A DNA stretch of 64,000 bases, taken from assembly GCA_029945375.1 (NCBI GenBank), contig CM057057.1, forward strand, positions 558,001-622,000, written 5' to 3'. Shown in pieces: positions 1 through 64,000 of this stretch (positions are counted from its first letter, which is position 1; each line of letters starts with the position of its first letter). The notes under the pieces are model-generated. The model was not told the origin of the DNA. It ran no database searches and was given only the letters and a program-made list of their open reading frames with translations. The DNA is from Agaricus subrufescens. Lineage: Eukaryota; Basidiomycota; Agaricomycetes; Agaricales; Agaricaceae. The position numbers and the translations under genes are program-made.

Positions 1-9
1 GATACTCAC

Positions 10-1029
10 AAGCCAAACCGATTCGAAGCGTCTGTGGCGGAGATGGTCCTTCCCGTAAGCAGAAGCTCAGCTGCAAGCTATTTGGAGGGGTCAATTTTTA
101 ACGTCCAACAGATAACACAGCTTCAACCGGTCAAATGGCCTCATGGAGCCTTCATCGCTGACTTTGATCATCAGAGGCCGCGATTTAATGAGGACATATC
201 TGATCAATGGATGGCTAGCGCCCCCAAAAAGGCGACAGCATGACCTGATAGAGAAAATATGCTCACTTGATGACCTGCGATATGAGACAATCGCGGAATG
301 CCTGACAGTTGATATAAATATGACGTCCATGACAAGGTCTGGAATAGAAGAACAAAAAGAACGCGGGTGCTTGGTGTCGCGTGCCACGAGCACGCCGAGT
401 TGACAGGGCGCCCAAGCCGGACACATGAATGGAGAAAGATGTCCTTACTCACCTCCCTGACCTGCGACGACACCACGTTTGACCTCGGGCAGAGCAAACT
501 TGGCGTCACTACTTGCAACTACAATGTCACAGTTCAAGACAATTTCGGTACCGCCTCCGAATGCGCCTCCGTTCACAGCGGCAATCACTGGCTTGTTCGA
601 TTGTCGACGTGAGAGAGAGCCAAAGCCGTTGAGATCTCGCTCGAGACGCTCTTGTTCGTTGGTGGTCCCAGCCTGCTGGTCTTTGTTCCATCTGGCCGGA
701 AGGGGTGAGCGACGGGAGATGGCTATGTCCGAGAAACTTACGCCTTCAGGTCCGCGCCCGCACAGAAGATTCTGCCAGCACCTGTCACTATGACGACCCT
801 AGGAGAGAGACAGTGAGCGACTGATGCAGCGTCCGCCCGACAGCAGGCCGCACCACAGCGAGGGCTCGCCCTCGAACCAGTCGAGCGCACGGCCGAGGTC
901 TGCCAGCATCTGGGGCGTCATGGCATTGAGGCTGCGGGGCCGGTTGAGAGTGAGGAGCAGGACATGCTCGGCAGGGAAGGACAGCTGGAGCTCGTCGGAG
1001 AGAGGGGGAGGGGCGAGCGCTGGCGGCAT
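10..1029 (-). CDS. Enoyl-CoA hydratase/isomerase (crotonase family), 3' end cut by window edge
   Basis: Crotonase-fold enzyme, probably hydrating 2-enoyl-CoA in fatty-acid beta-oxidation. I read five exons on the minus strand: 1029-854, 798-742, 691-453, 301-267 and 77-10; the last ends at a GTGAGT donor, so the gene continues left of the window. The spliced product shows [12 protein letters not shown], then [18 protein letters not shown] (oxyanion-hole CAGAD motif), then [18 protein letters not shown] and [18 protein letters not shown] (the second oxyanion-hole region and the E/V-K-R stretch typical of the family), then [24 protein letters not shown] sequence. Every junction keeps frame, and introns are 55-190 nt. 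The start at 1029 leaves about 20 residues before the domain, with no obvious mitochondrial presequence. No PTS1 can be judged because the C-terminus is missing. The family call is firm; the exact substrate is not. Confidence 0.9.
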
Positions 1030-2217
1030 GGCGAGCAGGTGTCAGGAAGGACAGGGCAGGCTGCTGGGGAAATCCCCATCCGGCGATGCACATAGCCGGA
1101 AAGGTGGCCTTCCGGTCTGTTGACCTTCGGACTGAATGCCCTTGATCCCACCATGACATGATGCATGATCGAAGTCCAAAAATTTCACGATGTATGGCAG
1201 ATTCAGACATAAACCAGGCACTGAACGAAGAACCAAGTCGATCTCTATCTTACAATCACTGTAACTACAAGGCACGGTATACAGATAACAACACCAGATA
1301 CAAGTACATCATTATTCAGCTCAACGTGACCATTATCAGACCTTCGGTTTCCGGTCTTGAGTAGCAGCCCTTCGGGCGAGTATTAGGTGTGCTGAATTAA
1401 ATAGCGACGAGCATATCGAAAACGTAGAATGCGGCAAGAAGTGGATGGACGGAAGGTGAAAGCAGCGATGTGACGACAATGGCGATAGCGGATGGTGGTA
1501 TATACAAATGCCATGTGAGACCAGTCACTGTAGTGGCCTGTACATGTCCGTTAGTTGCCTGAACCCGTCCGTCGGAATGGAACGCGACCTACAAGTTTTT
1601 TGCCTGCAGTAGGATCTTCAGCGGAAGGGGCAGTCCGGAGCGTGGCTGCCGCGCCAGCCACAGTGGCAGCATTGTGGCGAGCTTTCAAAGTCTGCGGGGC
1701 AGCCAGAGATGGTGGCGTCGCTGCGACTTATGGAAGATGTAGAAAGCTGGCATGTGGAATCGGTGGCTTGGGCAGCAGCGATGGGGGTGGTGAAGATGAC
1801 TGAGCACATTGTAAAGCTGGCAAAGATGAGGATGTGGTGTTGGACATTTGGACGAGGAGGAGTTGGGCTTTTATCCTTTCGAATAGCCGGAAATAGCCAC
1901 AAGTTCAAATCTGAATTTCAGGAGAACCGGTTTGAGATCGGATCGCAAGTCAGATCTAGTTTGGTTTGCGGTCCGATTTGGAAAGTTTGTTTACAGGTAC
2001 AAACACTCAACTGCTGTGTACCCCATGTGTAACCCAAGGCATCTTATTAAAAAATCTGCATCTTGCCATTCCCTAGTTGGACCTCGCAGTATTACACCAC
2101 TCAGATCAGCACACTAAATCGGGTCCCTATTCAGTGCCATGACAAGCCTAACAATACATACTACTACACACCCTGCGAATGCGCACCACCAGCACATCTA
2201 ACCACTGTCTAGTCCCA
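1030..2217. other. Intergenic region, no gene recognised
   Basis: This lies between the start of the crotonase gene and the end of the TPX2-like gene. ORFs here are short, overlap on both strands and have no recognisable domain. The segment should hold the promoter of the crotonase gene (right of 1029) and the 3' UTR of the TPX2-like gene (left of 2218). Confidence 0.5.
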
Positions 2218-4803
2218 TCATTGACTTCCAGAGCCTATCGTTTCTGGCACCTTCCTCTTCCTCGGGGCGTCCTTGTACCATTCAGGAACTGTATTCGCTT
2301 TCGGAACGGCCCGTTTCCTCAACTCCCGAATCTCCTTGCCCTCCTCTTCCTCCCTCTCCCTTTCTTTCTGCTCTTTCTGCAGTTCCCTTTCCCGTTCCTT
2401 CTCCTTGATCGTGTCGTCAAAATGCCTCCGCTCCTCAACCCGTTGGTCAGTTGCCCAGCTGAACGGTTGAGGTATCGTTACAGGTCGCACGTTTTCTTTA
2501 CGGCTTGCGTGTGATCTCCCTCGCTGGGAGACGTTAGCCTTGACACTAAAAATTGAACGGGCGGGCTTGATCGGACCACGACCGTCGTCACCAGTTCCAT
2601 CGAACAAGGATGATGCTGATCTCGACGTTGTTGGATCGAGCGGCTCCTGGGCCTCCATACGACGTTCCGAACCAGATTTGGATCCGGCAAGGCGTGTCCG
2701 CCTTGTCCGACGAACAGCAGCCGCCTGTTGAATCTAATGATAAGCACACGGAAAGTTCATCTAAATTTATGAATAGCAAAGCTCACCCCTGCGTCTCCGC
2801 TAGTATTAGATGAAATGTTCAATTCAGTCTGTTGTTCTGTTGTCTTGTTTGATTTTTTCTTGTCTCGAGCTTCTTGCCGGGCCCGCACCAACGCAATGCG
2901 CCTCCCTCGTTCACTGGCACGCAATGCTGCTCCACGTGCGTGAGCCGAACTAGAATTAGACCGTCCTTGGAGTGATTTTCCAACATTGGCGGAAGAAGAC
3001 AGTCTGATTGATCTTCGTACTCGAGTTCGTGTCCCAGGTCCACTCAATCGCTTCGAAGGGCCCTTGGCACTTGTTGACATCCCTGGCACCAGATTATTCT
3101 CACACCCGCTTTTCGAATCCATCGCAGGTGCAAAGTCTTTCCCAACATTTACACTCTCCTCTGCTCCACCACCCTCGTTTTCTAAAATCAAATCAAGACC
3201 CCCTACCGCACCGCGAGAAAGTTCCGTTTCTGTCGAATCTGATGAAGCGACCAGAGTCAATGAACCCTCAACCGTGGACCTTGTTGCTTCAGCAGGCACG
3301 ACAATTGGGGCTAGGGGTTCTTCTGCAATTTCACTCTCGGTAGTCACGTTTCCCTTTCTCTTCTTGACTCTGTGATCGCGGTTAGGTGTTGTCGCAGGGG
3401 CTGTTCGTTTCTTGCTAGACCTAGATGCCAATCCGATTACCGGGAATGTCGGAGACGTGGCAATGACGCCATCAGTTTGCCGCTCCATCGCTTTGTATCG
3501 CCTCAAACTTCTTTTGCGAGGCGAGAGCTGGGAAAGCTCGAGTTCTAGTTCCTGGCCCGCAGCCTGGGTTTCAAATTTTGCTGTTTCGGTAACACGATCC
3601 TTGGCGGGCTCATCCAACTGCCCATCTAAATTCAGAACATCACCCCGAATGTCATCGACACCTGGCGTTAACGTGTTAATCTCGGGCCCCCGATTCGGTT
3701 CCGTTTCATTAGCAGTCGTCCTTTCAAAAATCATACATCTGTCATTTAGTACTCCTCGAGGATGATAGTTCCAGTAATAATTAAGCGCTTACCCGGTTTT
3801 ATCATCAACTCGTCCGGTTATAAGTTGACTTTTCATGACAACATGCCCTGTCGCTTCCTCGGTCGAAGCGCATGCCAACAAATCACAATTGAGTTCTTCA
3901 CCGGCCGATTGGCCCAGGGGCTTATCAGCTTGGGCGGGTGGCTGGTGTTGTGTTGGCGAAGTACTGCTTGAAGCGGAAGTCACTCGTCTAGTTTTCGCGG
4001 CCTTTCTGTTACTCCGTGGGTTTCCTCCAGCAATCGTGGACTATATTGGATCGTTTATCACGACGAATAAGTTCCCGGAAAGATATAAGGTTCCGTCAAT
4101 AACCGGATATGAAGATAAGATGGGGACAGACCCTTTTCTTATTCAAATTCTTGGGAGGTTTTGTTGATGTGCGACGCCTAAGCTTTTCTTGTGCGCCTCT
4201 ATCAATCACTCCGGAGTCAGCGCTCGGCCTCTGGTCGTCCTGAGGCAAATCCGGCCCAGAATATCCAACTTCCGACTGCGATTCTAGCGGTGATCGCCTA
4301 AGGAACGTGGATTGCATTGGCGGAACGTCATTTAACGTAGTAGATAAATTTGTTGTTGACACGAAGTGTGATTCTTTTGCTTCTTGTTGATGTTCATGGA
4401 CCCCTTCTGCTTCGCGAGAGATTTCCACTTCGAAATTCTCTGCATTGTTACTTAATAAGGGCGCTTCAATGATCGGTGACTGTTCAGATTTGGCGCAACT
4501 ACTTGATGCGCCAGGGGGTTTCGAAGTTAATTGGGTTTGCATGTGGTGGCGAGCAGGACTAGACTCTTGTACGGTGGGTCTAGACGGAGACGGCGCTGCA
4601 TTGAAGTGTGATTTGGTTGTTGTCCAGGAGGATGGCGCAGGTGTCGCAAGAACGGACTGAAAATTTACACCCTCAAAGAAGGTGTTATCGTCCGCCATAA
4701 GGTCATCCCCTTTGTCCAATGTAGAGTTGGGGATCTGGAAGGAAAATGAATAATCAGAGACCTCCGGTAAATTGAGGTCCTCGTCCGTAAGCATAGGGGG
4801 CAT
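2218..4803 (-). CDS. TPX2-like spindle assembly factor (TPX2 C-terminal domain)
   Basis: Probable microtubule-associated protein of the TPX2 family, which activates Aurora-A kinase and nucleates spindle microtubules in animals and plants. Four exons close in frame: 4803-4132, 4040-3793, 3738-2787 and 2724-2218 (792 aa). The evidence is the C-terminal 110 residues: PFSWATDQRVEERRHFD, then a charged helix rich in E/K/R (about 40 residues), then KRAVPKANTVPEWYKDAPRK, matching the TPX2 C-terminal domain (F-x-L/W-x-T-D-x-R-A-E-x-R, basic/acidic helix, Val-Pro-x-Tyr). The N-terminus starts with an acidic LPEVSDYSFSFQIP segment, a possible Aurora-binding type motif (inference). The middle is Ser/Lys-rich and disordered with basic clusters (KKRTAP, RVKKRKG) that could be nuclear localisation signals. 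The first donor (GTCTGT) is weak, so the exon 1/2 junction is the least sure. Confidence 0.8.
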
Positions 4804-6711
4804 GAGAGATGATAAGATTTGGATTAGGGCCCTAGTTTACCGACAAGATCGCCGAAATTTGGAGAGCGTAAGGACGATACAATGGAGAAAACTGTCAACA
4901 GCAACGGCGACGCGTCGCGAACTGGACTTCGTCTCACGTGACCGGCCACTCATTCCTTTCGGTAGCGAGCCAACACTTATCTCTCTTCTCGACTTCATAC
5001 CGTAGAATCAATTAGGATCTGTTTGCAAAGAGACTCTACTCGGAAGAACAATAACTCCCTGATGCGCTTAAATTTTTCTTCCACCGCTTGCGATGCTCGG
5101 CATCTTATCGCACACTGGCGTTACGCATAGCCCACCTTTGTATTCCTATTCTTTACAAAACCTTTCGGTTAGACCCTGTGAGATGTTCGTAAGGCCCCAA
5201 TCGGGCAAGAATGCAATATCATATTTCATCATCCTTCTTTTGTCCAACGAGTCGTGCAGGGAGCGTGGTCATCGGCTGAGTTTGTTTCCTTGTGTTATTA
5301 ATATCCTTGTCTTTTATCACACTTCTGGAAAGAATAAACAGTTATTCTCACCAGGCTCTTCGGGATCCCAAAAAAAAATCAATGCTGTTCACCTAACTCG
5401 ACTGCAACAACCGTGAATCACTTCAACTGCGTTGAACCACTGGTTGTTAATTCCACTTCCTTGGTTCTTTGTCTTCTTTTTACTCACGCCCCTCGTTGAC
5501 ATCACACCAACGACCGATCGCTTTCAAATGAGAAATGTGTGATTATTGTCCCTCCCTTATTCTTCTCGAAAATCCATCACGTATACTGAGGAGTTCAGTC
5601 ATGGGAACGTGTGGATATGAAGGGTCCCACAACGTGTCGGCATTGACACATGCCCATATCGCAAGGCCCTTACCGCAGTAGTTCTCGTAACAAAGAACTC
5701 TCGAATGATCCTCCGAAGGATTGGTCCATCAGCCGATGTTTCATCAATAAAGGTATGTAATCTTATCTCAATTGCTTCAAACAACTCCCTAGTGCCGTCA
5801 TCGGATTTAATTCTCATCATTTTATCATTTGAGTCAACAGCCTCTGTGGAGACTTGTAGGCCTGCCACAGCACCTCGCATGTCAACGCCTCGTGGCCGAG
5901 TATACTCAAATAACATGATGCACCGCCCCAGTCTTCCTTCCTATCAAGCTCTCACCTGGCCAAACGTGATTTCCTCGATGCTTCAAATTTCATCGCCGAC
6001 GTCAAATACAGTATTTTTACTACCAGACTAGGGCGCTACAGAAACTTGGCGCGCATGTCGTCATCAACACCTTAACTTCGGGATGGGTACCCTTTCTCGG
6101 GAGTATAATGGTGACCGAATAAATGCTGTCATGGATAGTGCTCGGCCTTAAGACGGTACGAGACGAGATAAGGACGTTTGTACAACAAGCAAAGCCGGCC
6201 GTAGCCAAAAATGTCTTTATAAACGACTTTTCAAGGTAAAGGAGAGACTCGGCATGTAAGAGGTCTAGACAGGGGGTTCAGAATTCGCAGATACCATGCG
6301 GCCGTATGACCATACCCACGAAAATCGAACCGATTCAAGAGCATCTCGTATCTCAACCCAATGCTCACCGCGTCCTCGTGCTCCAAATAATAGCATCTGG
6401 CCCCTTCTACTCACCGACACATTAAATCGCCGGTTCAGACCCGCTGCGAGTTGTTCCGACTAGGGCTCGCCTGGGTGAGACTGGACCGCGGGACGGATCA
6501 TCTATATTCACAGATTGCTTCCCTGTTGCTTCCACCATCGTCGGCGATGAAGTAAATGAAACAAAAAAATTTTCAGAGCGTCACGCATCATGAAGTGGAT
6601 TTTAGAAAATATTAAATGCCGGAACGTGTCCTCCTGGAGTTACTTCATCTAGCTTTTTTTCTGTTTTTAGATGTAAAAATACGCAGTCTTCGGATGTAAG
6701 TTTACACTCCA
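4804..6711. other. Intergenic region with one doubtful minus-strand coding stretch
   Basis: Promoter side of the TPX2-like gene (left) and downstream side of NIF3 (right). A minus-strand open stretch at 5916-5599 (ending ..RCGTLHIHTFP) can be joined through a GTGAGA..GAG intron to a short upstream exon (SIEEITFGQ, near 5990), and reads like protein (DMRGAVAGLQVSTEAVD...). I recognise no family and cannot find a full gene model. On the plus strand near 6030-6240 two short stretches (KLGAHVVINTL and AVAKNVFINDF) also read like coding remnants. Nothing else is evident. Confidence 0.3.
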
Positions 6712-7977
6712 TCATACGAATCGCAACGGATGTTCATCCTCCTGACTGACAACAACTTCTAAATCTGCAAGTTCGGCGCCGTTCAAATTTTGAAGCTCAG
6801 TAGAGAGCTTATGTGCCAATATAGGCAAATAACCGCGTTCGGTATTGTCATGTCCACCTATAACCCAAACTGAGTAACCATTAGGTGAAGTTTATGTAGC
6901 CGCTTACACAGTATGACATGCCTCCCTGCAGCAACAGCAGCCAAAACCTCATGCTTTGATCAAGAAGTCAAACCTGTGAAGAGACACTTCGTGAGACAAT
7001 CGAAGGACCTACGTGTGACATTTCTCCTGTGAGGTAGACGTCTGCCTGCTTTCCACCTAGCATGGAGCCGCCCGAGCCAGCGCAAATGGCGATAGTACGT
7101 ATAGAAGACGATCGTAATTGAATTTGTGTCGGATAGCCAACTTGAACTGTTGAACCCAAAAGTTAAAGCGCCATGGTGTCGGCAGGCGCGGACGAAGTGG
7201 GCAACCATCAGAAAAAAAAACAGGTCGAAAGTCAAAAGGATAGAAAAGAAGACTAACGTTGCGAGAGCTTCAAGTGCGATTTCACCCTTGCAATCAAATT
7301 TTCGAAGCTAATCGGTTCATGGAGTGACACCAAGCGGCCCTCGCCACCTTCACTTACTCCACTTGTTGGATGTAATTTCTCGTCCACAAGATGTTTGATT
7401 TCTCCTTCTCCTTTCATTCCCATCAATCCTCGGGCGAGCCAGTCGTTGATTCCACCCCATACAGAATCCAATGCCGAATGAGGACTGTAGACTGAAATAC
7501 CCTCCGCTGCGCACTTCAACAAGGACGACTGCAGTGGATTCGCGAGTGTGATTGATTGAAGCCCCTTGAATATAGTGGGATGGTATGCTACAATCACTCC
7601 AGCTTCTCTTTCCAGAGATTCTGATAAGACCGATGGGGTCAAACTACATAGCAGTTAAAAGAAGATCATTCCGCAAGGCATGTTCGCAGTAAAACAAGAG
7701 CGTCACGCACTCAATCGTCAGGAGAACGCGTCTTCTATTCTGTTTGATGACGGGCGATTCTGATGTAGTTTTTTTTTGGTTAGAAAAGATCAAAAGAAGG
7801 ATTTCGATATGCTATGAAACCAGCGCACCCAATAAAAGTCCGACCTAAAGAAAAGTGTGTGAGATGGCTTGACATACGGAGAAGTCAGAATCTAACGTTG
7901 TCCCATTTTTCAGCCAGCCGTAACGGAGCTATCTTCTCCATGGCTGAACATACTTGCCTGAGAAGAACATTAGACAT
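6712..7977 (-). CDS. NIF3 / DUF34 family metal-binding protein
   Basis: NIF3 (Ngg1-interacting factor 3) family protein, a conserved di-metal-binding protein of unsettled biochemical function, often annotated as GTP cyclohydrolase I type 2. Seven exons close exactly (858 nt, 285 aa): 7977-7897, 7844-7829, 7759-7711, 7643-7258, 7146-7013, 6953-6908, 6857-6712. Family landmarks in order are IAPLRLAEKWDNVGLLLESP (N-terminal WDNVG), LLTIDLTPSVL, VIVAYHPTIFKGLQSIT (metal-ligand HP), GISVYSPHSALDSV and GGINDWLARGL, AICAGSGGSML, ADVYLTGEMSHHEVLAA (metal-ligand H), GHDNTERGYLP and the closing EVVVSQEDEHPLRFV. Length fits the fungal family. Exon 2 is only 16 nt and encodes VGLLL plus one base, the core of the WDNVGLL motif, which makes this splice model very secure. 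Confidence 0.93.
7829..7844 (-). other. 16-nt microexon of the NIF3 gene
   Basis: Flanked by an AG acceptor (7846-7845) and GT donor (7828-7827); encodes the VGLLL of WDNVGLLLESP. Omitting it destroys the family motif and shifts the frame, so the exon is required. Confidence 0.9.
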
Positions 7978-8976
7978 GTTGAGGGGCAACGATGATGCGA
8001 CGAATTGACAAGTGATCAACTAAATGTTGGGGTGTTTGTGATGGTATCACGTTGTATGGCTAAACCTGTTTTTGGTCACTGCTAGTTGCTTCACAGGTTG
8101 CTTCCACTGAACTTGATGACCTCGGCTACGAACGGCCTTTGTCAAGCTTACCAGACTAGTGAGTATCTATCAGGCGTCTCAGGGATGGGAACTATTGGGA
8201 ACGATTGTGCTCACATGTTGGTCATTGACTAAGCATTTACTGTGTATCCGGTGTCAAGCCGAGCCTATGTAATAAACCCATCATACTGTCGCTCAGCACT
8301 TTAAAACAAACGTGGACTGTATTCAAAACTTCCTGAGAAAAAACCGTTATTTTCGGAGTCAACATGTCGATTGAACCCAAAAAAACATGAGGTCTGTCAA
8401 AAATTCAACCTTCAGCGCTGCTAGTAACCTCATCGAGTAATATGTCCAGTCGGCGTCGGCAAAGCTGGTGCGCGTCCCAATATAAAAGGATATAAAAAAC
8501 CCTGGCTTTGGTGCGAAAACGGAGCGCCACTGCCTCTTCTACTCGGTGGTTTCTAGCTCACGATCAAAAACACGCAGCCTCTTGAGTGTTTCGAGCCAAT
8601 TTACAAATATCTTCTATACTACTGACTCCAGCCCGGGACCGGTCGATGGTCTTGTGCTCAAAGCACTCTTGGTAGTCCCAAGCTGTGCAAGGTTACGAAA
8701 GGGACTATCAAACTTTCCTCATTGAGTACTATTAGACGAGGAGAACTCCCAGGACAACAGCATCACCCCGAAATTATCTATTGAAATTCACCTCCGCCAA
8801 GGAAGACAAGGGCGGCGTGGAGTGATCTACGCGATATCAATGCCATTCACCCGGAATAGCATTTTCTCCCCCCTATTCATTACATTGACATTGATTATCA
8901 TTCAACGTCCTAGCTAAGCATCTCAGCTGAACGGATTCTTTCGATCGTAGACCAGCTCGATCTGAAATATCCTTGG
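7978..8976. other. Intergenic region, no gene recognised
   Basis: Upstream side of NIF3. I see no ORF with recognisable coding character. A TATA-like stretch (ATATAAAAGGATATAAAA) lies near 8480-8500 on the plus strand but no convincing gene follows it. Confidence 0.4.
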
Positions 8977-9165
8977 CTACTCATGGGCCCAAAGCCCACA
9001 ATTTAACTTAATACCGCATATGACAAAATTTAGCATGATTGCAACTAAAATGATTATGCCAATGCATACAACATTCGATCCAAGGACTCCACGGACAAAA
9101 GAGCTATTATCACTTGTACTTGTCATCGGTGAATATCCGCTTGGTTCACTTTGTCGTGGGTATAT
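8977..9165 (-). CDS. Putative last exon or small ORF with one membrane helix
   Basis: From an AG acceptor at 9167-9166 the frame is open for 62 codons to TAG at 8979-8977. It reads IYPRQSEPSGYSP, then MTSTSDNSSFVRGVLGS, then a strong hydrophobic helix (NVVCIGIIILVAIMLNFVIC), and ends LNCGLWAHE. It may be a free-standing small membrane protein starting at the ATG at 9126 (49 aa) or the last exon of a gene whose upstream exons I could not define between 9166 and 9697. The family is not recognised. Confidence 0.3.
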   Translation of the reverse strand: MYPRQSEPSGYSPMTSTSDNSSFVRGVLGSNVVCIGIIILVAIMLNFVICGIKLNCGLWAHE

Positions 9166-9697
9166 CTGAAAATATACAATTGATCACATCAAATCACCTA
9201 AATAGGAGGAGAGAAGGTTCGGGTACGGTCGATCTCCTATCTAACTGATTACAGACGGCTAATGAGGTTCTCCCAAAGTTTAAGTGAGCTTGCAAAAGTT
9301 CTACGGGCAGCACTAAGTCCGGAGGGGGTCTTGTGTCGTAGACTGGAGCCCTGGGCTATCCAACTCTAGGATCTTAGATCTTCTAGAAAACTTCGCCGAC
9401 AGTGACATCGGAAAGAGAAATGAGTATGATGAGTCCCGAACAGAGCGGACACCTCAGTCCTCAGGTTCACTTTACCAAGTCCAATAGCCCGGCTCAGAGC
9501 GAAGCTAATTCATGAGTTCAAACGATGGAGTTCACACTGTAGTAATTTGAATGTTACAAAGTGTGCCAAAAAGATGAGCCATGAGATTTGCATCGACCCT
9601 CGATAATGATATGAATACGTCAAAAGAGAAAAAGAGTAAAATAGATTGATAGTGAGGAGGCAGCTGAGTAACGCAGGATGTAATAATACTAGAAGAT
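9166..9697. other. Short intergenic stretch downstream of NDUFS2
   Basis: Contains the presumed 3' UTR of NDUFS2 and perhaps undetected upstream exons of the small membrane ORF to its left. No other coding signal was seen. Confidence 0.35.
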
Positions 9698-11773
<2,076 letters not shown>

Positions 11774-11877
11774 GGTGGTTGTGGACGACGGTGAGCAGAC
11801 GGGATTTCGCGGGGCAGACGTGACAGGTGCTTGGAGGATGTGACAGCAGAGGCGGCGTGACAACATAAGCAGTCAGT
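11774..11877. promoter_or_regulatory. 104-bp divergent promoter between NDUFS2 and the Atg27-like gene
   Basis: The two start codons (11773 on minus, 11878 on plus) lie head to head with only 104 bp between them, so both promoters and both 5' leaders must share this segment. No TATA box is evident; the tract has CT/GA-rich runs. Confidence 0.6.
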
Positions 11878-13321
11878 ATGCGCCTCGTTCGGAATCTGCT
11901 CCTCCTCGCCATTGCCGGCGCAGCGCTTGCCGACGACAAACCGTGCACTGCTAGTGTCGACGGCAAGTACTACGATCTCAACAATCTCAAGGGACGGTGA
12001 GCCGCCATCGACCCGTCGCCAGTGTCGTCTCTAAACACCTCTGCCGTCCAGGCCAGACGCTGAACTCAAGACTCCAGGCGGACGCGATCTCAAGTTTAAT
12101 GTTTGCCAGGGTGTCAAGACTGAACTCTGGGGTACTCAGGACGGTATTAAATCTGACAACGTCGCTGGTTTTGTCCGCAAAGGTCATGGAGACTTTGTGA
12201 TCGGGTGGGTGCTGCGCATTACCGACGCCACCACCAGCTGAGCATTCGGCTACTAGGCAGGTTAATACCGCGCTCTCTGTCGTGGACTCCAGGCCGCGAC
12301 TCGTCTTTGCGGATGGATCCAATTGCAAGGCATCATCGGACGGTCATAGCCTGAGCATGAAAGCCTCCACTATCGTTGAATTCGTCTGCGATACCTCAGT
12401 GTTGGGTGCGGGAAAACCCCGTCTCCTGGGCCAGCTTCCGCCTGGGGACGATGAAGTTGGTTGCTCCTACTTCATTGAGTGGAAGACCAATGTAAGTAAG
12501 CCTTCCTTCGGGTACCGAATGTCCGTCAACTAAGCATCTGGTAGTATGCATGTCCAACCACCGGCGGTGGCGGCATATGGGGGTTACTCGGCATGTTTGC
12601 CATTGGGTATGCTGCACTTTAAGCTCCACTGTTTTGTCCTCTCGAACTTAGACGTCACTGCAGAACACTCGCCCTTCTCCTGACATACACCGTACTGGGC
12701 ACGTTGTATAATCGATATGTTCTACAGCTTCGTGGCTTTGATCAAATACCTCAATTCTCGATTGAGAGTATGAAGTACCACGCACGCGAGGCTGCGGACT
12801 GGACAAAAGATATCCTGGCTGCGTACAGCGCTGGCGGAAACGGAGGCTATGTACCTGGAAGATCAGCGGCAGCGAACCCCTTCAGCCATCAAACCCAAGT
12901 CAATGAGGAACTCAATATCAACAACAGTAATAGCTTCGTTCGTCCACCGGCGACTTTCACCTGCCCTCAGGCAGATACAAACCCTGTATCCCACCACACT
13001 CAATCACGGGCTGACACACAACCAAAACGTAACTCGCCCCCTCCCCCACCACCACCGCCCAAGCAAACACCCGTTCAAACCACACCTCGGCGTGTAGCAC
13101 TAGGCAGCCGAGGGCCCACGAAAGAGGAGCAAGACTTTATGCTTGGAGAGGAGGAAGAAGAAGAAGGCCAGGAATTGGAAGATAGACCTATTTCAACACC
13201 GTCATTGACATCGTCACTACCTGACGCCCAGACACATGGTGCTCCGAACACACTAAATCGTGGAGACGTTGATGCGGCAGCTGGTCGTGGACGAATTGGT
13301 GAAGGGGTGCCACGACCATGA
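11878..13321 (+). CDS. Atg27/MRH-domain type I membrane protein
   Basis: Probable lectin-like sorting receptor of the Atg27/mannose-6-phosphate-receptor-homology group, acting in the Golgi/endosome/autophagy pathway. Five exons close in frame: 11878-11996, 12052-12204, 12257-12491, 12545-12606, 12664-13321 (1227 nt, 408 aa). Residues 1-20 (MRLVRNLLLLAIAGAALADD) are a signal peptide. The lumenal part shows C-TASVDGKYYDLNNL, the MRH-like FNVCQGVKTELWG, VEFVCDTSVLGAGKP-type, and CSYFIEWKTNYACPT. A single hydrophobic helix follows (GIWGLLGMFAIGTLALLLTY) with YNRYVLQLRGFDQIP, a juxtamembrane motif seen in Atg27-like proteins. The cytosolic tail is long, with a poly-Pro run (about 8 Pro) and an acidic patch (LGEEEEEEGQELE), which is unusual and may bind sorting or SH3 factors (inference). 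Its head-to-head neighbour is NDUFS2. Confidence 0.85.
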
Positions 13322-16300
13322 TGACAAGATGTCGCTCCATTATCTTACTATCTCATTCTGTACTCTGGGTTGATCTCTCATTATTATATCTCCGCCCCCA
13401 ACCCGTTGGCTATGATTCCAACAATTCCTTGTCTTCCAAGCCCCACTGGAGTGACGACCCTGACAACTGATTTCCTGGCACCGATCCTTATACCATGCCT
13501 TCGTTCATCGGCTGTTGATGACCTAAGTTGACACTTGACATATCGTGATTCAAAGATTGAATTATATTTTCGTCGCCACTTTCTCAGCACGAGCTGTCAT
13601 TTGTATTCTTTCCCTAAACTAAGTTGCGTGATGCAAAAGATCAACGCGAAGAGGATTCCGTGTTTTGTGGAACACTAGCAATAGATTCGATCCTGGGCGT
13701 GGTGAAGAATGCGCAGTCAGTCAATAGCTTCCTGTACTAAATAAAGCATGCCCACCCGAGTGCTCTGGGTGGATCGAACGGGGATAGAAACTGTCCAAGC
13801 CAACTAAGCTTATGGGTCAATCACCGCCCGCCGACTCCACTACTTACACCCACTACCCATATCTCATCAGTATGTCGGCCCAAATGTCGGGTCACCAAAA
13901 ATACAGCGTATGAGTTCGGACCACCCTGAAACTACGACTTCCGAGAGTTCATATTATCCGAGATACAACTAAAGTTATATATATATGGCTCACAACTATT
14001 GGTTCATCATATTTTCATAGTTGAGTATCACTTGGTCGACAGATATCCAAGCCAATCTGACCGCCGAATCTCTGCCCTTGAAGCGCCGTATCAATCACCG
14101 AATAGAATCGGACCTTGAAAACCTACCGTAATATATCACTGCAAGTCAACTGAAAGAAGTTCGAACAATCAAAATTGACTGACTGAACCTTTTTTCTTTT
14201 TTGTCTCTTCCGAAAGCCTGCCTGTCGGGTTCTTTCCTTTTTGTTGCTGACTTTGACAACCACGTACAGGTGTTTTTTTTTTGTTTACCTGTAAGTGACG
14301 TGACTTTGGTAAATCTTCACGAAGCTATAGACTGTGACTGTTGACGAACAACCATCCTGACCTCTCTTCGTAATCGTTTTGTGTGTACAGATCGATGACG
14401 AGTGTATGACAAGAGCAGGCTTGACATTGGTCTTCAATCTTCCTCGTCCCTTACCCCACTTGTAGTCAGCAATCCTTTTTTGAGCCTGAGAATGTCTTGA
14501 TAGCTTCTGATGCTATTTTTCTGCTAAAGCGAAGTTGGCATGATATATTGTTCTATGGCTTACGCAATTGGACATGCCGTTATCTTGGCTGCTAGTCGGG
14601 GTCGTTCAATAAGGAACGCCAATAACGCCGGAGCCGATTCTGCGCTAAAATACCGCCGTTGGAAATTGAATTTACTGCTAAGACATGGTGGCCCGCATTA
14701 CAAGCTCAAAAAAATCTTCAATTAGAAATCGGGACGGTGAAAAGTTGTGTCCTACTCCGACCGGTGCTCTCCAAGCCCGACAATAGAAACGACTTCCAAC
14801 TTTCTCCAAGCGACCAAGAAAAAGAAGAAAACCGGTACTTGATATCTCAACACATGACCAATGAACACCGATGAAGCCGTTCAAACAGGAACAAGAAGGG
14901 CTGTCAGTGGTTCGAATGGGGGAGGTGGGGGGAACGATCAAGCGAACCGACCTACTCAGGCTCGATACGAAAAAATTGTAGAGAATGGGGATAATATAAT
15001 GACAACGGTGACTCAACAAGTGTGGGGGCCCGCTAACTTGGTGTCTCTATCTCCATCTTGGGAAGATCGCTCTGTTTGGAATCAAGGAGTACGTGCAATT
15101 CGGGCCTCATTGCCCGCTTTGGATGATGGTGTCATGCGCTGGCAGCACTCACTGCCTTCTTATGTTAGATCGTTTCCTTTGTTTTTGATCATGAGTTCGG
15201 TGATGGTCGATTATTTTAGCACCCGTGAATGATGGAGCATCTGGTAAAGAAGCCAAATGCTTGATCATAAACTAGTCTCGTGAATGACTTCAACACAGTT
15301 TGGCTGTGGCATTTCTTAATCAGCTACTTCTATGAGAAGGAGTAGAGCTGTATCAGCATCAGACTTCCTTCAGCTGGTGTCTTCTGAAATTGCGCGACAG
15401 ATCTATACTCAAGAGAAAAATCGAGCGACATGCAGGGTCAGTTTAAGTTCTTTCACATTCTTTCCGGACGGGGTATCCGCCGATGCCCATGCTTTATGAC
15501 GCAATTTCCGCCATTCTATCCTCCCCGCCTTACTGTCGCCATAAGTTGTCCGGACCTTTTCCCTCCCGTTTCCTTTATCTCCTTGGGAAAAATGAATAAG
15601 CCGTATATGTCAGATCCTGTCAGCCCTTTCTGGCGTCCGATCTTTAGCCTGCGATAAGTAGGACCAGGGTTTCGGGCTTTCAACTATGTATCATGAAGGC
15701 TATTGAACGGTCCGAACTAAATTTACACCTGTAAAGGGAAAGAACGTTATCTCTATATATATCTCCCTCTGACAAAAATGAAACTGAAGTACGATAAGCG
15801 ACGCGACCTTCGGGAGTGATTAAACCGATCCCCTATATTGGAAATACATACAAACTACACCTTAAACTTTATGCGAAATCTCTTCGCTCGCGAATGACAT
15901 CACACGAGGAACAATCCAAGCCGGTTTGCTCATGCAGGTCCACACTACCGTGAGGTCAAAAAGTTCATAAGTCCATTTTTTCGTGTAGAGAAATTGGGGA
16001 TAGTCGAGAAGGAGGCAGCGTAATTTTAGGCAACTTTTTACTATCATGTGAGAGATTTATGAGCACACGGATCTATTTCATTAATCCGATACCGGCGTAG
16101 GGGCCCCAAGACCCTCGACAAACGGCCAGCTACCGCTGATCCGCGGAGCTTCGACAAATCGACAGGTTTAATACTTGAATTACATATCATATCAGAGCCA
16201 TTGACACACCTCGACGCCTCGAGGGTTGGACACAGAATAGATCAGGCCGCATAACCTACCGTAGCTCGTTTGTGCTAATCAATTGAAGTGCCTAGCTGAT

Positions 16301-16729
16301 TTTTAGTAACGGTAAAGTCTTACGCCGACATCTTATGATTCCGCCCAGTCTATTCAAAGACAATCTACCCACCTAAACGATCAAAGTTCTCTCCTGTTTT
16401 TCACGCTAGCTCCGAGTCTCCTTCGCCTACTTTTAGAACACAAGATATCGGAAAGCCAGTCCCGACACCACAGGCTAACGTAAAACCCTTATTTATCTCT
16501 TCCTCGTTTTCGTGCTTCGGGCTCAAGGTTCAGGGAAACCCGAGCATCATCATCAGTTCCCAAATTTAAAACTGTGATTAGCCGCGAAATCCACTCAAGA
16601 CATCTTTGTGTCCAAATAACAAAGAAATCAACAAATTAACTCACTCATCCTCCAGGGTCTTGATCACGAGTAGAGGCCGGGCCCACTACGTATAGGATCA
16701 AAAGCTACTATTTCGTTTCGGTGCTTTTA

Positions 16730-16731
<2 letters not shown>
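13322..16731. other. Long intergenic region, no secure gene
   Basis: About 3.4 kb without a convincing gene. The longest candidate, 14861-15232 (+), reads MNTDEAVQTGTRRAVSG.. and includes WEDRSVWNQGVRAIRASLP, but has no recognisable domain or clear introns. ATATATATGG and T-rich tracts near 13980 and 14270 are promoter-like. A T-loop-like GTTCGATCC on the minus strand near 13780 has no tRNA body around it. Confidence 0.35.
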
Positions 16732-16776
<45 letters not shown>

Positions 16777-16795
16777 TGTTTTTTTTTTTTTTTTA
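16732..16795. repeat. Long poly-T tract (two T runs separated by ATTG)
   Basis: A run of roughly 40 T, then ATTG, then about 18 T, immediately followed by ATCTTTATC. Read on the minus strand this is poly-A. It may be a simple homopolymer or the tail relic of a retroposed element; I see no non-LTR element or target duplication next to it. Its true length is likely unreliable in the assembly. Confidence 0.8.
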
Positions 16796-17924
16796 TCTTT
16801 ATCAGTTTCAGGACCTTTTCGAGCCCGACGGAGGTAATGTTCAATCCAAACCAGTTCTTAGTGAAACAATATAGTTCTTTTTGATTCTAGAGGCATTATT
16901 ATCGGCTTTCATCCGATTAACGTTTGAATGAGATATATGTGCACGATGGTGGGTGCACTTTCGGTATTCAAATATCTACCGGTCCACCTGTTCGTCCGTA
17001 GGAACGGATTGACGACGGATTGATCTGGATAATATTCATAAGGCAAGAGCAAGATATCACAAGGATGACAGAACAGCTGAGTGGCGCTATAGCATATATA
17101 CTTGTCAGTGCCAGAATATCATAATATTCTATTATGTCCGCTTTGGTGTAAGGATTACTTGGCCGACTCGGATAGCCCGCTTCCACTGTACCAGTTGACT
17201 GGAACAAGAACGAATACACAACGAGATGAATGCTTATTGTCGTAACGCAACAATCGTCATCATATAACACCCTACATACACATTTTCATTGCGGACACAC
17301 AAAGACCAGTCGAGGAAGAAATGACTAATAAGTAATCTAAGAGAAACCAGTCACTAAGACACCTAAAGTAAAATAGTCTATGATGCTGTAGAAGAGAAGA
17401 AAACCGAAGATTGCAGAGAAGGAGTAAAAAGAGAGCTTGCTCGAGACGAGAGACATGGCGAAAACAGCGTGATGGGGTAAAATATGCTTGTAACGATGCA
17501 ACAAAGAGAAAAAAATCTGTAAAGGTGGAGATGAATTGTTGATGAAAAGGTAATGCAACTGAACTATTGGAGAAATCGAAACCCTGTATGAAGGAAAGAA
17601 AGGTATTATTCTCAGACAGAATGCTGTACTACGATGAAAAAATCATGACTTTCATGAACGTGATCGTCAACAACATAAGAATAAAAAAAAGGATAATTGC
17701 TTCCTGTTGAGAGCAAAGAAGCAAATAAACCAACAACAAATTTGCAGCAAAGCATCGTGAAGTGAAAATAATATAATAATAAAAGTTGAAAACATGATGT
17801 GAGAAGCCGAGAACAATTAAGGAAATATAAATTTAGGACGAGAGATGAAAGTTCGAAAACACAGCACCAAAGCAAATGATGACACAGAGATTACAAGGAA
17901 AACAGAAAGGAGGAAAGAAAAAAT
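16796..17924. other. Intergenic/3' region, AT-rich
   Basis: T-rich on the minus strand downstream of the Cys-rich gene, so probably its 3' UTR and terminator region. Short ORFs here have no coding character that I can support. Confidence 0.4.
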
Positions 17925-20900
17925 TTAGACGCCAATTACCTGACTCAACGCCAATTGCGAAATCCTGTCGCAAAGCATATTCAACTTCTCCACCGCCGAT
18001 GGGATCGCTATCCTGGCCGAAAGCTCCCACAATAATTTTCTAAATTTCTCCAAAGCTGGAATCAAATCCTTCAAAGGAGTGGCGAACGCAACATCAAGCT
18101 TCCTTTCGTCCTTCAGAATGGGACTCGCGTGGAATGGCACCGATGGACTATACTTTTCTTCGCCACCACGTAGTTGGCCTCGTGACATTTCGCCTTTCTT
18201 TTGGTTATCGTCCCCGCTCTCTCGTCGCCTTCCCTCTTTCACAACTTCGCCCTCAGTAGCCCACTCGATTTCGCCTTTTCCGAGCATCCACTCTCCCAGT
18301 CCGCAACTTTTTTCGATCTTCCTTAACTGTACATCCATAACCCCGCAGATACTTGTAGATCCCCCTTCGAGCATATACCTCAACAAGTCCAACATCACGG
18401 CATAAGTGTTAGAATGCGTGAACCAATCCTTCGCGGTGGTATTACCCAAAAAGGCGCGGATGACTTCTGGCATAAGCGAATGTTCGAAAAATTCAACGAC
18501 TTCGAAGCACAATGAGATCGATGCAGGTGATAAAGGAGGAAATGGTTGACAATCGGAGGTTTTGAATATCTCGGTGATAACAGTCATGGTTCTGGTAAGA
18601 ATCGACTCGACTTTCCGGCTCTGTGGAGTCAGTGGTTTCGAAATCAGGGCCTTGACAAAATCGTCTCGGTCTTTGTATCCGGAGTTCAAGCCGGCCTCAA
18701 GGAGATAGTCGCGATCAAAGATAGCAAGGGCTTCAAAGATAGCGATGGCTCGAACTTGTGGGCAGCAGTTGTTGATGACACATGATTTACTTCCAGAGCA
18801 ATGTTTCGGGCAATCCGCTGGGCGAGAACAACCACGACAGTGAAGGGTCGAACACTTGGTACAGGAGACGTGGAGGATTGGTGCAGTGAGCATTAAGAGC
18901 TAGTAAAGATGAGTAAGAGACGAACTTGAATGGACGCAGAGTGGATGAGACGTACTGTATTAGGAGTGGATGGAATACTTTCTCCGCATTTTGAGCAGCA
19001 GCGGTGGGCTGTATAAATATCGACGAAGGGAATAGGCTTCATATCTACTTTCTCTGTGCCTACTTCATCGGCGCGCTTCTCGTCGACATGCGGTACGATC
19101 TTCTCTTCTCTGATGTCGCCATCGTAAAGATCGTCATCTTCATAGTCAGACTCGGATAAAGTAGAAATTGGCACCACCATCGATTGCCCCATCCCCTTGG
19201 CATCATCTTCATCGTCAGACTCGGATAAAGTAGAAATCGGCACCACCATCGATTGCCCCATCCCCTTAGCACGAGGAGCAGAAAACAATTCTTCTGCATT
19301 TCGAGGGCGAGATGAGTGGGCTGACACTTCTTTTGGATAAGTACGAAGCTCAGGTGCGCGGGCAGTCTGGGGGGCGGAAAGAGAAGAGGACGAGCAGCAG
19401 AGTGTTGAAGATGATGAGGTATCACGCTGGTTGAAGTCGCGGAGGCGCTTAGCAGCTGCTGATTGCTTAGCGGCAGCAGCAGCGGCAGACGCCGATGACG
19501 TCGATGTCGACATTCGAGCCTTCTCTCTTTCGGCAGCAACGACTGACGCGGGGGTTGTGATGCGATTTGTTTCCAGAGAGGACCATTGTGGAATGATTTG
19601 AGATGAACGAAGCGATGATCGTGGGGAAGATTTTTCGGGGACGCGCTCAACTTTAGGAGATATATTCTGCGAGGCAGCGGCAGCTGCGGTACTAGCCGTG
19701 GATGAAGAGTTTGAGGAGTTGGAACTGAAAGATGTATGGGTAATTTCGCGCTCGGGTGACTGAGCAGATTTTTTGGGTGCTGAAGACTTGCTCTCAGCGA
19801 AAGTATTTTTTGAGTTGCCCTGGGCTCTATTAGACGCCAGGGCCGAGGTTGAAGCTGATGAAGATACAGATCTAGAAGACGAGACAGAAGGCAGGAATGA
19901 AACCCTAGTGGGGCTGACGCGATTCTGTTCGGAATGTGATGTGGATGAAGTTACAGTGGTGATCCTTGATGAGGATGAATTAGCTGCTACCTGAGCAGCA
20001 GCTGCAGAGCTGGCCGAAGTATAAGTTGAACTAGGATGTAATGACAAGGGCTTATCCTTGGCAGGTGAAGTAGTTGATGAAGTCAGAGGGGGCGAATTTC
20101 TATGTGATGAGGAGGCGACAGAAGATCGCGTAGATGAAGAGCCTTGTCGCGTATGAGATGAGCGTGAGTAAAAAGCTTCGGCTGGTATAGTCATTGGAAT
20201 AGCATGAGTGGGCGAAGCATCGCCCTTACGAGCAGCAGCGGAAGCAGATGAAGATGAAGATGATGGTAAGGGAGAAATGGGGGAAGACACAGGGGAAGAC
20301 AGCGCAGTGGATGTTGTACTTGCGGAGGAGAATACAGAGGAAGAGGCGGATGAGGACGAGGAGGTGCTCGGTGATGCGGATATGGGCACGGGTGGGTGCA
20401 TCATGTCGGAATGAGCTCGTAGCGCATCTTGTAATGACGAGACCCTCCAGTCCTCCGCCAGCATTCTTGTGGCCGCTTCGTTAGGGCTGTATCTCTCCGT
20501 TGGCAAAGGAGGAACAGTCATCGTGGGCGAAGAACTAGAAAGGAGGAGTTCCCGTGGCGAAGACTGGCCAGCCCCTTCTTCGCGTCGGACTTGGCCTTCT
20601 TTTGTGACGTTGTCAGAAGCAGGAACAGGGGCAGAAGTTTGTCCTGGGGCATAGACATCTGTAGAAGTAGACGCATATAAGTACATTAATGAGACGGATA
20701 GGAAGGCCGCGCACCTTTCTTAGAAGGAAGAGGGGAAGACGTCTTCGTTCTGTCATCCGTTTTTAATGTGGGCTCCTTCGTTTTGCCCTTAGACTTCATC
20801 CTAGCGTCTGCCTCCGTTAAAGCAGTCTCTTGAGAATTTTGCAGCGCGCGGGCAAGAGTTTCGTCGTGGTAGCTTTGAAAAGCCTTTACCTGCTCTCGGA

Positions 20901-21225
20901 CAATAGACGCCTCGTCCACGTACTTGAGCACACTGGCGTCGCCCTCCGGGAAAAAGTCGCGGATATTGATATCGAGTGACTGCATCGCCTTTGACGGCTC
21001 TGCAGCTGTTCTAGGCGGGGAGGATGAGGAGGGTCTTTGGTACAGCTTCGTGGATGCCTTCGAGTGAAATTTGCTCGGCGATGATGTCGAATCAGATGGT
21101 AGGGACGATGGCGTGGCCAAAGGGGGGCCTGCGGCTGTGGCCTGGGTGGTGGTGCGAGATCGCGCACGGGACATTCTGGCGGGGGCCTGGGGGATAGAAA
21201 TGTGTCGAACGGATGTCTTTGACAT
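17925..21225 (-). CDS. Large Ser-rich protein with Cys-rich RING/IBR-like zinc cluster
   Basis: Three exons close in frame: 21225-20715, 20658-18956, 18899-17925 (3189 nt, 1062 aa). The first ~730 residues are low-complexity Ser/Ala/Thr with poly-Ser runs, preceded by a predicted helical SYHDETLARALQNSQETALT segment. The informative part spans the exon 2/3 junction: CCSKCGESIP, then about 20 residues later CTKCSTLHCRGC, DCPKHCSGSKSC and NNCCPQVRAIAIFEALAIFD, a dense set of Cys pairs plus His resembling an IBR/RING-type zinc fold. The C-terminal ~300 residues are helical without a recognised domain. A ubiquitin-ligase-like role is inference. A 23-residue unit (AKGMGQSMVVPISTLSESD) is tandemly duplicated. 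The end at LSQVIGV-stop overlaps a possible GTAATT donor, so further 3' exons cannot be excluded. Confidence 0.7.
19147..19284 (-). repeat. 69-bp in-frame tandem duplication in the Cys-rich gene
   Basis: Two near-identical copies offset by 69 bp (for example CAGACTCGGATAAAGTAGAA at 19147 and 19216) encode a duplicated 23-residue Met-Gly-Gln-Ser..Glu-Ser-Asp unit. The few differences are mostly silent, which suggests a fairly recent duplication or homogenisation. Confidence 0.8.
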
Positions 21226-23420
21226 GGTAATTGTGAAAGGTCAGCGTCCTGTGGGGATCAAGTGATTTAATGATGTTTGGTTGCGACGGTGATTGGAGAA
21301 CAAGAAAAACATGGCTGTATGCGGGGAGGAATATCAGCAGTCCATGGCAGCAGAGGGAGAGAAGTGCCAGAGCGAAAAAAAATTGGTCACTCGGTAATAT
21401 ATACTCTATCACTCGGGACCTGGCGCGCTAATACATTCCCAGCCTTTCGGCTCTTCCGACATTTCTGCTCTTTCCCGCTCGACTTCCTCCCAGCCCCCAC
21501 CCGCGCCCTCCGCCGCGCCTTCCGCCCGTCCCCGCCCGCCCTTCGACGCTGTATGCGTGCTTCCGCGGCCCCCAATCCGCCTGAAAGACCGGGCTTTTCG
21601 CGGGAGGGCGCATCTGTGCTTCAACACGTGTTGTACATGTGTTCAACAGCCGGGCCAAATATAGAACTCGTCCGCCCATGCCCTGGGTTATGGGCAATCT
21701 GACGTCAGCCTCCTGCCTTTTCCGTCCTTTCCACTCTCTTTTTGTCGCCCCGATAACAGCCTCGCTATCCTCGTGGTCTGCTGCGCCATCGGCGGGCCCT
21801 GCTATCTGCTGGCTTGGCTGCCATTTTGTTAATAAACCAACGTCAACTAAGGACCCATTAACGCCTCTTGTCGTACTGCCCTTGGCCCCTTTTACATGCC
21901 CTTTTCATCTTGCGGGTGTTACGCGTCCTTGGCTATACAGCTTTTTCTGCCGCCGGACTCTAATCATCGTCCTAGCCGATCTGCATCTCTGGAGCCCTTC
22001 ATTCCAGCCCAGCAAGCACACGTACTGGTGCTTCGGTCATGGCTCCGAACCTTTCGTGGTTACCGGTTCCGGTAACTCAGAATTTAATTTGAAGCGGAGG
22101 TTTTCTATATTCAGTGCAATTGTGGAATCGGCCCCAGTAAATGTGCCAGAGCATCTATCAGATAAAAGAGCTCCAATGACGGGCTTTCGAAGGAAGAGCA
22201 TCCCATTCCACCTCTACGCTTCTATTCTTCCAGAGATCTCCCGTGTGATACAAAAAAAGCTCCTTCGTGTTATCGTCTTCTCAAACAACATTCGACTTGC
22301 TTCCCGAAATAGCTGATCCGAACCCTTCAGGTATCAGTAATGAACGCAGGCACGACGAGGGTCCACAGTACCGACTCGAGCTAGAATCTGCTCAAATGGA
22401 TTAATGTCTTACTCTGGGTACTGTGCATCCGGGTAAGTCATTACTGCCAGGTAAATACAAGAGTTGTCACTTCATGGAGGTTTTGTGGTGCGATTGCCAT
22501 GGTTATATGCTACTCCTGGAACAACGTCGGTACGTGTGCCATTACAATTCTAGGTGCAGAGAATCACAGTGTTGACAGTGCACGCTTCTAACATTATCCG
22601 ACTATCGATCTTCTGATGATACATTAGATGTCATTCCCAAAACGACTCAATGCCCTCGCATACACCCAGACAATGACGGGTTACTGTCACATCTTCCATC
22701 CATCCGACGTTTCCGCAGAGTCGGGAGAAGTACGTATATCGAAGACGACCAGCATATATACACGTTCACAAAGGGAAGACTCGAACTCCGCTTCATGGAA
22801 TCTGTAGTATCAAAGCTTGGACACAGATATGAAACCCTGAACGTTGATTGTACATCGCCATTGATATGCGCGTATCTCATTTGTACGTGTATCTGGCTCC
22901 ACCCACCGCGCAGCTCAAATACACTACTTGATAAAGAACTACTTGCTCTCATTTTCCGCGCGAATTGCCGTTCAACCTTGGTTTTGGCCGGAGTATCTAC
23001 GTGCATGACAACCGTCCTGGTGAGAAGGGTAGTGGGCTCGTTTTCAAAAAGTAAGCCCAAAGCCGTGGTATCTTATCCAACAAAACTGATACACAATCGG
23101 CCGATAATTATCAGCTGAAGATCCCTCTAAAAACAGGCTACCTTTTTGTGTAATGCGATAAGATGGTGCCCCAAAAAAGCGATGTGCAATCAGAGCTTGA
23201 AATCGGTGAATGTGAAATGATCGAGATTTAGGCACGTTGTCGAGCACCGCTGGCGGTATCCTTGATCGGAGATGTTCGACCGACATATCACGAAGTGTAC
23301 TTTCCTACCACGGTAACTACGCAGCCGATAAAGCACATAAACTTATTACTAACAATCACAACGCACAGTTCAATTCTAGAACGATCTACTCCGCCGCACG
23401 GTTTCCATTACGGAATTCAG
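21226..23420. other. Intergenic region before the seven-helix paralog array
   Basis: Contains the promoter of the Cys-rich gene (right of 21225; includes TGACGTCA near 21699 and GC-rich tracts). From about 23270 the sequence becomes similar to the 3' flanks of paralogs B and C (near 25730 and 55680), so the tandemly duplicated unit begins about here. No gene is supported between 21700 and 23250. Confidence 0.4.
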
Positions 23421-24606
23421 CTATTTCGTGACCGTCTGTACACTAAAAGTGGATTGACTGCACTTTCCTTCCGTGTCATCGCCAGCTGCATTGAAGGTTG
23501 TCAGGCTTCCGGCGGACTTATTGGCTTCCTCCTCTTTTCTGTTTTGTCCAACGCGGATGACAATCAGATCGTACGCGATGCCAATCACGACCGTATGCTG
23601 AAAGGACGTTGAGTCAATTATTGGCATCACCATCTCAAATACAGTATTCGACGACTTACTATCCCGCCATTCATGTGGACGGCGAAGCCGGAATGACCGA
23701 AGTAGGCAACGAAATGCGCGATACTCATCGCCAGATATAAAACACCAGATTCCATAAGGATTCGCATCAGGATTTGGAGTTGCCTTGATGAATTGCTATT
23801 CCCAACATTTTTTATATTCTTCCATATTCGCCATACCAGAAGGCCTGGATTGCAAGTAAGAGGTCACTACTATCTGTGTTGTTTCAGAGGACTCACCAGT
23901 ACAATATCCGTTTATCGCAATAGTCGAAGCTAAGAAGGGGAGGAAAACAATTCCGGGGCCAATTTGCATCTGGACCTTTGCCCACTTATAGGGCCCAAAG
24001 TCTGGGTCTTTGATATTCTCAACTTGTAAGAATATTTCCAGGCACATGCAGACAATACCCCCAAACCAAAGGAAGATCGGGAACCACATGACCGCCATTC
24101 GCCTCATGTAGACAACCCATAGGCGATGCATCTGAAAAGTCGAGTTGTCATCCGTTACTAATATGTACTTCTAAAGATGGGCCTACCAGAACCGTATCCG
24201 CAAGTAAAATAATGACTCCCGAAAGTGCGCACTACGATATCGGGGAACACGTCAACCCACCGACCTAGAGTACTAGAGTTCATCGTGGACCAACCTGCAC
24301 AATACCCTTTCGAGGATCGTCCGCAAAATCGCTCAACTTGTTCCCCTGCTCCACAAATGCCGCTTCTTTAATAGACGAATTCACAGTTATTGCCAAAATG
24401 ATTAAAACCAACAATAAAGTGATATTGGTTGCGGCAAGAGTATGCCAATGGATTTTCTTCCTTATCTTCCACCCCTCATCCGCGAAGATCAACCAGCGAT
24501 TAGCATACGCGGCAGATACGAAATAGAGGCCAACGAAGATCCCGGCTGTAAAGTTGATTGCTATAGCCTGGGATACCAAGTAGGGTGGGCCGGTATGTTC
24601 TGACAT
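23421..24606 (-). CDS. Seven-helix membrane protein, paralog A
   Basis: Integral membrane protein of a family present five times in this window; function unknown. Five exons: 24606-24295, 24231-24187, 24131-23897, 23844-23660, 23597-23421 (954 nt, 317 aa). Hydrophobic segments in order: AIAINFTAGIFVGLYFVSAA, TLAATNITLLLVLIILAIT, CALSGVIILLADTVL, MAVMWFPIFLWFGGIVCMCL, IGPGIVFLPFLASTIAING, GVLYLAMSIAHFVAYFG and HTVVIGIAYDLIVIRVG, followed by a polar C-terminal tail. Seven helices with a long second loop (RLWVVYMRR..) would suit a GPCR-like topology, but I see no diagnostic receptor motif, so that is only inference. Intron 2 uses GT here while several paralogs use GC. ATG 24606 is preferred because all paralogs begin MSE/MSG at this point. 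Confidence 0.85.
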
Positions 24607-25867
24607 CTGGTTCGAGGTGCTTGAACTGAATTTTGTAGCCCCCTTTATATACTTGTGGCGCAAGCTTTTTTTGTAGAAGTGGGAGGAAATCTATGTATGT
24701 CGAGCTGAGAGAGAGGATAACATCTCGGGTTCGTACTGTTTCGTCAACTTGTTTCACGATATGTTAATCATAGAACAGGCTTAGCATCTGTCAATATGTT
24801 CATCAATTTCCCACTATTTTTTTTAGAATCCCAACCATCGGCGTGGACACACACACTTTGAAATGGCTGTTTCTGCAGTATGCTGGACGATGAGTGCGCA
24901 TAAATCCAAGGCCCAGAATAGTCTCAATGAGCCAAGGTCGAGTCTATAGAGGAAATGAAGAGCGCGAGAGGTGAATATCGTTACCAAACATACGGTCCAG
25001 GGTCGTGCTTGACAAGGTCATGAGACAGAAGTGCAACGAAGCAATGGAATTAGTGAGTCTGACACATAAAAATGCGCACCACTTGGACGTTATGGATAGC
25101 AGTGTCGCCCCACGCCAAGTCCTCATGTAGACAAGACATGAGAGAAAGGATCTTATTAGGTGTTAGACGAGCAGCCATATCTTGGGGTATCATTGCTTCC
25201 TCAGGGTCGAGGAGTTGATTAACCTTTGTTAGTGCCTACGACCCTTTGTTACCGTCTCGAAAAATCAATAATCAGGAGGTTTCTGAAACGGCTTCCATTA
25301 GAAGATTGATCATTAAAGTGAGTCACGTCACGATGTTCAGTGTTAAAAGTCAACAGATTGAACAACTACACTTGCTCGCAGCTAGTACCGCAACTGTTCC
25401 TCGAGCCTATGAATTCTTGCACTGTCTAGCCTATAATTAAACGAGAAATTTTTTTGCAGAAGGTCGTATGATCAGGCCCAAAGACGAATTTGTAAAGACA
25501 ACGTGCAAATTATTTATAGATCCGTTTACATCATGCCAGCCACTCGCAATTTCCGAAGTCAAGGGAATTGAGGTAGTTGGCCGAATTCGGTTGTGAATCC
25601 GCACGCGGCTGGATATGGGCGGTGGCTTGTGTCCCAATGGTGTGTTCTGACAATGCCGAGTCTCTTCAATTGAGGTTTGGGAACGCTGTCGAGCGTCGTT
25701 AACGAGTTCTTCAACCAGAATTTTTCAAGCGACATATTATACACTATATTCTTCTACCGCGGTGATTACGCAGTTGATAGATACACAAGGTCATTCCTGA
25801 TGATGACAACACGTGGCCCACTCTAGAACAATCTACATTGTTGTACGTTTGCCCTTGCAGAATCAAG
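24607..25867. other. Spacer between paralogs A and B with conserved upstream block
   Basis: Upstream region of A and downstream region of B. It is similar along much of its length to 27039-27608 and to the flanks of C (55284-55799 and 56977-57300), so the duplication unit includes flanks. Short minus-strand ORFs near 25126-24944 look like remnants shared by the units rather than a gene. Confidence 0.5.
24785..24798 (-). promoter_or_regulatory. Conserved upstream 14-mer of paralog A (CATATTGACAGATG)
   Basis: The same 14 bp occur at 27205-27218 (paralog B) and 57142-57155 (paralog C), in each case 166-179 bp upstream of the ATG. Neighbouring bases have diverged more, so the block may be a regulatory site, although shared ancestry of recent duplicates could also explain it. 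Confidence 0.45.
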
Positions 25868-27038
25868 TCACTCCTCCCCCGACTGTACACTGATAGCGGA
25901 TTTTTCTTCGGTATCGTCGCTAGCAAATCGGACGGTTGTCAATGCTCCAGTGGACATGTCGGCTTCGTCTGTTCTGTTCAGTCCAACGCGGATAATAATC
26001 AGATCGTATGCAATCCCAATCACGACCGGATGCTGTAAGAACCCTGAGTGAATGTCATCGACATTTCGAATGCACTTGTTAACAACTAACCAAGATGCCA
26101 TTTACGTGGATGACATAGCTGAATTGACCGAAGAAGGTGATAAAATGTAAAACACTCATGGCTAAATACAAAACTCCAGATTCCATAAGGATTCGTATGA
26201 GTATTTGTAACTGCCTTGACGAACTGCTGCTCCCAGCCCTTTTTGCACTCTTCCATATTCGCCATACCAGAAGACCTGAGCTTGAATGTAAGACAGTCAC
26301 TACTAGTCATATCGTTTCTACAAACTCACCAGTGCAATATCCGTTTATCAAGATAGTCGAAGCCAAGAAAGGGACGTACACAATACCGGGGCCAACTTGC
26401 ATCTGGATCTTTGCCCACTTATAAGGCCCAAAGTTCGGAACTTGAAGATTCTTAACTTGTAAGAATATTTCTAGGGACATGCAGACAATGCCCCCCAACC
26501 AAAGGAATACTGGGAACCACATGACTGTCATCCGTTTCATGTAGACAACCCATAGGCGATGCATCTGGAAAGTTAAGTTGCCATTCGTTGCTAGATGTAT
26601 TCCTGAAGATGAACTTGCCAGAACAGTATCCCCAAGTAAGATAATGGCCCCCAAAAGTGAACACTATAGTGTCCCGGAACATGTTAACACACCAGCCCAG
26701 CTTGTTAGAGTTCATTGTAGACTAACCTGTACGACACCTTTCCAAGGATCACCCTGATAATCACCTAACTTATTTTCCTGCTCCACAAAGGCCGCCTCTG
26801 CGATAGAAAAATTCACAGTCAACGCTATGGTAATCAACACCAACAGTAAAGTTATGTTGGTCACGACGAGCATATGCCAACGGATGTTCTTCCTGATTTT
26901 CCATCCCTCATCCGTGAAAATTAACCAGCGGTTAGCATATGCGACGGAGATGAAATAGAAGCTAGTGAAGACCCCGGCTGTAAAGTTGATCGCTACAGCT
27001 TGGGATACCAAGTAGGGTGGGCCGGTTTGTTCTGACAT
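25868..27038 (-). CDS. Seven-helix membrane protein, paralog B
   Basis: Paralog of A with the same exon plan: 27038-26727, 26663-26619, 26564-26330, 26275-26091, 26032-25868 (942 nt, 313 aa). Exon 1 (312 nt), exon 2 (45 nt), exon 3 (235 nt) and exon 4 (185 nt) have the same lengths as in A. Helices match A, for example VAINFTAGVFTSFYFISVAY, CSLLGAIILLGDTVL, MTVMWFPVFLWLGGIVCMSL and HPVVIGIAYDLIIIRVG. Intron 2 starts GCAAGT instead of GT. The gene lies just left of the CACTA element, which inserted about 570 bp upstream of its start codon. Confidence 0.85.
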
Positions 27039-27204
27039 AGCGATGTAGCGTTAACACTAAATTCACGACCCTTTTATCCTTATGAGAAGCTCTTGGCAGA
27101 TGAGGGGGAGGCTGCATTTTGTGGAAAAGAGAAGGCAGCCGATTGGTTTGTGCTGTTTTGATAAGTTGTTTCATGATGTAGTATAAGTCCTAGAATTGGC
27201 CTCG

Positions 27205-27218
27205 CATCTGTCAATATG
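27205..27218 (-). promoter_or_regulatory. Conserved upstream 14-mer of paralog B
   Basis: Same 14 bp as at 24785 and 57142, here 167 bp upstream of the ATG at 27038. It remains on the gene side of the CACTA insertion. Confidence 0.45.
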
Positions 27219-27605
27219 CTCATCAATTTTACACCGCTATTTAGGATCCCAACCGTTCGCGTGGATAATCATTGAAATGGACTGACTGTACCTGTTGGGC
27301 GATAAGTGCTTGTAAATCCAAGAACCGTCGTAGTGAGGTCAGTTCAGTTTGATAGAAGTTTAGAATATTAAGATGAATACCGGCGCCCAACGGATAGTCT
27401 AGACCGCGCATGACAACGTCGTGAGATGGGAATGCAGTGATTGATTGGAGATAGTGAATCTGACATATCGAAGAATGTGCAAAGCCTGGATGCTGCGGAC
27501 AGCCCTGGCACTCCATGCCTAATCCTTATGAGGACACAGTGCTATAAGAGAATGGATCTCATAGGTTGGGTGCCATAAGAAGATTTACCAATTTTGTTAC
27601 AAAAC

Positions 27606-27608
27606 TTA
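27606..27608. repeat. Left target-site duplication of the CACTA element (TTA)
   Basis: TTA immediately precedes CACTG.. and is repeated at 55281-55283 after ..CAGTG. Three-bp duplications are characteristic of the CACTA/EnSpm superfamily. Confidence 0.8.
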
Positions 27609-27622
27609 CACTGTGAGCCCGG
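27609..27622 (+). repeat. Left terminal inverted repeat of the CACTA element
   Basis: CACTGTGAGCCCGG, inverted partner at 55267-55280 with one mismatch. Confidence 0.85.
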
Positions 27623-27654
27623 ACCCACAGTTATCTACTGATATATAATCAGTA

Positions 27655-27850
27655 AACAGTAAATAACGGCGTACAGAGCAGTACTTCGACAACTCTGTTC
27701 TTGCAGCGGAGTCGAAGTACTACGTTTTTACCTGTAAAGTACCATGACTGTAATGCGAGCAGTTTTTTACTGGGCCTCAGTAACAGTAATATACGTATTG
27801 TTTCACAGTATGATATTTTGAAGTCCTTGACACTTGTGAAACAAGTTGTT
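27655..27850. repeat. Subterminal ACAGTA repeats and an 11-bp hairpin, left CACTA end
   Basis: CAGTAA/ACAGTA-type words recur several times within 200 bp of the left end (for example ATCAGTAAACAGTAAAT and CAGTAACAGTAATA). AGTACTTCGAC at 27680-27690 is perfectly inverted at 27711-27721 with a 20-nt loop. Related TACTGT words recur near the right end (55130-55180). These are plausible transposase-binding sites. Confidence 0.5.
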
Positions 27851-27908
27851 CATGCACAACTGTAAACCGTGATAGATATCTATTTTGTGCAACTAATCGA
27901 CTACATGG

Positions 27909-28301
27909 CTAAGTAATAACACGGAAAACTAAAGTCCCTTGCTTTTCACCGTGATAGGAAACCTTTTTCATACCGCCTTTGAACGAGGCGGGTTTTTCAG
28001 GATCTTCAGGGGCGTGAATACCTCCGATAAACTTCGAAGCGGCATCATATAAGCGGAGCGTCGCGTGAGGGGAGTCTGAACTGGAACCGGGGGAGCCTGA
28101 ACGGTGGAAGTTGCATCTGAAAAAGAGATATTCAGTGCTCGATCCAAAATTAAAACACGAATGGACTCACCTGATTTGAGCCCAAATTGAACCCTCAGTT
28201 TCTCTTATGGCCAGATACTCTATTACCTCCGGCCAGACTTGTCTTAGAGACCTCTCGATGGCTTTCTCCATGACCTCTCTTCGAGGTCCGTCGATCTTCA
28301 T
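27909..28301 (-). CDS. Small CACTA-borne protein of unknown function
   Basis: Two exons, 28301-28171 and 28116-27909, close in frame (339 nt, 112 aa). The product begins MKIDGPRREVMEKAIERSLR, continues QVWPEVIEYLAIRETEGSIW, crosses a GTGAGT..CAG intron, and ends FKGGMKKVSYHGEKQGTLVF plus RVIT. It is mixed alpha/beta and basic with no motif I recognise. The frame stays open upstream of the ATG through the Pro-rich minisatellite, so a longer N-terminus is formally possible; the compact start is preferred because residues before it look like translated repeat. It lies inside the transposon, near its left end. Confidence 0.6.
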
Positions 28302-28429
28302 GGTAGCTATGCGATAAACTTCAATTGAAGTTTGCTTTGAAGGGTCGCTTATGCACCTGCAGCTAGCGGATGGCCGAAAAGGAACTAGCGATCGAAATGA
28401 TCGCCTAGTTCGCGTGTAGAGGGTGGTAG

Positions 28430-29870
28430 ACAGAGAGCGAAGAAATGTTGACATTGGTGGTGGGATGGGCAGGGTGTCGGAGTAGGTTGGTGGTCGCGAA
28501 AAAAGAGAGGATACGGTGGTGGGGGTGCGGCGACGTTGAGCAGAGGAAGGTGGTAGCCACAGGGGAGGAAAAAGAGGAGATAGCGGTGGTGGTAGCGGCG
28601 TGGATGCCAAGGAGGAGGGTGGCGGCAGTGGTTGCGAATGAGAGGTGGAAAGGAGTGGTGGTAGCGGCGGTGGATGGCAATGAGGAGGATAGCGGCGGCC
28701 GCGGTCGCGAAGGAAGGGAGTGGTGGCCGTGAAGGGGTCGCGAAGGGAGACAGCGGTCGTGGGTGATGTGTGGATTTGAGGAGAGGGCCGTGGTGGGAGG
28801 GCCGTCGTCGTCGCGTATGCGAGAAGAGGAGGGATGGGCAGACGGTGGTGGAAACGGCCGCGGATGACGGTGAGGGTGGAGGCGGCAGCAGTCGCGAAGT
28901 GGTCGCGAAGGGAGGAGGCGGAAGCCGCGGGTGATGGATGTAGTTGGGACAGAGGGCGGTAGGAGGGCGGTGGTCGCGTGTGGGGGGCGTTGGTCGCAGA
29001 TGGGAGGACGTTGGTCACGGGTGGGAGAAGAGGAGGGCGGTAGGAGGTCGTTGGTGGTGGGTGGGAGAGGAGGAGGGCGGTGGGAGGTCGTTGGTGGTGG
29101 GTGAGAGAAGAGGAGGGCGGTGGGAGGGCGTTGGTCGCGGATGGGAGGAAAGAAGGGCGGTGGGAGGGTGGTGGTGGATGGGAGGGCAGTGGTTGTGGAT
29201 GGGAGGGCGGTGGCGGTGGATGGGAGGGCGGTGGTGGTGGATGGGAGGAAAGGGAGGGCGGTGGTGGTAAAGGTGGTAGAGGTGGCGGATGGCGATGAGG
29301 GTGGAGGTGGTGGTGGTCGCCAATGAGTTGCGGCGGGCGTTGGATGGGGTTGAGGAGAGGATGGCGGCGGGAGGGCGGCGGTCGCGGATGAGAGAAGTGG
29401 CGGGTGGTGGTGGTAGAGGTGTTAGAGGAGGCGGATGGCGGTGGATAAGGTGGCGGTGGGGGTCGTTGTGAAGAGAAGAGGAGAGGGAGCGGCCACGGTG
29501 ATGATTTTGCGAAGAAGAGAGAGTAAGGGTGAGGGTGAGGGTGAGGTGGACGGCAGTGGCGGTGGTCATGAAGAAGGGAGGGGACGGTGGCGGCCGTGGT
29601 AATCGTGAAGGGGTCGCGAAGAGGAGAGAGCGAGGGTGAGAGTGAGAGTGAGGTGGGCACCACAGCGGTGGTCATGAAGAGGAGAAGAGAGGGTGGCGGT
29701 CGCGGTAATCGCGAAGGGGTCGCGAGGAGGAGAGAGTGAGGGTGAGGGTGGGGTGATGGGGTAGGGGATGGGGAGGGTAGTGGTCGCGGTGGTTGCAAAG
29801 AGGAGAAGGAGAGGTGGTTATGCAGTAGCCGCAGCGGTGTTGGAAGTAAAATAAAAAAAGGGGGGCGGTG
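28430..29870 (+). repeat. G-rich minisatellite, about 1.4 kb, with strong strand asymmetry
   Basis: Nearly all of this stretch is G-rich on the plus strand, built from degenerate units such as GGGAGGGCGGTGG. Around 29020-29260 units of about 40 bp (GAGGAGGGCGGTGGGAGG core) shrink to about 21 bp (GATGGGAGGGCGGTGGTGGT). Runs of GGG separated by 2-6 nt occur repeatedly, so G-quadruplexes are likely in the plus strand. All frames are largely stop-free, which explains the long Pro/His-rich open frames here. Confidence 0.85.
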
Positions 29871-30533
29871 GTGTTGAATAGAGATGACGAGAGAACAATT
29901 AAAGCTAGTCGGTAGGAAGTAGATATATACGAACCTTGAAAGTCTCGACTGCCTGAACAGCAGCGCAACATTGAGGATTCGGCGATATTGATATACTGCC
30001 CTTGTGCGATGGGGGGAAAAGTCATTAGTGTATGTTTGATATATCAAGAAAGAAAAACACAAATCTTATCAGGGAGAGCGCAGGCCATTAGCAATGTAAT
30101 TAACCCAGGTTGACGAAGACGAGACTGCATGGCGATCAAGTTCAAGGCACTCTGACCACCACCTATTGCCAATAATGAGGATCACAAAGAGGTGTGTTGT
30201 GAAATACTTGAAGGCGATGCATTGAGTACGAGTTTAAGGGAGCATGGAGAGCTCCGCGGTGGGTACACTCGCCTTGAGGAAATCCGCCCTACTCCAACCG
30301 GGAATCGAAGGAAATTCTCGCTGCTTGACCGAGTTACAAGTTGCATGAGATATCTTGAAACTGTCGAAGAGTAGCTTGTGATCCGGCTGAAAGATACTGG
30401 TGTTCGGATGCACTGGCTCCGTGGCTTGAATGAGAGGCTCAATGTTCAGATATTCCACCCTGCGTGACGTCTTCCAACATGCAAAAACAAGAACAGCTCC
30501 GGCCATTGTTTATGCTACCATTACTCAGTACAT

Positions 30534-32050
30534 TTATCCCCCTACTTCTGTTACTGTATCGCTCCGATCCACGATACCCCAATTGTTGCCATTGCGAACC
30601 CTCCCGACAACACATTCTATAGTGTTTAAGTCGACGGCTTCGATGACAGAGGCACCATGACAGTAAGGAATACCGTCTTCTTCTGTTGTATTCATACTCT
30701 GGATGATCGCAAAGATAATTGTGGATGGTGAGTCTAGTTTCAGTTGTGGGATGACCGGTAGGTCTAGCACAACGAGACGCTTCAACTGGCCATAATATAC
30801 GCGATTTTCATATTCTGGCTCGCGTCTCCTTTGTCTGGCAAAGCGATCTACACGGAGGATGTACTACATTGGATTGAGCTAGGAATCTTTTATATATAAT
30901 CAGGAAATAATACTGACCTTCACATAAGAAGCGTCTCGACTATCTTCGCTCTGCCTAACAATGTCACATGCGATCATGGTGTCGCCGTCGCCAAGACAAG
31001 TGACCTTGCCATACTGAAGGAGGGGGATATCAAGTTTAATGGCTGCTCGTATGACTTTTATTCTTGTATCAAATCGCGTAGCTAAACTCGCATGAATCTT
31101 CTTGCAAATAGGCGTCGGTAGGATTTCTTTCTGTCGAGTGCCCCAAAGTTTGTAAGTAGGATCTTAATTACCAAGTGAGTAACTGACTATTGCAAGGCAC
31201 AAGATACAACTTACATGAATTATGAATCAATTGATGCATCGTTCGCGACTGAAAATCTAGATTTAACACATCCTGTAGATTGTATAAGAGTCGAATTTGA
31301 TCGAGTTGGGCGGTTGCAATCATAAATGTATTAATAGACTCGTAGGGGTGTCGCCGACTTTTGATGGCACAGAGAAGATTGTTGCATTCCCGCTCCATCG
31401 GAAAAGCCCAGTAGCTCCAGACGGGGCCAGCTACCCTGATACCCCACGCAACATGAAGCAACGCGTGGAGTGTCAACGGGCAAGCAGAAAGTCGTTCTGG
31501 TTCGCCACGGTAGTAATACCTGAACTTCATTTAGAACAGATCATCCGAAGATTTTAGCCATTCTTACCGTTCGTAGTTACGTACCCAGTGGACGAAGCCT
31601 TCCTCGATTTGGAGTAACGTATCTTCATTCATTTCCATAGACAGACATTGCTTGAGGAGTGTAACAAGCTTCATGAAATGCTTGTAATACAGCGCCTTAG
31701 GGAATCTTCCGCGGAGAACAATCGGGGCAATAAAAAGTGTCCAGTTCGAATACATTTCGGCGGACATTTGCGATTGTTTTTTGGCAATGTTGGGGACACG
31801 AGCACCGAAGGAAGAGGGAATTGTTGACCCACATTCCTCCGTAGCCTTGCCAATCTCTTCCCAAGCCCGAGGACCTATTAGATATCCTTTGTTACTGTGG
31901 TCTAGATCCTTGAACTCGCCAATCCAAAATGATATCAAGTTGGGGATCAGGTTTTCCCAAATCAGGTGCATGAAATCGAAGGGAAATGATTCGGGGAATG
32001 AAATTGCGGATATATTTGAAAGGACTGGAAGGCCCTTGATACCATACCGC
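30534..32050 (-). pseudogene. Tnp2-like transposase, 3' half (separated by LTR insertion)
   Basis: C-terminal half of the CACTA transposase. From the insertion point the frame reads RYGIKGLPVLSNISAISFPE, PFDFMHLIWENLIPNLISFW, IGEFKDLDHSN, STIPSSFGARVPNIAKK, CPLTLHALLHVAWGIRVAGP, VWSYWAFPMERECNNLL, and ends DLNTIECVVGRVRNGNNWGI plus VDRSDTVTEVGG-stop. This order is characteristic of agaricomycete Tnp2 proteins. Exons: 32050-31568, 31519-31215, 31162-30918, 30863-30534. The last codon before the LTR joins exactly to the 5' half at 46357 (..FEDLAKR | YGIKGLP..) once one copy of the CCGC duplication is discounted. No stop or frameshift was seen, so this half is broken only by the insertion. Confidence 0.88.
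32047..32050. repeat. Target-site duplication CCGC of the LTR element, left copy
   Basis: CCGC before TG.. here and again after ..CA at 46357-46360. Because the base before each is A, a 5-bp duplication ACCGC with an LTR ending in ..TAC cannot be excluded. Confidence 0.8.
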
Positions 32051-33399
32051 TGATACGGCCCGCGCCGTTTTACGCGTAGAAATGTACTAGCTAGTATTTA
32101 CAAGGGTATAACACCCACTAGCCAAGGTGCAGGGTCAGAACCTAACCATCTCTCGACACCTCAATAGTATCTCTCGTAGTCTGATAAATCCGCCTTGACT
32201 CTTATACGGGAAAACTGTACCGTGTAAGGCAAATATAGTCACTAGCTACCAGGAATGATCCGAGTAGAGGCATTAGATCTGGTGGTGACAACTAATTAGG
32301 CCGAAATACGACGATGACGCTCTAACTACCTAGACGAAACGTCGATTTATGCTTAGCGAAACTACAGATCACTCCTCCCGAGATATACTATTCGAAGCAG
32401 TTGACCCGCAGAAGACATCGGCTCGGACAGGGAACGGCTATCACGCAAACTAGCGAGCTGAAATCCCATCAGATTATCGTGGACCCACTAGCTAGCCGGA
32501 CATATCACCGATTAGGATTCTCATCACATATCGATAACGAATCTGAACGGATAGAACGTTCAGCCAAGCGGCCTTCGGCATTCTGAAACCTGACAACGTA
32601 CCCATGTGGATGCCAGGGGTAGCACAATGAGGACTAGCTACCATTGTTAGTTGGAAGGGGTAAGGTGCTAAGCGACGTCAGGCAGCACCTGCTCCAACCA
32701 TGATGATTGGTGCGGATAGGATCTATCCGTACCCTCAGCCCAGTCCATATGATACCCTTAGTAATAGTAGAACTACTTTGTTAATATTTGTACGCATAAT
32801 GTGAATATAAAAACCCTCTAGCTAGCGTCAAGAAAGGCAAGCAATCTCCTGCCCACGTCTAGCTTTGAGGATTGTGATTTGTAAAGTAGCAATCTAATAA
32901 GTGAATAACAACTAGCTTGCGAGAGAGCTTCTAGAAAAACTCAGACTAGTTCAGCAGTTCACGTCGGAGACGTTACCCGCTCAGAGAATTCACTAAGTTG
33001 CCAGTGATACGATAGTTTAAGAGACTAGCTAGGCTACCATCGCACGCTTATATCCAGCAGAGGTGTAAGTTGGTGCTAGCTTGAGTTGTAATTGCGGAGT
33101 CGGTGGTTAACTGGCGAGTTATATCATGCAGCTCTTCATTAAACGTCATTGGTGCGACTTAGTTTGGCTACAACGCAGTAGCTAGAGTTCAAGTTCACGT
33201 AGCCCTTCGGCCCGTTCTGTAGCTAGAACAAGTTTGAGGATTCTTTATTTGGAATTCCTTCTTTATTAACTTTAACTTCGAAATAACCTTTTCTCTTGAA
33301 TATCTCCCCACGAACTTGCATTTACGAGTACTAGTTAGTGAAGTGTGGTGTGTTTATTAAACTAGCTACACCCTTAACGTTTCATTTACTACCTCTACA
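32051..33399 (+). repeat. 5' LTR
   Basis: Begins TGATACGGCCCGC and ends ACCTCTACA, about 1349 bp. A TATA box (TATAAAAA) is at 32806-32813. CTAG occurs about 22 times by my count, against about five expected. Confidence 0.95.
32806..32813 (+). promoter_or_regulatory. TATA box of the 5' LTR
   Basis: TATAAAAA followed by CCCTCTAGC; transcription probably starts 25-40 bp downstream, giving a leader of about 650 nt before the gag frame. Confidence 0.65.
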
Positions 33400-33401
33400 T
33401 C

Positions 33402-33418
33402 TGGAGCCCACCGCGAGG
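33402..33418 (+). other. Candidate primer-binding site
   Basis: TGGAGCCCACCGCGAGG begins two bases after the 5' LTR. TGG at the start fits complementarity to a tRNA CCA end; I could not assign the tRNA. Confidence 0.5.
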
Positions 33419-33483
33419 GGAGTTTCAGTGTAAAGGTTTTATTCGATATTTCATATCCTTTTACTTCTACTTCTTCAAGGCAC

Positions 33484-35460
33484 TTGCCTGAGCAACAGAA
33501 AAACCAACCTCAGCACTCTAGGAAGCCAAGCTTCATAGAGTTAAACAATACCAGCCCAACTCTGTCGCGTTTCAATCCAAGAGCGAGACAGACTAACAAT
33601 TCTCAGTCAAACGAACTAGTTCCTAGACTAGACGATCCTGATCAGATCTTATTCCAAAAGCGTAAAGCTAGGAAACAAAAAGCTCGCGAAACTAGCGAAA
33701 GCCAAACGAGCGCCCAATCAGAAGAACTAGCTAGCGGATCTAGGTCGGTCAGATTTAGGGAACCGGTTATCTCTTCACCCACAGACACAGAACCGAATCC
33801 ATTTTATCAACCAGCAGTGTTCGACGAAAGTTCATCACAGTTGGATATACCAGGGCAGTTTAAATCCGCAGACAACACAGTCTATCACTCTCTGCCTAAT
33901 TCGCCCGTGTCCCCTTTACCTAATACAGCGCAAACTAGTTTACCAAACAGCCGAGCTAGTAGCCCTACTCTTAATCAAAGAGTACCCGCACCATCAGCAT
34001 CATCAAACTCGAACTCAGCACAAAACATGCCTTCACCACATATGCCAGCACCTTTTTCCCAAGGCGCACCCAAATGGGACGGCGAAATAGACAAGCTAGG
34101 AGACTTCATCTGGCATCTAGAACGTCAGTTCGAAGTATCTAGTATTACCGATGACGCTGAAAAACTTAAATGGATGGTTAGTTATGTCAGCAAAAGCGTC
34201 AGGGACGAATGGATCAGTTTTGAAGAATACACCAATCAGAATTGGTCAAACTTCCTAAAACGATTAAAAGAGGAATACCCTGAACTAGTGACCGAAGAAA
34301 AAGGGTCAGTGGCCAAGTTAAAGGCAATTTGTAGAAAGTTCAGACAGATAGGAATAACCGATCAGGAGGACTTCTCTAGTTTCCGTCGGCAGTTCCAGTC
34401 GCAAGCAAATAAGTGCCAAGCGCCACCTTCGATTATCTCCAACAGGGAGCTAGTAGAAGAATTCGTGAATACTCTAAGTCCAGCTTTCAGGGATGCACTT
34501 GTGGCCAGACTAAGTCTACAAGGAACCCGTCAAGCATTACAAGGACAAGGAAGATCCGAGGATCCTTATACAATTTCAGAAGTAATCAGAAAAGCGGTCG
34601 AACTAGTTAACGGGAACAGCCTGACAGGAGTATATGCGATAGACGCAGCCCGAGAACGGAACCCTCGATCACACACTTCTAATATCAAAAAGGAAACTAG
34701 CAGTTCGTCCTCCTCTGTGCAAATGGAAATTGATGCTATGCAACAAGATATTAGCCAGATAAAAGATTCCATAGTGATTGGACGAAAAGAGATGCAAGAA
34801 TCGTTAGTAACGAGCCAGAAGAGCATGCAAGCTTATGTAGACTCGTTAAGTTCCAATATAACAGCCAGTATCGCTAAGCTTGGAACAACTAACTCGCATC
34901 AGCAGAACCGTAATCCGTCACAAAATCAGACCAGCTACCAAGGCAATTCGAACGCAAATTCGAATTGTTTCTATTGTAATGAAACAGGGCATCGATGGAT
35001 AGTCTGTCCTTATAAAACTCAGGACGAGAAGGACGGAAAAATAGTACAGGATGGGTCGAAGCTAAGGTTCGCAGATGGCTCCGGAATACCCAGAGAACCA
35101 GGAGTACCGATTAGAAAAAGTGTTGAAAAATACTTGCCCGCTTCCATGGCAGCTCTTATCTTTGGAGCGCCTGAGCTACCCCAAGGAGAAGACGAACCAG
35201 ATACCGGGTATTCAGTAACTAGTTCGAGTACCTCCAGGCCTATCCCACTTGTAGCTATCCAGAAAAGAGAGGATGTACAAAAAGCCAATGCACAGGCTTT
35301 GGAAATGGAGCGTATGAGAGGTCGTCTAGCAACAATGGAAACATTTGTACAAAACCTGATGCCACAAGCCAGACCGGAAACGGCTGAGGAAGATGAGCTC
35401 ATACAGCAAATGATGAAATTGTTTACTCAGAGGACCGCCGCCAAGAAGGCGGATTTTTGA
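33484..35460 (+). CDS. Retrotransposon Gag (capsid and CCHC zinc knuckle)
   Basis: Structural protein that packages the element RNA in virus-like particles. The frame is open from 33361 in the LTR to TGA at 35458-35460. The capsid-like region follows WDGEIDKLGDFIWHLERQF (near 34080) with DEWISFEEYTNQNWSNFLKR. A CCHC knuckle CFYCNETGHRWIVC lies at 34966-35007. There is no ATG in this frame before 34026 (MPSPHMPAP), and none in any frame from 33130 to 34025, so translation either begins at 34026, just before the capsid region, or at a near-cognate codon such as TTG at 33484 (used as the start here). The end overlaps a -1 slippery site leading into pro. Confidence 0.88.
   Translation: MPEQQKNQPQHSRKPSFIELNNTSPTLSRFNPRARQTNNSQSNELVPRLDDPDQILFQKRKARKQKARETSESQTSAQSEELASGSRSVRFREPVISSPTDTEPNPFYQPAVFDESSSQLDIPGQFKSADNTVYHSLPNSPVSPLPNTAQTSLPNSRASSPTLNQRVPAPSASSNSNSAQNMPSPHMPAPFSQGAPKWDGEIDKLGDFIWHLERQFEVSSITDDAEKLKWMVSYVSKSVRDEWISFEEYTNQNWSNFLKRLKEEYPELVTEEKGSVAKLKAICRKFRQIGITDQEDFSSFRRQFQSQANKCQAPPSIISNRELVEEFVNTLSPAFRDALVARLSLQGTRQALQGQGRSEDPYTISEVIRKAVELVNGNSLTGVYAIDAARERNPRSHTSNIKKETSSSSSSVQMEIDAMQQDISQIKDSIVIGRKEMQESLVTSQKSMQAYVDSLSSNITASIAKLGTTNSHQQNRNPSQNQTSYQGNSNANSNCFYCNETGHRWIVCPYKTQDEKDGKIVQDGSKLRFADGSGIPREPGVPIRKSVEKYLPASMAALIFGAPELPQGEDEPDTGYSVTSSSTSRPIPLVAIQKREDVQKANAQALEMERMRGRLATMETFVQNLMPQARPETAEEDELIQQMMKLFTQRTAAKKADF
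35451..35457 (+). other. Putative -1 frameshift site gag to pro (G GAT TTT, then TGA)
   Basis: In the gag frame the heptamer GGATTTT is read G GAT TTT and is followed directly by the gag stop TGA. It has the layout of the MMTV pro-pol site G GAU UUA. A one-base backward slip reads GGA TTT TTG AAA and enters the open pro frame. A strong hairpin lies downstream (35482-35510). Confidence 0.65.
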
Positions 35461-36530
35461 AAAGTCCAATGAAGAAGTCGACTTCTGGAAAAGAGGTTCG
35501 CTTCCAGAAGGATCAGACGACCGAGGACGATACAGAGAAAAGAAATAGAACTACAGACAACAGAGGAGTGTTCCCTTATAGAAGAGTGCCGGCTATGAAA
35601 CCAGTAGTGGAGGTACCACCTTTACCAGCCAGATACATGAATGAGACCAGAAAGCCTCCTAGTTATAAACATCAGACTCAAGTAGAGGAAAATGTCGATA
35701 TTAAAGAGGTTTTGACGCGTCTATTCGGCAAGGAGGTTACCTTAACACAGCAGGAGTTACTAGCTATGGCACCTAAACTCAGAGAAATGTGGAAAGAAGT
35801 GATCAGTAAGAGAAGAGTCCCTACAGGAAACAACACCCTAGAAGTGGAAACAGAGTTAAGATCAGAAACGGGACTAAACAGTACTTCCTCGCAGGAGAAT
35901 GGTTGGGATGTAGTAGATACCGCTTCGCTGGAAATCCCTAAACGCACTAGCGAGTTAGCTAGAAACGCGGCGGGGATATACGTGCAAAATTGGCGTATCG
36001 AAGATCCGATCATGCAATATTTGTCTACGTTGAATTCCAACGAACGACAAAAACAGATCTTCGCGGTAGCTAGTACAGAAGCAGTAGCCGCCAAAGGTAT
36101 GGAGCATCTCAGAGTAATCCCAGCCTTAGTAAATCGTGTTTGTGAAGAAGAAGCGTTACTAGATAGTGGATCACAAATCGTGTCCATGTCTAAACAAGCT
36201 GCCAGCGAATGCAAGATAACTTGGGACCCCAAGCTCAGTATTAATATGATGGGTGCTAATGGTGCTGTATCGCGAACAGAAGGAGTAGCTAGAAATGTGC
36301 CCTTCACCTTCGGAAACATCACAGTCCATTTGCAAGTTCATATTCTGGAAGGTGCAGCATACAGATTACTATTGGGCAGACCTTTTGATGTAATAACCGA
36401 GAGCAAGATAGTAAACTCACAGGAGGGTCTTCAGTATATAAACATCACAGATCCGAATACTAAAGAGCAGGCTACCTTGTCAACATACGCGAGAGGACAA
36501 TTACCCAAATCAGTAGATGTAAATTTTTAA
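35457..36530 (+). CDS. Retrotransposon protease domain (pro) in the -1 frame
   Basis: Aspartic protease that would cleave the Gag and Pol polyproteins. The frame begins by overlap with gag, has an ATG at 35469 and stops at TAA 36528-36530. The catalytic motif LLDSGSQIV (D at 36162) lies about residue 236; the C-terminal AYRLLLGRPFDV carries the L-L-G-R-P-F motif of retroelement proteases. The first ~150 residues are polar and lack a recognised domain. Because this frame has no long upstream leader of its own, expression by -1 slippage from gag is likely; termination-reinitiation at 35469 is the alternative. Confidence 0.85.
   Translation: MKSPMKKSTSGKEVRFQKDQTTEDDTEKRNRTTDNRGVFPYRRVPAMKPVVEVPPLPARYMNETRKPPSYKHQTQVEENVDIKEVLTRLFGKEVTLTQQELLAMAPKLREMWKEVISKRRVPTGNNTLEVETELRSETGLNSTSSQENGWDVVDTASLEIPKRTSELARNAAGIYVQNWRIEDPIMQYLSTLNSNERQKQIFAVASTEAVAAKGMEHLRVIPALVNRVCEEEALLDSGSQIVSMSKQAASECKITWDPKLSINMMGANGAVSRTEGVARNVPFTFGNITVHLQVHILEGAAYRLLLGRPFDVITESKIVNSQEGLQYINITDPNTKEQATLSTYARGQLPKSVDVNF
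35482..35510 (+). other. Hairpin downstream of the gag-pro slippery site
   Basis: CTTCTGGAA at 35482-35490 pairs perfectly with TTCCAGAAG at 35502-35510 (9 bp, 11-nt loop). A 12-bp palindrome GAAGTCGACTTC overlaps just before it (35474-35485). The strong stem is 24 nt after the heptamer, farther than the usual 5-9 nt, so the stimulator may involve the palindrome or a pseudoknot. Confidence 0.45.
36521..36527 (+). other. Putative -1 frameshift site pro to pol (A AAT TTT, then TAA)
   Basis: In the pro frame the sequence reads A AAT TTT TAA. The heptamer AAATTTT fits the canonical X XXY YYZ slippery pattern exactly and is followed at once by the stop. After a -1 slip, reading is AAA TTT TTA AGT.., which is continuous with the pol frame. 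Confidence 0.75.
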
Positions 36531-39500
36531 GTAGCTTCGAGGAATTCGAGCCCTGGCTTGAAGGAGAAGCGGCCTGCATCATCAGTCAAGACTCCGACAC
36601 TAGTCAGCCATATATCAGTGAGGTCTTGCCGATTCAATCCAACAAGCTAGACGATGAAGAAGTAAAACTAGTATATTTACAGAAGAGCTTGGAAGAAGTA
36701 GACCTTCCTGAGAAGGCAATTTTCAGTCAGTACCTGCAAAACGTCACCACAGACTACCAACCATACCATAAAGTAGTCGCAGTCGAAGAAGATAAACAGT
36801 GGAAACCAACCATGGTGCTAGCTAAGAAATATAAACCCGTGGCGCTAAAAGTAAAACCAGTCCTGGGAGAGCTACCAGCGAAATTCCGCATAGAGCGAGA
36901 TATAACTGGGGATCCGTTAGAAGGAATGCCCAAGTTAATGGTAAACCCACCCGAGTTTGAAGCCAAGGGGCGCTATACTCAGGAAAGAAAGGACAAACTA
37001 GATACCGCACACGGCGGAGATTTCTTATGGCCTGAAGAACGAAAGTTAATGCACTGGCTGATCGCCCAGCAGAATGAGTGTTTTGCCTGGGAAGACAGTG
37101 AACGAGGTAGCTTCAAGGAAAAGTACTTCCCAGCAGTAGAAATACCCACAGTGGCACATACCCCATGGGTAGAAAAGCAGTTTAGGATACCCCCAGCCAT
37201 ATACGAGGAAGTCTGTCGTATAATAAAGCGCAAAATAGATACAGGAGTCTATGAACCATCAAACTCGTCGTACAGGTCTAAATGGTTTTGTGTCTTAAAG
37301 AAAGATGGAAAAAGTCTCCGTCTGGTACACAGTTTAGAACCGTTAAACCGGGTTACGATCGCACATTCAGGGCTTCCTCCAGCTACTGAGGAACTAGCTA
37401 TGCACTTTGCAGGGAGAGCCTGTACAGGAGTACTTGATCTGTGGGTCGGGTACGATAACCGTAAACTAGCTAGTTCATCCAGAGATCTCACTACGTTTCA
37501 GTCACCCTTCGGAGCCCTCAGGCTAGTAACTTTGCCGATGGGATGGACAAATTCGGTTCCTATTTTTCATGAGGACGTGACCTTTATACTCAGAGAAGAG
37601 ATCCCTCAGTATACGTTGCCCTATATAGATGACGTGCCTATTCGAGGACCCGCTACCAGATACGAACTAGATGGGTCTACTACTAGCTACGAGGTTTTAA
37701 AAGAAAACCATGGCATCAGACGATTCGTATACGAGCATCTACAGACAGTTAATAGGATCCTACAACGAATGAAATATTCAGGAGGGACCTTCTCCGGTCC
37801 CAAGACTACGATATGTGCAGATTATATCACGATCGTAGGATTTGAGTGCTCATATAAAGGTAGGAAACCTTCTAGGGATGCCATAGGGAAAATACTCCGT
37901 TGGGGGGAATGTACCGACACTACAGATGTCAGAGCATTCTTAGGGACGGCAGTACAATGCCGAAATCACATTCCTAACTTTGTGACCTTGGCAGCACCTT
38001 TATATAATATCTGTAAGAAGGGTGTACCGTTTATATGGGGGCCAGAGCAGGAACTAGCACAGCAAAGACTAAAAGACAGCATAGCTAGTTGCTTTCATAC
38101 CCGAAATCCTAAATTTCCAAGTACTCAGCCGATAGTGTTAGCCGTTGACTCCTCTTGGCGCGCGGTGGGATACTACATCTATCAAAGGGATGAGGAAAAT
38201 CCGAAGATTATCCATTATGTGAAATTCAACTCTATCTTGATGGATGAAAGGCAGCAGAGGTATTCACAACCTAAGAGAGAGTTGTGTGGACTTAGAATGG
38301 CGCTAGAAGAAGAAGTTTATTTGCTCAGAGGAAGCAGAAATCTCATCGTCGAGACGGACGCCAAATATCTACATGGAATGTTAAACAATCCGGGCAAGTT
38401 ACCTAATGCAACAGTTAACAGATGGGCGGATTATATCCGAACTAATTTCCAATTAGTTTTACTCCATAAGAAAGGAAAGACTTTTGGACCCGATGGGTTA
38501 TCTAGACGCAAATGGTATCCGGGAGATCCCATAGAACGGCGATTCGACGATGTGTCAGAAGATGACCAAGGAGACTTCGAACTAGTAAAGGAAAACCCGG
38601 ATGATGAGGATCCCTTGCCTTTAGAGGACTTCATTGAGGAAATTGATGACAGAACAGGCTTCATACAGCAGATAATGAACGAAGATAGTCTGCTACAGTT
38701 AACAATAGCAGAAGCTAACCAGGTTTTACAATCAGAAATACAGCAGAGACGACAAATGGCTAAGTCCGCAGACTGTCCGGATCCGTTGAGGATATTTCTG
38801 AATAACGTAGCAGACATGGAGGAACAAGCTACGTATCAAGAACCTGAAGGGCCGACAGTAGATGACGATTCAGACGAAATTAATGCGGAGGAAGATCCTT
38901 ATGATCAAGATAGGCGTACTTCCGAAGCAAGGATGCAGGACAGACAATTAACTCGAATAAAAGAATGGCTAGCTAGTAACCCTAGTAATGTCAATACATC
39001 GAAAATGTCCCCAGAACAAGCGAGGTTCATCAGGGCAGCCTCACATTTCTGGATAGACGATCAAGGACGGCTATTTAGGAAGATATCAGGAACCGGGAAC
39101 CCACAGCTAGTTGTGGAAATCGATCAGCGCATGTACATTATGAAACAGTGTCATGACAAGTTAGGACATCGAGGGGTGTACGCAACCAACAAGCTAGTAT
39201 CGCAGAGATTCTGGTGGCCAGAGATGGAAGGCGACGTAGCCTGGTACGTCAAGTCCTGCCACCTGTGTCAAGCTAGACAGAAGATGGCAATGGAACTACC
39301 GCCAGTAGTAACCCATACACCATCGATATTTCAGATTCTGCATGCCGATACGGTACATATCTCTACAGCCTCCAACGGTTGTAAACATATAGTGCATGGG
39401 AGGTGTGCGCTCTCATCATGGATGGAAGCCAGAGCATTACGAAAAGAAGATGCCAAGTCTATTGGGGCTTGGCTCTTCGAAGACATAATATGCCGATGGG

Positions 39501-40336
39501 GTAGCTTAGTCAAAATTGTCACAGATAACGGTGCCCCATTTAGGAAAGCAGTCCGATGGCTAGAGGAGAAATATGGGATTAAAGGAGTAGCTATCTCCCC
39601 ATATAACTCACAAGCTAATGGGACAATTGAGAGACCGCATTGGGATCTGCGGCAGATGCTTTACAAGGCTACCGGAGGAGATCTGAAACGATGGTTCTGG
39701 GTATTACACCACGTAACCTGGGCCGACCGGATAACAGTCAGAAAAGGCACAGGTTGCTCACCATATTTCATGATAACTGGGGCCCAACCAACCATCCCGC
39801 TGGATATAGAAGAAGCAACATGGCTAGTTAGCTACCCTAATAAGATGATATCCACGGCAGAATTGCTAGGGCTACGGGCGCAAGCGCTAGCTAAGCACAT
39901 CTCGCATGTAGAAGAAATGCGACAGAGAATTAGTGAAGAAAAACTTCGACGGGCCTTGCAGCTGGAAGAAGATATGAAACATAAAATAAAAGATTTCAAT
40001 CTAGGACCAGGAGATTTGGCTCTAGTAAGAAATTCGGCTATAGAAATGTCAGCAGACAGGAAAATGAAAACTAGATACTTAGGTCCAGTGGTTATCGTCA
40101 AAAGGCTTAAAGGAGGAGCATACCTTGTGGCAGAATATGACGGCTCAGTATGGCAGAATAAGGTGGCAGCCTACAGGATAGTGCCCTATCTAGCTAGGCG
40201 AAAAATCGTATTCAGCGATAAAGTTCGCGGCCTCTTGGACGCTACTGAGGAAGAACTGGAGTTGTTAGAGAAGCAAGAGCTCGAGAGATCTTTAGATGAG
40301 GAAAAAGACGTCGAACTAGTAGTCTCAACCACTTAA
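36527..40336 (+). CDS. Retrotransposon Pol (reverse transcriptase, RNase H, integrase)
   Basis: Polyprotein for element replication and integration. The frame is open from the slip site to TAA at 40336; no ATG is needed. RT: LRLVHSLEPLNRVTIAHSG, TGVLDLWVGYDNRKL, FQSPFGALRLVTLPMGWTNS and the catalytic YIDD at 37622-37633. RNase H: VLAVDSSWRAVGYYIYQ and VETDAKYLHGML. Integrase: zinc-binding HDKLGHRG..CHLC, then HADTVHIS, IVTDNGAP and NGTIERPHW giving the D,D,E triad. A GPY/F-like module (RYLGPVVIVKRLKGGAYLV) follows. The order RT-RH-IN places it in Ty3/gypsy. About 1270 residues from the slip site; no inactivating mutation was seen. Confidence 0.95.
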   Translation, partial: LSSFEEFEPWLEGEAACIISQDSDTSQPYISEVLPIQSNKLDDEEVKLVYLQKSLEEVDLPEKAIFSQYLQNVTTDYQPYHKVVAVEEDKQWKPTMVLAKKYKPVALKVKPVLGELPAKFRIERDITGDPLEGMPKLMVNPPEFEAKGRYTQERKDKLDTAHGGDFLWPEERKLMHWLIAQQNECFAWEDSERGSFKEKYFPAVEIPTVAHTPWVEKQFRIPPAIYEEVCRIIKRKIDTGVYEPSNSSYRSKWFCVLKKDGKSLRLVHSLEPLNRVTIAHSGLPPATEELAMHFAGRACTGVLDLWVGYDNRKLASSSRDLTTFQSPFGALRLVTLPMGWTNSVPIFHEDVTFILREEIPQYTLPYIDDVPIRGPATRYELDGSTTSYEVLKENHGIRRFVYEHLQTVNRILQRMKYSGGTFSGPKTTICADYITIVGFECSYKGRKPSRDAIGKILRWGECTDTTDVRAFLGTAVQCRNHIPNFVTLAAPLYNICKKGVPFIWGPEQELAQQRLKDSIASCFHTRNPKFPSTQPIVLAVDSSWRAVGYYIYQRDEENPKIIHYVKFNSILMDERQQRYSQPKRELCGLRMALEEEVYLLRGSRNLIVETDAKYLHGMLNNPGKLPNATVNRWADYIRTNFQLVLLHKKGKTFGPDGLSRRKWYPGDPIERRFDDVSEDDQGDFELVKENPDDEDPLPLEDFIEEIDDRTGFIQQIMNEDSLLQLTIAEANQVLQSEIQQRRQMAKSADCPDPLRIFLNNVADMEEQATYQEPEGPTVDDDSDEINAEEDPYDQDRRTSEARMQDRQLTRIKEWLASNPSNVNTSKMSPEQARFIRAASHFWIDDQGRLFRKISGTGNPQLVVEIDQRMYIMKQCHDKLGHRGVYATNKLVSQRFWWPEMEGDVAWYVKSCHLCQARQKMAMELPPVVTHTPSIFQILHADTVHISTASNGCKHIVHGRCALSSWMEARALRKEDAKSIGAWLFEDIICRWGSLVKIVTDNGAPFRKAVRWLEEKYGIKGVAISPYNSQANGTIERPHWDLRQMLYKATGGDLKRWFWVLHHVTWADRITVRKGTGCSPYFMITGAQPTIPLDIEEATWLVSYPNKMISTAELLGLRAQALAKHISHVEEMRQRISEEKLRRALQLEEDMKHKIKDFNLGPGDLALVRNSAIEMSADRKMKTRYLGPVVIVKRLKGGAYLVAEYDGSVWQNKVAAYRIVPYLARRKIVFSDKVRGLLDATEEELELLEKQELERSLDEEKDVELVVSTT

Positions 40337-40461
40337 CAAAAAGCTAGATTGCGAAACAAACACTAGCTAGGACACGATCTTCAACGGAAAGGACAGGACG
40401 GTCTCAGAAGTACAGAACTACTACAGTAACCTTGAAAAGGGACAGGGGCTAGGCTAGCTAG

Positions 40462-41796
40462 TTAGGTGCCCTTGTTAAGCATACCCGTCAAAGTATCTTG
40501 TTGTTGTGCGAGGAACTCGTAACGGCGTACAGAAACTTCCAAGTCCTGAGCAGCCGAAACTAATTGGCCATTAGTGACCAAGTATCTAGCCTCCAAGTTG
40601 TGCTTGGATGAGGTCTTGAGGGCGGCATGGTCGACCTCGAGGGCGGAAGCGGCAAGTCCTTGTACAACACTAAGAAGGCCTTTGCCTAATAGATATGCAT
40701 CAGTACAGATCATAAACTAGCTAGTAGCAGATACCGCACCAGAATGTAACGGGGCAGTTATGGATGCCGCAGTACCCATACCAGTAAGGAGCTGTACAGC
40801 GCGTTTGTAAGTCCAGCTACTAGTATCCAAGCCGGGCACAGTGGCATAAGGAATACGCACCGTCTGGGGACGAATAGGAGATGGCCCCTGAAACGACCAG
40901 ATAGAGAGGACTAATCAGGAATGGGTGCGATATCAGAAGTAGTTAGTTGCACGCACCGCAGCAGAACAAGAGTTGCTTCGAGTTCTGGCGGAAGAGGCTT
41001 CACTACCTGGGGCAGTGGGGACGAGAGAAGGAATAGACCCATCATCGTCGATCTCCATGGCCTAGGGGCGATATTAACCACTAGTTAAGAAACAAGAAGA
41101 AGATCAGCTTACGTTAGATGTAGCAGGAAGCTTAGGAGCATTATGAGGAGGGACGACAACGACCTCCTCTTCGCTACCGCTATCGCTACTCTCGACAGTG
41201 GCAGAGGACTTAATAGTCTTAGCATAACGACGCTGAATCCTCATCAGCACCTAATAGAGCAAGTAGCTAGAGGTTTACCTTTTTAGAAGGAGGGACGTTA
41301 GACGCCTCAGACCCAGCCGAGGAACCTTTAGTGCTGATATTGGATACAGGGGTGGCGTTGCCGGACGAGGGACCCTTGGTACGAGTCTTCTGTTCCAGGA
41401 TCTCAACTAGCCTGGAGTATACAGTGGGATACTTGTAATCCTTTTCGAAATTGTCCTGCCAGTGGTCGAAACAGCGTTTAGTACGGCCCAGCAATTTGAA
41501 TATCTCGGGCTTGTCAACGGCTGCGGGATCGGACTTGAGCTGCTGTAGCAAGGCAGTCTGTATGGCATCGTTAGATAAAACTAAAATAGGACAAGCTAGC
41601 CACAACGCACAGCAGAATCAGGCACCAGGGACAAGGCATTGCCTACAGAACCTCGAGTGGTTTGTTTCGACTCGTAGCGATTGACGCGATGGTGATAATT
41701 AGTGACATTATCTTCCAACTCGGTCTTAGCTAGTTGCGTATCGGGACGTAAACCGCCAGAAGGGCCAGTAGGGGCATTGGAAGGGGTCGAAGACAT
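40462..41796 (-). CDS. Antisense accessory gene B of the LTR element (359 aa)
   Basis: Spliced gene on the strand opposite to gag-pol, ending 126 bp from the pol stop, tail to tail. Six exons close in frame (1080 nt): 41796-41611, 41557-41279, 41250-41113, 41061-40957, 40887-40740, 40685-40462. Introns are 29-69 nt with GTGCG/GTAAA/GTAAG donors. The product begins MSSTPSNAPTGPSG, has a helical DNFEKDYKYPTVYSRLVEI segment, a basic/acidic Ser-rich centre (SSDSGSEEEVVVVP) and a helical, possibly coiled-coil C-terminus (GLAASALEVDHAALKTSS.., EVSVRRYEFLAQQQ). No known family was recognised. An in-frame ATG at 41910 exists but lies upstream of a TATA box, so 41796 is preferred. The exon 5 donor has alternatives in the same phase. 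Confidence 0.7.
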
Positions 41797-41857
41797 GTAG
41801 GGCGAATCGAGGGTAGGGTAGGCGGTTCGATGTCTGAAAATAAACCGAGGAGGGCCT

Positions 41858-41865
41858 CTTTTATA
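41858..41865 (-). promoter_or_regulatory. TATA box of antisense gene B
   Basis: TATAAAAG on the minus strand, 62 bp upstream of the ATG at 41796; spacing is similar to that of gene A (53 bp). Confidence 0.6.
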
Positions 41866-42603
41866 GCCGCCTCGACCAGCAAAATCAGATACGAAGCGAA
41901 CTCGACCCATGGCATCCTGCTAGCTAGTGAGCGATAATAAAGCATGGGTAGGGGGACTTGTTCACTTCTCGGGTACCTACCGACCACATGCTCCAGAGCA
42001 CGTAACTTGGTAGTTCGGAAAAATGTAAGCGGCATTCGCTTAGACCTGCACACTTGTAAAGGACGTGCTAGCTGGTGTCACAAGGGCAACTTATGCACTA
42101 AGTGTTCGACGAGGGCGTCTTAAACATATAGTGGGGGGGAGGGGTAAAAGAGAACCTCCGTAGGTTTTTTCAGGCCAGGCCGTAAGCAGCAAGGGAATAT
42201 ACAAGACCTTTACCTCGCAAAAAGACAGAAAAGCAACCAGCCTAATGCTGGGAAGAGATCGGCTTCCGATCTACTCTAAAAAGAGGAGCGATCGGATTAC
42301 AGATAGCCCAATTTCAAATAACAGAGCGAAATCTCAAAGGTGTGACGCGATGAAATAATTGCCACCAGAAGGAGATAAGTTGTAGTTACGGATCAAGAAT
42401 CCGATTAGGGCACCAGCTAGCTGTTTGCGGAAACACAAGCTAGGAACGGAACAACAGAAATTTGAATTCAGTACTTTAACTACGACAGAGATGGGAGTGG
42501 ATACCCGAGTTAAGTACAGATTCAAAACAAGACAACAGCAAGATAAGACAGAAAAATAAAATGAAACCGTGGCAGAAATGGAGACCCCACCAGCAGACGA
42601 CGA
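41866..42603. other. Spacer between the two antisense genes
   Basis: Holds the 3' side of antisense gene A and the promoter of antisense gene B. No further gene is supported. CTAG-containing words recur here as in the LTRs. Confidence 0.5.
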
Positions 42604-44390
42604 TCAAACGGCAGACTCGTCCACCACAGCCTTGCCTTTGCCTTTGGACGGCGAGGAGCGAGAAGAGGAGGTAATGGGGACGACGGCCTCAGCGGCCACC
42701 TCCTCTTCAGAAGCATCTTCATCGGCGGCCTCCTCTCCAGCAAGTTCGTCATTGACAGAATCTTCAGAAGCCTCAGTTGGCTGGCGAAAGTGCATCTCCT
42801 GAGCCATCGTATTACGAGTTGAAAAACTAGCATGAAGGGGGGGCCTCTCCGGGAGGTTACTCCAGTAATGACCGCCACGGTGCAAGTCGTCGGTCTCATG
42901 AATAAAGTTCATCATGTCGCCGTAAGCCTGATAGAGACGAAGAGCGGCTTCATGAGAAGCTTCGGGGGCGCCAGGGGACGGAAAGAATTGTTCACAAATC
43001 TCGAAAAGCGTATCGAGTTGCGAACGATCCTTGACGAGATGGGCGTTGACGAAATAATCGGGATCGTGGGCATGCACTGCTCGAGCTTGCAAAATCTCCG
43101 CGGCGTGACAGGCACAATCAGACAGAAGACGAGCTTGGGACAATGACAGAAGCTTCTGTTGCATCGTCAATTGAGTGTAACCAACGCTAAGATTGCGCGC
43201 GGCAACACGAAGAGCTAGAAAAGAAGTAAAACCGACAAAATCAGTACAGAAAAAGACCAAAGAGAAAAGACGTACAGGACTCGCTAGAGAGACCATGAGA
43301 ACGGAGGGCCTCGGCCAAGAATTGGACCACAGGCGCAGGCTTATTGTGGGAGCAATGGGAACGGCCTTTAGCGCGACAAGTTAAACATGCAGCACCAGCT
43401 ATAGCAGCGCTGAGTTCGTCACGCACGTCCGCCGTCGCTGCCCGAGTCTCACCAGAAAGAGTATCGTAAGAATGATCACAGATGTTGAAATTCAACAAAC
43501 AAGAGATACAACCGCCATCCGGGACCGCACGAGAGCAGATATCAGAAGCCATAGTGAAGAGGCTAGCCGTATGATCAAGGATGGGGGTGCCAGCAACAAT
43601 ACCATAGTCCCGTACTAAGTCGTCGCTACGACGTAAGCCTGTAAAAGAGCAGATCAGCGAAACTAGTTTAAAAAGAAACGGAAGTCTTCAAAACATACCA
43701 CTGCCACGAACCGGGGGGGGGTGTTTCTTATCGAATTTGGCCTTCTCAGTGATAGTAAGCAAGGCGCCTTTGCGACGCTCGATAGGGTCCGCCTTCGGAG
43801 CTTTCGTTTTGGCAGGGAGGATTGTTTTGGACGTGGAAGCGGGAGGAGTAGCTTTGATTTTGGAAGCGGCAGCAGACTGACGCGCAGAGGTGCGAGGAGC
43901 TTTAGCGGAAACCACCTCAGGCGAAACAGAACGAGGGCGCTTCTGGCCGCGGGCTGGGCGCTCAGCAGAATCGTTAGCCAATTCGTCAACGCTTCCTTCG
44001 GCAGTTTCATCGGCGGAATCCTCGCTAGACACCGAACAATCAATAGCATCCCTAGTTAGTATCATCCTAAGGATCGACTCACGGATCAGAAGCAACGGGG
44101 TCCTCTACCTCAACAACGGGAAGAGGGTCCGGTTCAGCGGCTTGCAACTTCGCCAGTTTCTCGGCGAGGGCAGTCTCCTCAGCGCGAGCTTGTGCGAGTA
44201 CGCGAGCAGCAGTCTTTGCAGTCAAAGAGGCCTTCAAAGCCACAAGCGCCGCCGACGGAGGGGCAGATGTAGTAGCAGAAGAAGCGGCGACCTTTTCCTG
44301 TTTGATATGGGGCCGAGACTTAGATTTGGGAGCAGTTTGAGGCTTCGAGGCGACAGTAGACTTGCGAGGCTTGGGTTTAGCAGCAGGCAT
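42604..44390 (-). CDS. Antisense accessory gene A of the LTR element (535 aa, Cys-rich)
   Basis: Spliced gene opposite to gag-pol. Four exons close in frame (1608 nt): 44390-44083, 44024-43699, 43638-43276, 43214-42604; introns are 58, 60 and 61 nt and the first contains a TACTAAC branch site. Residues 1-100 are Ala/Lys/Ser-rich and basic (MPAAKPKPRKSTVASK) then a charged helix. An acidic stretch and a basic region (RGQKRPRSVS) follow. Residues 246-309 hold a double cysteine cluster: C-x8-C-x2-C-x6-C-x-H, then C-x2-C-x7-C-x-H (ACLTCRAKGRSHCSH), suggestive of a zinc-binding, perhaps DNA-binding, fold. The C-terminal part is helical and ends in an acidic, Ser-rich tail. No named family was recognised; role unknown. 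Nuclear location is inference from the basic clusters. Confidence 0.75.
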
Positions 44391-44442
44391 CGTAGAAGCA
44401 GGAGGCAAGAAACAAAGGACACGCTACCAAGCCAAGGAAACG

Positions 44443-44450
44443 TTTATATA
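44443..44450 (-). promoter_or_regulatory. TATA box of antisense gene A
   Basis: TATATAAA on the minus strand, 53 bp upstream of the ATG at 44390. It makes an independent antisense promoter inside the element likely. Confidence 0.65.
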
Positions 44451-44992
44451 AGGCGTTCCCGGCCGAGTTGGTAGTTGGCCGAGCCCGTAACCGCCGTACC
44501 TAATAAAGCAACGCCACCTACCTAATCCTATGCCATCGCAGGAACACGATTAAAATCGGACGAGACAAAAAGCACGGACGAGCTGTTTTGTCCATCCATA
44601 CCAGTTACAGCGATGTTTCTGTCTCTACACAAGTGAGCTAGACAGTAAAAAGACAGAAGAATCAGTAGCTATCGAGGAACGGAGGATAAGGTATAAAAAT
44701 AGAAGCGGAGATAGCGAGTCCGATCAAGCGATGGAGGATCCGCCAACCCGGGAACTAACTAGTTAACCCCGAGGTCCGAGATCTAAAAATATTCGCCACG
44801 TGTACCCAATATTCCGCACCCCGTAGTTAAAATGACAGGCAGACCGCTAGTTCCTAAAACATCAGCAACACGTGTGGCTAAAAGCACCCGAGGGATTCGC
44901 GTAGGCACAAGTCAGTATACCAGAAGCATGGCAACAGCCCCGATAAACTCAGAAATATCCAGCAGTTCGATGACTGGGGACAGTCAGCTTAT

Positions 44993-45005
44993 AGTGAGGG
45001 GGAGA
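44993..45005 (+). other. Polypurine tract before the 3' LTR
   Basis: AGTGAGGGGGAGA directly abuts the TG of the 3' LTR, as required for plus-strand DNA priming. Confidence 0.8.
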
Positions 45006-46356
45006 TGATACGGCCCGCGCCGTTTTACGCGTAGAAATGTACTAGCTAGTATTTACAAGGGTATAACACCCACTAGCCAAGGTGCAGGGTCAGAACCTAA
45101 CCATCTCTCGACACCTCAATAGTATCTCTCGTAGTCTGATAAATCCGCCTTGACTCTTATACGGGAAAACTGTACCGTGTAAGGCAAATATAGTCACTAG
45201 CTACCAGGAATGATCCGAGTAGAGGCATTAGATCTGGTGGTGACAACTAATTAGGCCGAAATACGACGATGACGCTCTAACTACCTAGACGAAACGTCGA
45301 TTTATGCTTAGCGAAACTACAGATCACTCCTCCCGAGATATACTATTCGAAGCAGTTGACCCGCAGAAGACATCGGCTCGGACAGGGAACGGCTATCACG
45401 CAAACTAGCGAGCTGAAATCCCATCAGATTATCGTGGACCCACTAGCTAGCCGGACATATCACCGATTAGGATTCTCATCACATATCGATAACGAATCTG
45501 AACGGATAGAACGTTCAGCCAAGCGGCCTTCGGCATTCTGAAACCTGACAACGTACCCATGTGGATGCCAGGGGTAGCACAATGGGGACTAGCTACCATT
45601 GTTAGTTGGAAGGGGTAAGGTGCTAAGCGACGTCAGGCAGCACCTGCTCCAACCATGATGATTGGTGCGGATAGGATCTATCCGTACCCTCAGCCCAGTC
45701 CATATGATACCCTTAGCAATAGTAGAACTACTTTGTTAATATTTGTACGCATAATGTGAATATAAAAACCCTCTAGCTAGCGTCAAGAAAGGCAAGCAAT
45801 CTCCGGCCCACGTCTAGCTTTGAGGATCGTGATTTGTAAAGTAGCGATCTAATAAGTGAATAACAACTAGCTTGCGAGAGAGCTTCTAGAAAAACTCAGA
45901 CTAGTTCAGCAGTTCACGTCGGAGACGCTACCCGTTCAGAGAATTCACTAGGTTGACAGTGATACGATAGTTTAAGAGACTAGCTAGGCTACCATCGCAC
46001 GCTTATATCCAGCAGAGGTGTAAGTCGGTGCTAGTTTGAGTTGTAATTGCGGAGTCGGTGGATAACTGGCGAGTTAGATCATCGCAGCTCCTCATTAAAC
46101 GTCATTGGTGCGACTTAGTTTGGCTACAACGCAGTAGCTAGAGTTCAAAGTTCACGTAGCCCTTCGGCCCGTTCGTAGCTAGAACAAGTTTGAGGATTCT
46201 TTTATTTGGAATTCCTTCTTTATTAACTTTAACTTCGAAATAACCTTTTCTCTTGAACATCTCCCCACGAACTTGCATTTACGAGTACTAGTTAGTGAAG
46301 TGTGGTGTGTTTATTAAACTAGCTACACCCTTAACGTTTCATTTACTACCTCTACA
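45006..46356 (+). repeat. 3' LTR
   Basis: About 1351 bp, begins TGATACGGCCCGC and ends ACCTCTACA, nearly identical to the 5' LTR. The single ATG in the 5' LTR leader (33127, ATCATGCAGC) is changed here to ATCATCGCAGC. Confidence 0.95.
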
Positions 46357-48116
46357 CCGCTTTGCGAGGTCTTCAAATGCGGCATTAGTGGGCGACATTT
46401 GCACAGTGATGGCTTGTTCCATCAGCTCATCGTGAACCCGCATCGGAAGGTTACTTGGATCATAATGGGTGGGGTTAGCATTTAGAAGTTTATCCCGTCG
46501 TAAGGGAACGTAGTAGGTTTTTTTGGCTGCCGCATGGTTGCATATACCCTTGATATTGCAAACGCGACACGGACTAAGTGCGTTTGAACCTTTCATGTTC
46601 ATAACAAGCGCCATGGCAGGTATATCACCGAAAATGAGAATGAGATAGGCGTGGAGGAGAAAGTATGCCTCGGAAATCGAATCCCAAGCCTTGACACCAG
46701 CCTCGAGTTGGATTAATTCTTGAACAAGAGGCCAGAAATAAGAATCTATGTCCCATGGTTTCTTAGGGCCCGGGATAACGCCAATCCTTAACCGGTGCTT
46801 CTTTTGGAACCGTACATCGGGCGCAAGGTTATAGACAAATAAGACGATTGGCCAGCACGTCTGGCTACGTCGCTTGAAGGGGGCAAACCCATCGGTTGAA
46901 AGACCAAGGGCGATGTCACGCTCGTCGGAAAAGTAATAGAAGGTGTTGTCAGTGTCGCCTGTGGGGACAATAGTTTGGAGGAGTTCTCGATAATACGAGC
47001 CGTCGAAGACATCTCTGATTATGCCTGGCTCGTGTTGGAATTCTGCTCGATAGCGCATCTTTTGAGCATGCTCACGGCTGGATAACATAGCGAGTAGGCG
47101 AGGAATGATAGGGAGATATGCAAAATATTTGCGTGGCTGGCCCTTGGCATTGAACCTTGGTTCGTTGCATTCGGGATTTGGGCATGTGCTGTGATGTTCA
47201 TATGGCCCGGTGAAGCAGACGCAGCTGTTGATGCAACAGCTGTAACGAATGGGCTGTAATCCGGACAAAGCACGGACGCGCTTCTTCGTCATTTTGAGTG
47301 AGTCGTGATGCTCGTTGCGAAATACGCGTGCCATTCTCGTAAATGTCCTATCGGTTAAGCGATCTTCTATCTTGAGAGTATACTTGAGGAGAAGGTCGAT
47401 ATCGGCCTCACTAAGGCTCGGAGAATCATCTATAGATGAATGAGATACATGTGAATACGATGCGAGGATAAGGACGTACCAAATGCCGCTACTTCGCGTC
47501 TACAACGTTCCAAGACTTTATCCCAGAGAGTAATGCCTGCCACATCTGTACGAAGGTCATCACTTTCTTCATCTGTTTCGTCACCACTTTCGCGATTATC
47601 ATCCGAAACTTCTTCGTCGGCAAATAACAAGTCAAAAAGTGTGTCTGTTGGAGGTGCGGGTTGTTCCTGATCGCCTTCTTGATCATCTTCATCATCTGAC
47701 CCTCGTGTCCATCGAGATTGTCTCCAAGTTCGCTGTATCGCCATCCCCATTTGCTCTCTTGCTCTGGTTGCCCGCCTAACATCAATGCCAACTTGCTCCT
47801 CGAGTGAAGGATGGCTGTCAACAGGAGAAGATAGAGGTTCTGCTGCGTCTAGTGCATGATCTGCGGTCTCAGATAGAGTTTGAATGGGGGGAGGCAATGA
47901 TGGAGGGGCGGCAGAGGTAGTTTCCAGGCGTCTCCTTTTGGTTGACCGCGTGTCTTCTATCGAATGCTGGGAGGGTGGGCGCCAGGAGGCGGTCACTGCA
48001 TTGTGCGCAACAACCTTAGACCGGCACTCTAAGTGTCGTGCTCTTACACGGGGAGGGACCATTCCACCGCAAGGACAGCGACACTTAACCTTAGATGTGC
48101 CCCTTCTACGCGCCAT
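46357..48116 (-). pseudogene. Tnp2-like transposase, 5' half (interrupted by LTR insertion)
   Basis: N-terminal half of the CACTA transposase. Exon 1 is 48116-47480, exon 2 begins at 47429 and runs into the LTR element. It starts MARRRGTSKVKCRCPCGGMV with a small Cys cluster, then a disordered acidic region, then ADIDLLLKYTLKIEDRLTD, CCINSCVCFTGPYEHHSTCP, NPECNEPRF, PRKYFAYLPIIPRLLAML, YYFSDERDIALGLSTDGFAP, VIPGPKKPWDIDSYFWPLVQ, LILIFGDIPAMALVMNMKGS and CRVCNIKGI, the standard order of agaricomycete Tnp2 proteins (zinc-binding C-x-C pairs and a DDE-type core). The frame is intact up to the insertion. Together with 32050-30534 it would have encoded about 990 residues. Confidence 0.88.
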
Positions 48117-49079
48117 GCTGAGAAGGTTGAAGATGATACGTAGAGGCTACGGGTGGGGTTTATGTAGGAGGGGATGGAGACGGAATTTTCTTCCGGCCGA
48201 CCGGTTATGTATCTAGCGAGCCGGGTCCAGGCAATGTATAATTCATTTAGAAAATTTTTTTACATCGAATGCTAGAACTACAGGGACATCAGGCGTCGTG
48301 GTGCATTCTTTTATTGGGATGGCGGGTGGTCGTAAGCCAAACAACGGGTGGTGGTGAACTGATTGATATTGGAGGAAGGTCTTGGCCTGTAGAATAACAA
48401 CGACCAAAGAACTCGGGGAGGCGGTTATAGTGGGGGCTGTTGTTGCCACTGCTTTTCGGTAGGATGCTACTCGAGTGACTTCGAGTGGCACAGTCCACAA
48501 TCTTTGGGTAGACTAGCGAGTGAGGTTGATGAGATAATAAGAGCCGTAGCGGTATTCAAGGAATCATGTGGATGAAAAGGTGGATATAACGGTAGCCCGC
48601 TATAGTCAAAGGTAGGCACCGGACAATCCGGTGCCAGGATGTTTGAAGGGCGTCCATCGTCGAAAGCGAATCTTGGGTTTGAAGTGTGTATCGCAATAGT
48701 ATATCTACGAGAGAAATAAGTGGATAGATGTGGTAAGCGATGACTTACCGCGCCTTTGGAATAATCGAGGGGATGGGAGAGAGAAGATGAGATGAGTGAC
48801 CGTTATGCGGTCACGCTGGTGGGCGGATCACATAGTCACGCACATCCATGATTGACATAACGTGACCCAAGTTCAGTTTGAAACGATCACTGATGCGATC
48901 AAAAAATTCCCATTCACCACGCCCACCACCACCACCACCACCACCACCACCACCTCCTCAACCGCCGTATCTCGGACTGTCCGGGATCGACACCTTTTAC
49001 TCTTGGACTGTCCAGGAGTATCATCAGCTATCATCTAAAATACCATCGCACTTAACTCTCTTCGTTCCGATCTTCCTCA
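48117..49079. other. Intergenic region of the CACTA element with (CAC)n microsatellite
   Basis: Divergent promoter region between the transposase (minus) and the next cargo gene (plus). A perfect (CAC/CCA) run of about 30 bp lies at 48923-48953. Short ORFs at 48243-48500 have no supported function. Confidence 0.5.
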
Positions 49080-51868
49080 ATGCCAGGCCGAGCCTACCTT
49101 ATCGATGGCGACATATATTATTCGCCCAACTGCGACCGAGATGTGCAGCTCCCTGGTCAGCTCAACATCGACGACATCACCTCATTTAACAACGTGGGCA
49201 TGGAAGCTTTCGAAGCGCCGTATTGGTGGTCTGAGAGGGTTCCGTGGCTGGGCTTCCAGCCGAGGCGGCCAGTATGCTGGAACGGCGCTCTCGTGGAGGA
49301 TATCGGATATATGCCTCGGCAGCTTCTTCAAAAGGACGATGGCACGCTGTATAAGCTGCCGTATCTTTCACAAAATAGATGGGTGGCCCTGGAGAATCTG
49401 ATTCGAGAGGTGCTGGGAATCTTCTCGCGTCATTTCAACATACAATACGTAGAACCTTATTCTACCCGAAAGTGGGGTTATACCAATGGTCACCCCACTC
49501 AAGCTGAGACATGGAAATATGCACATCAAGGCCGAGACTGGTTTGCGATGTGGATCGCCCTATTATATTGGATGTTAAAGATAATCCCGGAGGATCCGAA
49601 GTATCTGGAGGGTATCTCCCCTACGGAGTGGTACAAGCTGTTGGTAACGTGGGACAAGAGCCGTATAAGCATGTGGGAGTCTCTGCGTTGTGCTCCCCTG
49701 CTCCAACGTTTCTGGGATGCCAATCGCGCGGGGGTTTTTCTACACAATCCCTACGATCAGCCAACCCAACCCTCAGCTTGGTGGTTCGATCACCTCGGAA
49801 TCCCAGTATGGTACCGTTGGGGGCCTCGAGAAATCGCGCAAAGTAAACGAGATGGTTTTTACCTAATGGTACCCCCATCTGAAATTCTCCAAGCTGCAAC
49901 CACTGTCGTATCGCCCTCTGTGCCTTCCTATTCTGCCAACACAGAGGATGCGTGGGAAGATACCCAAGTCTACGGTGCGTAGTGTACGATCCATTGGTAC
50001 TGAGTAATGACTCATGCTCGTTCACAGAGCCTCATTTTGAACCAGCAAGCCCGCAACCAATAAATGTCACTGAGGACGACCAACGACCCCCTTCCTCGCC
50101 CTCGCAAATCAGCAAACTCGTTTGGAAGAAAGGGCGGCTGTGTCAAGTCGAAAGGTCGGGCCGAGATGTTTGGGAAGCGTTTGAGAGGAAGCACGAAGAA
50201 AGACACCAACGAATGTTACTTCATGAAACGCCAGTTGCTCGACAAACTAGACTAAACCGTGCAAATAAACCGCCAACCGTGAGCGCAGCTGTGTATGTGT
50301 GGGAGTGGAGCCTAGACACTCCACCAAAATTTACTCGTACTCTGGTTCCAAAGCGAGATCGTGGCGAGACCCTAGAGGAAGCACGCCCTGGGGAAGCGCG
50401 CTACGATTCGTTTTGTAATGAGTGGACCCTTTGTAGCGAGTGGGTCGATGAATCGTACGAGGAATCAGATGAAGAAATAGATGAAGTTCCAGCACAGGAG
50501 TTGTACCAGGATGAGGGAGGTATAAGCTCACTCGCTGGTGCCTCTCCGGCCCATGCTATCAATATTGCATCCTCTACCCTTACAACGTCGGCGGCGACAG
50601 CACTCCCAACGGCTCCCGCATCCGCCACCTCCTCCGTCAATCCCTCCGCAGATCATACTTCGTCAGGAGCCGCTTCAACACCCCTCCCCGAATGGGAGCA
50701 GACCCAGCTGGAGGTGGTTGACATTTTGAAGAAGCACTACGGTTTTCTGCCCCCCCGACTAGCCACAAGATTTGGACATGCAGCACGACTGGCTGACATC
50801 AAGCTCCTGCTCGTTATCACTGGCACTTGTCCCGTCAAACTCAACAGTACGTTCTGGACAACGCCAATGGGTCACGCCTGCGTCGACTTCGGGCTGCGTC
50901 TAGCTAACAAGGAAGGTGGTGAACCATCGGCAGCTGTGTGGGACCTGTCCTCAAGATGTACGCACCCTCTCAAGTTCTCCCCTCGGTTACGCTATATCAA
51001 ACGAGTGTGGGCCGGCACCCGACTCCTATATATGTTTGATTTTGGTGACTTGGCCGCTGCCTCTTGGAACATTGCCGTCTATAGTGCCTCTGCTGCCGCC
51101 ATGGTCTGTCGTCTACATCCCGAGCTCAATGATGAAGATATCGCGGTCGAACTAGCACAATCCGGTGTCCCATTCCGAACTTTGCAGAAACGAGCCGGCC
51201 TCAAGCTTGCACGTCCTGAGCTACCATGCGCTCTAACGCCAATGATCTTTTCAGATCATGTATTCACTCCATCTGATTATGAATATTGGAGGCAAAGGTG
51301 TCAGTCCGTGTTGATGTCTCAGCGCGGCCGTGCAGCTATCTTGCGCGGCGGCTATGTTCGGCGCTTGGCCTTGGAGGGCGGGATTAGTATCAGTGAAGCA
51401 TTGCAAGGGCCGTCGGGTCTATATTACGACGATACTCTCAACTTTCATGCGCGGGATAAAGATGGTGTGGAATATGTAGATGATGACTTGACGACGAACG
51501 AGCTGGATCTCTTGTGTGGGATATATCAAAGTTTTACAGGTATGTTCCGCAACAAAATATCATTTTTTTAGTGCTCAATGGTTGTATTAGGTGTGGGCAC
51601 CAGCATCAGGAAGCAGTCTTGGCACCCTCTCGTCTCCACGTTCGAAGGCAGTGGCGATGACCAAGGCCGTTGGCCCCCTCGCTTGGAAGAGCTTTATGTG
51701 AACCGCCACCGTTCCATCCTTGATGAGAAGGTCACGATTAATCGGCAGTTCCTTCGCACGGCTACCCAATGGCGCGACAAGACTCGAGGTTTCGGAGATG
51801 CCAGGAGAGCCAATGCCTCTGTAGAAAAATGGTCGACTCAATTTCTTGACACTTTTTGTAGTACATAA
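49080..51868 (+). CDS. CACTA cargo gene, large protein of unknown function
   Basis: Three exons: 49080 to about 49976, about 50028 to 51540, about 51592 to 51868; both junctions (TACG|GTGCGT..CACAG and ACAG|GTATGT..TTAG) keep frame, giving about 895 residues. Landmarks are DAFEAPYWWSERVPWLGFQP-like AFEAPYWWSERVPWLGFQ near residue 45, NLIREVLGIFSRHFNI, WWFDHLGIPVWYRWGPREI, a disordered Ser/Thr/Pro/Ala centre, then WEQTQLEVVDILKKHYGFLP, HVFTPSDYEYWRQRC, GPSGLYYDDTLNF and a C-terminal KQSWHPLVSTFEGSGDD..RWPPRLEELY. I recall proteins with this Trp-rich plan as common, unnamed ORFs in agaricomycete genomes, often near Tnp2 transposases (memory, not checked). The function is unknown; a second transposition protein or a cargo role are both possible. 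Confidence 0.8.
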
Positions 51869-52345
51869 ATGCTTTAATATGTAGGTTATGGATTATCAAT
51901 GACGCTTGGTACAGTATTTCGAGTTAGATTTCGTTTTCTCTATATCGTGGATCCTACCTGTACAGTTATTTGTTGCATTAGATCTTGTATCTTATCATTG
52001 TAGCCTTCGGTAGACAGTTTTTAGAGCCTGCAGTTTTTGCGGGAACGTCATGCGATGCTACATTTGGTAAGTTTGCATTTTTATATATAACCAACCACCA
52101 CTGAAAAAATGATCTCTATAGATTATATTTTCATTATAATGGCATGATAGAGCGATATATTCTTGACACGTATTTCAACTGCTATTGGTATGTAGAATGC
52201 AATATAGGATGGTCCTTCATAGAGGCAGCCTGGTCAAGGCTAGAGCTTCAATTACGCAGCTGACTCTCTTCCTTATGCCAAATCCTTTAACAATAGCAGG
52301 TAATGTGTTAAAATATATCATTCCATTCTATCCTAATGACACTAC
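51869..52345. other. Spacer between convergent cargo genes
   Basis: AT-rich, contains 3' UTRs of the flanking convergent genes. No coding signal. Confidence 0.5.
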
Positions 52346-53096
52346 TCAGATTGCGCCCACTGTAACATCCAACTTCTCCTCGTACTCAGACGAGTCCATC
52401 TGTATCTCGAGGCCACCCTCATCATTGCCTGGAATACATATGCGAATGGTCTTGCGCTTCTAAGGTAAGAGAAATTAGTTTGCTTCTACTTCGAAAAATG
52501 GTTACTTGCCTTCTGCTGTTGCTCATCTAGTTTTTGTTCAATCAATAACTCAAAATTTCTCTGGCGTTTCCGACAACCTCCGTCCTGCATCCCTTCAGTG
52601 CCAACAGTGCCTCCAGTGGCTGTCAAATCAACGGTGGTACCCCGACGAGCACTAACGGATTCGGCAACGAGATTGACCGTGATTTTCTGCTGACCATCAC
52701 CCCTACCTTCAGTAACGGAATCAACCACTTCGTGTTGTGCGTCTGCCCCTTTGGTTTGTTGCCTAGTCGACCTTTTTGCCCTTTCTCTAATCACTGAGCG
52801 ATATTCAGTATCAAGTAACGGATTCTTGTGAGTGACTTACCAGTCTCCCAGCTGGGTTCGCTAACAGATGGCTCTGGTGCTTTGTCCGAGCGATAACGAT
52901 CTGCATACGCATCACGATACTTCTTTATCCCGAGCTGATTTTTACGGTCTTTCGGTGTGCAAGGAGTCTCTGGGACTACCTCAACCACCGAATCTGACTC
53001 TGCCTCGGAGGGTTGTCGCAAAATAGGCATCAGGGAGAATTTTGAAGTCTCAAAACCACCCCGGAAGTGACTTATATCCAAAGTGATGTTTTCCAT
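52346..53096 (-). CDS. CACTA cargo gene, 217-aa charged protein of unknown function
   Basis: Three exons close in frame (654 nt): 53096-52841, 52793-52510, 52459-52346. It begins MENITLDISHFRGGFETSKF and has VVEVVPETPCTPKDRKNQLG, a basic IRERAKRSTRQQTKG, a glycine/valine-rich middle, a charged NFELLIEQKLDEQQQKKRKT helix and ends with RICIPGNDEGGLEIQMDSSE. The second intron begins GCAAGT (after AAG) and ends TTAG, so it is a GC-AG intron; without it the frame ends early and the conserved-looking C-terminus is lost. No domain was recognised. It is divergent from the next gene with 507 bp between starts. Confidence 0.7.
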
Positions 53097-53530
53097 TTAT
53101 AGATAAATAGATTTATCAGACCACTAAAGCACATTTGTTATGCGCATAGCCGGACATCGGAATCAATTATGCCCGGTTTTATGTAGGAGGAAGACGTAAG
53201 TCTTTTTCTTTCCCATTTTTGCCACCATTCCGCCTCTAACAACGATCCCTTCTTGCCGTCGCCGCCTCCTGCCAAGCAACAAAGGCGGGATCTACAACTT
53301 GCGCACCCGGATGTCGGCGTAAAACAATACCCGAATATTACCTGCACGAAAACGTAAAGTGTGAAAGACGTAAAGTGGAGTATTTTTCTCTGAATTTTCT
53401 TGTTATTGACCTCAGCGAAACAGTCTAATTACTTACACTGCTCGGCGTGCCTGTGTCAGCTCATCTCCGTCCGGCTATTGTATTAGGCGGTGACGAACCG
53501 AGATACGAACTGTCCGTAGGTCGCGACGCA

Positions 53531-53538
53531 TATAAATA
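53531..53538 (+). promoter_or_regulatory. TATA box of the 376-aa cargo gene
   Basis: TATAAATA about 66 bp before the ATG at 53604. Confidence 0.55.
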
Positions 53539-53603
53539 AACTCCAAGTCCGATTTCCATTTCACGCCTCTCTCGTTCTTCAGCACGACCACATACTCTCA
53601 ACT

Positions 53604-54892
53604 ATGCCTGCCAGAAAACCCTCGACCAAGGCCTCTTCTTTGTTGAAGAAGAATCGACAAGTTCCGGCGGGTCAACGAGCCAGCACTACCACCCCCCATG
53701 GGGATGCCAGCGACGGTGCTTCACGACGCATCGAGCACTTAGAAAAGCAAGTTGCGCATCGCGATGGTAAGTTTTCTTTTTTCGCCGTATTCAAAACTCA
53801 TCGTGTTTCCAGCGGAACTCGATAAACTCAAGAAAGCTGTTGCTTCGGGTCCCAAGACCAAAGGCTCTCAAAGTCTCATTCTGCCTCCTGAGCAGATCAA
53901 CCACTTACAAACTGACATGGGACTGAAGGACAATAGGTCGGTTTACAATCAATGCCGCGTAAGTCCAGCCGATTTTTTACTTTCATTGTCTACTTATATA
54001 TTGATTAATTGTAGCGCACGGTTAGCGACGCAATGAAACATGCCGGGATCAAGTTCAATATACTCTATAAGAATATCAACCCCACGCAACTTGCCACGGC
54101 AGCGAAACTTGTATGTATCTCCCTGAATTCACTATAATCAGCCATATTCATTCATTCATATATAAGGCAAGACACGATTATGAGCCTCTTCGAAAATATG
54201 ACACTGACTGGGCTAGCTACGAGATCATGAAGGGAATACTAGCATATTATCGTAATAATCAACGCAGACGAAACCAAACTGACCCTACTCCTGAAACAAC
54301 GACTCCGAACTCCGAGACTGAAGATAACGATGAGCTTGAGGACAAGAATTCTGGGGATGATAGTTCCACAGATGGGGGTAATAGTGAAATGGAGGATGTG
54401 GTGGCCAGTGATAAGGAGATTGAGGGTAATAATCTTACAGGGGACGAACTCGATGGTGACAATGATGATATTGATGGTGAGGATATTAATAGTGACTTCA
54501 AAGGCAATGACCCTGACTATTTTAAAGTTCAGGGCACCGAATTGAAAGGGGCCAGTGGCGATGAAGATGAATTGATGGATGACATTGAGCAAGAAGAATC
54601 GGAGCCAAAGCAACAGAAGAACAAAACCACCAAGAAAGGCAAAACGACAGCACGGGCTCAGAAACTGGTTGCAAAGAAGGTGGTACAAAAGGGGAGGAAT
54701 AGGAGCAATGCCGAAGTGTGTGCTGAAGAGAGAGGTGATGAATCAGTGCAGCAAATGCTGAGAGTGGGCTCAAAACGATTGCGTAGCAATATGGATAATA
54801 CTCCTCAGGATACTGTGCCAACAAAGCGAACACGACAGGGCAATAGTAACCGTACTAATGTCCCATCGAAGGTGAAGGGAAAGAGGTTGTAG
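53604..54892 (+). CDS. CACTA cargo gene, 376-aa coiled-coil/acidic protein
   Basis: Four exons close in frame (1131 nt): 53604-53766, 53813-53958, 54015-54110, 54167-54892. The N-terminus is basic (MPARKPSTKASSLLKKNRQV), followed by a short coiled coil (RRIEHLEKQVAHRDAELDKL), a compact helical region (QINHLQTDMGLKDNRSVY, VSDAMKHAGIKFNILYKN, DTDWASYEIMKGILAYYRNN), then about 110 residues rich in Asp/Glu and a Lys/Arg-rich tail ending KVKGKRL. The mix of coiled coil, acidic tract and basic tail suggests a chromatin or DNA-binding accessory factor (inference). No named family was recognised. It is the last gene before the right CACTA end. Confidence 0.75.
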
Positions 54893-55266
54893 TTAATTAC
54901 ACTATGATTAGCATATTACATTACTCATACCCGCTCAGTATTTCAGTATCCTTTGTTGCGTTATTTACTCTTTTTCTTCCACTACCATTAACATATAGTA
55001 CTCATACTAGCACTGTATTTGAGTACCCCTCACTATGTAATTGACTGAGTTTTTACAAGTTTTTTGACGACAAAAATCCGTGTGATGTTGCTTTTGAACT
55101 GAGTATACGACTATGATGCAGACAGGTATTATACTGTCAATAAAGTAGTATATGTCTACTGTTTTCGTATGTCAAATACTACTTGATGAGGTGTATTCTA
55201 ACTGACATTTAGATGGTTGTTAACTCTCTTCACAGGTGTTTTTAGCCATAGTATTTTACCTACCCC
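54893..55266. other. Right subterminal region of the CACTA element
   Basis: AT-rich with several TACTGT/ATACTG words (near 55130-55180), the inverted counterparts of ACAGTA words at the left end. Confidence 0.45.
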
Positions 55267-55280
55267 CCGGTCTCACAGTG
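55267..55280 (-). repeat. Right terminal inverted repeat of the CACTA element
   Basis: CCGGTCTCACAGTG, inverse of the left repeat with one mismatch; followed by the duplicated TTA at 55281-55283. Confidence 0.85.
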
Positions 55281-55799
55281 TTAGTGCTAGAGATCGATGG
55301 ATCGGACAACTACACTTGTTCGCAATTATACTGTAAATCTTTCTCAAGTCAATGAACTCTTGCACAACGCAATCACGCAAACTATAACTAAACGAAAATA
55401 TTTTTGCAGAAGGTCGTAGGATCAAGCCCCGAGACGAAATTGTGAAGACAACGCAGTGCATACTTGGAAATCATTTATAGATTTGTTTACATCAGTCACT
55501 CGTGATTTCCGAGATCAAGGGAACTGAGGCAGTTAAACTCAATTGTTCACTTGCACGCGTTTGGATGTGGGCGGTGACTGGTGTCCCAAAGGCGCGTTCA
55601 AAACAAGTCTCTAATTTTTGATCGAGATTAAGCCGTGCTGTAGAGCATCGTTAACGAGTTCTTCAACTGGAAATCTTCAAGCAACATACTGTACAGAACA
55701 CTTTCTCATCACAGTGACTACGTAGTTGATAAGTACCACAAGGTCACCTCAGCCCTGGAACAATCTACACTACCGCGCATTTACCCTTGCAAAATCCAG

Positions 55800-56976
55800 T
55801 CACTCTTCTCTTGTCTGTACACTAATAGCGGATTGGTCGGATTTTTCCTCAACATTGTCGCTAGCAAATCGGACGGTTGTCAGTTTTCCGGTGGACATGT
55901 TGGCTTCTTTGTCCGTTCTGTTTAGTCCAACGCGGATGATTATAAGATCATACGCAATGCCAATTACGACCGTATGCTGCGCAATCGTCAGGTCAATCAA
56001 TGGAATTGTCATGTCAAATGCGTTGTTTGGCAACTCACCAGAGCGGCATTCATGTGGACGACAAAGCCGGAATGTCCAAGGTAGGCGACAAAGTGTGCAA
56101 TATTCATCGCCAAATACAAGACACCAGATTCCATAAGGATGCGCATGAGTATCTGTAGTTGGTTTGACGAACTGCTACTCATACTCTTCCATATTTGCCA
56201 CACCAGAAGGCCTGAGTGCAAAAATAAGACAATCACCAAATGTGTTGTTTCGACAAACTCGCCGGTACAATATCCATTCATCAAAATAGCAGAAGCCAAG
56301 AAGGGGAGGAAGATGATTCCTGGACCGGCTTGCATCTCTACCTTTGCCCACTTATAAGGCCCAAAGTTCGGATCTTTGACATGCTCAACTTGTAAGAATA
56401 TCCCCATGGATATGCAGACAATGCCTCCAAGCCAAAGGAAGAATGGGAACCACATGACTGTCATTCGTTTCATGTAGACAACCCATAGACGATACATCTG
56501 AAAAGTAGAGTTACCGTTAATTGCTAAAGTACGTTTCTGAGGATAAGCTTGCCAGAATAGCATCTGCGAGTAAGATAATAACTCCTGAAAGGGAACACTA
56601 TAATGCCCCGGAATGCGTTAACCCACCGACCCAGCCTAATTGTTAGGACTTATCATGGACTAACCTGCACAATGCCCTTCCAAGGATCACCCTCATAATC
56701 GCTCAATGCATTTCTCTGCTCCACAAATGCTGCCTTTGCAATGGACGAATTTACAGCCAACGCCACAATAACCAACACTAACATTAAAGTTGTGTTGGTT
56801 GCGACAAGCGTATGCCAATGGATTTTCTTCCTGAGTTTCCATCCCTCGTCTGTGAAGATTAGCCAACGATTGGCGTATGCAACGGAGATAAGATAGAAGC
56901 CAACAAACATCCCTGCTGCAAAGTTGATCGCTACAGCCTGAGATATCGAGTAGGGTGGGTCGGCATGTTCTGACAT
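55800..56976 (-). CDS. Seven-helix membrane protein, paralog C
   Basis: Same plan as A: 56976-56665, 56597-56553, 56497-56263, 56211-56039, 55976-55800 (942 nt, 313 aa). Helices include VAINFAAGMFVGFYLISVAY, CSLSGVIILLADAIL, MTVMWFPFFLWLGGIVCIS, AGPGIIFLPFLASAILMNG and HTVVIGIAYDLIIIRVG. Exon 4 is 12 nt shorter than in A and B, losing four residues of the loop after the fifth helix. Introns 2 (GCAAGC) and 3 (GCGAGT) both start with GC rather than GT, at positions where other copies use GT. It lies right of the CACTA element and is closest in sequence to B. Confidence 0.85.
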
Positions 56977-57141
56977 AGCAGTGCGGCATTAACACTAAAT
57001 TTCGGCTCTTTTTATCCTTATGGCAAAAACTTTGGCAGGGGTGAGAGGGAAGCTGTACTTGTGGAGAAGGGAAAGTAACCCCTTGGTTTATGCTGTTCTA
57101 GTAACTTGTTTCACAATGTAGCTATCCTAGAATTGGCCTCA

Positions 57142-57155
57142 CATCTGTCAATATG
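57142..57155 (-). promoter_or_regulatory. Conserved upstream 14-mer of paralog C
   Basis: Same 14 bp as at 24785 and 27205, 166 bp upstream of the ATG at 56976. Confidence 0.45.
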
Positions 57156-58735
57156 TCCATCAAGTTTCCACCATTTTTTTAAGATCTCAACCATTGGTAT
57201 GGATAAGTATATATCTCGGAGTCACACTCCACTTTCGTGATCAGAGTTGATTAAACTCAACTAATGACTATAATCCTTTCTATTGGTCTCGGAAACCCAA
57301 TAACGCAACGTTTTGTGATACGGCTTTCATTCGGGAGTTGATCGTTAACTGGAATGGGGACCCTAAGCGCAAACAATCGGGCCACTCGTACCGGTGACAT
57401 CATTCCTCCATGCAGCGAATATTTCTCGAATCTACAAATACCGACATAGTACAGTCAGCGAACTATGATCAGACAAAAAAACGTTTTGCGGGAGTTCGCT
57501 TGATCAAGCCCCTTACCTTAGAGGTTCGTGTACGCCAGCAAGAACATCCCGAAGTCAAGGAAGTGGATACTTTCTAATTTAACAACATAAAGTGTGGTAC
57601 CGTGCTTGAAAATCTCTTCATTTGCTTCCAGTTCAAGAGGGACCAGTTCGATAAGACTCCTGGGATACTCGTTCGCCACCCACTTCCAATTGACCACAGG
57701 ATTATAACTGGACAAAATCATACGTCAGCCGGAGAGCTCCTTTGATGCTGAAGTTGCCCAGTCGTATCCGACGGCGGCTTCATCGGCCGCAAAATTCCGG
57801 GGATGTGATTAACCTTCCCAGGGTTCTGGTTTCACTCACCATTGGGCGACATTTGTCGCCGTCTTCGGTCACACTCTCCTATCCGCGTTCGTGGTAGGGC
57901 TGAACTACCTGACTAGCATGGTTCTCTACAGGATGGATGGCTTCTCGTCGAGACGTGTCCCATGTGCGTATTGTCACTGTTAAGTCGCTTTGTAGCTATT
58001 GAATTTTCACTACTTTGTATGGGACAGCGTTCATCAGAATGTCAAGAGCCAGATTTTTTGAACAGCATCGGGTGTTCGATTGGGCCGGATTCAAAATAAA
58101 AAATCTAGACCCTTCTCAAATGGTGCCGTAGCGCTGTCGCTCAGCTAGAGGCTGATATCAATGATTCAAGCAAGATCCGACTCCAATATGGTGGGGCTCA
58201 GTCAGGGTGCGAACTCTGTCGTCTAATTGTTATTGATGGTAGTTTTTGGTAGCATCATTTTCTCTTCTTAACAATGGTCTCCCCGAGCGCAAGTTTGCTA
58301 TACGTTCAATAAGACTCAGCAAGCTTTCATGACAAGCTCGGCTATGTCAAAATGGAAGGAAAGGTTCATACTCGCTTAAACAGAGGCATGAGACCTCGGA
58401 GAAGCTATCATTGAGAACTTAGAAGCAACCCAGCGTCCTGGAATTGTTCCTATCATCTACGAAGGGGTTCCTCGTTTCAGCTAAAAATAACTATGAATGC
58501 ATGGCTTCGTCCATGCTCATCTTGTATCTACGGAGAAGTAGGCTTATACCAAAAAGAAACAACCTCTCTTGTCATCCAACTCCCGCTTAGACACCTTCAA
58601 CAGTCCCAAAACATTAAATCTCTTCGAGATCCATGCTTTCCAGGGTTGTCCATTACAATTGAGACTACGATGCATCCAGTACTATATACGCAAAGCCGAC
58701 ATTGACCATTGCAACTTCGCCCAACTTCGATATGT
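57156..58735. other. Spacer between paralogs C and D with a possible gene fragment
   Basis: A minus-strand open stretch 57721-57518 (SSYNPVVNWKWVANEYPRSL, IELVPLELEANEEI..) reads like coding sequence but has no recognised domain and no clear start, so it may be an isolated exon or remnant. The rest shows nothing I can support. Confidence 0.35.
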
Positions 58736-59958
58736 CTATACTTGGGCTGTGACCTTCTCCACGTGGAATTGCTCCGTTTCACCTGTCGTCCTACTATTCG
58801 TGATTCCTAATGAACTTCCGGGGTTCACATGGGCAACTTGGAAAGTTGTCAATTTTCCTCCACTTGAGGGGTTAGGGCCCTCCTCGGTTCTGCTCTGTCC
58901 GACACGGATGATAATGAGGTCGAACGCAATGCCAATCACGACCGTATGCTGCGAAATCAAAGGTGGACTCATTGATATTAACAAGTGAGTAATAGTCGTA
59001 TGATCACTTACAAGAGTTCCATTCATGTGGATCGCAAAATTATCATGGCCGAAGTAGGACACGAAGTGAGAGATGCTCATGGCCAAATACAAGACACCTG
59101 ATTCCATGAGAATTCGAATGAGGAGTTGGAGTTGCTTCGTCCCGCTGTTTCCGCCGTGCCCCAGACTCTTCCAGACTCGCCATATCAAGAGTCCTGACAA
59201 TGGAATTAAGCCAACCAGCTATCACTTCTGTTTCTAGAGGAACAATAAACTCACCAGTGCAATATGCGTTCAGAGCAATAGTCGAAGCAAGGAAGGGTAG
59301 GAAAACTATGCCAGGTCCGACATCCATATTGACCTTCGCCCATTCATACGGCCCAAAGTTCGGGTCGGAATTGTTCTTGATCAGTAAGAACATTTGGAGC
59401 GCGAGACAGACTATGCCTCCGAACCAAAGGAAGATCGGGAACCACATGACCAACATTCTCCTCGAAAAAACAACCCATAGACGGTGCATCTGAAAAGCCA
59501 CTTTGTTATTCGTCGCTAAGACATATCTGAATTTTGAACTTGCCAGAACAGTATCCGCAAGTAACACAACGATCGCCGAAACCGCGCACTTGATAGCCTC
59601 AGTTGTTAGTTAGGTCCCTCAAACTACCGATCAATCATACGCTAACCTTCACGACGGGGTACCAATCCGCTTCTTTATACTCGCTTAGCTTATGCCCCTG
59701 CTCTACAAAAGCCGCTTCCGCAATGGATGTGTTCACAGTCAGCCCTTGCGTGATCAACACAAGCACCATAGTTAAATTTGTGGTGATAAAAGTGTGCCAA
59801 TGAATTTTCTTCCTGATTTTCCATCCTTCGTCGGTGAAGATCAACCAACGATTGGCATATGCTGCCGATACGAAGTAAAGTCCAAGGAAGATACCACCGG
59901 CAAAGCTGATCGCTACAGCTTGAGGTAGTAAGAAAGGCGGCAATTTAGGTCCCGACAT
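58736..59958 (-). CDS. Seven-helix membrane protein, paralog D
   Basis: Five exons: 59958-59647, 59588-59544, 59489-59255, 59193-59012, 58948-58736 (987 nt, 328 aa). It starts MSGPKLPPFLLPQAVAISFA and keeps exon lengths 312/45/235 of its relatives. Helices include AGGIFLGLYFVSAAYANRW, CAVSAIVVLLADTVL, MLVMWFPIFLWFGGIVCLAL and HTVVIGIAFDLIIIRVG; the C-terminal tail is longer. Intron 2 starts GCAAGT. Intron 4 (59011-58949) is 63 nt and stop-free in frame, so a retained-intron isoform 21 residues longer is possible. Confidence 0.82.
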
Positions 59959-61785
59959 GGAGGAAGAGGTGATGAATTTGTTTCATCCGCATTGCCAGCC
60001 CTTTTATAACTAGGAGGATTCTATCGAGTAAGAACCACTGTCCTCTCAAGGCATCTAGTGTAAGCGTTTGTGTGGGTAAGATGGATTCGCCGTATGCGTG
60101 AGTGGGAGGATGGTGATATCTTTCGTGTTCTAATAATAGCTTGCTCCAGGCCAGAGGGACACTGCTAATTAGAAACAATCAGCGTAGGATCGAGTAATGG
60201 TGCTATCAGTTCCTGTGCTTTTTTAAGAATTGAATTGAAGGTGAGAAAAATGTCATCAAATGATCTAGAGCATGATAGGTACTCGCAGCGCCAACCGCTG
60301 AATAGTCTCTACGATCAGATTTCAGGTGGAGAGGAATTCGAAGAAAGCTGCTGGATTAGAAATAAAACTGACCAAATTGTTTACTTGCTTGCCGCGAGGG
60401 TGTGAGTGAATTTTCGTACGGAGATCATCAAACTGTCGTATCAGATGGAAATTATAGACCATGTCTTGTCCACGTCTCGTCTATTCTTTACATAGGCGAT
60501 ACCTGTGAAAATCTCCCCAGTTACAGCTGGAAAAACCAGACTCCGGATATTGTTGTGGTGTCAGTGTTAATCAAATGCCAATATTACTCTTACCTGTTTT
60601 GAAGGTGGACAGCAGGTAAGGTTTTGATCAAAGTAGATGCAGCCTAGTCAGTCGCTTAGCTGGCCGACACAAAGCTGAACGGTGAGGTCAATATGATGAT
60701 AAATGGATCTTGCAACCGAGCACAAAAGATGACTTATACGTACCTCCTAGGAAGTGCCACTGCCGCCAAGATTTATACGAATGGACACTGAGATACACAA
60801 AACCAACGATTGAAGGAAATAGCAGTTTCCAGAGTATCATTAGATCAACCCCAGTGCTACCCTCGTTTCATTATGGAAGAATTTCCATCAGGATTCGGAG
60901 CCAACATGCTTGATCAATCTGTCAATTGTCTGTTCTTTCTCATGTCATGAAACTTTTATTATTATAAGTCCCACTGCTACCGAACATCATTTTGGCTTGG
61001 GAGAAACGTACCTGTTGAAGCAGCTGTCCACGATGATAAGACAACTCATCAAAAAGGTGATGTGTCTCAACACTTTCGAAGCCCCGCATGAGAAACAGGC
61101 CAGCAATAGGACAGAGTGGTGCAGGCAAATACCTCTCAAATCACTTCACCGCTGAAGATTAGATTTTCCCTAGAGTTAGTGGGAAATATGCATTGGTAGA
61201 CCAAGTTCCCCGGGCGGAGCAACGACTGGTCTTTGATCTGCTGGGAGGCCTGACATCAAGTAAGGCTGGCCGCCTTGAGTTTTATACGGGTTTGATTCCT
61301 GTGGGTGATTAACTGACACGGTGACGGCCACTTGTCGCGGTTGAGGGGAAACTCGTCAACAGACCTTTGCAAAGGATGTCTAGAGATCTACTGATTAATC
61401 AAGGACTTACTCCTGTTTTCTGCGTGGCTAAATCGCGTCAGCGTCGGGCAAAGGGCCGGACAAGAAGATGGAGCAGTTCAAGTTCGCACTCTGTACCCAA
61501 AGCTGACTTTGAGTCAGCGGCTGATCTCGGTCAAAGTATTATTGGATAAGCGAAGAATTCGGTTATCGGCCTAGAACACGCCTGAAAAGACTAGCACTTG
61601 GGTAAAAGGTTGAAGTCAAAAAATGCCAAATATTTGGTTTTGTTATCATTGACGCTCAAATCATCCTTCTTGTGTTCCTTATATTTCCGCTAGCCCAAAA
61701 AAGCCTAATCCAAATATAGAGTGTAGTCTATACTAAATATTACATGTATTATACATATTATGGAGTGTTTATGCGCCCGAGTCAT
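59959..61785. other. Spacer between paralogs D and E, no gene recognised
   Basis: About 1.8 kb with only short, overlapping ORFs on both strands and no recognised domain. It should contain the promoter of D and the 3' UTR of E. The 14-mer found upstream of A-C was not found upstream of D. Confidence 0.4.
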
Positions 61786-62876
61786 TCATACAGATTTATT
61801 TCTTGCAATCTCGGTTGTTTCCGAGCCTGACCCTACACTATTTGTGGATCCGAAAGAAACCCCTTGGTTCAGCTCCGCAACTTGGAAAGTCGTTAGTCTC
61901 CCATCGCTTTCATTATAATCGTCTTCTGATCTGGTTTGTCCAACGCGAATGATGACGAGGTTGTAGGCTATGCCGACCACGACTGTGTGCTGTAAAATAC
62001 TTCAGTAATTGGCATTGGAAACTGACAAAGAAGACTTTACCAGTGTCCCAATCATGTGAACCGCAAAGTTGTCATGGCCGAAATAGGCTACAAAATGTGC
62101 GATGCTTATAGACAAGTATAGAACACCAGATTCCATGAGAATGCGAATGATGAGTTGGAGTTGCCTTGCTGCGCTACTGTTTTCATCGTGTTTCAGACTC
62201 TTCCAGATTCGCCATATCAGGAGACCTGACCAGAAAAGGCGTGAGTGGCGCCATCAAAGCCTAGTCTTGTTGCTTTGAGGAACTCACCGGTGCAGTATGC
62301 ATTTAGCAGTATGGTCGAGGCCAAAAAAGGGATGATAGCGATTCCTGGACCGACGTGCATAATGACTTTGGCCCACTCATAGGGCCCAAAGTTCGGGTCA
62401 TGAATGTTTTTTACTTGAAGAAATAGTTGTAAGACCGTGCAGACAATACCGCTAAGCCAGAGGAATATCGGGAACCACATGACTGCCATTCGCCTCGCAT
62501 GAGTGACCCATAAGCGATACATCTGAAGAGTTGAGTTATCATCTGTTGCTTCGATATGCCCCATAAGAATGAACATACGAGAACAGTATCCGCCAGTAAG
62601 ACGATGACCCCCGAAACTGTACACTGTTCGAGCCCAAATTTAATGAATCTGATTAGACGGTCTGTTGGTTATGCACTAACCTTCACGATCTCCTTCCAAG
62701 GCGGCTCGGCGTACTCGCTTAATTGATGCCCTTGGTCAACCAAGGCTGCCTCCGCGATGGAGGTGTTCACATTTAATGCTTGGCCAATGATGACGAGTAC
62801 GGCAATAACGTTGGTTGTGGTGAGAGTATACCATTGGATACTCCTTCCTGATCTGAACCTCCATCCGTCGTCAGTG
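61786..62876 (-). CDS. Seven-helix membrane protein, paralog E (5' end lost in assembly gap)
   Basis: Exons 61786-61989, 62041-62225, 62288-62522, 62579-62623 and the 3' part of exon 1 from 62681 into the gap at 62877. The same 45-nt and 235-nt exons and the same helices are seen (CTVSGVIVLLADTVL, MAVMWFPIFLWLSGIVCTVL, GIAYNLVIIRVG). All visible introns start with GT. Codons before the gap (TDDGWRFRSGRSIQWYTL) match the first inter-helix loop of its relatives, so the first helix and start codon should be in or beyond the gap. Confidence 0.82.
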
Positions 62877-62976
62877 NNNNNNNNNNNNNNNNNNNNNNNN
62901 NNNNNNNNNNNNNNNNNNNNNNNNNNNNNNNNNNNNNNNNNNNNNNNNNNNNNNNNNNNNNNNNNNNNNNNNNNNN
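62877..62976. other. Assembly gap of 100 N
   Basis: Exactly 100 N, a placeholder of unknown true size, inside exon 1 of paralog E. The sequence on the right does not continue that exon but is a repeat, so contiguity across the gap is uncertain. Confidence 0.98.
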
Positions 62977-63715
62977 GGGTGCTTGACTTTCTGTCAGTAC
63001 CTTTCTCGTAGGTGCCAGACTTTATATCGGCGACCGATGGTATACTTGTTGGCAAGCGATGATGTACTTCGTTGTACGTTGATCGATGTTTGGCTCTCTC
63101 ACATATCTGTCCTTCTCACCTTCATCATCTGACGTTTCGTCGGTGAGCACACTGAAGAGGTGCTTGACTTTGCGTCAGTACCCTTCTCGTAGATGCCAGA
63201 CATTATGTCGGCGATCAATGATGTACTTTTTGTATGTTGCTCGGTGCGCTCTCCCATCTTCCCTTCCCTCCTTCATCATTGATGTTTCGTTAGTGAAGAC
63301 ACCGAAGAGACACTCGACTTTGCGTCGGTAGGCTTCTTGACGATGCCAGATGTAGTATCGGTGAATTCATTAACTTCGAACATGACCTCTAACCACCCCG
63401 TTGATAGTAGGCTTCCTCTTGTGTGTCGGCGAAGTTCTGGCGTGCCAAGCATATATATATCAAGTCACTTTTTAAGTAGGTGTACGCCTCTCTCTACGTG
63501 ATATCCGCTATCAGCAAACCTAGCAACATTTCTCGATCTTACTATCATAGCAAGTGAACGTTGGGGCCACCGTCTGTCATATACCCTGCCCTCTCACTTC
63601 GCCTGGCATTCGTCGGTGAGCCGAGGGAGTGAGCGCCGATAAACTTCTTGCTTGACGTGGTGTCAGTGAGCCTCGAGGTCTCTCCTGTGCCTGACTTTAT
63701 GCCGGCAAAAACGGT
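62977..63715. repeat. Degenerate tandem repeat, unit about 155-175 bp
   Basis: Words such as GGTGCTTGACTTT (62979 and about 63151) and CTCGACTTTGCGTCGGTA (about 63313), each followed by ..CTTCTCGTAG.TGCCAGAC.. and later by a TTTCGT.GGTGA word, recur in the same order. A more diverged copy lies at about 63595-63710. The repeat probably caused the neighbouring assembly gap. Confidence 0.7.
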
Positions 63716-63839
63716 GGTTGTTTTGGAACAATCAAACTTAGATTCTTCCTAGGTTGTATATAGAAAAGCAGAATATAATATCCGACAATCTAGATACGGC
63801 TGGACGACGACTTCGAATGCGCACGGACCCCTCAGCGCA

Positions 63840-63847
63840 TATATAAA
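63840..63847 (+). promoter_or_regulatory. TATA box of the right-edge gene
   Basis: TATATAAA, 44 bp before the ATG at 63891. Confidence 0.5.
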
Positions 63848-63890
63848 TTCGCTATCTTCAACACGTCTTCGCCATCCCATCTATCAGCCA

Positions 63891-64000
63891 ATGTCCGAAT
63901 TCTTTGACGCGTTCCCAGTCTATGGCCTATTCCCGCCAGGTTTTACTTTTACGGATTACCTTCACAATGAGCCTGCTGTTACTGGCCATATCTTACAATT
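63891..64000 (+). CDS. 5' end of a gene of unknown function, cut by the window edge
   Basis: Opens with MSEFFDAFPVYGLFPPGFTF and continues TDYLHNEPAVTGHILQ to the last base without a stop. A TATA box sits at the right distance and a pyrimidine-rich leader precedes the ATG. There are too few residues to recognise a family. Confidence 0.45.
   Translation, partial: MSEFFDAFPVYGLFPPGFTFTDYLHNEPAVTGHILQ

Follow-up and report, generated by a model that had tools for sequence, protein, structure and literature searches.

Genes that lie antisense between pol and the 3' LTR are already established in several LTR retrotransposons, namely Retand, Grande and RIRE2 of plants and Boty of Botrytis (PMC11963269, PMC7264820, PMC8365987 and PMC4227169; these and the other papers below are cited from parts of their text). 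In the plant Ty3/gypsy elements (Retand with TRP28, maize Grande with gene23, and rice RIRE2) the antisense gene is found in most copies, that of Grande has its own promoter and a nuclear product, and a regulatory role has been proposed for the plant antisense genes (PMC11963269, PMC7264820). Among fungi, the brtn gene of Boty (Botrytis, Sclerotinia) lies antisense at the 3' side of a Ty3/gypsy element (PMC7264820, PMC8365987, PMC4227169). HTLV has an antisense protein gene near its 3' end, an analogy named in PMC11963269, and its antisense promoter lies in the 3' LTR (PMC7264820); the LTR elements of bdelloid rotifers carry accessory genes after pol (ORF3) that are expressed from spliced messages, have env, DEDDy, GDSL, CC and TM domains, and are not described as antisense in the part of PMC5408684 cited. 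The word "intron" is absent from the main text of PMC11963269 and PMC7264820, as is "antisense" from that of a survey of fungal LTR elements (PMC3248453), and no basidiomycete element with spliced antisense genes was found among the matches listed in titles and abstract beginnings of open-licence papers, a scope outside which Repbase and most subscription papers lie.

The window analyzed here is a 64,000-nucleotide stretch of the Agaricus subrufescens genome (C1:558001-622000), and the genome searched comprises 44.65 Mb in 44 contigs. It contains an LTR retrotransposon whose features, in window positions, are as follows:

32051-33399, plus strand: 5' LTR (98.6% match to the 3' LTR; its ends and the CCGC target duplication were read)
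33484-35460, plus strand: gag frame (weak Ty3_capsid match, E 0.0018, below the curated cut-off)
35457-36530, plus strand: protease frame with DUF4100 (gag-asp_proteas, E 1.4e-8; DUF4100, E 3.1e-8)
36626-40336, plus strand: pol frame with RT, RNase H and integrase (Integrase_H2C2, E 6.3e-18; RT_RNaseH, E 7.3e-12)
40462-41796, minus strand: antisense gene B, 353 aa, exons 41796-41611, 41557-41279, 41232-41113, 41061-40957, 40887-40740 and 40685-40462 (homologue B2 in locus L039, E 1e-21)
41858-41865, minus strand: TATA-like box of gene B, TATAAAAG, some 60-70 nt upstream of the ATG
42604-44390, minus strand: antisense gene A, 535 aa, exons 44390-44083, 44024-43699, 43638-43276 and 43214-42604 (homologue A2 in locus L039, E 9e-22)
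44443-44450, minus strand: TATA-like box of gene A, TATATAAA, some 60 nt upstream of the ATG
44994-45005, plus strand: purine-rich stretch GTGAGGGGGAGA just 5' of the 3' LTR (direct reading)
45006-46356, plus strand: 3' LTR (comparison of the LTR pair)

What appears to be new here is the presence of two antisense genes, with three and five introns, that are kept across a clade of fungal elements. Like the genes of Retand, Grande and RIRE2, A and B lie antisense between pol and the 3' LTR in most copies, and in related elements as well; unlike those plant reading frames they are found in a fungal element and are two in number, here with three and five introns (the comparison is by description, and as regards TRP28 neither A nor B has a match in Pfam). 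Boty brtn, also compared by description only, differs in being a single gene in ascomycetes, in an element with a chromodomain (PMC4227169). The position of the HTLV promoter in the 3' LTR likewise differs, by description, from that of the TATA-like boxes in the window, which are inside the element beside each gene. We consider it probable, though well short of assured, that the whole of the following statement holds: the element carries two constrained, spliced antisense genes whose products have a nuclear role in trans on their own element.

The element at 32051-46356 is, as classified from its LTRs and the order of its domains, a complete Ty3-like LTR retrotransposon. The LTRs are 1349 bp (5') and 1351 bp (3') long, the 4-bp target duplication CCGC flanks the element on either side, and Pfam matches place gag, protease, RT-RNase H and then integrase in one direction. 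The pol translation contains YIDD, which we take to be the RT motif, and the purine-rich stretch at 44994-45005 is presumably the polypurine tract. Even with E values up to 1 allowed, the core models RVT_1 and rve did not match the pol frame, which marks the cores of RT and integrase as divergent. The 3' flank (46342-47334, minus strand) encodes part of a tnp2-family transposase (Transposase_21, E 6.9e-26), and the element therefore appears to have been inserted within another transposon; the frame in the 5' flank (31567-31971, minus strand) has no Pfam match.

The earlier note on this DNA had proposed one spliced antisense gene of four exons at 42604-44390, encoding a 535-residue protein with two cysteine clusters and basic N-terminal regions and having its own TATA box. 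This gene, A, was reproduced exactly: its introns of 58, 60 and 61 nt are all GT-AG, the joined exons give exactly 535 aa and end at 42604, the gene lies between pol and the 3' LTR on the strand opposite gag-pol, and a TATA-like box precedes it. The cysteine clusters are the pairs 255/258 and 296/299, followed by H306-C307, and the basic regions are residues 1-33 (net +9) and 126-212 (net +16). In the block C255-x2-C258 ... C296-x2-C299-x6-H306-C307-S-x2-K-P the named residues are invariant in four aligned sequences, and no known zinc-finger family in Pfam matches A. The zinc-binding nuclear factor proposed in the note thus has a conserved candidate pattern of metal ligands in A; neither DNA binding nor zinc binding is backed by any domain assignment, which counts against the explanation favored below. 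After this block come a helix-rich part, with helices taken from a low-confidence model, and then an acidic tail; single-sequence models gave pLDDT values of 54 for exon 3 and 53 for exon 4. The note was incomplete, in that it missed the second antisense gene. Gene B has six exons and five introns, also on the minus strand, and sits between gene A and the end of pol; its end and the pol stop are 125 nt apart, the two genes being convergent. Its protein has a basic PPxKK motif and an RxRSNS motif that are both invariant in three aligned sequences, and its C-terminal part is leucine-rich.

Searches for relatives of the two proteins were negative within the following limits. The 5.8-billion-protein set gave no homologue with A, an alignment of the A core or an alignment of B as queries, which is weak evidence of absence since this set may hold few fungal proteins (and each search scored only about 8000 candidates sharing most words). 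No relative was found in the PDB (best E 2 and 1.3) or among viral contigs, and Pfam had no match for either protein below E 0.3. The highest 19-residue Kyte-Doolittle means are 1.14 (A) and 1.11 (B), so neither has a membrane segment, and the reading as an envelope protein is rejected.

The family of the window element is, judged from its copies, one that has multiplied recently. Exon 3 of A as a DNA query finds 22 places in the genome (20 at 100%), and a piece of the RT matches at 100% in 20 places, each within a 1290-aa open pol frame. These 20 and a copy on C3 make up 21 near copies, all of which have GT and AG at all three A introns and 17 of which have an intact A; such abundance of near-identical intact copies makes expression and splicing directly testable in this genome. 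Four copies have a broken A: single-base changes disrupt the frame in L026 and in L029, L028 is decayed, and the fourth is L027, the copy on C3 (a match of 89% along the gene); L027 was left out of the dN/dS analysis because of its broken frame. The earlier note had held that copies with the A frame destroyed and gag-pol intact would speak against its proposal: in L026, L028 and L029 the pol frame is indeed open and A broken. These three, out of 20 copies that match the RT piece at 100%, count against the explanation we favor; the other 17 keep A intact. The three lesions differ, so no multiplied subfamily lacking A is seen, and either A is not needed in cis in every copy or it was lost after insertion. 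A further point against the favored explanation is C5:3220413 (95% RT), which has no match to A exon 3.

Are A and B also found in more distant elements? A genome search with A gave distant matches at 27-28% identity. At the three such loci that were read (L039, L040 and L041) the pol C-terminus is 64-67% identical to that of the window element, an A homologue lies opposite pol, and B is present too. For L039 the pol C-terminus is 65% identical, and A and B are about 27% identical: A aligns with A2 over residues 213-410 (27%, E 9e-22) and B with B2 over 356 columns (26%, E 1e-21). The introns recur as well. All five introns of B have the same order and phases in B2 (three in the same alignment column, one a column off, and one five columns off in a gapped stretch), and two of the three introns of A recur in L039: the third introns of A and A2 fall in the same column, and the second of A and first of A2 are both of phase 1, offset by six columns over a gap of five residues; the first intron of A and the second of A2 are not common to both. 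Splicing does not take introns out of the genomic RNA when they lie antisense to it; spliced genes can therefore stay on that strand, and each new copy would carry the introns along. By this reasoning antisense placement explains how the introns persist through the RNA stage, and introns common to diverged families are what such persistence predicts.

The distribution of A and B was determined by comparing genome searches with A2 and B2 against 23 RT places, 18 of 63-79% identity (the clade; two of them, C13:1134697 and C37:43178, are partial) and five of 47-57%; the window family, C5:3220413 and C21:3033 (both 95%) and short fragments of RT were not counted. Fifteen of the 18 clade matches have A and B homologues, antisense and in the same order, 2.2-6.1 kb beyond the RT. 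The other three lack A or both genes and count against the favored explanation; C5:19553 has part of B only, and C2:3575115 and C26:16457 have neither gene within 10 kb of the RT. Also counted against it is the lack of A and B, among the matches listed, at the five RT places of 47-57%; the flanks read at three of these five hold other elements or nothing recognizable. The RT fragments at C3:3954148/3953741 and C3:4224107/4223700 (62-69%) and at C12:982949/983356 (57-62%) have no A or B among the matches listed, and C8:339229, an RT fragment of 40% identity with many stops, has both A and B nearby. There are also A or B matches with no RT match nearby among the matches listed (for example C8:639475, C11:2221565 and C5:86157). 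At one of these, G000:C8:639475-640478, exons of the A type (one of them within an open frame of 341 aa) have neither RT nor B nearby among the matches listed; the locus would be a remnant, or else a gene co-opted by the host.

Pairwise dN/dS values (Nei-Gojobori) between loci, a check that the earlier note had suggested, fall below 0.5 for both genes in most pairs: 0.16-0.48 in 43 of 45 pairs for A (10 loci) and 0.11-0.46 in 24 of 28 pairs for B (8 loci; the other four pairs are saturated), although the pairs have branches in common and so are not independent. For lack of a full set of located exons, both sets omit L049 and that for B also omits L048 and L052. Two A pairs exceed 0.5, L039/L040 (0.75; L040 departs in the last exon) and L051/L042 (1.62; almost no changes). 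Between L039 and L041 the values are 0.08 for the pol C-terminus, 0.11 for B, 0.24 for A and 0.15 for A exons 2-4. Splice junctions, projected from L039 onto 11 loci (L039-L042 and L046-L052, so that L039 is itself one of the 11), are GT..AG in 29 of 30 cases for A and 37 of 41 for B, with 3 of 33 A and 14 of 55 B junctions not examinable; one B intron is GC..AG in L051 and L042. Internal stops are present, as projected, in seven of 10 A loci and three of 8 B loci of the related families (three A and five B loci are free of them). These stops count against the favored explanation, and they mean that the constraint reflects the past of the lineage and that many copies are decaying.

The homologues beside RT, the recurring introns and the dN/dS values together argue for A and B as protein genes under selection and against chance frames, and we regard it as very probable that they are two constrained genes of the element. 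The claim that a spliced antisense gene belongs to the element and is kept by selection is thereby upheld for A, for which these data rule out a chance open frame. Both gene models are known here from sequence alone; even so, homology of the spliced products (E 9e-22 and 1e-21), shared introns and dN/dS below 0.5 in most pairs make it exceedingly improbable that the two are chance frames or artefacts of gene modelling. Could the antisense transcript rather than the protein be what matters? Noncoding antisense RNAs of retroelements are known from micropia and TART (PMC7264820), but the constraint is on amino acids and the splice sites are kept in introns whose interiors, in four pairs, diverge by 16-27% (A) and 7-18% (B), so a regulatory antisense RNA is very unlikely. 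We give marginally less credence still to A and B being captured host genes, passengers of no use to the element. They do resemble ordinary intron-bearing fungal genes, and several related copies contain stops; nevertheless they are kept under constraint in diverged families of the clade, and neither the matches in this genome nor the protein set, in which fungal proteins may be few, yielded a host source gene.

The selected proteins that we therefore prefer to see in A and B would each be made from the gene's own promoter, at the TATA-like boxes. They may then enter the nucleus, as the basic segments, the Cys/His pattern and the proposals for the plant elements suggest, and there, much as proposed for Grande and Retand, could affect in trans the expression or integration of their own element. 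Taken alone, such a regulatory role of A and B is in our judgment an even call. A component of the particle or nucleoprotein made from the antisense strand, with a part in packaging or as a chaperone, is rather improbable. The basic segments and Cys/His pattern of A would suit it, as would the retention of both genes beside pol, but separate antisense promoters and introns would uncouple the dosage of A and B from that of gag, and gag already ends in a zinc knuckle-like CFYCNETGHRWIVC (a weak match to the knuckle, E 0.3).

The rates of change bear on a different role. When the window family is compared with that of L039, the accessory proteins A (dN 1.03) and B (dN 0.94) prove to change faster than pol (dN 0.26), by a factor of about four, which counts against the favored explanation. 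Such fast change is expected in conflict with the host, and sense and antisense RNAs of one element could, by reasoning, form double-stranded RNA; A and B might work chiefly against host silencing, be it by RNAi, heterochromatin or cytosine methylation, rather than regulate the promoter of their element. Relaxed constraint outside the conserved blocks would account for the fast change too, and no domain or homologue of a known suppressor was found in the protein set, Pfam or the PDB, so we hold this to be unlikely, though less so than a particle component. Intron-sensing surveillance has been demonstrated for human HUSH and intronless elements (PMC8770142). A more speculative idea, to which we attach only slight probability, is that A and B form a two-protein module by which the lineage overrides host silencing, their intron-bearing mRNAs passing for those of host genes under surveillance of that kind and the sense genomic RNA remaining unspliced across the module. 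What the window element shows is a lineage of LTR retrotransposons in stable possession of two conventional multi-intron genes, kept antisense through repeated reverse transcription, together with two constrained orphan protein families that bear on how fungal elements are controlled.

The LTRs and flanks of the copies allow some additional observations. The LTR pair in the window has 15 mismatches and 4 gap columns, with the differences in the distal half of the 5' LTR, and five sibling copies with both LTRs read have 0-1 mismatches between theirs. This location and the sibling values rule out reading the divergence as the age of the window copy and indicate an exchanged LTR segment, which seems to have come from another subfamily. 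The four bases after the 3' LTR are NCGN, with a central CG, in 18 of 18 copies with a readable LTR end (13 distinct flanks; two of 20 copies showed no LTR end), that is, at window positions 46357-46360 and in 17 copies (L054, L056, L058, L060, L062, L064, L065-L072 and L074-L076), which suggests that the integrase strongly prefers CpG sites. Target duplications match in 11 of 13 copies with both flanks read. The duplications are mismatched at C13:1342749 (L078, L065) and C1:2236719 (L080, L069), each of which has one flank in common with the window copy, by either exchange between copies or a mis-join in the assembly. Among the related elements, L040 is a mosaic, about 99% like L039 on its gene-A side and about 97% like L041 on its pol side, which suggests recombination between related elements, and in L041 a unit of about 155 bp is repeated in tandem at 256-1710, upstream of gene A. 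Outside the element, window positions 28961-29750 contain G-rich direct repeats with a 40-bp spacing, within a stretch of strong GC skew.
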